From an uncultured Chitinophagales bacterium (GTDB lineage: Bacteria; Bacteroidota; Bacteroidia; Chitinophagales; JAHDHT01): a DNA stretch of 35,085 nucleotides. The translations under genes were made by a program, and so were the position numbers. Below are positions 1-35,085 of this stretch, piece after piece; the stretch's first letter is position 1; each line of letters opens with the position of its first letter. The stretch is taken from contig CALHDG010000011.1 in NCBI GenBank assembly GCA_938023075.1, positions 1 to 35,085 of the forward strand, read 5' to 3'. The notes under the pieces are model-generated. The model ran no database searches and was not told the DNA's origin. It saw nothing but the letters and a program-made list of their open reading frames with translations.

Positions 1-1
1 A

Positions 2-88
2 AATTACGAAGAAATTTTACTCTGGTGTGAAAGCCATCTTCAAAACAAGCCTATTAAAGCTGTTTTTGAAAGCGAACATGCAATTTAA
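2..88 (+). CDS. C-terminal 28 codons of an unidentified protein (5' truncated)
   Basis: An open frame enters from the window edge and ends at TAA 86-88. The visible end reads NYEEILLWCESHLQ followed by NKPIKAVFESEHAI. The other two plus frames contain stops here. The tail is mixed charged and hydrophobic with no motif I recognise, so no function can be assigned. The next gene is convergent (minus strand, ending at 116), leaving a 27-base gap. Confidence 0.5.
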   Translation, partial: NYEEILLWCESHLQNKPIKAVFESEHAI

Positions 89-115
89 TTAATACCAAAG
101 TAAACAATCAATTAG

Positions 116-676
116 TTATTCCCCCGGCAAACGCACCAAAGCTCTGATATTCCAATTGATATCTGCGCCGGTTCTATCATTAAAAGGCACCCATTCATTG
201 TCGCTTGCATCATAGTGCCAATTACTGTTTAAACTTTCTTCTGGTCCGCTATCGCAACCTAATACTCGTGCATTGTCTTGTTGTTCATATCGTAAAGTTA
301 TCCATAAATCCGTACCATCTAAGGCAACAGGAGTTTCTAAGGTATGGGTCATCCAATCTTTACTGGTAATTTCGGTTAAAATAGATTTACTATACACTAA
401 CTCGTTGTCGGTTCTATCATTTAGGTATACTCTAAGTAAAGCGGTTGTTGGTATTTCTTCAATAAACAACTCCACGGCATATAACTCATTGCCGGCATCA
501 TTGCCTTCAAAATCAGCGGGGAACATGGCGCCTGATTCGTAAACAGAAGCGGGCAACTGAGGAGCCGTGTTATTCGCGCCATCATATTGTAAGGTAAAAT
601 CTGCGCCATCATCTTTACAATCGGCAAAAAGTAACCCAATTAAAACTAAACTTGTAATTGATTTTAAGTATTTCAT
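116..676 (-). CDS. Small predicted surface lipoprotein, function unknown
   Basis: A 186-residue protein with an N-terminal signal peptide (K2, K5, hydrophobic core about residues 6-18) ending in L-L-F-A-D-C20. Asp just before the lipid Cys is unusual for a lipobox, where Gly, Ala or Ser is typical. The residues after it, K21-D22-D23, match the K-(D/E)2 lipoprotein export signal described for Bacteroidota surface lipoproteins, which supports lipidation and surface display. The remainder is acidic and beta-rich in appearance (e.g. TDLWITLRYEQQ). I do not recognise a named domain. It follows metF on the same strand 86 bases downstream and could be co-transcribed, but no functional link is evident. 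Confidence 0.75.
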   Translation of the reverse strand: MKYLKSITSLVLIGLLFADCKDDGADFTLQYDGANNTAPQLPASVYESGAMFPADFEGNDAGNELYAVELFIEEIPTTALLRVYLNDRTDNELVYSKSILTEITSKDWMTHTLETPVALDGTDLWITLRYEQQDNARVLGCDSGPEESLNSNWHYDASDNEWVPFNDRTGADINWNIRALVRLPGE

Positions 677-762
677 CTTTTTAATATTTGTAATTAGTAT
701 TGATATTTGACTTAATTTGGAATCAGTCGTTTAAAGCATTGTGGTAAAATAAAAAAAATCAC

Positions 763-1716
763 TTAAAACAATTCGCGTACTATTTTAAGCATATAATCAA
801 TTTTACCCATGGTATAATAATGTACACAGGGTGCGCCTATTTTAATTAATTCTTTTGATTGTTCAATACACCAAGCTGTGCCCACTTCTCTTACTGCGGC
901 GTCATCTTTACAAGCTTCAATTTCTTTAATTAAATCATCGGGTATATCTACACTAAACATACGCGGTATACTTTTTATTTGATATTTTTTAGTAATAGGC
1001 TTAATACCCGGTATAATGGGTACATCAATACCATTAGCCCGGCATTTAGCTACAAAGTTTTTGTACTTTTCATTATCAAAAAACATTTGTGTAACTATAT
1101 AATCTGCTCCGGCATCAATTTTTTCTTTTAAGTAACGCATATCAGTTGCCATATTAGGTGCTTCAAAATGTTTTTCAGGGTATCCGGCAACGCCTATTTC
1201 AAAGTCGGTTTTAAATGAATTTTGCAATTCTTTTGCCAGGTATTTACCATTATTCATATTATTAACCTGCTTTACTAAATCAACTGCATAAGCGTGTCCG
1301 TTAACTTCCGGTTTAAACGATTTTTCATCTTTAGCAGGGTCGCCCCGCAAGGCTAAAATATTGTTAACTCCTAAATAATATAAATCAATTAACGCATCTT
1401 CTGTAGCATCTTTGGTAAAGCCTCCGCAAATTAAATGGGGTACCGCATCTATTTTATATTTAAATTGAATAGCCGCACAAATACCAACGGTGCCAGGTCT
1501 TTTTCTAATATAAACCTTATTATAAATGCCTGGCTGCACTTCTTTAAAAACATAGTCGTAGCGGTGATAGGTAACATTAATAAAGGGTGGTTTAAATTCC
1601 ATTAAGGGGTCTAATACATCATACACCCCTTTAACCCCTTTGCCTTTTAAAGGAGGCAAAATTTCAAATGAAGCTACTGTATTTTTATTATTTTTTAAAT
1701 GTTCGGTTACTTTCAA
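763..1716 (-). CDS. metF: Methylenetetrahydrofolate reductase MetF
   Basis: This enzyme reduces 5,10-methylenetetrahydrofolate to 5-methyltetrahydrofolate with FAD and NAD(P)H, supplying the methyl group for methionine synthesis. The 317-residue length and single-domain TIM-barrel sequence fit bacterial MetF. SFEILPPLKG (residues 16-25) is the usual N-terminal Glu motif. ALRGDPAKDE, GVAGYPEKH and TQMFFDN are family landmarks, and PIIPGIKPI is conserved near the C-terminus. The only start consistent with homologues is TTG at 1716: an in-frame TAA lies four codons upstream and the next in-frame Met is about 38 residues in. A -7-like TACCTTTG lies 18 bases before the start codon. Function is confident; the TTG start is inferred from the frame and family N-terminus. 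Confidence 0.96.
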   Translation of the reverse strand: MKVTEHLKNNKNTVASFEILPPLKGKGVKGVYDVLDPLMEFKPPFINVTYHRYDYVFKEVQPGIYNKVYIRKRPGTVGICAAIQFKYKIDAVPHLICGGFTKDATEDALIDLYYLGVNNILALRGDPAKDEKSFKPEVNGHAYAVDLVKQVNNMNNGKYLAKELQNSFKTDFEIGVAGYPEKHFEAPNMATDMRYLKEKIDAGADYIVTQMFFDNEKYKNFVAKCRANGIDVPIIPGIKPITKKYQIKSIPRMFSVDIPDDLIKEIEACKDDAAVREVGTAWCIEQSKELIKIGAPCVHYYTMGKIDYMLKIVRELF

Positions 1717-1734
1717 TCTAATATTTTAAGTTTG

Positions 1735-1742
1735 CAAAGGTA
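1735..1742 (-). promoter_or_regulatory. Putative -7 promoter element for metF
   Basis: On the minus strand this reads TACCTTTG, matching the Bacteroidota primary-sigma -7 consensus TAnnTTTG, followed by C. It sits 18 bases before the TTG start of metF. I do not see a clear TTTG -33 element at the expected 19-20 base spacing, so the call rests on the -7 match and position only. Confidence 0.45.
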
Positions 1743-1944
1743 CGGGCTTCCATTTAAAGCTGTGCATAAGTTTCACTAAAATTTTATGCAGTTAATATGT
1801 CAATTTGTTTGAAAACTTGCACCTAAACTTTCAAAAATTAATTGAGTGTAAAGCAACCTTTTTAAGCCTTTTGCGTAACCTCATTTAATAAATTGAAGCA
1901 ATACACTTAAAGCCCATTTTTCTCCAACTCCAATAACTATAGCG

Positions 1945-4722
1945 ATGCACAAATATTACACATTTATATTTATATTTATATCAACTATATTATTTTCGCA
2001 AGACTACCCTTATCCTCAGCAACCTCTAAATCTATCTACCGTAAGTTCAGATAGTTTATCATTTAGCTGGAAAGGAGCGACTAATTTTACCAGTTATACA
2101 CTTGAGATTTACGATTGCAATTATTATCCAGGTGCTAATTTCAATTCCATTAATTTACAAGATTTTGTATTGTCTTTTGATAGCAGAGTTTCGCAAGGTG
2201 AAGAAGTGTCGGGTTTTACACACCACGAAAAAAGACCGGGCACTTTTGTAGGCGTTGAAGACAGTGGTACAGATTTACTTTTTCATACATTTGACTTTAA
2301 TGCAAATTCAACTTATCCGGTTTCTAATTTTCAAGGGAGCGATTTTGAAGGAGTCACTTATTTACATAACGACTATTTTGCTATTATGGAAGAACGTTTT
2401 GGTTATGTGCATTTTATAAAGTTAATCTACAATAACAACACTTTAACTAATGTTACTTTAGAAAATACTTTGATTTTAAGTGATCCACTAATTTCAGGGC
2501 AAAATGATGGTTTTGAAGGGGTAACGTACAATCCGGTAAGTGGTAAAATGTATGCTAGTAAAGAATACAATCCGGTAACCTTATTTGAATTTGATGCACC
2601 AACTGCTCCTAATTTTTCTGGCACCCTAACGGCAAGTCAACCTTTTGATATTAACCAAGTAAACTGGACTCCCCAAGATGCTTCTGGCTTGTATCATTTC
2701 GGATTAAACAAAGCCATGTCTGCAACAAAAACTGGAGAACATCTCTTAATTTTAAGTAAAAACTCGAAAGCCATTTACGAAACAGATTTAAATGGCAACT
2801 TAATTAGTCAGTTAAATTTTGATATAAGTGGCATATTAGGCTCTATAGTGGGCGGTGAATTTAAAGCAGAAGGCATCACCTTTCACGATGGGATAATTTG
2901 GATTGCCGAAGACAATGATGGTTTATACATCGGCTTTCAAAATTTTAATCATGAAGATCCTGTAGCGATTACCAATAACCTAGTACATACGCAAAGCGGC
3001 ATTAACACAACCGGTATAAGTATACCCGCTTGTTTGTTAGAGGCGCAAACCGAATATTGCTGGAAAATTACCGCGCAAACATCAAGTGGGCAAAGTATTG
3101 AAAGTGAATACTATAGCTTTACCACAGGCAATTTAAATCAAGGTGCTGCTTGCAATGATAATAACCTCTGCACCACTAATGATGTATTTGATGATAATTG
3201 CAATTGTGCCGGCACGCCCGTTGCCGATACTGATAATGACGGAACTTGTGATGCTGCCGACCAATGCCCCAACCTAAATAATAATTTAATAGGTACCGCT
3301 TGCGATGATGGCGATTCTAGCACCATAAACGATGTATATACAAACGCTTGTAATTGTAGTGGAACGCTTCCAATAAACAACATTTGTATAGCTATAAATA
3401 ATGGAAATGACGATGTAGAAGAATATGGTAGCAATGGAACCATGTATTTTAACAGTACCGATTTAGAGTTTGTGTATGATGGCAATAATAGAGGCAACCA
3501 AACCATTGGGCTTCGATTTAATAATGTACCCGTTCTTCAAGGAGTTGACATTTATGATGCCTATGTTCAGTTTACTACTGATGAAACCAATACAGCATCT
3601 ACCAGCCTAACCATAAAAGGAGAAGACACCGACCATTCAGATGCTTTTACGGCTGTAGATCAAAATTTATCATCCCGTGCAAAAACAAGTGCTTTGGCAA
3701 ATTGGAATCCACCTAATTGGACGCAAGTTGGCCAATCCGGTATGGCTCAACGAACTCCGGACATTTCTAATATTATTCAGGAAATTGTTAACCGGCAAGG
3801 ATACAGTGCCGGCAATTCAATAACTTTAATCATTAATGGAAATGGTAAACGAACAGCCGAGTCATATAACGGATCAGCAGCTCAAGCCCCACAATTATGT
3901 ATTGAATACAGTACCATAGTTGCTTGCCCGGCACAAGGTACTGCTTGTAACGACGGAAAGAGCTGCACCACCAATGACATTATGATAGACAACAATTGTA
4001 CCTGTGAGGGAACTCCGGTAGCCATTTGTAATACCGATATTTGCCTGGGTGATGTTGGCATAGTTAATCCAATTAACTTATGTAACTGCATTGTAACACA
4101 ACAGCAAATAATGGGCTGCACAAATGTAAATGCATGTAACTATAATCCACAGGCAAACTGTAACGATGGTAGTTGTCAAAATGCTCCCTCTTGTAATACT
4201 AACGCTTGCGCAGGTAATATTGAAATATTAGATCCAAGTAATCCATGCAATTGCATCGTAATACAAACTCAAGTAAATGGCTGTACCGATGCAAATGCTT
4301 GCAATTATAATCCTCAAGCAAACTGTAACGATGGCTCCTGTCAAAGTGCTCCTATGTGCAATACCAATTTTTGCATAGGTGATGTTGAAATAATAGATCC
4401 TAATAATCCTTGCAATTGTATGGTAAGTGAAGCTCAGGTTAATGGTTGTATTGAAGTGAATGCATGCAACTACACACCATCTGCAAATTGTAATGATAAT
4501 TCGTGCACCTACGCACCATCGTTTGTATTAACTCATCAAAATCCAACTATTATTTCTGGTGGAACTTACCAAGCACAACACACTATTTTATCTAATATTA
4601 ATTTTACCGATGTCGCAACAGTTAACTATTTTGCAGAACAACGCATTGAATTGCAAAACGACTTTTCGGTTCCTGCCAATAAAATGTTTTCAGCAGTTAT
4701 ACAACCGGTGGTTTGTGAATAG
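1945..4722 (+). CDS. Secreted multidomain protein: FN3 split by SdiA-regulated-type beta-propeller, Cys repeats, coathanger C-terminus
   Basis: A 925-residue exported protein with a signal peptide at about residues 1-19 (ends LFSQ). Residues about 20-60 look like the first half of an FN3 domain (LSFSWKGATNFTSYTLEI). About 65-335 is a propeller-like region with repeated motifs FEGVTY, DASGLYHF and AEGITF, as in SdiA-regulated/phytase-like propellers. About 345-395 looks like the second half of FN3 (TEYCWKITA, YYSFTT). Then come Cys/Asp-rich CNDNN..CTTND repeats with a TDNDGTCDAADQCP thrombospondin-3-like stretch. About 485-655 is a DVEEYGSNG...LCIEY module that I recognise only as common in secreted Bacteroidota proteins. 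Three GCT(D/N)..ACNYNP Cys repeats follow. The last 55 residues (GGTYQAQHTI, RIELQNDFSVP) resemble the 3-coathanger stack domain. Role probably extracellular or cell-surface; substrate unknown. A truncated paralogue lies at 33714. Confidence 0.85.
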   Translation: MHKYYTFIFIFISTILFSQDYPYPQQPLNLSTVSSDSLSFSWKGATNFTSYTLEIYDCNYYPGANFNSINLQDFVLSFDSRVSQGEEVSGFTHHEKRPGTFVGVEDSGTDLLFHTFDFNANSTYPVSNFQGSDFEGVTYLHNDYFAIMEERFGYVHFIKLIYNNNTLTNVTLENTLILSDPLISGQNDGFEGVTYNPVSGKMYASKEYNPVTLFEFDAPTAPNFSGTLTASQPFDINQVNWTPQDASGLYHFGLNKAMSATKTGEHLLILSKNSKAIYETDLNGNLISQLNFDISGILGSIVGGEFKAEGITFHDGIIWIAEDNDGLYIGFQNFNHEDPVAITNNLVHTQSGINTTGISIPACLLEAQTEYCWKITAQTSSGQSIESEYYSFTTGNLNQGAACNDNNLCTTNDVFDDNCNCAGTPVADTDNDGTCDAADQCPNLNNNLIGTACDDGDSSTINDVYTNACNCSGTLPINNICIAINNGNDDVEEYGSNGTMYFNSTDLEFVYDGNNRGNQTIGLRFNNVPVLQGVDIYDAYVQFTTDETNTASTSLTIKGEDTDHSDAFTAVDQNLSSRAKTSALANWNPPNWTQVGQSGMAQRTPDISNIIQEIVNRQGYSAGNSITLIINGNGKRTAESYNGSAAQAPQLCIEYSTIVACPAQGTACNDGKSCTTNDIMIDNNCTCEGTPVAICNTDICLGDVGIVNPINLCNCIVTQQQIMGCTNVNACNYNPQANCNDGSCQNAPSCNTNACAGNIEILDPSNPCNCIVIQTQVNGCTDANACNYNPQANCNDGSCQSAPMCNTNFCIGDVEIIDPNNPCNCMVSEAQVNGCIEVNACNYTPSANCNDNSCTYAPSFVLTHQNPTIISGGTYQAQHTILSNINFTDVATVNYFAEQRIELQNDFSVPANKMFSAVIQPVVCE

Positions 4723-4748
4723 GGTTTATATTTAATTAGCCTAAATTT

Positions 4749-4830
4749 TTAAAGCGAAACGGCAGAAATCATTTAGAAACGCGCTACCCGCTATCCGTTC
4801 AAATGCTGCGCCAACGCACAAGGGCAAATG
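4749..4830 (-). repeat. R1 element copy A (partial)
   Basis: On the minus strand this holds the right half of the R1 repeat: TTGAACGGATAGCGGG, a spacer of about 30 bases, then the tail GTTTCGCTT and an A-run. It is closest to copy E (30681-30800), sharing the GCGCGTTTCTAAATG spacer. The left box and hairpin arm are missing or displaced. A degenerate left end (ATCGGGTCTAAAC) appears only after the R2 repeat at about 5014-5026, so R2 may have inserted into this copy. It begins 26 bases after the stop of the preceding gene. Confidence 0.75.
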
Positions 4831-4847
4831 GATATTGAATATCAGTT

Positions 4848-5026
4848 ATTTATACATTAAAAATAATTTAACATTCATTATTCGTTGATCGATATTCATT
4901 AAATGGTCAACCAAAAATATCGAATACCGAATTTTGAATGACGAATTTTTCCATACGGTAAACAACACTTAGCTGCCAAACAACCCAATGCACTTTAGTG
5001 CTGTTGGCTTGGAAATCGGGTCTAAA
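4848..5026. repeat. R2 repeat copy a
   Basis: About 180 bases closely similar to two tandem copies at 24417-24603 and 24604-24807. Shared landmarks are TAACATTCATTATTCGTT (or near variants), CGATATTC, AATATCGAATA, TTTTGAATGACGAATTTTT and AACAACACTTAGCTG. Near the end, GCACT-TT-AGTGC flanked by CCAA and TTGG forms a small palindrome around 4985-5007. There is no coding potential. Together with R1 copy A it fills most of the 519-base gap before mutL. Confidence 0.85.
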
Positions 5027-5217
5027 CTACCAACGTCATCACAATTTAAATACATGCCAAATACATAGCCATCAAATTAATATATGATAAATCTGTTTTA
5101 ACGTACTATCTTATTTTACGATAGTTAAGGAGTTTTGATTTTTAGGAAATTGAAAAAGAAACAAATCAGTTTTTATTACTAAACAACAGCTAAATATAAT
5201 TACTTCATGGGCTTTAC

Positions 5218-5225
5218 TATCTTTG
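5218..5225 (+). promoter_or_regulatory. Putative -7 promoter element for mutL
   Basis: TATCTTTG matches TAnnTTTG exactly and is followed by C, 16 bases before the mutL ATG. No TTTG is seen at the ideal -33 spacing. The position implies a very short 5' leader. Confidence 0.5.
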
Positions 5226-5241
5226 CAGCTTAAAGAAATAG

Positions 5242-7119
5242 ATGCCAGACAAAATTAAATTGCTGCCAGATAATATTGCCAACCAAATTGCTGCGGGAGA
5301 GGTGATACAACGCCCTGCATCTGTAGTGAAAGAGTTGTTAGAAAATGCAGTAGATGCCGGCAGCAGCAAAATACAGGTATTTATTAAAGAAGCCGGCAAA
5401 GTGTTGATTCAGGTAATTGACAATGGCAGTGGCATGTCGCCTACCGATTTGCGGATGAGTTTTGAACGGCACGCGACCAGCAAAATACAATCGGCAGATG
5501 ATCTCTTTAATTTAAGCACTAAAGGCTTTCGAGGAGAAGCCTTGGCTTCTATTGCCGCCATTGCCCAAGTTGAGGTAGTGACCAGTTTACATCAAGCCGA
5601 AATGGGCAGCTTAATTGCCATTGAAGGAGCTAAAGTAATGAAACAAGAAGCATGTCAAGCGGCTCCCGGCACTAAATTTTCGATAAAAAATTTGTTTTAC
5701 AATGTACCGGCAAGGCGTAATTTTTTAAAATCAAATCCAGTTGAAACGCGACATATTTTGGATGAGTTTACCCGCGTAGCGATGGCACATCCAGATATTT
5801 ATTTTTCGTTAAACAACAATGGTGCAGATACTTATATTTTACCAGCCGGCTCCTTAAAGCAACGCATAGCCGGTATTCTTGGTAAAAAGTACCAAGAAAA
5901 AATTGCACCAGTTAAAGAAGCAACTGATTTTTTAAGTATACACGGTTTTATTGGAAAACCAGAATTTTCTAAAAAACGTAGAGGCGAACAGTTCTTTTTT
6001 GTGAACGACCGGTTTATAAAAAGTGCTTATTTAAACCATGCTGTTATGGGAGCCTATCAACATTTAGTTCCAAAAGATGTCTATCCTTTTTATGCGATTT
6101 TTATTGATGTGGATCCTCAGCGGATTGATGTAAACATTCATCCAACCAAACAAGAAATTAAATTTGATGATGAAAAAGTAGTGTATACCTTTATCAATGC
6201 AGGCGTTCGGCATAGCCTGGGTTTATTTGGCAATTTACCCACTATCGATTTTGAACAAGAAGCATCTTTTAATCAGCATCCTTTATCTTCTCAAAAAAGT
6301 AATGCAGACTTAAGCAGCCAATTTGATGGCGGTCATTTTGCGAATAAAGGGATCGTTAAAGACTGGAGCCAAGCTCCTCCCAAGCAACATGCTGGTGTTG
6401 TAAAAAATTGGGAAGATTTGTATGAAATTGGAAAAGCCACCATTCCTCAATCGACACAAACACCACAAACCGTAACCGTTAAAAGTCAATTTGACCAACA
6501 GCCCGAACAAGCTGCCCATGTTGATTTGCAGTTGTTCGACTACACCGGTTTTGAACCCGTGCAATTGCATCAAAAATTTATATTAACGCAAATCCGTTCT
6601 GGTTTGATATTAATTGACCAACATGCTGCACACGTGCGTATTGTATATGAACGGCTCATTCAAAAAATGGCGGGTAACCAATCGGCTACACAACAATTAC
6701 TGTTTCCGAAAAACTTAGATTTTAATGCTGCCGATGCCCAACTGTTGCGAGATATTTTACCAGATGTGTTGGCTTTTGGTTTTGATGTAAAACCCTTTGA
6801 CGATAATAGTTTTGTAGTTAAGGGCATTCCGGCAGATTTAAAAAACAGTAATGAACAGCAGCTACTCGAAAACATTTTGGAGCAGTATAAACAAAATTTA
6901 AATCAACCCGATTTTGACAAACGTACCGGTTTGGCAAAATGCATTGCTCATCAATCTGCCATTAAAACGGGTACTCGATTAAGCAAACCTGAAATGTTAA
7001 CGATGATTGACGAGTTGTTTGCTTGTGAAGTTCCATACATCAGTCCATCGGGCAGGCTTACCTTTATTACTTTAAGTTTAGCTATGTTAGAGCAACAATT
7101 TTTAAATAAGACGAGTTGA
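5242..7119 (+). CDS. mutL: DNA mismatch repair protein MutL
   Basis: A 625-residue GHKL ATPase that couples MutS mismatch recognition to downstream excision. N-terminal motifs are textbook: IANQIAAGEVIQRPASVVKE with ELLENAVDAG (ATP-binding Glu/Asn), DNGSGM, RHATSKI and TKGFRGEALASIAAIA. A transducer domain follows (VNDRFIKS, DVNIHPTKQEIKF at about residues 250-310), then a low-complexity linker (about 345-425) and a C-terminal dimerisation domain. The C-terminal motif normally written DQHA-x2-E-x4-E reads DQHAAHVRIVYE at 459-470, with Val465 (GTG, 6634-6636) where Glu is expected. The CPHGRP-type motif reads SPSGRL (601-606). Endonuclease activity is therefore doubtful. Start ATG follows a -7-like element by 16 bases. 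Confidence 0.97.
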   Translation: MPDKIKLLPDNIANQIAAGEVIQRPASVVKELLENAVDAGSSKIQVFIKEAGKVLIQVIDNGSGMSPTDLRMSFERHATSKIQSADDLFNLSTKGFRGEALASIAAIAQVEVVTSLHQAEMGSLIAIEGAKVMKQEACQAAPGTKFSIKNLFYNVPARRNFLKSNPVETRHILDEFTRVAMAHPDIYFSLNNNGADTYILPAGSLKQRIAGILGKKYQEKIAPVKEATDFLSIHGFIGKPEFSKKRRGEQFFFVNDRFIKSAYLNHAVMGAYQHLVPKDVYPFYAIFIDVDPQRIDVNIHPTKQEIKFDDEKVVYTFINAGVRHSLGLFGNLPTIDFEQEASFNQHPLSSQKSNADLSSQFDGGHFANKGIVKDWSQAPPKQHAGVVKNWEDLYEIGKATIPQSTQTPQTVTVKSQFDQQPEQAAHVDLQLFDYTGFEPVQLHQKFILTQIRSGLILIDQHAAHVRIVYERLIQKMAGNQSATQQLLFPKNLDFNAADAQLLRDILPDVLAFGFDVKPFDDNSFVVKGIPADLKNSNEQQLLENILEQYKQNLNQPDFDKRTGLAKCIAHQSAIKTGTRLSKPEMLTMIDELFACEVPYISPSGRLTFITLSLAMLEQQFLNKTS

Positions 7120-7257
7120 TAGGATGCTATAGGCTATGTTATATTTATATAAACACCTAATTTAGTAATGTTAATTGTTTCTCCATCAGTTTTTTAACTT
7201 TCAAAGGGTTAATTTTTTTTCCTTTTTCATTATATGAAACAATGTGAGTACTGGTGC

Positions 7258-7288
7258 TTTGTTAATTTAACAGCTAAGCATATATTTG
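7258..7288 (+). promoter_or_regulatory. Strong Bacteroidota-type promoter for the 7482-8570 unit
   Basis: TTTG at 7258-7261 is followed after exactly 19 bases by TATATTTG at 7281-7288, the consensus -33/-7 arrangement for Bacteroidota. A second overlapping -7 candidate, TATTTTTG, is at 7290-7297. The next gene starts at 7482, so the transcript would carry a leader of about 185-190 nt. The 362-base gap 7120-7481 contains no other gene I can support. The leader holds only tiny ORFs (e.g. 23 codons from 7355) with no recognisable content. Confidence 0.65.
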
Positions 7289-7481
7289 CTATTTTTGCAT
7301 GTAAAAACTTGCTTTTCAAAAATTTTATTTTGAGGCACTTTTATTTATGAAATTATGTTTATATTGTTGAGGAGTATTGCGTTTTTCAAGTCAATAAAAT
7401 TTCAATTAAAAACATTTAATAAATAAAAGCGTAATTAACAGTACACTACCTAAATATTAATTGGATTAAATAATAAAAGCA

Positions 7482-7664
7482 ATGTCTAACCAAAAATCAA
7501 AAAAGTCACATACAAAGGAATTTAACAAAATAGCTAAATCTTCAAAATTTAGTACTCCTTTACAATGGATTGAAAAAGGAGACCGCTTTAAGAAATTTAC
7601 CTTGTATACAGATTTTACACCAACAATTATAACCGATAGAACAACCTTAGTCAGAAAATTATAA
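7482..7664 (+). CDS. Small basic protein of unknown function, coupled to the SDH-type protease
   Basis: A 60-residue, lysine-rich, probably cytosolic protein with no signal peptide or membrane segment. The first 25 residues are very basic (KSKKSHTKEFNK). The middle, TPLQWIEKGDRFKKFTLYTD, looks like a folded core. I recognise no family. Its TAA (7662-7664) is directly followed by the ATG of the protease gene with no intervening base, which implies translational coupling. It may be an accessory, adaptor or substrate of the protease, which is an inference from context alone. Confidence 0.6.
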   Translation: MSNQKSKKSHTKEFNKIAKSSKFSTPLQWIEKGDRFKKFTLYTDFTPTIITDRTTLVRKL

Positions 7665-8570
7665 ATGCCGAATTTTAACGAAGTATTACTTGAAATAAAG
7701 AATCAACAAAAGAAATCTAAAGACTTAAATTCAATTGACATAATCAGACGAAAATATTTGAGAAAATTATTTTCAATTACGAAAAGAAACGTTATCGCTT
7801 ATTATTCTGGTTGGCTTCAAAATGCCAACTCACCAAATATTGAAGTTAATGATAAAGATAAAATGGGCTTCATGCTCACCGTAAATCAACTGGATAGGTT
7901 GAAGGGCTTAGATTTAATTTTACATACACCAGGCGGAGATATAGCTGCGACAGAATCATTGGTTGATTACCTGTATAGCATTTTTGATAAAAATATCAGA
8001 GTGATTGTTCCGCAGATTTCAATGTCAGCAGGAACTATGATTGCCTTTTCTGCTAAACAAATAATTATGGGACGACAATCTAATTTGGGCCCAATTGATC
8101 CTCAAATGGGTGGCTTAGCTTGTCAAGCTGTATTAGATGAATTTGAGCAGGCAAAGGCCGATATTAAAGCAAATCCCGAGGCAACACCACTTTGGCAGGT
8201 TATCATAAGTAAATACCATCCTACTTTTTTAGGTGCGTGTAAACAAGCTATTGACTGGTCAGAAATAATGGTAACTAAATGGCTCAAAGAAAATATGTTG
8301 AAAGACAAAAAAAGTGCTGTAAAAAAAGTAATGCAAACTTTTTCAGATCATAAAAAGCAGAAATCACATAGTCGCCATATCTCAAAAGAAACTTGCGAAT
8401 CATTAGGTTTAAATATCTTTACCTTAGAAAGTGACCAGGAATTGCAGGATGCCGTTTTATCGGTTCACCATGCTTTTATGCACACTTTTTCATACACAGA
8501 TGCTGTTAAAATTATTGAAAACCATAATGGTATAGCTTATGTAGAACATTTTGCCACCGTAAATAATTAG
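7665..8570 (+). CDS. SDH-family Clp-fold serine protease
   Basis: A 301-residue protein matching the serine dehydrogenase proteinase (SDH_protease) branch of the ClpP/SppA fold. HTPGGD (residues 87-92) is the oxyanion-hole Gly region, SMSAGTMIA gives the likely nucleophile Ser121, and GPIDPQ (142-147) is characteristic of this branch. There is no signal peptide or membrane segment, so it is probably cytosolic, unlike typical SppA. The C-terminal third (residues about 200-300) is helical and has HRH-type basic/His clusters (KKQKSHSRHISK). It is the second gene of a two-gene unit. Its substrate is unknown. The family also contains members annotated near defence genes, but nothing else here supports a defence role. 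Confidence 0.88.
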   Translation: MPNFNEVLLEIKNQQKKSKDLNSIDIIRRKYLRKLFSITKRNVIAYYSGWLQNANSPNIEVNDKDKMGFMLTVNQLDRLKGLDLILHTPGGDIAATESLVDYLYSIFDKNIRVIVPQISMSAGTMIAFSAKQIIMGRQSNLGPIDPQMGGLACQAVLDEFEQAKADIKANPEATPLWQVIISKYHPTFLGACKQAIDWSEIMVTKWLKENMLKDKKSAVKKVMQTFSDHKKQKSHSRHISKETCESLGLNIFTLESDQELQDAVLSVHHAFMHTFSYTDAVKIIENHNGIAYVEHFATVNN

Positions 8571-8622
8571 CGGAAATGCATATGTGTTAGGCTTGGGTAA
8601 TACAAATATGTTATTCGACAAT

Positions 8623-9846
8623 TTATACTTGCACCTCAAAACCCATTGCTTTCAAATGCTCCCAAAATTGCGGATGCGATTTGCTCACCACCATGGGATC
8701 TTCAATAATGATTGCGGGTAACACTAAAGCGAGGGGCGCAAAACTCATTGCCATTCGATGGTCTTCGTAGGTTTTAAAAACCGGAACTTGATCAGGCATT
8801 TCAACTTGACCTTTTACATTGAAATGAACATCGTCTTCACTGTCAAAGGTTACCCCAACTTTAGCCAACTCGTTTTGCAAAGCGGCAATGCGGTCCGTCT
8901 CTTTTCGGCGCAAAGTTTGTAAACCGGTAAACGTTGCGGGCACACCCAAAGCGGCACAAAGCACTACGGTAGTTTGCGCCAAATCAGGACATTCGGTAAA
9001 GTCATACCGCAAATGTTGCGTGCTTGGTTGGGCTTTAATTAAATGTAACCAATTCTGCATAAAAAATGAACGGATACCTAATGGCGCTGCTATTTGTTGA
9101 ATAGCTTGATCGCCTTGTAAAGATTGCGGAAACAAACCATCTAACAACAACTTCGATTGTTTGGCTAAAGCTGCCATACTAAAATAGTATGAAGCCGCAC
9201 TCCAATCTGCCTCAACGGTATAGCTTAGTGATTTGTAGGCTTGATTCGCTATGGTAATTCGGTTATCTTTCCAGGTATGCTCAATGCCAAAATCATTCAT
9301 TAACGATAAGGTCATTTGTACATAAGGTTTTGAAACCAACTCCCCTTCAATTTGAACAGATAAACCGTTTTGTAAAACCGGCGCAATCATCAACAAAGCT
9401 GAAATAAATTGACTACTGATGCCTCCAGAAATGTTGACTTCTCCACCTTCAACACTTTTACCACTAATAATTAAAGGTAAAAAACCGGGTTGCTCTTTGT
9501 AGTGAATATCTGCCCCTAATTGCTGCAAAGTGTCGACTAAAATTTTAATTGGTCGCTGATGCAATCGTTCACTGCCCCGCAACTCCCATTCGCCTTTGGT
9601 GATGCTTAAAAAAGCAGTTAAAAAACGACTTGAAGTACCAGCAGCACCAACATCAATTATCGGTTGTTTTAATGCTAAAGCATCTAACAAAACCCTGGTA
9701 TCATCTGAATTAGATAATTGATGAATGGGAAAATTATGACCAGACAATGCTCTAATAATCAGCAAACGGTTACTAATACTTTTTGAAGTGGGTAGCTTCA
9801 ACAAGGCATTAATTTTTTTGGTAGGATGGCTTATGTTATACTGCAT
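8623..9846 (-). CDS. aroA: 3-phosphoshikimate 1-carboxyvinyltransferase (EPSP synthase)
   Basis: This is the sixth shikimate-pathway step, joining shikimate-3-phosphate and PEP to form EPSP. At 407 residues it is slightly shorter than the roughly 430-residue E. coli enzyme, as is common in Bacteroidota. Motifs present are LPTSKSISNRLLI (substrate Lys/Ser), GAAGTSSRFLTAFL (PEP-site loop, with Ser where many enzymes have MRP/MRF), GSERLHQRPI, LRRKETDRIAAL and YEDHRMAMSFAPLAL. It starts with ATG inside the last codons of aroB (11-base overlap), so the two are translationally coupled. It is convergent with the protease gene across a 52-base gap with no obvious terminator. Confidence 0.97.
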   Translation of the reverse strand: MQYNISHPTKKINALLKLPTSKSISNRLLIIRALSGHNFPIHQLSNSDDTRVLLDALALKQPIIDVGAAGTSSRFLTAFLSITKGEWELRGSERLHQRPIKILVDTLQQLGADIHYKEQPGFLPLIISGKSVEGGEVNISGGISSQFISALLMIAPVLQNGLSVQIEGELVSKPYVQMTLSLMNDFGIEHTWKDNRITIANQAYKSLSYTVEADWSAASYYFSMAALAKQSKLLLDGLFPQSLQGDQAIQQIAAPLGIRSFFMQNWLHLIKAQPSTQHLRYDFTECPDLAQTTVVLCAALGVPATFTGLQTLRRKETDRIAALQNELAKVGVTFDSEDDVHFNVKGQVEMPDQVPVFKTYEDHRMAMSFAPLALVLPAIIIEDPMVVSKSHPQFWEHLKAMGFEVQV

Positions 9847-10933
9847 GTAAAATATGTTGTTGATACCAGTTAAAGGTTTGTTTAATTTCAGTTTGACTTA
9901 CGGTAATATTCCAAACGGGCTTGCCTAAGGCGGCTAACAAGGCAAATTGAATTGCACCGGTTTCATTTTTTTTATCGTTCATCATTAAATTGATTAATGC
10001 TTCAAACTGGTTTTCTTCAATTAGATACGGATTAAAAATGTGTTGGGTAGTTTGAATAATTTGATCCATATCAGATTTTGGCAGATTGCATTTGATGTGG
10101 CTTAAATAAGCTTCCATCATAAAACCGCTGGCAATGGCTTCGCCGTGATAAAGATGTTGTTCTGCATCGTTTTTTAATGAATAGCCTTCAATAGCATGCC
10201 CAATGGTATGACCAAAATTTAATTGTTTGCGAGGTCCGGTTTCTTTAAAATCAGCTTCTACTACTTTGTTTTTATAGGATACCGAACGTTTGATTTGCTC
10301 AATCAGCGTTTCCTCCAATTGTAATCCGCTTGCAACATCTTGTTCGCTTAAGGGTTCACCCATTAAAAACTGATGTTTAATAATTTCGGCATAACCATTT
10401 TTAAGATGTCGGGGAGAAAGTGTATTCAAAAATTCAGGATAAATATAAACCATTTGAGGATGCGAAAAAGTGCCTACCTGGTTTTTGTACGATTTAAAAT
10501 TGATGCCTGTTTTTCCGCCTACGGAAGCATCTACCATACTCAATAAAGTTGTAGGAATTTGAATAAAATCTATACCACGTTTATAAATGCTTGCCGCAAA
10601 AGCACCCATATCACAAATAACTCCACCACCCAAATTAATCAGTAAAGCTTTTCTATCGGCTTTCGCTTCAATTAGTTGTTCGATAATGTTGTAGAGCGTA
10701 GTAAAGTTTTTCTGTTCTTCTCCCGATTGAATGGAAATGACTTTCATTGAAAAGTCTATTTCATTTTGCAAAATTGGCAAACAATGTTTGGCGGTTTGTT
10801 CATCTACCAACACAAAATAGCTGGAGTAGGTTTGCTGTTGAAACCATTTCTTCAACGCGGTTAAAGCCTCGTAAATGACAATCGAATAATTACCACTTAC
10901 TTTAATTTGATGTATGGGTTTGGTTTGCGACAT
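9836..10933 (-). CDS. aroB: 3-dehydroquinate synthase
   Basis: NAD- and Zn-dependent conversion of DAHP to 3-dehydroquinate, the second shikimate step. Diagnostic motifs are NLGGGVICDMGAFAAS, QIPTTLLSMVDASVGGKTGI, GYAEIIKHQFL (Zn Glu), LNFGHTIGHAIE (Zn His) and HGEAIASGF (Zn His). The frame opens eight codons further upstream (ATG at 10957), but a TACTTTTG -7 element lies between that ATG and the one at 10933. I therefore choose MSQTKPIHQ (365 residues) as the true start. It forms a two-gene operon with aroA, overlapping by 11 bases. Confidence 0.96.
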   Translation of the reverse strand: MSQTKPIHQIKVSGNYSIVIYEALTALKKWFQQQTYSSYFVLVDEQTAKHCLPILQNEIDFSMKVISIQSGEEQKNFTTLYNIIEQLIEAKADRKALLINLGGGVICDMGAFAASIYKRGIDFIQIPTTLLSMVDASVGGKTGINFKSYKNQVGTFSHPQMVYIYPEFLNTLSPRHLKNGYAEIIKHQFLMGEPLSEQDVASGLQLEETLIEQIKRSVSYKNKVVEADFKETGPRKQLNFGHTIGHAIEGYSLKNDAEQHLYHGEAIASGFMMEAYLSHIKCNLPKSDMDQIIQTTQHIFNPYLIEENQFEALINLMMNDKKNETGAIQFALLAALGKPVWNITVSQTEIKQTFNWYQQHILHAV

Positions 10934-10943
10934 ATTTGGTTGC

Positions 10944-10951
10944 CAAAAGTA
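10944..10951 (-). promoter_or_regulatory. Putative -7 promoter element for aroB-aroA
   Basis: The minus strand reads TACTTTTG, matching TAnnTTTG, 10 bases before the ATG at 10933. This position rules against the upstream ATG at 10957 if the promoter is real. No consensus -33 is visible. Confidence 0.45.
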
Positions 10952-11128
10952 AAACATTTTAAATGGAATCGGTTTTTAAAGATTAGAAAACTCCCCTTCA
11001 AAATTATACGTGCTTTGAGTTGGTGAACTCATCAGTAGAAATGCTATAAAAAGAACACAAAATTTAGTACCTTGCTGAGAAGTAATGAGGTTCAAATTAT
11101 CATACCAAAAACTTAATTATTAATAAAT

Positions 11129-12007
11129 ATGAATCTAAAAAAAACAATTTCGACTTCTGCGATTTTTACCATGTTGTTATTCACCATTCAACTTAGTGCT
11201 GATAGCTGGAGAGATCCGACCTGGAAAGTAATGATTGATAGTTCAGATGTAATTGCCTTAATTGAATATACCTCCAAAGGAAAATTTAAAGCTAAAGCAA
11301 AACCACTGACTGTTTACAAAGGTCAAGTGACTGCCCAAGAAATTTGGATTTCTGGCTTTAGTAACCGGTATGGACCCATTGATAGTGTTGATGTAGGAGA
11401 TCAGTATATCGTTTTTCTTAAACTTCTCGAGCCAAATTATAGCCCAGGCTATTGGAATAAAAAACCTAAAGAAGACCAACGGCAAATTGAATATAAAGAA
11501 GCCATAAAATCAAGTAGAGCTTATTATGTACCCACGCCAACTTCAGGAGACTTAAAAGTAAAAGGCGACAAAGTACAATACGACCTATTACAAGGTACTT
11601 TTTTGGGACAACAATCATTTTACGATTTAAAAGAGTTTGAGCAGTTATTAGAAGCGACCAAAACAAAGCATAATGAAAATTTTCATGAAAAAACATTGCT
11701 CAAAGTGAAAAGTAATGTAGGAAATAAACATTGTGCACAATATTTAATGATGTTGTATTTGACTTCGTATAAAACTTACCACCCCATTTATCAAACTATT
11801 GCAGACTATAAAAATAAAGAATCATGTTATGCTCTAACCCAAATACTAAGAACTATTAAAGGCAAAAATTCATTCGATATTTTTATGCAACTTTTTGATC
11901 ATGAAAGTGACATTGTTCAAAATGAAGTTATGGAATATTTATTCAATCTAAAAGATGAATCCCTCATAGCTATTTATCGTGAAAAGTTTAACAAGACTTC
12001 GGAATAA
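11129..12007 (+). CDS. Secreted protein of unknown function
   Basis: A 292-residue protein with a signal peptide (NLKKTISTSAIFTMLLFTIQ, cleaving near LSADS, about residue 24). The following 150 residues (DSSDVIALIEYTSKGKF, PLTVYKGQV, DVGDQYIVFLK) resemble a small beta-barrel module often seen in exported Bacteroidota proteins that sense or bind, but I cannot name it. Residues about 190-290 are alpha-helical and look like two or three degenerate HEAT-type repeats (NSFDIFMQLFDHESDIVQNE). It stands alone between the divergent aroBA operon and the next ORF. The 171-base upstream gap shows TACCTTGC at about 11069, which is only an imperfect -7. Confidence 0.7.
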   Translation: MNLKKTISTSAIFTMLLFTIQLSADSWRDPTWKVMIDSSDVIALIEYTSKGKFKAKAKPLTVYKGQVTAQEIWISGFSNRYGPIDSVDVGDQYIVFLKLLEPNYSPGYWNKKPKEDQRQIEYKEAIKSSRAYYVPTPTSGDLKVKGDKVQYDLLQGTFLGQQSFYDLKEFEQLLEATKTKHNENFHEKTLLKVKSNVGNKHCAQYLMMLYLTSYKTYHPIYQTIADYKNKESCYALTQILRTIKGKNSFDIFMQLFDHESDIVQNEVMEYLFNLKDESLIAIYREKFNKTSE

Positions 12008-12210
12008 CTAAATTGTTCACAAAAAATACGATCAAAGTAAAACCACGATTTACAATATCATTATCCCAAGTTAGTTGACTTGCTTTCAATGCTTATTCAA
12101 AATTGGAATAAAACGATGGCTAAAAAATCCTGAAGGATGGAAGTAAAATTGCTTTACCATAAAAACGAAATATGAAATATACTTGAGCAATTCTTATATT
12201 GTCATGTTGC

Positions 12211-12627
12211 ATGGGTTGTATTAGCAAAATAGAAATTGAAAAAACAGCTTATACTGATCTTATAGAAAAAGTACAAAACCTAAAAGATTCAATTATGGTT
12301 GGCAACACGACTATTCATAATGCCTTTAAACATCAACTATTAGCACACCAAACGCAAAATTTTAATACGCAGTTAACCAACAATAAAGGGTATATACTAA
12401 ACAGCTATGTGTTTAACAGTTGTCTTGGAGAAATATTTGGAGAAGAAAATCGAGAAAAATTTCAACCCGAAGGCATGTTTGCATGGAATGAAAAACTGCT
12501 TGACGACAATATTGATCTTATCAGAAAAATACCGAAAACCATGATGCTACAAGTCATTACAAAGTTTCGAATGCGCAGTATCTTCTGTAGTTTACGCCCG
12601 TTGAATTTCACTTTTGTCCGGTCTTAG
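12211..12627 (+). CDS. Hypothetical protein, possibly a gene remnant
   Basis: The open frame can start at TTG 12199, but the first ATG is 12211 (MGCISKIEIEKTAY), giving 138 residues. The first 110 residues are plausible helical protein with balanced charge (LIEKVQNLKDS, GYILNSYVFNSCLG). The last 30 (MRSIFCSLRPLNFTFVRS) look less natural and may be read-through after a break. There is no signal peptide, membrane segment or known motif. It converges on ald with 16 bases between them. The 200 bases upstream are AT-rich with no promoter I can support. It could be a decayed or transferred gene. Confidence 0.4.
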   Translation: MGCISKIEIEKTAYTDLIEKVQNLKDSIMVGNTTIHNAFKHQLLAHQTQNFNTQLTNNKGYILNSYVFNSCLGEIFGEENREKFQPEGMFAWNEKLLDDNIDLIRKIPKTMMLQVITKFRMRSIFCSLRPLNFTFVRS

Positions 12628-12643
12628 ACAGGTAGCCAAAAAA

Positions 12644-13864
12644 TTAAAGGCTTGCTGCCATTAATAAATTTAAATCAGTTGTTTTTAAATTATATATTTC
12701 ACCCAAATGTTTATTAGTTAAGGCACCTTTGTATAAATAAACCCCATGCCTGATGCCGGCATTGTTCCAAATGGTACGATCTAAACTGTTGTAGCTGCTA
12801 ATTTTTAATAAAATGGGGGTTAACACATTTGAGATGGCGCGCGACGCGGTACGCGGAACACGCGAGGCGATGTTTGGGACGCAATAATGAATAACCTCGT
12901 GTTTAGTAAATACGGGATTTTTGTGGGTAGTGAGTTCGGAGGTTTCGAAGCAGCCGCCTTGATCGATACTAACGTCAATGATAACGGCACCCGGCAACAT
13001 TTCGGCTACCATATTTTCGGGTACGATAACGGGGGCACGTCCCTTTTCTGCATGAATGGCTCCTATAGCTACATCAGCCGTTGCCAACTCTCTTTTAATA
13101 GTATTGGGGTCTAATACAGAGGTAAAAATACGTCGACCAATATTGTTTTGCAGGCGCATTAATTTGTATACGTTATGATCAAACACTTTTACTTCGGCAC
13201 CCAAACCGAGTGCCGCCCGGCAAGCAAATTCGCCTACCACACCGGCTCCAAGTATAACCACCTTAGTTGGTGGCACGCCGGTAATACCTCCAAGAATTAC
13301 GCCATACCCATTGTGCAAATTGCTTAAGTATTCGGCAGCAATTAGTATAGAATTGTATCCTGCAATTTCGCTTAAGGTTCTAACAAAAGGAAAGCTTTCT
13401 ATCTCATCTTTTATATATTCAAAGGCAAAGGCTGTTATTTTTTTTTGCATGAGCTTGTTGAGCAGCTCTTGCTTTAGCGTGGGTAAATGGATGGGTGATA
13501 ATACGGTTTGATGGGTTTGTAGTAAATCTAATTCTTTTTCTATTATAGGCGTTACTTTAAGTAAAGTATCGGCTTTGTATACTTTTTCGGTATCGAAGGC
13601 AATTTCGGCACCGGCTTCCGCATATTCGTTATCGGTAAATTTTGATTCTTCACCGGCGCCAGATTCAATTAAAACCCGGTGCCCATTATTAACCAACAAT
13701 GCTACCGAGCTTGGGGTAAGCACTACCCGCTTTTCTTGAAATGCCCGCTCTTTCGGAACACCTAAATACAATTGTTGTTCTTTAGGTTTTACGGCTACTC
13801 TTTCTTCTAAGGTAGATAAAGAAAAATCGCCCCGAATTTCCGGTTTCTTTGATTTACTATCCAT
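12644..13864 (-). CDS. ald: Alanine dehydrogenase
   Basis: A 406-residue NAD-dependent enzyme interconverting L-alanine and pyruvate plus ammonia. The AlaDH/PNT N-terminal domain starts at about residue 33 (YLGVPKERAFQEKRVVLTP) with SGAGEESKFTDNEYAEAGAE. The Rossmann domain is marked by VVILGAGVVGEFACRAALGLGAEVKVFDHN, split here as VVILGAGVVGEF and CRAALGLGAEVKVFD. VIIDVSIDQGGCFETSE is the conserved Asp/Gln/Gly motif. The N-terminal extension of about 30 residues is common in Bacteroidota homologues. ATG start; it is the last gene of a minus-strand operon, 6 bases after tsaE. Confidence 0.94.
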   Translation of the reverse strand: MDSKSKKPEIRGDFSLSTLEERVAVKPKEQQLYLGVPKERAFQEKRVVLTPSSVALLVNNGHRVLIESGAGEESKFTDNEYAEAGAEIAFDTEKVYKADTLLKVTPIIEKELDLLQTHQTVLSPIHLPTLKQELLNKLMQKKITAFAFEYIKDEIESFPFVRTLSEIAGYNSILIAAEYLSNLHNGYGVILGGITGVPPTKVVILGAGVVGEFACRAALGLGAEVKVFDHNVYKLMRLQNNIGRRIFTSVLDPNTIKRELATADVAIGAIHAEKGRAPVIVPENMVAEMLPGAVIIDVSIDQGGCFETSELTTHKNPVFTKHEVIHYCVPNIASRVPRTASRAISNVLTPILLKISSYNSLDRTIWNNAGIRHGVYLYKGALTNKHLGEIYNLKTTDLNLLMAASL

Positions 13865-13870
13865 TTTATT

Positions 13871-14284
13871 TTAGAAATATATTATTCTATTATCCGATTC
13901 GTTTAGCTGTATTTTTACTTTTTTGAAGGTTTCTGGTAAAATAGATTCAATAATTTGAGGCCACTCAATAAAACAATAATGCTCATCAAATAAATAATTT
14001 TCAATGCCAATGTCTAAGGCTTCTTCTAAGCTGTTTAAGCGGTACAAATCTATGTGATAAATATAGTCATTTTTTAAAAGATATTCATTAATTAAACCGT
14101 AGGTAGGGCTGGCAACTGGTTGTTCTACACCCATTTGATGGCAAATAGCTTTAATGAAAGTAGTTTTACCAAAACCCATAGCTGCATAAAAGGCAAATTT
14201 CTTTTGCCCTTCCATTTTTTGGAGAAAGGTTTGTGCTGCTTGTGGTAAATTTTCAAGTGATGTGATATGAATTTGTTCTTTCAC
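13871..14284 (-). CDS. tsaE: tRNA threonylcarbamoyladenosine biosynthesis ATPase TsaE
   Basis: A 137-residue P-loop protein that works with TsaB and TsaD in making t6A37 on ANN-decoding tRNAs. The Walker A region is AAMGFGKTTF (residues 34-43), SPTYGLINEY is the family Thr/Tyr motif, and IYHIDLYRL plus FIEWPQ are conserved TsaE signatures. The first Gly of the usual GxxxxGKT is Ala here (A-A-M-G-F-G-K-T). The start is GTG (14284-14282); the next in-frame Met would delete the N-terminal 23 residues. It lies 18 bases after the upstream hypothetical gene and 6 bases before ald, so all three are probably one operon. Confidence 0.93.
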   Translation of the reverse strand: MKEQIHITSLENLPQAAQTFLQKMEGQKKFAFYAAMGFGKTTFIKAICHQMGVEQPVASPTYGLINEYLLKNDYIYHIDLYRLNSLEEALDIGIENYLFDEHYCFIEWPQIIESILPETFKKVKIQLNESDNRIIYF

Positions 14285-14302
14285 TTAAAATCATTAATTT
14301 TC

Positions 14303-15025
14303 TTAGTCTAGTTTTTTAATATCTCCATCAAACAAAATATCGTCAATATCATCTAAGTCGTCATCGCCATCTAAATTGATTTGCCTTATTTCAAAGCTTA
14401 GTTCATTGCCATCAAACTTATCTTTTAAATTGTTGCTTACAATGTTGCCCACTTTCTCTAAAAAATCTCTGATTGATTCGCCTTGTTGAGGCTTTACCAC
14501 ATCAAAAGCTGAACCGAACATACTAATAATTGCTGATGAGCGATCGAACTCTACAATTAGCTTGGCTTCGTCGTTATCCAAATAATAATTGGTGTCATCT
14601 TCAAATTCAAAATCATCGTTAAAATATTTGGGGGCAATGTATTTAAAAAAGTCGCATAATTTTTTGTGCACATGGTAACCGGCATATTGTGTTTTAGAAA
14701 AATTGTAATATAAAAACCGTTCAGCGTTTTCCAAATCATCGGTTTCTAAATTGTTCAGATAGGTTTCTAAACTGAAGGAGCTTGCTATTTTTCCGTTTGA
14801 AAGAAAAGTAAGTGTAACCGTTTCGCAATCCGCCGGTGTTATATTTATGCCATATATTTCATCTAACTTAAAAGTAGCTAAGCCTAATTGATCAGCCTCA
14901 AACTCATCTTTATATATTTGATATTTCCAATTGTTAGCAATGGCTACATCTTTTACTTCTTCTATAAAATTTTTTAAAGAGGCTTCTTTTTTAAAACTTC
15001 CGCTATAGTTTATACAGATACCCAT
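14303..15025 (-). CDS. Conserved-looking hypothetical cytosolic protein, first gene of the tsaE-ald operon
   Basis: A 240-residue acidic protein with no signal peptide or membrane segment. It starts MGICINYSGSFKKEASLKNF and ends in a strongly acidic tail (LDGDDDLDDIDDILFDGD). The predicted alternation of helix and strand (LKNFIEEVKDVAIANNWKYQ, AKLIVEFDRSSAIISMFG) suggests a compact alpha/beta fold. I do not recognise the family. Position upstream of tsaE suggests co-expression with tRNA modification and alanine metabolism, but gives no function. Confidence 0.75.
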   Translation of the reverse strand: MGICINYSGSFKKEASLKNFIEEVKDVAIANNWKYQIYKDEFEADQLGLATFKLDEIYGINITPADCETVTLTFLSNGKIASSFSLETYLNNLETDDLENAERFLYYNFSKTQYAGYHVHKKLCDFFKYIAPKYFNDDFEFEDDTNYYLDNDEAKLIVEFDRSSAIISMFGSAFDVVKPQQGESIRDFLEKVGNIVSNNLKDKFDGNELSFEIRQINLDGDDDLDDIDDILFDGDIKKLD

Positions 15026-15093
15026 ATGGCTAACTTGTGTTTAGAATTGTTTAAAATTGGTCTGCTTTCAATTGCTTTTTATTAAAGGCATGT

Positions 15094-15144
15094 CAAAAGT
15101 ACAATTTTTTAGGTGTTTTTTTGGATGTTTTTTTGGCTGTTTTT
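15094..15144 (-). promoter_or_regulatory. Putative promoter with phased A-tracts for the 15025-12644 operon
   Basis: The minus strand reads TACTTTTG at 15101-15094 (TAnnTTTG). Immediately upstream are four A-tracts (T-tracts on the plus strand) starting at about 15105, 15116, 15128 and 15140, spaced 11-12 bases. Such spacing is close to the helical repeat and would bend the DNA, like an UP-type element. The leader to the ATG at 15025 would be about 65 nt. Confidence 0.4.
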
Positions 15145-15219
15145 CTTATACGAATTTAAAAATATTTGATGGTATTTATAGCAAAAATCAAGAGTAGGCA
15201 ACATAACTGCAATTTGCTG

Positions 15220-15582
15220 TTAAGCGAAAAAACGAAACCCTAACCAAATGGCTAATATACCTACACCAATACTGATGATTAAATATATAAAAGCTAAGCC
15301 GGGAAATCCGTTTTTAGTGAGTTGAAAAAGCTCGAGAGAAAAAGTGGAAAAAGTACTAAACCCTCCACAGAAACCGGTTGTTAATAATAAAACCGCTGTA
15401 GGCGAAGCATCACTTTTTTGACTAAACCATGCCACCAATGCGCCTAAAATAAAACTACTTACAAAATTAGCTAACAAAGTTCCATAAGGTATAGAAGTTG
15501 AGGTTGTATCATTTAAGGAAGCCAACAAAAACCGGCATATACTGCCCAAACCGCCACCTATAAAAACCGCCAGCAGCTTCAT
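15220..15582 (-). CDS. crcB: Fluoride ion channel CrcB/Fluc
   Basis: A 120-residue inner-membrane protein with four predicted transmembrane helices, acting as a dimer to export fluoride. Family motifs are clear: GGGLGSICRFLLA (residues 9-21), GTLLANFVSSFILGAL and TGFCGGFSTFSTFSLE (the Gly-Gly-x-Ser-Thr-Phe-Ser-Thr ion-path region). Its ATG overlaps the TGA of the upstream phosphoglycosyltransferase gene as ATGA, so the two are translationally coupled. I see no fluoride-riboswitch-like structure ahead of the pair. Confidence 0.95.
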   Translation of the reverse strand: MKLLAVFIGGGLGSICRFLLASLNDTTSTSIPYGTLLANFVSSFILGALVAWFSQKSDASPTAVLLLTTGFCGGFSTFSTFSLELFQLTKNGFPGLAFIYLIISIGVGILAIWLGFRFFA

Positions 15583-16691
15583 TGAGTTAGATTATCTTTA
15601 TTTTTTTGAGTGTTTAATTGCTGTTTTCCTCTTTCGTATAATAACTGCATAATGATGAAAAGGCTAAAAAAATATCCGATTACCATAAGCGATTTATTTA
15701 AAGTCCATTGATTAAAATTGATGACCAAAAAGTAGGTGATGATAATGGAGTTTAAAGAAATTAAGAATAAGATTAAAGCGACCTTGCTATCACTCATACC
15801 ATTAAATGCCAAATGATGGGTGGTATGATCTCTTCCACCAACAAAGGGGGATTTGCCTTGCGATATTCTTCTGAAACAAACGGTAATGGTATCTATTAAG
15901 GGAACAATAAATATAATCATCGGCACCAAAAATTGCTTAATGGCAAATACGCCACTGGAGGCATCTCTAAATTTCCACATTAATACAATACTTAAATAGG
16001 CGAGAAAGGCACCGAGGAATTGGCTGCCACTATCGCCCATATACATTTTACTGGGCGACCAATTAAAAAAGAGAAAGCCAACCATAGCAGCAGCAACGCC
16101 CACACAAATAATTAAATAAATAGAGGCAGCTTGGTTAGATAAGAGCAACAACATAATAGCCGCCATAATAATGGACAGGGAAACACTTGCCGTGATACCA
16201 TCCATATTATCTAACATATTAATGGAGTTCATAATGCCTACTACCCACAGTATGGTAAATATATAATTTAACCACAGGTAAGGGGTTAAGGGAATATGAA
16301 TACCCATAACAATTAAAAAAAGACCACAGACAAACTGCCCGCTAAATTTGATTAATGGATTGGCATGAAACGAATCATCATACAAGCCGATTAAAAAGCC
16401 TAAGGTACAAGCACCGAGTAGCGCAAATAACTCTCTCCCAAAAAAAGTTTCTACATGAAAAGGCAACATAAAATAAGAAGACACCGAAAGTAAAAACAAG
16501 ATAAAGAAACCCACACCACCCATAGCCGGCTTCGATTGGTTTTGCCAACGTACCTGTTTTACATTATCTATACCACCCGTTTGTATCTCTTTCGATAATT
16601 TGAGTAACAGTAGGTTAATAACTACGGCAAAGCCTACGGCTATTACAAAAAATACGATATATATAATAAACAGAGAACTATTAACATCCAT
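15579..16691 (-). CDS. Polyprenyl-phosphate sugar-1-phosphate transferase, WecA/MraY family
   Basis: A 370-residue integral membrane enzyme with about ten hydrophobic segments that would attach a sugar-1-phosphate from a UDP-sugar to undecaprenyl phosphate. Motifs are KPAMGGVGFF, NMLDNMDGI (the Asp-rich catalytic loop), MYMGDSGSQFLGAFL and GGRDHTTHHL (cytosolic His-box). The GRDHTTHHL form and overall pattern favour the WecA/TagO branch over MraY, and there are no mur genes nearby. Product specificity (O-antigen, capsule or teichoic-like) cannot be read from sequence. The frame opens at TTG 16694, but ATG 16691 directly follows and is preferred. It is coupled to crcB. Confidence 0.9.
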   Translation of the reverse strand: MDVNSSLFIIYIVFFVIAVGFAVVINLLLLKLSKEIQTGGIDNVKQVRWQNQSKPAMGGVGFFILFLLSVSSYFMLPFHVETFFGRELFALLGACTLGFLIGLYDDSFHANPLIKFSGQFVCGLFLIVMGIHIPLTPYLWLNYIFTILWVVGIMNSINMLDNMDGITASVSLSIIMAAIMLLLLSNQAASIYLIICVGVAAAMVGFLFFNWSPSKMYMGDSGSQFLGAFLAYLSIVLMWKFRDASSGVFAIKQFLVPMIIFIVPLIDTITVCFRRISQGKSPFVGGRDHTTHHLAFNGMSDSKVALILFLISLNSIIITYFLVINFNQWTLNKSLMVIGYFFSLFIIMQLLYERGKQQLNTQKNKDNLTQ

Positions 16692-16760
16692 CAATTGACA
16701 AAGATAAAAAAACCGTATTACTTATTAAAATTGGTGTATAAACTAGTCCGAAGTTTTAAT

Positions 16761-17273
16761 TCAGAAGCTCTTTTTTAAATCAGTTACTTTTAAATCGTCA
16801 ATAATTTTTAAAATTGAGTCGTTTATCACATTTAATTCAAGTTCATGTTTATTATGATCAATTATTCCAGTGATTTTATTTTTACAATTTCTATTATATT
16901 TTGATTGAACAAGAATTATACAATTGCAATGCTGCGAATTTTGGATTATTTGGTTTTCAAGAACTTGAAACAGTTTTTCAATTTCATTGTGCTTAATATA
17001 GTTTTTCAATTTTGTTTTAAATCTGGATAAGGTATCAATATCAACTGTTAAACTTTGCTCTTCTATGTTTTTTGTTTCATACTTTAAATTTGAATATTGA
17101 ATAGGTTGTATTTGCCCTTTAGCAGGCATATAAGTTTGACAATTAGCTCTTCCATAGATGAATCTATAAACAGGACAAAACACGTTTCGATGAAAATCAT
17201 CTGCTAACTGATTAAATACAACACTTGGATCAGATACCTGATAACATCTATTTCCTATTCTAAAGTATTTCAC
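16761..17273 (-). CDS. Small protein with a C-terminal effector-associated-domain-like (EAD11-type) helical region
   Basis: 170 residues, start GTG (17273-17271), with an in-frame TAG three codons upstream. Residues about 1-60 (MKYFRIGNRCYQVSDPSVVF, VFCPVYRFIYGRANCQTYMP) have several Cys and aromatic residues and no family I know. Residues about 85-163 (KTKLKNYIKHNEIEKLF, VQSKYNRNCKNKITGIIDHN, NVINDSILKIIDDLK) match by eye the helical pattern of EAD11, the small adaptor domain found on NACHT, TIR, caspase-like and other effectors in Bacteroidota conflict systems. It is a stand-alone gene, 62 bases downstream of nothing on its own strand but proS. It is more AT-rich than its neighbours. The domain call is pattern recognition only. 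Confidence 0.55.
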   Translation of the reverse strand: MKYFRIGNRCYQVSDPSVVFNQLADDFHRNVFCPVYRFIYGRANCQTYMPAKGQIQPIQYSNLKYETKNIEEQSLTVDIDTLSRFKTKLKNYIKHNEIEKLFQVLENQIIQNSQHCNCIILVQSKYNRNCKNKITGIIDHNKHELELNVINDSILKIIDDLKVTDLKKSF

Positions 17274-17335
17274 AATAATCTAGTTCAATTACATCTGCAA
17301 TTTAGTTTATTTTTTTCTTTCCACAAAAATCTAAT

Positions 17336-18805
17336 TTAATAAGCCTTAGCATACAAAACCTTATGCTTTCCGGCTTTGCCGCTAACCAAACAATCGCCAT
17401 CGGCTTCGCCACCTTCATTGGGTATGCAACGGATGGTGGCTTTGGTTTCCTCTTTTACTTTGTCTTCGGTTTCGGTACTTCCATCCCAATTAGCAACGGC
17501 AAAACCACCTTGGTCAACTACTTCTTTCAACTCATCGTAACTAGAAACGGTGGTAGTATTCGCTTTTCTAAAGTCATCGGCTTTTTTGTAAATACTGGTT
17601 TGAATCTCTTTTAATAAGCCTTCAATATGTGTAGCAATATTTTCAATGGGTTGACTGCTTTTTTCTTTCGTATCTCTACGGGCAACTTCTATCGTACCAT
17701 TTTCCATATCACGTGGACCAAGCCCTAAACGTACCGGAATACCTTTCAATTCAAACTCCGCAAATTTGAAACCTGGTCGCTTGGCATCATCATCATCTAT
17801 TTTAAAAGTAATATTGGCATTGCTTAACTGTGCTCCTATGTGCTGAAACTTTTCTCTAATCTGATTGAGTTGCTCTTCATTTTTATAGATAGGCACCATA
17901 CCCACATGGATAGGAGCCAACTTCGGCGGTAAAATTAAACCTTCATCATCGCTATGTGCCATTACTAAAGCACCCATCATTCTTGTAGAAACTCCCCAAC
18001 TGGTTGCCCATACATGCTCTAATGTTCCTTCTTTGGTTTGAAACTTTACATCAAAAGCCTTCGCAAAATTTTGACCCAAAAAGTGCGAAGTACCCATTTG
18101 CAAGGCTTTACCATCTTGCATTAAGCCTTCACAAGTAAACGTTTCTTCGGCACCGGCAAATCGTTCACTTTCCGATTTTGTTCCTCTAATTACCGGTACG
18201 GCAATATAGCCTTCCATAAAATCAGCATATTCTTTTTGCATCAGTTTGGCTTCTTCCATCGCTTCTTCTTTGGTAGCATGAGCGGTATGCCCTTCTTGCC
18301 AAAAAAATTCTGCGGTACGCAAAAACAAACGAGTACGCATTTCCCAACGCATTACGTTTGCCCATTGGTTAATTAAAATAGGTAAATCGCGGTAACTTTG
18401 TATCCAGTTTTTATAGGTATTCCAAATAATGGTTTCAGAAGTTGGTCTGATAATTAGTTCTTCTTCCAATTTAGCATCTGGATCAACCACAATATTTCCA
18501 TCGCCTTGATTTTTGAGCCGGTAATGGGTTACTACGGCACTTTCTAAGGCAAAACCTTCTACATGTTTGGCTTCTTTAGCAAAAAAACTTTTGGGTATTA
18601 ATAGAGGAAAGGCTGCATTTTGATGACCGGTTGCCTTAAATCGCTTATCCAATTGTGCTTTCATTTTCTCCCAAATGGCAAAACCATAGGGTTTTATTAC
18701 CATGCAGCCTCTAACGGCACTATGTTCAGCCAAATCAGCTTTTATCACTAATTCGTTATACCATTTACTGTAATCCTCCTTACGAGATGTTAATTGTTTT
18801 GCCAT
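17336..18805 (-). CDS. proS: Prolyl-tRNA synthetase (short, archaeal/eukaryote-like type)
   Basis: 489-residue class II synthetase charging tRNA-Pro. Motif 2 region [16 protein letters not shown], then [34 protein letters not shown] (seen as [17 protein letters not shown] and [12 protein letters not shown]), and motif 3 [18 protein letters not shown] with VRLGLGPRD. The length and lack of the bacterial editing insertion place it in the ProS type 3 group common in Bacteroidota. The C-terminal zinc-like domain ends [21 protein letters not shown] start at 18805. It is divergent from the secreted-protein gene at 18932, with a 126-base shared intergenic region. Confidence 0.97.
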
Positions 18806-18931
18806 TGTGCTATAATTTACCTATCTTTATACACTAATTGTATTGCTAAAAAAACTTTTTGTTAAAATTTGGGCAAAGATTAAACCTTTTTGCTCATTTC
18901 AAAGTCTCAAAGAAAAAGAATTCTGTAAAAT

Positions 18932-19972
18932 ATGAGAAATTTAAAATTTAAATCGTTGTTCACGTTGACTTTAGTCAGCCTTTTTTCGCTTAGTATTGTA
19001 GCGCAATCTACAGATGATTTATACTACACACCTTCATACAATGATTATTCAGTTGATGAAGTAGCTGATTATGAAACAGCAAGTGCCGTAATTGAAGAAG
19101 ATGCTTATGATACTATTGACTATTCCGAATCTGATTCTAGATTTGATAATGATTATTACTATCAATCTCGTTTAAGAAGATTTTGCAATCCGGTAAGAGG
19201 GTTAAGTTATTATGCTCCGGCATATACTAACTCTTACTATTATAACAATAATCCATACGCGTGGTCAAATAACATTTATACGCAGCCTGTTTATAGCCAA
19301 CGTTGGTGGAATCCGGTAAATACCTACAATAATTTTTATGCTTGGGGAAATAATGGATTTAACAATAGCAGAAATTTTGCTCCATATACTTCATTTGGTT
19401 CAACTGTATATAACAACAGGTTTAATAATAATCCTTTTTATGGTGGTAATTCTGTATACAACTATAATAATTTAGGTGGTTTCAATAACGTAGGAGGAGC
19501 GTTTTTCGATCCTTGTACAACTACCAACTATGTTTCTAATAACATTGTAGATAATTATAACCAAAGTAGAACAGCCACCAGAAGCAACTCAAGTGTTAGA
19601 ACAACCCGGTCTAATACACCAAGTGCTTCTTCATCAAATAACAATGCGAATAAAACTACCCGTTCTTCAAGAAATGCAACCAGAAGTACATCTGGTGCTC
19701 CAAGTAAATCATACTCAAATACAAATAACGCAAGAACAGAAAGAAAATCAGTTGTAGAAAAGAGCAACACATATACGCCAAAAAAAGAAAGAAAGAATGG
19801 TATAAGAAATGCGTTTAGAAATCTTGGCGATGCAGTTGGCGGTTCTTCTAAGGGCAGCAGCAATAGCAGAAGTTATCGCTCTTCTTCTTCAGGAACTAAA
19901 TCATTTGGTTCCGGAAGCTCAAGAGGTTCTTCAAGAAGTTCAGGTTCGAGCAGCAGAGGCGGTAGAAGATAA
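18932..19972 (+). CDS. Secreted low-complexity protein with acidic, Asn/Tyr-rich and Ser/Arg-rich blocks
   Basis: 346 residues with a signal peptide (about 1-25, ends SIVAQS). Three blocks follow. Residues about 27-70 are acidic (DDLYYTPSYNDYSVDEVADY). About 75-205 are rich in Asn, Tyr, Phe and Gly (YNNNPYAWSNNIYTQ, FNNNPFYGG). About 205-346 are basic and rich in Ser, Thr, Arg and Asn, ending SSRSSGSSSRGGRR. No enzyme motif is present. It is probably a cell-surface or matrix protein; that is inferred from the signal peptide and composition only. It is followed after 26 bases by a strong intrinsic terminator, so it is likely monocistronic. Confidence 0.8.
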   Translation: MRNLKFKSLFTLTLVSLFSLSIVAQSTDDLYYTPSYNDYSVDEVADYETASAVIEEDAYDTIDYSESDSRFDNDYYYQSRLRRFCNPVRGLSYYAPAYTNSYYYNNNPYAWSNNIYTQPVYSQRWWNPVNTYNNFYAWGNNGFNNSRNFAPYTSFGSTVYNNRFNNNPFYGGNSVYNYNNLGGFNNVGGAFFDPCTTTNYVSNNIVDNYNQSRTATRSNSSVRTTRSNTPSASSSNNNANKTTRSSRNATRSTSGAPSKSYSNTNNARTERKSVVEKSNTYTPKKERKNGIRNAFRNLGDAVGGSSKGSSNSRSYRSSSSGTKSFGSGSSRGSSRSSGSSSRGGRR

Positions 19973-19998
19973 AAATTTAAAAAAATTATTATAAATTT

Positions 19999-20027
19999 AA
20001 GGCAGTGAAATTTTCACTGCCTTTTTT
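19999..20027 (+). terminator. Intrinsic terminator
   Basis: GGCAGTGAAA, one central T, then TTTCACTGCC form a perfect inverted repeat (functionally an 8-bp GC-containing stem with a 5-nt loop), extended by AA/TT and followed by TTTTTT at 20022-20027. It ends the 18932-19972 transcript and sits 27 bases before the next start codon. Confidence 0.92.
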
Positions 20028-20053
20028 GTAGATATAATGAATTAGTTTTTTTA

Positions 20054-21466
20054 ATGAAGATGAAATTTGTATTAAGCATACTAGCAACTCTATTTTTATT
20101 TGCAAATAACTCAACCGCACAACCCCGTGAGTTAAACGAAGTCGTTCAATTAAGTTGGGCTAACCCGGCATACACCGCACGTTCTATGGCTGTTGGCGGA
20201 GCTTTTACCTCACTTGGTGCTGATGTATCGAGCAATTACATTAATCCGGCGGGTATAGGTATGTTTCGTACTGCTGAGGTTATTTATGGTCCCAACTTTT
20301 CATTTAAAAATACGGCTTCCAGTTACTTAGGTAATGCAGAAAATGCCAATAATTTTTTAATGGAGTTTGGTACTTTTGGTTTGGTAATACCCATGAAGAG
20401 AACCCTGAAAAAGCGATTGAGTTATCTCAATTTTGGCTTAGCCTATCATCAAAGTAGTAATAATAATTTAAGAAGATCGTACAACGGGTTTAATCAAGAA
20501 ACGTGTTGTTATATTGGCGGATTTCTTCCTGATATAGGGGCAGAACACCAGGAAAGTATTTCAACTAAACGCAGCCAGTTTGGTGAATTTGTTTTTTCGA
20601 TAGCGGCTAATTATAATGATCGGTTTTTTATAGGGGCTAACTTAGGTGTGCCGCGGTATTCATTTAATCAAGAATATCGTTTCTCAGAAATTGATGTGGA
20701 CGATCAATTTTATTTATCAGCAATTAATATTGTAGAAAGTGACAGTATTTGGAGTGTTGAAGGAGCTTATATAGGTATAGGCATTAATGCAAAATTGAAT
20801 AAAAATGTCCGTTTTGGAGTCAGTATTAAATCTGCCACCTATTTTACTTTATTTGAAGATTATGTGTTTTCATTAATTGAAAGTTACGACGATGGATATG
20901 AAATAAACTTAGGTGATCCTTTAGAAGAAATTGAATTCAATTTAAGTAAACCCTTTACCGCTAATGCAGGCTTATCTTATCTAAATCAAAAAGGCTTTAT
21001 TGCGGTTGATGTAGAATATCAACCCAATTCAAGATATCGCTACAGCGATGACAGTGGTTCAGAATTAGATGAAACCACCTACTTAGCCACTCAAAATAGT
21101 TTAATTAGAAGAGAATTAAGAGATGCATTTAATGTTAAAGCAGGTGGTGAATATGTATTAGCACAAAACTATCGATTAAGAGCAGGCTATCAATATTTAA
21201 TGAGCCCAATGCAAGACACCAGAGAACTAAGCGATCAACACGTATTTAGTATTGGCGGCGGTTTGCGCAAGGTAGTTGCCGAGTACGAAACCCGCAATAG
21301 TGTATTTTTTGCCGATGCGGCTTTGGTTTTTGCTACCTATAAAAATCGCTATCGCCCATACGATTTTCCGCCAAATGATGATGGCAGTATCCCCTCTGCA
21401 CCACCCATAGTAGATTTTACCTATGTAAGAACGAACTTGAATACCACTTTTGGATTTAAATTTTAA
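20054..21466 (+). CDS. OmpP1/FadL/TodX-like outer-membrane beta-barrel protein
   Basis: 470 residues with a signal peptide (about 1-22, ends NNSTAQ). The mature start, ELNEVVQLSWANPAYTARSM followed by AVGGAFTSLGADVSSNYINPAGIG, is the typical Bacteroidota version of the FadL/OmpP1 N-terminal region (GGAxTxLGxDxSxxxxNPAGL). The rest alternates amphipathic strands (FGLAYHQSSNN, FFIGANLGVPRYSF, NYRLRAGYQYLMSP) and ends with Phe (TTFGFKF), as expected for BAM-inserted barrels. It probably transports hydrophobic compounds across the outer membrane; the substrate is unknown. ATG start, with the upstream terminator separating it from the preceding gene. Confidence 0.85.
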   Translation: MKMKFVLSILATLFLFANNSTAQPRELNEVVQLSWANPAYTARSMAVGGAFTSLGADVSSNYINPAGIGMFRTAEVIYGPNFSFKNTASSYLGNAENANNFLMEFGTFGLVIPMKRTLKKRLSYLNFGLAYHQSSNNNLRRSYNGFNQETCCYIGGFLPDIGAEHQESISTKRSQFGEFVFSIAANYNDRFFIGANLGVPRYSFNQEYRFSEIDVDDQFYLSAINIVESDSIWSVEGAYIGIGINAKLNKNVRFGVSIKSATYFTLFEDYVFSLIESYDDGYEINLGDPLEEIEFNLSKPFTANAGLSYLNQKGFIAVDVEYQPNSRYRYSDDSGSELDETTYLATQNSLIRRELRDAFNVKAGGEYVLAQNYRLRAGYQYLMSPMQDTRELSDQHVFSIGGGLRKVVAEYETRNSVFFADAALVFATYKNRYRPYDFPPNDDGSIPSAPPIVDFTYVRTNLNTTFGFKF

Positions 21467-21502
21467 CCCTCGCAATGCTGAAATATTTTTTTCTATTTTT
21501 TT

Positions 21503-21616
21503 TGAAGCGAAACTTTGTAGCATCATAATACCGTTGGTCCCGCTTTCCGCTCAAATGCAATTGCTAGGCTTCAAAACCTGCCCTGCAAAATTGCATAACC
21601 GCTGCAATCGGGGCTA
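21503..21616 (-). repeat. R1 element copy B
   Basis: On the minus strand: left box TAGCCCCGATTGCAGCGGTT, hairpin arms ATGCAATT (plus coordinates 21589-21596) and its complement (21555-21562), right box TTGAGCGGAAAGCGGGAC, a spacer of about 25 bases, then GTTTCGCTTC and an A-run. It begins 37 bases after the stop of the OmpP1-like gene. The rest of the 413-base gap 21467-21879 shows no gene; only a maeB promoter candidate is visible. Confidence 0.85.
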
Positions 21617-21826
21617 GTTTATAAGCTTCGGTACTTCGTAGAAAGATAAAAACAGTCGCACTCTAAAACAGCAAGTAGAAGTCGCAATTATTGCAACCTT
21701 AAACAAAAAAATATCAATGTCTGGAAATTTTAAATTGTATAATTTTTTCTTCGCATCTCAAAAATCCATCCTTCAACTTATTCATTTCAATTTTTTAGTT
21801 TAGATAACTTTATCCATAAAATAACA

Positions 21827-21834
21827 TAAATTTG
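21827..21834 (+). promoter_or_regulatory. Putative -7 promoter element for maeB
   Basis: TAAATTTG matches TAnnTTTG, 45 bases before the maeB ATG. The -33 region has TTTAG at 21799-21803 rather than TTTG. Confidence 0.4.
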
Positions 21835-21879
21835 AGAATATTTTAGACCTTGTCGGTTCATTTATGAAAACGCATAAAC

Positions 21880-24147
21880 ATGAAGATTAGAAAAGAAGAC
21901 GCTTTAGAATATCATAGCAAAGGCAGGCCCGGTAAAATTGAAGTGATACCAACAACTGCGACTAAAACACAAAGAGACTTATCGCTTGCCTATTCTCCCG
22001 GTGTAGCTATTCCGGTTTTAGCCATTGCCGAAGACGAAAATAAAGTATACGATTACACGGCTAAAGGTAATTTGGTGGGGGTAATTTCTAACGGAACAGC
22101 CATACTCGGTTTAGGCAATAAAGGACCAGCGGCTTCCAAACCCGTGATGGAAGGAAAGGGCATCTTATTTAAAATATATGCCGATATTGATGTATTTGAT
22201 ATTGAGGTGGACACCACCGATGTAGAGCACTTCATTAGTGTAGTAAAAGCCTTAGAGCCCACTTTTGGCGGCATCAACTTAGAAGATATTGCCGCACCTG
22301 AAGCCTTTGAAATTGAAGAACGATTAAAAGCCGAATTAAACATACCAGTAATGCACGATGACCAACACGGCACCGCTATTATATCTGCGGCAGCCTTGTT
22401 GAATGCTTTAGAGTTAGCCGGCAAAAAAATTGGCGAAGTAAAAGTGGTGGTTTCCGGAGCAGGAGCGGCGGCTATTTCTTGTTTAAAAATGTGGTTGCTC
22501 ATTGGGGTTAAAAAAGAAAACATTTATGTATTCGATATTGACGGCTTGGTTTCAACCGACCGGACTGATTTAGATCCTTATAAAGCTTTATTTGTTTCTG
22601 AGCCCATTTACAAAAACATAAGTGAGGCTTTGGTTGAGGCAGATGTGTTGTTAGGACTTTCGGTAGGCAACATTATTACCAAAACTATGATTCAACCGAT
22701 GGCAGCTAAACCCATCATTTTTGCTTTAGCTAACCCTAACCCGGAAATACCTTATGACGATGCCGTTGCCGCCCGCCCCGATGCAATAGTCGCCACCGGA
22801 AGATCAGATTATCCCAATCAAGTGAATAATGTTTTGGGCTTCCCCTATATTTTTAGAGGTGCCTTAGATTGTAGAGCAACCGGCATTAACGAAGCCATGA
22901 AGTTAGCAGCTACCAAGGCTATTGCCGCACTAGCCAAAGAACCCGTACCCGAAATTGTTAATGTGGCTTATGGTAAAAAAAGCATGGTGTATGGCAATCA
23001 GTATATTATCCCCAAACCGGTTGACCCGCGCTTATTAGAAACCATTGCTCCGGCAGTTGCCCAAGCTGCTATGGAAAGTGGTATTGCTAAAAACCCCATT
23101 CCGAATTGGGAGGCATATAAAATAGAACTGAACAAACGCCTTGGATTAGATAATCAAATTCAACGGGTAATTAGCAGCAAAGCCAGGCGCAACCCTAAGC
23201 GAGTAGTGTTTGCCGAAGGGGAGAATATCAATATATTGAAAGCGGCTCAAATTGTAAAAGACCAAGGTATTGCAGAACCTATTTTATTGGGCAAAAAAGA
23301 CACCATATTAGCTTTAGTAGAGGAGTACGATTTAGATTTGACTGACTGCCGTTTAATTGATCCAAGAGATGAAATTGCCCTTGAAACCAGATTAACTTAT
23401 GGGCAATGGTTTCACGAAAAACGCCAACGAAGAGGTTTAACTTTAAGAGATGCTCAACAGCTCATGCGGCAACGAAATTATTTTGCATGTATGATGGTGC
23501 AATTTGGAGAATGCGATGCCATGATTTCTGGACAGACCGGAAGCTATCCGGACACCATTCGTCCAGCCTTACAAATTATTGGTAAACGAGATGATGTTTC
23601 GCGGGTTGCCGGTATGTATATTATGTTAACAAAAAAGGGTCCATTGTTTTTTGCAGATACCACAGTTAATGTAAACCCCAATGAAGATGAGTTGGTTGAT
23701 ATTGCCCTATTAGCCGCCCAAGAGATTAGAAACTACAACGTAACTCCAAAAATAGCGATGTTAAGTTATTCAAACTTTGGTTCTGTTAGCGATCAAGCTT
23801 CCAATAAAGTGAGCAATGCCGTTAAAAAAATTAAAGCCCGCATGCCTCACTTAATTATAGATGGTGAAATGCAAGCCAATGTCGCCTTCGATAATGCTTT
23901 GCTAAAAAAGAAATATCCTTTTAGCGATTTAGTTGATAAAGATGTGAACACACTAATTTTTCCTAATCTTTCATCGGGTAATATTGCCTATAAGCTGATA
24001 GCCAAACTAGGTGCTGCCGAAGCTATTGGACCCATTTTGCTCGGCTTAAAAAAACCCGTACACGTTTTACAAATGGGTAGTTCTATTAGAGAAATTGTGA
24101 ATATGGCAACTATAGCCGTAGTAAATGCACAACGAGTGGTGGGCTAG
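21880..24147 (+). CDS. maeB: NADP-dependent malic enzyme with C-terminal phosphotransacetylase-like domain
   Basis: A 755-residue fusion of the MaeB type. The N-terminal malic domain (residues about 10-150: LAYSPGVAIPVLAIAEDENK, ISNGTAILGLGNKGPAASKP, EDIAAPEAFEIEERL, HDDQHGTAII) oxidatively decarboxylates malate to pyruvate. The NAD(P)-binding domain (about 160-390) shows VVVSGAGAAAISCLKMW, FALANPNPEIPYDD and NQVNNVLGFPYIFRG. The C-terminal third (about 430-755) is PTA-like (RVVFAEGENINILKAAQIV, SGQTGSYPDTIRPALQI). In characterised MaeB proteins this part is regulatory (acetyl-CoA sensing) rather than catalytic. Monocistronic, with repeat-rich DNA on both sides. Confidence 0.96.
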   Translation: MKIRKEDALEYHSKGRPGKIEVIPTTATKTQRDLSLAYSPGVAIPVLAIAEDENKVYDYTAKGNLVGVISNGTAILGLGNKGPAASKPVMEGKGILFKIYADIDVFDIEVDTTDVEHFISVVKALEPTFGGINLEDIAAPEAFEIEERLKAELNIPVMHDDQHGTAIISAAALLNALELAGKKIGEVKVVVSGAGAAAISCLKMWLLIGVKKENIYVFDIDGLVSTDRTDLDPYKALFVSEPIYKNISEALVEADVLLGLSVGNIITKTMIQPMAAKPIIFALANPNPEIPYDDAVAARPDAIVATGRSDYPNQVNNVLGFPYIFRGALDCRATGINEAMKLAATKAIAALAKEPVPEIVNVAYGKKSMVYGNQYIIPKPVDPRLLETIAPAVAQAAMESGIAKNPIPNWEAYKIELNKRLGLDNQIQRVISSKARRNPKRVVFAEGENINILKAAQIVKDQGIAEPILLGKKDTILALVEEYDLDLTDCRLIDPRDEIALETRLTYGQWFHEKRQRRGLTLRDAQQLMRQRNYFACMMVQFGECDAMISGQTGSYPDTIRPALQIIGKRDDVSRVAGMYIMLTKKGPLFFADTTVNVNPNEDELVDIALLAAQEIRNYNVTPKIAMLSYSNFGSVSDQASNKVSNAVKKIKARMPHLIIDGEMQANVAFDNALLKKKYPFSDLVDKDVNTLIFPNLSSGNIAYKLIAKLGAAEAIGPILLGLKKPVHVLQMGSSIREIVNMATIAVVNAQRVVG

Positions 24148-24271
24148 TGCTTTAAGGGAAGAGAAAAAAATAACTTTACATGCTTCCTTTACAATTTTAT
24201 GATATACTCTGTTATAGATGTTAAATTTATTTTCTCATCATTTCTAAACCATAAAGTAGTAGATGTTTTTT

Positions 24272-24386
24272 TGAAGCGAAACTATTTAACATTAAAAGAA
24301 CACCCGTCCCGCTTTCCGCTAAATCTTTTTAAGCCTTGCTTCATTGCCTGCGCTTCATAAAAAGAACACCGCTGCAATTCTATCTA
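24272..24386 (-). repeat. R1 element copy C
   Basis: On the minus strand: degenerate left box (TAGATAGAATTGCAGCGG), hairpin arms TCTTTTTA (24358-24365 complement) and TAAAAAGA (24324-24331 complement), right box TTTAGCGGAAAGCGGGAC, spacer, and GTTTCGCTTC plus an A-run. The outer CCCCG of the left box is lost in this copy. It lies about 125 bases after the maeB stop and is followed directly by two R2 copies. Confidence 0.8.
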
Positions 24387-24416
24387 AGCGTCTTTCTGCA
24401 TTTTGAATGTCATTAA

Positions 24417-24603
24417 TTTATAAATTAAAAATAAGTCAACATTCATTATTCGTTAATCGATATTCGTTGTTCATTAAATGGTCATTCAAAAAAATATCGA
24501 ATATCGAACACCGAACACCCAATTTTGAATGACGAATTTTTCCATTCGAAAAACAACACTTAGCTGTTAAACAACCCAATGCACTTTAGTGCTGTTGACT
24601 TGA
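24417..24603. repeat. R2 repeat copy b
   Basis: First of two tandem R2 copies. It shares AAGTCAACATTCATTATT, CGATATTCG, AATATCGAATATCGAACA, CCCAATTTTGAATGACGAAT, AACAACACTTAGCTG and the GCACT-TT-AGTGC palindrome with copies a and c. It ends at CTGTTGACTTGA and lacks the trailing CTAAAC end seen in copies a and c. Confidence 0.85.
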
Positions 24604-24807
24604 TTTATACATTAAAAGTAAGTCAACATTCATTATTTGTTAATCGATATTCATTATTCATTAAAGGGTCATCCAAAAAAATATCGAATATCGAACATCG
24701 AACACCCAATTTTGAATGACGAATTTTTCGATTCGAAAAACAACACTTAGCTGCTAAACAACCCAATGCACTTTAGTGCTGTTGGCTTGGAAATCAGGGC
24801 TAAACTT
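24604..24807. repeat. R2 repeat copy c
   Basis: Second tandem copy, with the same landmarks as copy b plus a trailing GGAAATCAGGGCTAAACTT. That end resembles the reverse complement of the R1 left end in copy E (TTTAGCCCCGAT). CGATATTC and GAATATCG within it can pair as a perfect 8-bp stem. Confidence 0.85.
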
Positions 24808-25204
24808 CAAACTTCATTCCTATCTAAAAACAAATTCAATTTTAGCTAATGTAACATATACCAGTTTACTTAGCGCATAGCCCACTAATTAACTGCCCAA
24901 ACAAACCCTATTGAAATTGCAATATTAACTTATAAATAAAATTTTAAATTTGTTAATAAATAAAAAAAATATGTAAAATAGTGGCGGCTTTCTTTTTTTC
25001 ATCTTACTTTAGCATTAGTAATTTGAAATACAACATTATACAATTTTTGAAACGCTAACGACTTTAGTATGTAAATGCAACGCATGAAGAACCATTTTAA
25101 AATAGTATAATTTTAAATGGATGCCATAGGTATGCTTTTATCTACAATTGAAACGCGATATATTTTTTAGCTAAATAAGTATACAGGAGTAAGCCGAAAA
25201 TCCG
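24808..25204. other. AT-rich gene-free stretch before the double-glycine peptide
   Basis: About 400 bases with only very short ORFs (7-17 codons), none with a recognisable product. I see no tRNA-like structure and no exact TAnnTTTG element. A TTTG at 25022-25025 followed by TACAATTTTTG at 25039-25049 is off-spacing and not called. This segment presumably holds the promoter of the 25264 peptide gene. Confidence 0.5.
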
Positions 25205-25223
25205 GTCTTTAAATTTTAAAGAC
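25205..25223. other. AT-rich inverted repeat upstream of the peptide gene
   Basis: GTCTTTAAA-T-TTTAAAGAC is a perfect 9-bp palindrome with one central base, 40 bases before the ATG at 25264. No T-run follows, so it does not look like a terminator. It could be an operator or a leader hairpin. Confidence 0.4.
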
Positions 25224-25263
25224 GCATAAAGTGAGTAGGCACAAATAATTTAATCATATAATC

Positions 25264-25338
25264 ATGTACGAAATTAAAAATTTGAATACCGTTGAAGGTG
25301 GTGCAGGAATAATAGTAATTGTTGATCCTGTTTTTTAA
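25264..25338 (+). CDS. Short peptide with double-glycine-type leader (bacteriocin- or pheromone-like candidate)
   Basis: A 24-codon ORF that a length filter would miss. The leader reads MYEIKNLNTVEGG and the remainder AGIIVIVDPVF. Val-Glu-Gly-Gly preceded by spaced Leu/Ile residues (I4, L7, V10) is the pattern recognised by C39-peptidase ABC exporters in class II bacteriocins, ComC-like pheromones and Bacteroidota GG-leader natural products. The predicted mature peptide is 11 residues, very hydrophobic, with one Asp and one Pro. A terminator-like hairpin follows 92 bases downstream, implying a dedicated short transcript. No C39 transporter, modifying enzyme or immunity gene is in the window; the nearest gene is a convergent alpha/beta hydrolase. 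It may be chance or a decayed precursor. Confidence 0.5.
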   Translation: MYEIKNLNTVEGGAGIIVIVDPVF

Positions 25339-25430
25339 GAATCATTACTACATCTTAAGTGTAAAAACCATTAAGATAATCTGTTTTCAGACCTCTTAAT
25401 TTAAATATATACTACACTTATTAATCAAAC

Positions 25431-25470
25431 AAATCTCACATTAATCAATATGGTTTATGTGAGGTTTTTT
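25431..25470 (+). terminator. Intrinsic terminator downstream of the peptide gene
   Basis: AAATCTCACAT (25431-25441) pairs with ATGTGAGGTTT (25457-25467; one T-G wobble) around a 15-base loop, followed by more T (run through 25470). It is the only convincing terminator between 24147 and 25555 and reads in the plus direction, so it probably ends the 25264 transcript. Confidence 0.8.
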
Positions 25471-25554
25471 GTATGTCTAAGAGCCAATTGTTTTTTGAAA
25501 GGAAACTTTTAAAAAGAGAGTATTAGAAAGAAGATGATATGTTTAATAAATATA

Positions 25555-26268
25555 TTACTGCTTATGTTCACTTAACAGATGGGCAATTAACTCCAACACT
25601 TCTTTATCGAAACCCATACCCAAATGCGCACTATCTACTTCAATGTTTTGATGTAAGTCATTTTTCTCATCCTCTATGCACAATGCCCAAGGTACAATAC
25701 CATCTTTTTTTGAGTAAATGGCAGTAGTAGGGATGGGCGCGGGGCGTGGAATACTGGCTAACAAATCAGGATCTATTTCATCGGCATGTTTACCGTTTAG
25801 CAAACGGTATGCCCACTTGGCATAATTTGCTTTATTTAAACCTTTAAAAGGGGAGGCAAGTGTAATTATCTGACGAATTTTGCGGGGTTTACGCTTTGCA
25901 ATTTCACGACAATAAATACCACCTAAGCTCCAACCGATTAAGCTTACTTTTTGCCCATGGCTTTCTTGTAATTTTTCAACTTGGGTAATCATTGTTTCTA
26001 CATCTTCAATTCTGCCATAATTTCTGCCTAACTTCCAATCGTAAGAAGTGTAGCCCATTTTATTGACAAAATCTCTCAGCGGCTTGGTCGATAATTCGCC
26101 AGCCAAAAAACCTGGAATGACTAAAACCGGATGTCCATCACCTTTAACTTGCGGTTGAAACTCGTTTCTGAATTTTATGGAACTAGCTCGATCATAAACT
26201 GAACGTAAACCTTCTGTTATAAAAAGTAACAGCGATGGTCGTTGAATAACTTGTGAATTGCTCATCAT
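25555..26268 (-). CDS. Alpha/beta hydrolase (lipase/esterase-like)
   Basis: 237 residues. HPVLVIPGFLAGELST is the oxyanion-hole strand and loop, VSLIGWSLGGIYC is the nucleophile elbow (Ser114), Asp189 lies in YSKKDGIVPW and His215 in DSAHLGMGF, giving a complete Ser-Asp-His triad. No signal peptide is evident, although the N-terminal PSLLLFITEGLRSVYD segment is amphipathic. The frame opens at GTG 26277, but the tandem ATGs at 26268 and 26265 are more likely starts. The physiological substrate is unknown. It is upstream of nothing on its strand, and its 3' end faces the peptide gene. Confidence 0.88.
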   Translation of the reverse strand: MMSNSQVIQRPSLLLFITEGLRSVYDRASSIKFRNEFQPQVKGDGHPVLVIPGFLAGELSTKPLRDFVNKMGYTSYDWKLGRNYGRIEDVETMITQVEKLQESHGQKVSLIGWSLGGIYCREIAKRKPRKIRQIITLASPFKGLNKANYAKWAYRLLNGKHADEIDPDLLASIPRPAPIPTTAIYSKKDGIVPWALCIEDEKNDLHQNIEVDSAHLGMGFDKEVLELIAHLLSEHKQ

Positions 26269-26511
26269 TACTTGCACAATATTACTAATATTCTTTAAAT
26301 TTAGACGAAAAACTTTACATTCGGTTAGTATAATTAAATGTTGAATGAAGATTTATTGATTTTGTATGAGCTATTATGTTGATAATCATTTGTTTAGAGG
26401 TGAAATGTTTTGTATTGATAATGTGTTAGATAACTTTAGTGACTGATGAATAATTGATTAGCTTTCAAGTAAATGATATGTTGCCTTCCACGAAAAACCG
26501 AGTTTTGATAT

Positions 26512-26636
26512 CTAGCCCCGATTGCAACGGTTATGCTATTTTGCCGCAAAGATTATGCAGAATGGCAAATAGCATTTGAGTGGAAAGCGGGACCCAAAGT
26601 TTGTGCGCGTTGTAAGGTTTCGCTTCAAAAAAAACA
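26512..26636 (+). repeat. R1 element copy D
   Basis: Left box TAGCCCCGATTGCAACGGTT (26513-26532), hairpin arms ATGCTATTT (26533-26541) and AAATAGCAT (26567-26575) extended by GCC/GGC after a one-base bulge, right box TTGAGTGGAAAGCGGGAC, spacer, GTTTCGCTTC and an A-run. The element ends directly against the 3' end of the SpoIIE phosphatase gene. The remaining 26278-26511 gap is AT-rich with no gene seen. Confidence 0.88.
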
Positions 26637-26638
26637 GC

Positions 26639-27895
26639 TTATAAAATTTTACAAGTTAAAATAGAAATGTCGTCATCGTATTCTTTATCGCCTTTAAATT
26701 GCAACAAATGTTTAATCAATTCATCATTAAAGTTATGTGGGTGTAAACTTTGATGGCTTTTCAAAAATTCAATCAGTAGTTCCGGCTCAAAAAGCATCCC
26801 GTCTTCATTGCTGGTATCGGTTAATCCATCGGTATAATTGAGTAGTATACTATCGGGTTTAACTTTTACTTCGCCATAGCTAATATGGGGCAAGTCTTCA
26901 AACATACCCAAAATGGTACAACCTTTTTGTAGCAGTTGCATGTCTCCATTGCTGATTAAAATAGAAGGATTGTGCCCAGCATTGACGTACATCAAATTGC
27001 GGGTTCTAAAATTGTATTTACCCAAAAAGAGGGTAATAAATTTTTCGCATTTGGTAATTTCGGCAATCCGGGTATTCAGTTTATAAATTAATGGAATCAT
27101 CGAATGCCTTTCTGTAACCAAAGTGCGTAAAACAGCTTGAAAGTTTGCCATCAAAATGGCTGCCGGTATGCCTTTTCCTGAAATGTCGGCGATACAAAAA
27201 ACGGCTTCATCTTCACTAATAGGAATATAATCATAATAATCACCGCCAATGCTATGGTGTGGTTTATAGATGCCAGAAATTACTATTTTTTCATTATTCG
27301 GTAAATCATCAGGAATTAATTGAGCTTGCATGCGGGCTGCCAACTCCAACTCCTTTTGCATTTTTTCCGATTCAATTTCTTGCCTTACCAAACGTTTGTT
27401 TTCAATAGCCACCGCAATAATATTGGTAATGGTTTGTATAAACTTTAGTTTTTCGTTTAACTTTTCTTTATCGTGTAATTTAACATTGCCCAAAAGCGTA
27501 TAGGCTAAAGGAATATTTTTATGGAGCACGGGCACAACCGTTTTAAAATATTCGGCACATTTACTTTCTTCATCGTTTAAAAAAGTGGTTGAGGTATAGA
27601 GCGATAATTCATCCGCTAATTCGGTTTCAAATATCGTTTCATTTTCAAAATCTACTAAAGCCCCAATTTCCCAAATGTTATCTCTTTTAATGTAAAACAA
27701 AAACCGATCAACCCCAAGTTGGGCGGTTAAAATAAACTTGTAAATACTGTATAGAGATCGATAAGACATGTTGTTGTTAATCGCCTTAGTCACCTCTAAC
27801 AACGATTCCATTTGCAATTGCTTTACCTGCAACTGCCTCTCCAAGTCGAGCTTTTTATACTCTTCTGTGTTTTCAAAAAGTGTATCTATATCCAT
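26639..27895 (-). CDS. GAF domain plus SpoIIE-type PP2C serine phosphatase
   Basis: 418 residues. A short coiled-coil-like N-terminus (LDLERQLQVKQLQMESLLEV) leads into a GAF-like sensor (about 35-170: YSIYKFILTAQLGVDRFLFY), a linker helix (ENKRLVRQEIESEKMQKELE, then LAARMQAQLIP) and the SpoIIE/RsbU PP2C domain. Metal-binding motifs are present: GGDYYDYI, ADISGKGIPAA, VNAGHNPS, NYTDGLTD and DDDISIL. Such proteins typically dephosphorylate anti-anti-sigma (STAS) proteins; no partner is in the window. The frame opens at GTG 27922, but ATG 27895 (MDIDTLFENTEE) is preferred. Its stop lies next to R1 copy D. Confidence 0.92.
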   Translation of the reverse strand: MDIDTLFENTEEYKKLDLERQLQVKQLQMESLLEVTKAINNNMSYRSLYSIYKFILTAQLGVDRFLFYIKRDNIWEIGALVDFENETIFETELADELSLYTSTTFLNDEESKCAEYFKTVVPVLHKNIPLAYTLLGNVKLHDKEKLNEKLKFIQTITNIIAVAIENKRLVRQEIESEKMQKELELAARMQAQLIPDDLPNNEKIVISGIYKPHHSIGGDYYDYIPISEDEAVFCIADISGKGIPAAILMANFQAVLRTLVTERHSMIPLIYKLNTRIAEITKCEKFITLFLGKYNFRTRNLMYVNAGHNPSILISNGDMQLLQKGCTILGMFEDLPHISYGEVKVKPDSILLNYTDGLTDTSNEDGMLFEPELLIEFLKSHQSLHPHNFNDELIKHLLQFKGDKEYDDDISILTCKIL

Positions 27896-28088
27896 CAAAC
27901 GCTTAGGGTAGTTTGTAACCACTTAACTAATAATACCAATTTGGCAAAATATAGTATGAGTAATTTTTATATGATGCGGTTAAGATACAAATTATAGCTA
28001 TATGGTAGATTATTTTAACAACAATTGAGTTTTCTAAACTAATAACAGTAAAAAATTTCCGGTTGAAATTGTACCTTTAAGCAGTTTA

Positions 28089-28673
28089 ATGATTAACGAA
28101 ATGAAGTACATAATTTCTGCGGTTCTCTTACTCACCTTATTGGCTTGCCAAACAGATACTACACCAAATCAGGTAAAAAATGAATCATCTGCACTAAACA
28201 ATCCATCAACGGAAAATGAAATAACTACTCTAAGTAAAGTATCCGACAATACATTAACCTTATCCGAACCAGAAATACAAACCATTATTTTTGTGTGCGA
28301 ATATGGTTTCGACAAAAGTGTACTGGCTGCCAGTTATTTTAATGAGCAGATGAAAAACAAACGCCTGCCTTACATAGCCATAAGCCGCGCTGCTAAAAGT
28401 AATAAACGGAAAATGAACAATATACCAACGGCTATTTTAACGGATATATTATCAACCGGTTTAACGTTGCGATCGACTGATGTAATAATTTTAAGCCAAG
28501 CTGAATTGATTGATGCTTACAAAGTAATTTTTTTAGATGATCTACCCCTTGCTAAAAGTCAGCAAAAATTGATCTCTTGGAACAATATACCACCTTTAAA
28601 AGTTGGGGTTCATAAAACTTTATCGGCTATAAAAGAAAAGGTGGATAAACTCGTTAAAGAGATTGGATGTTGA
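28089..28673 (+). CDS. Lipoprotein with LMW-phosphatase/ArsC-like domain, active-site Arg replaced by Lys
   Basis: 194 residues. The signal peptide ends LLTLLAC (lipid Cys20) followed by QTDT; a second possible start is ATG 28101 (MKYIISAV), which also leaves a workable signal. A polar linker runs to about residue 60. Then TIIFVCEYGFDKSVLAASYF (residues 65-84) resembles the P-loop of low-molecular-weight protein tyrosine phosphatases and thioredoxin-type arsenate reductases, Cys-x5-Arg-Ser, but reads C70-x5-K76-S77. Later IPYIAISRAA-like strands and SWNNIPPL fit the same fold loosely. Catalysis is uncertain; it might be a periplasmic or surface sensor or binding protein. It is 95 bases upstream of the MbnP-like gene on the same strand. 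Confidence 0.65.
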   Translation: MINEMKYIISAVLLLTLLACQTDTTPNQVKNESSALNNPSTENEITTLSKVSDNTLTLSEPEIQTIIFVCEYGFDKSVLAASYFNEQMKNKRLPYIAISRAAKSNKRKMNNIPTAILTDILSTGLTLRSTDVIILSQAELIDAYKVIFLDDLPLAKSQQKLISWNNIPPLKVGVHKTLSAIKEKVDKLVKEIGC

Positions 28674-28768
28674 GATGATTATGATGAATTTATAATTGAT
28701 TTATTTAATTATTATTTAATTTTAGAGAAAGCAACCAACAGTTTAAAAATTAAAAATATTAATGTTTT

Positions 28769-29497
28769 ATGAAAAAGATCAGTTTATTGTTGTTGTCGTG
28801 TTGCATGTTGCTGATTGCATGCGACAAGAAAAAAGAAGGAACAATACAAATTAAGATAGTACCAACCTATGGCGATACGGTAATGGAAATGAACAAAGCG
28901 GTACAAGATGAAAATGGATTAGACATTCTGAAGTTAGAAGGAAAATTTCACATGTATTTATCTAACATAAAACTAATAGGAGCCAATAGTAGTGAAGCCA
29001 TTGAAGAAGAAATAGTGCTATTGGATTTGTTAGATACTGAACACAATCCCTCTTTAAGTAAAGTAGCTGCCGGAGCGTATACCTCAATAGAAATGGGTTT
29101 AGGGGTTGATGAAAAATGGAATCACGAAGACCCCGTTAGTTTTGACAACGATCATCCATTGGGTTTTGACCATAGTGGTAACGTATGGACTTGGGATTCT
29201 GGTTTTATTTTTTATATGATAGAAGGTTCGTATGCTTACAATAGAGATGGCGTGATAGATTCGACATTTACCTATCATATTGGTAAAGATGAATTGTTTA
29301 AAACCGTGACGCTACCTAAAAACATTGTAGTAGAAGAAGACGCTATAACAGCATTAGAGCTGCGCTTAGATTTGAAAAAACTGTTGATGGATGAAGGCGG
29401 CATGGACTTAACAACCGAAAGTAAATCGCGTAGTGGTGAAAAAGAGTTTGCCATTGCTCAAAAATTTGCTAACCTAATATCAGAAACCATTGAATAA
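28769..29497 (+). CDS. MbnP-like lipoprotein (copper-handling partner of MbnH)
   Basis: 242 residues, with a signal peptide ending LLIAC (lipid Cys18) followed by DKKKEG. The body has the MbnP-family pattern: LEGKFHMYLSNIKLI (residues about 52-66), SIEMGLGVDEKWNHEDP and GNVWTWDSGFIFYMIEGSYA. Known MbnP proteins are periplasmic copper-binding partners of the diheme enzyme MbnH, which modifies an MbnP tryptophan to kynurenine. Several Trp are present here in the conserved regions. The next gene encodes an MbnH-like diheme protein and overlaps it by 8 bases, which strongly supports the pairing. Confidence 0.82.
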   Translation: MKKISLLLLSCCMLLIACDKKKEGTIQIKIVPTYGDTVMEMNKAVQDENGLDILKLEGKFHMYLSNIKLIGANSSEAIEEEIVLLDLLDTEHNPSLSKVAAGAYTSIEMGLGVDEKWNHEDPVSFDNDHPLGFDHSGNVWTWDSGFIFYMIEGSYAYNRDGVIDSTFTYHIGKDELFKTVTLPKNIVVEEDAITALELRLDLKKLLMDEGGMDLTTESKSRSGEKEFAIAQKFANLISETIE

Positions 29498-30590
29498 GTT
29501 AACTTACCTTATACTAATAGGCGGTGTAGTATTTTTCATATACAGTTGTAAAGAAAATGACAACAACGGACCTGATATAGAAAATTATAAACCTACTCCA
29601 TATGAGTTGACCATACCTCCTACCTTTCCTCAACCAAAAATACCGGCAGATAATCCATTAACGGTTGAGGGCATTAGTTTAGGCAGGCATTTGTTTTGGG
29701 ATCCCATTTTATCTAAAGACAGCACCTTAGCTTGTGCCGGTTGTCATGCACCTAATTTGGGCTATGGAGACAATTTAAAAACCAGTGTTGGTGTAGATGG
29801 CATAGCCGGCAAACGCAATTCTATGCCTTTGTTTAACCTGGCTTGGTCTCCTCAATTTTTGTGGGATGGCAGTGCCGCCACCTTAGAAGAACAAATTTTA
29901 AACCCTGTACGTGACCCGGTTGAAATGCATCTGGATTGGATTAGCGCGGCAAAACGATTGCAGAATCATCCTGATTATCCAACGATGTTTGCCAAAGCTT
30001 TTGGCGAATGCACTGTAATAGATAGCACAAACACTGCCAAAGCCATTGCCCAATTTTTACGTACTATGGTGAGTGCAAGTTCAAAATTTGATAAAGCGAG
30101 TGGGATTAGTGAACCAAAAACTGAACTTACTGACAGCGAATTGAATGGTTTCGTTTTATTTATTGGTACAGCAAATGAAGACGCGCATTGTGTACATTGC
30201 CATAACAAACCATTATTTTCAGTTACAGATGGATATTTTACCAACAATGGTTTAGATGACTGGGAAGACCCTTCAGAATTAACCGATTTAGGCTTAGGTG
30301 GTTTTAATGGCAATCCTGATGATATTGCTAAATTTAAAAATGCTTCTTTACGTAATATTGAATTGACTGCACCTTATATGCACGATGGCCGTTTTCAAAC
30401 TTTAGATGACGTATTGGAACATTACATTTCAGGAGTTCATTTGTCTCCAACCGTTGACTTTAATATAAAATCTAGTTTCGCAAACGGTTTAAAGTTGCCC
30501 GAAAACGGCAGAGAAGATTTACTGGCATTTTTAAAAACCTTAACCGATTGGGAGTTTGTAAATGATACGGCTTTTTATAGTCCGTTTTAG
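29490..30590 (+). CDS. MbnH-like diheme cytochrome c peroxidase-family lipoprotein
   Basis: 366 residues in the CcpA/MauG superfamily. Two covalent heme sites are visible: CAGCH (82-86) and CVHCH (234-238). Other landmarks are LGRHLFWDPILS, RNSMPLFNLAWSPQFLWDG and ASLRNIELTAPYMHDGRFQT (distal Met/His region). The signal peptide ends FFIYSC (Cys20) followed by KEND, so it is probably a lipoprotein. The start is TTG at 29490, inside the last codons of the MbnP-like gene; no in-frame ATG occurs before the signal peptide. Likely role: oxidative modification of the MbnP-like partner, or peroxidase activity. No methanobactin biosynthesis genes are nearby. Confidence 0.87.
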   Translation: MNKLTYLILIGGVVFFIYSCKENDNNGPDIENYKPTPYELTIPPTFPQPKIPADNPLTVEGISLGRHLFWDPILSKDSTLACAGCHAPNLGYGDNLKTSVGVDGIAGKRNSMPLFNLAWSPQFLWDGSAATLEEQILNPVRDPVEMHLDWISAAKRLQNHPDYPTMFAKAFGECTVIDSTNTAKAIAQFLRTMVSASSKFDKASGISEPKTELTDSELNGFVLFIGTANEDAHCVHCHNKPLFSVTDGYFTNNGLDDWEDPSELTDLGLGGFNGNPDDIAKFKNASLRNIELTAPYMHDGRFQTLDDVLEHYISGVHLSPTVDFNIKSSFANGLKLPENGREDLLAFLKTLTDWEFVNDTAFYSPF

Positions 30591-30680
30591 TCATATTCTT
30601 TTGATAGACTACTTGTTTTAAGGAATTAACTTGTCGGATAGATATTTGGCATGTATTTAAAAAGTGATGATGTTGGAAGT

Positions 30681-30800
30681 TTAGCCCCGATAGCAGTGGT
30701 TATACCATTTGTCGCGAGGGTTTGAAGCGTTGGCAAAATGGTATTTGAACGGATAGCGGGGAGCGCGTTTCTAAATGGTTTCAGCGTTTCGCTTCTAAAA
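30681..30800 (+). repeat. R1 element copy E
   Basis: Left box TTAGCCCCGATAGCAGTGG, hairpin arms ATACCATTT (30702-30710) and AAATGGTAT (30736-30744), right box TTGAACGGATAGCGGGG, spacer CGCGTTTCTAAATGG, then CGTTTCGCTTC and an A-run. CCCCG (30685-30689) and CGGGG (30757-30761) give a perfect outer 5-bp stem. It lies between convergent genes; the GTTTCGCTTC end faces the ech1-like gene on the minus strand. Confidence 0.88.
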
Positions 30801-30830
30801 AAAATATTGTTATTTATATACCATATTTAA

Positions 30831-30838
30831 TACCTTTG
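30831..30838 (+). promoter_or_regulatory. Orphan -7 element reading toward the 3' end of the ech1-like gene
   Basis: TACCTTTG followed by CG, with TTG at 30807-30809 (spacing 21). There is no plus-strand gene downstream. A palindrome AAAAGATG-A-CATCTTTT with a further T lies at 30857-30874. The product could be a very short RNA or an antisense RNA to the isomerase gene; it may also be a relic. Confidence 0.35.
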
Positions 30839-30920
30839 CGAAAGAGGCTGACGGGCAAAAGATGACATCTTTTTGATAAGGTTTCATCTCTAATAAGTAA
30901 GCATTAAAGTTATTAGTGTT

Positions 30921-31739
30921 TCAACTCTCCTCCAAAAAAGCCGGCTCCCGCTTTTCAAAATGCGCTTGAAACGATTCGGTTAAATCTTTGCTAAGCAACA
31001 TAGCAGCATTATAGTTGGCAATATTTTTCAAACCATCTTCTACACTATGATCTCTTTGGTACAACAAAATTTCTTTAGTGCCTCTGATACACAACGGAGA
31101 TTTCGAAGCAATTTGTGCAGCAATGTTTTCAACCTTTTCCATCAGCTCTTCTTGATTGGCATAAGCAGCATTTACCAAGCCAATTTTTTCGGCTTCTGGT
31201 CCATAAACTTTTCTGCCGGTATACGCCATTTCAGCCATTATGCCAGGAGCAATAAGATAAGGTAAGCGCTGTAAGGTGCCAATGTCTGCCACCAAACCTA
31301 AGCTGATTTCTTTAATGGTAAAATAAGCATCTTGGGTGCAATACCGAATGTCGCAAGCCGAAATAATATCAACTCCACCACCAATGCAACCATTATGAAT
31401 GGCTGCCAAAACCGGTTTTCTGCAAGTTTCAATAGAGCTAATGGCGTTTTGCAATTTAAAAATATACTGCCGGATTTGATCGCGCTTTCGTGCTTCACAA
31501 TTACCGGTTAACTGATTTTGTAAACCCATTAAGGCTGCTAAATCAATACCGGCACAAAAATGTTTCTCCTTGCCAGATAGTATGATGACTCGTACCTCCG
31601 GGTTTTCGTCCATGTTCTGAAATACCTGTTGCATTTCTTCCCAATCTGGGGTGTCTAAAGAATTGGCTTTATCTGGTTTATTAAAAGATACATGGGCTAT
31701 ATGGTTTTCAATGTGTACTAAAAATGCCTTATACGTCAT
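30921..31739 (-). CDS. Delta(3,5)-delta(2,4)-dienoyl-CoA isomerase-like protein (ECH1-type crotonase)
   Basis: 272-residue crotonase-fold protein. HFCAGIDLAAL (60-70) and GCIGGGVDIISACDIRYC (117-134) form the CoA oxyanion hole, and KEISLGLVADIGTLQRLP (143-160) matches the ECH1 signature closely. D124, E144 and D152 keep exactly the spacing of Asp176, Glu196 and Asp204 in rat dienoyl-CoA isomerase, which suggests isomerisation of dienoyl-CoA in beta-oxidation of unsaturated fatty acids rather than plain hydration. It follows trkA on the same strand, with a -7 element overlapping the trkA stop. Confidence 0.88.
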   Translation of the reverse strand: MTYKAFLVHIENHIAHVSFNKPDKANSLDTPDWEEMQQVFQNMDENPEVRVIILSGKEKHFCAGIDLAALMGLQNQLTGNCEARKRDQIRQYIFKLQNAISSIETCRKPVLAAIHNGCIGGGVDIISACDIRYCTQDAYFTIKEISLGLVADIGTLQRLPYLIAPGIMAEMAYTGRKVYGPEAEKIGLVNAAYANQEELMEKVENIAAQIASKSPLCIRGTKEILLYQRDHSVEDGLKNIANYNAAMLLSKDLTESFQAHFEKREPAFLEES

Positions 31740-31758
31740 ATGTTTATAATATATTTAT

Positions 31759-31766
31759 CAAAGTTA
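31759..31766 (-). promoter_or_regulatory. Putative -7 element for the ech1-like gene
   Basis: The minus strand reads TAACTTTG (TAnnTTTG), 19 bases before the ATG at 31739 and overlapping the last codon of trkA. This suggests the isomerase gene can be transcribed independently of trkA. Confidence 0.4.
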
Positions 31767-33101
31767 AAAAAACGATTCTACCTTTTTAATCGCTTCGGGT
31801 CGTGAAAAAACCACTACGTGGTCGCCCGCATAAATTTGGGTATCTCCTAAGGTAATATAGCCTTTGCCATCTCGCACCAAACCACCTATAATGGCAGCCT
31901 TTGGGAAGTTTAAATTTTTAATAGGCTTTCGGGTAATTTTAGTTCCGGTAGTTACTTCAAACTCTAAAATTTCTGCATCGGTATCGTATAAATTTCTAAT
32001 AGAGATAATATTACCTTTTCTTATATGTCGAAAGATATCACCGGCGGCAATTAGTTTTTTATTGATCAAGGTATCAATACCAATGGTTTGGCTTAGCTGA
32101 ATGTAATCCATATTTTCAACTAAGGCTATCGTTTTTGAAACACCTTTTGCTTTGGCTAATAAACACGACATAATGTTGGTTTCGGAGTTGCCGGTTACCG
32201 CAATAAAGGCATCCATATCACTTATGGATTCTTCTTCTAACAACTCTACATTGGTGCCGTCGCCATGTATTATTAATACATTGTTAAGGTCATCGGCAAG
32301 TTCAGCAGCTTTGGTGGCGTTTTGTTCAATTAGTTTTATGCTGAGTTCATTGCATAAATTTCGTGCTGTTTTAAAACCAATACGGCTGCCACCCAAAATC
32401 ATCACATTGTTTATTTCAATAGTGCTTTTACCACACAATTGCATAATTTGCTCAATGCCTTCGGGTTTAGCAACAAAATAGATATGATCGCCATTTCTAA
32501 AATAATCACTTCCTTTTGGTATTACGATGTCGCTTTTCCGTTGTATAGCAACTGGCATAAAATTTAACTCGCCCTCTAATTGAGCCAGGCTTTGAATAGA
32601 ACGATCAGTTAAAGGAGCCTGCTCATTTAAATTTAAACCAACCAGTGAAAGCTCTCCTTTATCAAAATCAAAACTTTCGGTAAAGGCAGATTTGTCGATC
32701 AGTTTTTCAATTTCGGTAGCTGCCAATTCTCCGGGCGAGATCATATAATCAATTCCTAATGATTTAAAATCTACCGGACTGTTTTCGTGTACATACTCCA
32801 TATAGCTCACTCTGGCTACTGTTTTTTTTGCCCCCAATTGCTTGCCAATAATAGCTACGTTAATATTGATGGATTGAGAGGAAGTAACCGCTATCAGTAA
32901 ATCGCAATCGTGGATGCCGGCATTAGCCAAACTCTCAGGTGAAGTTGCATTACCCTTAAACACCATAATGTCTAAGTGGTTTTCGGCATAGGCTAATTTC
33001 TCTTTGTTTACATCTATTAAAATAATATCATGATATTCAATAGACAACATACGCGCCAGGTGAAAGCCTACATCTCCTGCACCCGCAATCAATATTTTCA
33101 T
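31764..33101 (-). CDS. trkA: Trk system potassium uptake regulatory protein TrkA
   Basis: 445-residue peripheral NAD-binding gating subunit for Trk/Ktr potassium channels. It has two RCK units in tandem: MKILIAGAGDVGFHLARMLS with IDVNKEKL (RCK-N 1), a TrkA-C domain at about 140-220, NVMILGGSRIGFKTARNL with HGDGTNVELLEEE (RCK-N 2 at about 230), and a final TrkA-C (about 360-445, ending AGDHVVVFSRPEAIKK). This matches the four-domain E. coli-type TrkA. The membrane subunit TrkH is not in the window. ATG 33101 is the family start; a TATATTTG element lies only 4 bases upstream. Confidence 0.96.
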   Translation of the reverse strand: MKILIAGAGDVGFHLARMLSIEYHDIILIDVNKEKLAYAENHLDIMVFKGNATSPESLANAGIHDCDLLIAVTSSQSININVAIIGKQLGAKKTVARVSYMEYVHENSPVDFKSLGIDYMISPGELAATEIEKLIDKSAFTESFDFDKGELSLVGLNLNEQAPLTDRSIQSLAQLEGELNFMPVAIQRKSDIVIPKGSDYFRNGDHIYFVAKPEGIEQIMQLCGKSTIEINNVMILGGSRIGFKTARNLCNELSIKLIEQNATKAAELADDLNNVLIIHGDGTNVELLEEESISDMDAFIAVTGNSETNIMSCLLAKAKGVSKTIALVENMDYIQLSQTIGIDTLINKKLIAAGDIFRHIRKGNIISIRNLYDTDAEILEFEVTTGTKITRKPIKNLNFPKAAIIGGLVRDGKGYITLGDTQIYAGDHVVVFSRPEAIKKVESFF

Positions 33102-33105
33102 AGCG

Positions 33106-33113
33106 CAAATATA
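33106..33113 (-). promoter_or_regulatory. Putative -7 element for trkA implying a leaderless mRNA
   Basis: The minus strand reads TATATTTG, then GCGCT-like bases and the ATG: only 4 bases separate the element from the start codon. A TTG at 33133-33131 gives a 17-base spacing, slightly short for -33. Confidence 0.45.
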
Positions 33114-33713
33114 GAAGATTGATTGTTTAGCAATGAGAAAAAAATAAATTTACCATCTAACTTTACCATTTTCCGATATACTTCCTTGAAAAGCCTCGCC
33201 TTAGCCCCACTAAGCCTGCGTTTTTCAACTCGTCTAACAAAAAATGGCTTTGTCAGAGTTAGGAAATTTATGCTATTCTCATTCTTTATGTGAATATTGA
33301 AGGTTAATTATTAGACTAATAGTACTTTTTATAGTGCCTATTTTATCCGAAATGCTAAGAAAAACCTCAAATTCTGTCTTGCTCTCTTTTGTGTTGATAA
33401 TCAACTACTTACATTCTTAAGTTCAGCGTTTTGCATCGATTATCCTATTTTATTTGCTGTATATTCAATCAGAAAAGAGTGAAATTTTGTCCTTTAAGAA
33501 TCCTCAAAACCAAGCTAATCTTGCAACTGTATTGAATAAATAAATACCAACACAAATTAACAATGTAAGTAAGTGATTTGTTCAATGCATTAATTTCAAA
33601 AAATTAAAACCGGTAAAATTTTTATAGTGTGCTCAACTTTTCAGTAGCACTTTAAACCAACTGAAAACGCAAAGCAGGAATGCGTGAATGAATGCAAAAA
33701 AATAAATTTAATC
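33114..33713. other. Gene-free intergenic region before the second propeller protein
   Basis: Six hundred bases with no supportable ORF on either strand. A short palindrome (CTTAG-CCCCA-CTAAG, about 33202-33216) is the only structure noticed. There is no R1 or R2 copy, no tRNA-like fold and no exact TAnnTTTG element for the downstream gene. Confidence 0.5.
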
Positions 33714-35085
33714 ATGAACAATATTACATATTTAGAGACCACAAAAAACCCCTTTGCTTTTTTACAAAAAAAACTTTTTTATTTATTAATGCTATTTCTG
33801 ACAAATGCAACTGTAAGCAATAGTCAAATTATTTGTGACATTGGAAACCGGCAGATTATGCACCAAGAAAGTGCAAATGAAGAATATTCCGGTTTAGCAT
33901 ATTCAAGCACAGATAACGTTTTTCTAATGCCTATGGACGATGCCATTGGTGGCTTTAATATAAAAGGCTATAGTTTAAATACTAATCAATCATTTAATGT
34001 GGGTATTAATGGTTTAAATGATGATGATCTTGAAGGCTTAACTTATCTTGAAGATAACTACTTCGCCTTAATTGAAGAAGACAAAAATGAAGTATACTTT
34101 TTAGAGTATAATAATAATACCCAAAACCTCACAAAAATAAATTCTGTTGTAACGGGTATTTCATTAGCGAGTACTGGAGATGGATTAGAAGGCATCACTT
34201 ACGATCCGCATACCAATAGATTGTTTTTTGTAAGAGAACATTTTAACAGAGAATTGTTTTCTGCTACAGTTGTATTGCCAACCAGTAGTTCGCAAGGATC
34301 AATAGGTGCAATCACTTCTGCATTATTACAAGATCAATATTTTAATGATCCTGTATATTGTAACAACGAATATCGAGATAGCGATGCTTCTGGCTTACAT
34401 CATTTAGGTCAAAACTTTGATTCAGGTTCTCCATTTGCTAATCATATTTTAATAGTTAGTGAAGGGAACAAAAAGATAGTAGAATTTGAGGTTTTATTCA
34501 ATGCTTCCAATACAATGACTTTAAACTATATTGATGAAGAATTTATTTTAGATGAAGCTCAACCGGAAGGTATTACAGTAGTTGGAAATCAACTTTATAT
34601 TGTTAGTGAACGAGGTTGTCCATCGGCAAATGTAAGTTTATCCTCTTATTCAATAAATGGAAATATGGCTTGCGCAGACCCTTGCAACCCAGTGCTTGGT
34701 TGTACAGATGATATGGCTTGCAACTACAATCCAGTTGCTTGTGAAGATGATGGGAGTTGCTACGGTCTTTCATTAACTAATTTAGATATTAAAATATATT
34801 TAGAAGGTCCTTATGATGAAGGTAATGAACAACATTCTACAGAGCTAAGTACAGTTAGAAAACTATTACCCGGTCAAACACCAACAAGCAGTTTAGCTAC
34901 ACCAACTCCGGCAGGACAGCCTTATAGTGGTGCACCATGGTATTATTCAGGAACAGAGGGTTCAGGATTTACAGATGCAGATTACAGTGAAGATGATGTA
35001 GATTGGGTATTGGTTTCTTTAAGAAGTAGTGAAAAAGTGTCGGATGAAAAATTTAGAGCAGCCGGTATAATCCAAAAAGATGGTA
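33714..35085 (+). CDS. Secreted SdiA-regulated-type beta-propeller protein with Cys repeat (3' truncated)
   Basis: ATG 33714 opens a frame that stays open to the window edge (457 codons seen). The signal peptide has a long n-region (residues about 1-37, core FYLLMLFLTNATVSNSQ). Residues about 45-325 form a propeller paralogous to the gene at 1945: DLEGLTYLEDNYFALIEE, GLEGITYDPHTNRLFFVRE, DASGLHHLG and QPEGITVVGNQLYIVSERG all have counterparts there. One GCTDDMACNYNP...DDGSC repeat follows (about 340-362). Then IKIYLEGPYDEGN and DDVDWVLVSLRSS match a module often seen in very large secreted Bacteroidota proteins. No FN3 halves flank this propeller, unlike its paralogue. Confidence 0.85.
   Translation, partial: MNNITYLETTKNPFAFLQKKLFYLLMLFLTNATVSNSQIICDIGNRQIMHQESANEEYSGLAYSSTDNVFLMPMDDAIGGFNIKGYSLNTNQSFNVGINGLNDDDLEGLTYLEDNYFALIEEDKNEVYFLEYNNNTQNLTKINSVVTGISLASTGDGLEGITYDPHTNRLFFVREHFNRELFSATVVLPTSSSQGSIGAITSALLQDQYFNDPVYCNNEYRDSDASGLHHLGQNFDSGSPFANHILIVSEGNKKIVEFEVLFNASNTMTLNYIDEEFILDEAQPEGITVVGNQLYIVSERGCPSANVSLSSYSINGNMACADPCNPVLGCTDDMACNYNPVACEDDGSCYGLSLTNLDIKIYLEGPYDEGNEQHSTELSTVRKLLPGQTPTSSLATPTPAGQPYSGAPWYYSGTEGSGFTDADYSEDDVDWVLVSLRSSEKVSDEKFRAAGIIQKDG

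Follow-up and report, generated by a model that had tools for sequence, protein, structure and literature searches.

A 24-codon double-glycine-leader gene behind a pseudoknot RNA element in an uncultured Chitinophagales bacterium, a putative source of an exported mini-peptide

A 24-codon gene of an uncultured Chitinophagales bacterium looks real, and belongs to a small group of Bacteroidota genes for very short, predictedly exported peptides that seems not to have been described before. The gene lies in the window (the whole stretch of DNA analysed, 35,085 nucleotides). The explanation we favour, with somewhat better than even confidence, is that it encodes an exported mini-peptide, processed by a C39 peptidase and made from a locus unlinked to its exporter under the control of an upstream RNA, with a signalling role preferred to that of a bacteriocin. 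The mini-peptides are assigned to no family in NCBIfam, and the literature searched, outside which many subscription papers lie, contained neither a description of them (weak evidence of novelty) nor a mention of DUF805b RNA, the RNA type found upstream.

The mini-ORF occupies positions 25264–25338 of the plus strand (24 codons; ATG at 25264, TAA at 25336–25338) and encodes the precursor MYEIKNLNTVEGGAGIIVIVDPVF, which divides into a 13-aa leader ending in Gly-Gly (MYEIKNLNTVEGG; codons 25264–25302) and an 11-aa core without cysteine (AGIIVIVDPVF; codons with stop, 25303–25338). Start, stop and translation agree with the original prediction, as does its description of an otherwise gene-free 1.4-kb stretch: between a malic enzyme/phosphotransacetylase gene (21880–24147, plus strand) and an alpha/beta-hydrolase gene (25555–26277, minus strand), positions 24148–25554 carry no further gene of at least 80 aa. 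The same intergenic stretch holds a 187-bp unit in two tandem copies that are 94% identical (24416–24789). A Flavo-1 RNA (RF01705, 45.2 bits) is present in the window at 26510–26598 (plus strand), and other copies in this genome lie near L010 2435–2521 and L006 15981–16074. No histidine kinase/response regulator pair adjoins the mini-gene in the window. Blastn against a plasmid collection gave no match; scans of IMG/VR with the leader pattern and with the element pattern also gave none, and thus no link to phages, and no HlyD was found in IMG/VR.

Behind the ORF lies an intrinsic terminator (CTCACAT...ATGTGAG with a T-run; 25435–25470, plus strand). The region 25425–25475 folds at −16.7 kcal/mol (z = −5.35), and none of 200 shuffled sequences was equally stable. 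The terminator that had been placed at 25431–25470 is therefore real as a fold, despite a simple terminator scan that reported none, presumably because of a mismatch in the stem. No clear Bacteroidota promoter was found, and an E. coli-type promoter scan returned chance numbers only. We estimated how often such an ORF arises by chance: when the intergenic stretch was dinucleotide-shuffled 1000 times, 6.4% of the shuffled sequences contained one or more ATG-initiated mini-ORFs with GG in a suitable place, and the window has four such ORFs. A lone GG mini-ORF is weak evidence, and on its own is not above chance; with its paralogue and the upstream RNA that both share, the mini-ORF exceeds chance.

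In the organism's own genome (6.1 Mb, 288 contigs, 97% complete), the 24-mer has a sole other match (MSAIKNLNTVEGGPIELVEF; contig C56; 77% over 13 aa), which belongs to a 20-codon ORF with the leader MSAIKNLNTVEGG and the core PIELVEF. The motif IKNLNTVEGG is identical in both leaders; among these ten shared codons just 2 nt differ, both at synonymous third positions, and the similarity stops exactly at the GG codons, beyond which the cores are dissimilar (p = 0.36–0.72). Synonymous-only changes in the leader, with similarity ending at the GG, are what one would expect if selection acts on the leader and leaves the core free. C39 substrates follow a rule of hydrophobic residues at positions −4, −7 and −12 (PMC7018657); the window leader has V, L and Y there, and the paralogue V, L and S. 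A DUF805b-type RNA precedes both ORFs, ending 22–23 nt before the ATG. A search of 199 genomes of the order, among which the family is represented by a single other genome, found no orthologue of the window 24-mer, so that the evidence for conservation comes from the paralogue and from analogous loci. Two weak matches in the order (E 0.26 and 0.76; 41–69% identity; frames of 76 and 565 aa) were judged to be chance. About 2 kb upstream of the C56 mini-gene lies the gene of a lone LytTR-domain protein, and a common ~120-bp sequence (..RFFDIQVKKRRLSGAKTSIFNEVDRKISK..) lies near the C56 and C106 mini-genes (L006 ~7230–7370 and L140 ~3270–3405), in opposite orientation relative to the RNA element at the two sites.

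The inverted repeat reported 40 nt upstream of the ATG is present (GTCTTTAAATTTTAAAGAC; 25205–25223, plus strand), and is part of a larger RNA element (25184–25241, plus strand): a DUF805b-type pseudoknot with an inserted hairpin, in the 5′ leader of the mini-gene. Each half of the element matches RF02914, in the same order as there (18.2 and 9.2 bits; GGAGUAAGCCGAAAAUCC and AAAGUGAGUAGGCA), and the conserved sequence of both halves is present together with the P1 stem. At 18.2 bits the window element does not reach the gathering cut-off of RF02914 (35.6 bits) because of its inserted hairpin; DUF805b copies without the insert in the same genome reach 45.7 bits. Models built from the window element score it at 68–69 bits, by construction, and its exact two-part pattern occurs twice in the genome and in none of 59 relatives. 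Many phylum-level matches of model R2, those in family f38 (CGGGACGGGGCCGAAAATCCCGTCC...), lack the GAGUAGG end and look unrelated.

We examined covariation in an alignment of 45 elements from many Bacteroidota, from which the hairpin of insert-type rows had been cut out beforehand. The P1 stem pairs GGA (25186–25188) with TCC (25201–25203), with two-sided changes at all three pairs; rows with a 13-nt loop stand one base off at P1 and so count against it. In the pseudoknot, the loop GCC (25193–25195) pairs with GGC (25238–25240); 98.5% of cells are paired, with exchanges among GC, AU and CG and between CG and UA. For the whole structure (3-bp stem plus 3-bp pseudoknot), 93.7% of cells are paired, with 22 double-sided changes against 4.2 expected; no covariation score as high was obtained in 500 shuffles, and slid controls were far lower. 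The inserted hairpin was read from the sequence and is absent from ordinary DUF805b; at C56 (GTCTTTCGAGAC) and C106 (GTCGAGAGAC) it has another sequence but is still a hairpin.

The window element ends about 22 nt before the ATG (median of the set, 21 nt), and the great majority of DUF805b copies lie 12–34 nt upstream of a coding start, so the RNA behaves as a 5′ UTR element. Three copies in the genome exceed the cut-off and several further, probable ones score below it; genes for lipoproteins or secreted proteins follow most of these copies. Insert-type copies number four (window, C56, C106 and C32): the C106 copy is followed by a 22-codon ORF without GG (MNQTKGISMKNNVIILIEIEPE) and a terminator-like hairpin, and the C32 copy has no usable ORF behind it. 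Elsewhere, a tandem pair of DUF805b elements precedes a single start codon (L047, L048 and L054), and at L045 and L058 the element stands before 155–160-aa proteins with a common MLAGGW...GPLWDP and possibly a GG-type N-terminus. We know of no function assigned to the DUF805b family.

The gene had been called an orphan, with no maturase or exporter nearby, and a search for a C39-peptidase ABC transporter elsewhere in the genome had been proposed. Locally the description stands, as the window contains neither; genome-wide it does not. In the Peptidase_C39 search a single match exceeded the cut-off. It lies about 190 bp behind the C56 mini-ORF and is the genome's only C39 ABC exporter (L006 7892–10066), itself followed by the gene of an HlyD-family protein. 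In this assembly the exporter frame contains one in-frame TAG (near L006 8048), which separates the catalytic Cys of the C39 domain from its catalytic His and is either a base-call error or a nonsense mutation; the system may consequently be impaired in this organism.

Only three of the other genomes sampled, all Bacteroidia (G098, G834 and G786), yielded orthologues of the exporter, which are intact and 53–59% identical to our organism's protein or that of G098 (59% between these two; 77% between G834 and G098). A search of the 19 other genomes of G098's family did not recover the G098-type exporter. In G098 the order is DUF805b, a 180-aa GG-leader protein, C39 ABC and HlyD; in G834, DUF805b (46.2 bits) is followed by two GG-leader ORFs, one for a 190-aa protein and one for a 40-aa precursor with a 10-aa core (GPIITEDIVF), and then by C39 ABC and HlyD; and in G786, a 47-aa GG precursor, C39 ABC and HlyD, without DUF805b. 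The window and G834 cores resemble each other when anchored at the C-terminus (p = 0.005), but we make no claim from this result, which comes from one among many comparisons.

Scanning 85,000 species genomes with a sequence pattern for insert-type loci revealed two further clear cases, L079 and L073; matches in Spirochaetaceae, Woeseia, UBA981 and Pedobacter sp. ASV12 (L078) look coincidental and were discarded. At L079, in a fourth member of the Bacteroidia besides our organism, the insert-type element precedes MKKLSVKKQRTVVAGGDHTYGW and a terminator-like hairpin; the next ORF resembles a C39 exporter at its start (KPFPFIRQTGMMECGTTSLA) and is HlyD at its end, and we read it as a remnant of the same exporter operon. 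A GG-leader ORF thus lies directly upstream at four of four exporter loci and at the L079 remnant, with the RNA at four of these five; the leaders mostly follow the −4/−7/−12 rule, that of L079 fitting at −4 only. L073 (1174–3655, minus strand) combines an insert-type element with a 39-aa Cys/GG peptide, a radical SAM protein similar to peptide maturases, and an M42-like peptidase, and is a candidate RiPP cluster.

The larger GG-leader proteins of G098 and G834 continue into a Hint/intein-like domain (TIGR01445 for G098, 27.4 bits against a cut-off of 24.5). Leader and Hint domain are common to the two, and the stretch from GG to IDGC differs (PIDPFAL versus VIIIQDIV), the variable part between GG and Hint domain being 8–10 aa long. 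This variable core looks as if it lies between two processing devices, the C39 peptidase and the Hint cysteine; if the Hint domain cleaves itself, as we infer, the arrangement suggests an unusual maturation route for a short exported peptide. Among 395 genomes of the class, the only GG-Hint protein was that of G834 itself. The GG-leader proteins with a C-terminal Hint/intein-like domain, encoded at L139 991–1533 and L147 3868–4440, lie upstream of C39 exporters.

These observations are consistent with the following mechanism. Positions 25184–25470 would form a stand-alone transcription unit for the mini-peptide, in which the ~58-nt H-type pseudoknot RNA probably tunes translation or stability. 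The ORF would yield the 24-aa precursor, whose 13-aa leader would be recognised by the C39-peptidase ABC exporter encoded on C56; cleavage after Gly-Gly would release the 11-aa core, which may act as an extracellular, pheromone-like signal. A short hydrophobic core of slightly acidic character speaks for an extracellular signal rather than a membrane-active bacteriocin; this role is the weakest step of the mechanism. The predicted GG-leader gene with a transcript of its own is well supported by the leader-conserving paralogue beside a C39 exporter and by the −4/−7/−12 residues, as well as by the shared 5′ RNA, the terminator and the GG-leader ORFs before orthologous exporters. Counting against the mechanism are the TAG in the exporter, the dissimilar cores of window gene and paralogue, the failure to find an orthologue in the order or a clear promoter, and the insert-type copies at C106 and C32 that precede a peptide without GG or no ORF.

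The same gene and export could instead deliver a small bacteriocin, another antagonistic peptide or a modified RiPP. The characterised GG peptides of Bacteroidota that have such exporters are bacteriocins (bacteroidetocins; PMC6671954), and at L073 the insert-type element precedes a Cys-containing ORF and a radical SAM protein. We nevertheless consider an antagonist or RiPP unlikely, as the cores here have 7–11 residues, a net charge of −1 to −2 and no cysteine, unlike bacteroidetocins (42 aa, four Cys), and no recognisable immunity or modification gene lies beside the window mini-gene or the C56 mini-gene.

Rather less likely, in our judgement, is a scenario in which the C56 gene was duplicated and the copy in the window, functional at first, is now decaying or silent and lacks a working exporter. 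The in-frame TAG in the sole C39 exporter and the C32 RNA copy without a usable ORF point in this direction, and the reduction of the L079 exporter to a C39–HlyD fusion indicates that loss recurs in this family. On the other hand, the window copy retains an intact ORF and leader, an intact pseudoknot at the same spacing and an intact terminator, and the leader has changed only synonymously.

That the functional product is the RNA itself, either a structured small RNA or a regulatory 5′ transcript whose uORF is a passenger or an attenuator, we regard as improbable to a high degree. The strong conservation of the pseudoknot, the terminator, and the retention of the RNA at C106 and C32 with a different or missing ORF would fit such a product, but the 5′ UTR-like position of DUF805b, the conservation of the leader at the protein level up to the GG, and a window with nothing downstream to attenuate argue against it. 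A chance ORF, for which the frequency of GG mini-ORFs in shuffled sequence speaks, is largely refuted by the paralogue, the shared RNA and the exporter linkage, and its probability is close to negligible.

Beyond the exported mini-peptide itself, we tentatively entertain a wider peptide-communication system in Bacteroidota, possible though doubtful on present sequences, in which dispersed mini GG peptides with 6–11-aa cores would share an exporter and a pseudoknot RNA that stands before many other genes for secreted proteins as well, with cores fused to a self-cleaving Hint domain in sister lineages. The loci link DUF805b to GG-leader genes with C39 exporters as well as to lipoproteins and secreted proteins, which amounts to a testable regulon. 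As gene callers miss peptides so short, the RNA element may serve as a finding aid in Bacteroidota, where, to our knowledge, peptide signalling is hardly known.

Among known systems, the short hydrophobic pheromones of the SHP/Rgg type (RRNPP) have a short aliphatic core with an acidic residue, like the window core, but are not GG-processed by C39 domains. With DUF805b RNA (RF02914, clan CL00115), the window element shares both consensus halves, P1, the pseudoknot and the place 5′ of a start codon, and differs by the extra hairpin of ~12–25 nt between the halves. Bacteroidetocins combine a GG leader of 15–16 aa, Cys-containing cores of 42–48 aa and a double-glycine-peptidase ABC exporter (PMC6671954). 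A short GG leader and an exporter of this kind in Bacteroidota are common to both systems; the window core, in contrast, has 11 aa and no cysteine, and the transmembrane protein and usual thiol oxidoreductase of the bacteroidetocin operon have no counterpart here. Compared with GG peptides and their C39 ABC exporters (ComC/BlpC of streptococci, and rtg), the precursors are far shorter (20–24 aa, with a 13-aa leader and a 7–11-aa core), an HlyD partner of the Gram-negative kind is present, a pseudoknot RNA lies upstream, and no two-component system is adjacent. The GG leader, the hydrophobic −4/−7/−12 positions and a paralogue adjoining a C39 ABC exporter, albeit one with a TAG in its frame in this assembly, are what the window gene has in common with these systems, in which mutational loss of an exporter is likewise known (BlpAB frameshift; PMC7595303); by sequence it agrees with them, and export of its product is predicted.
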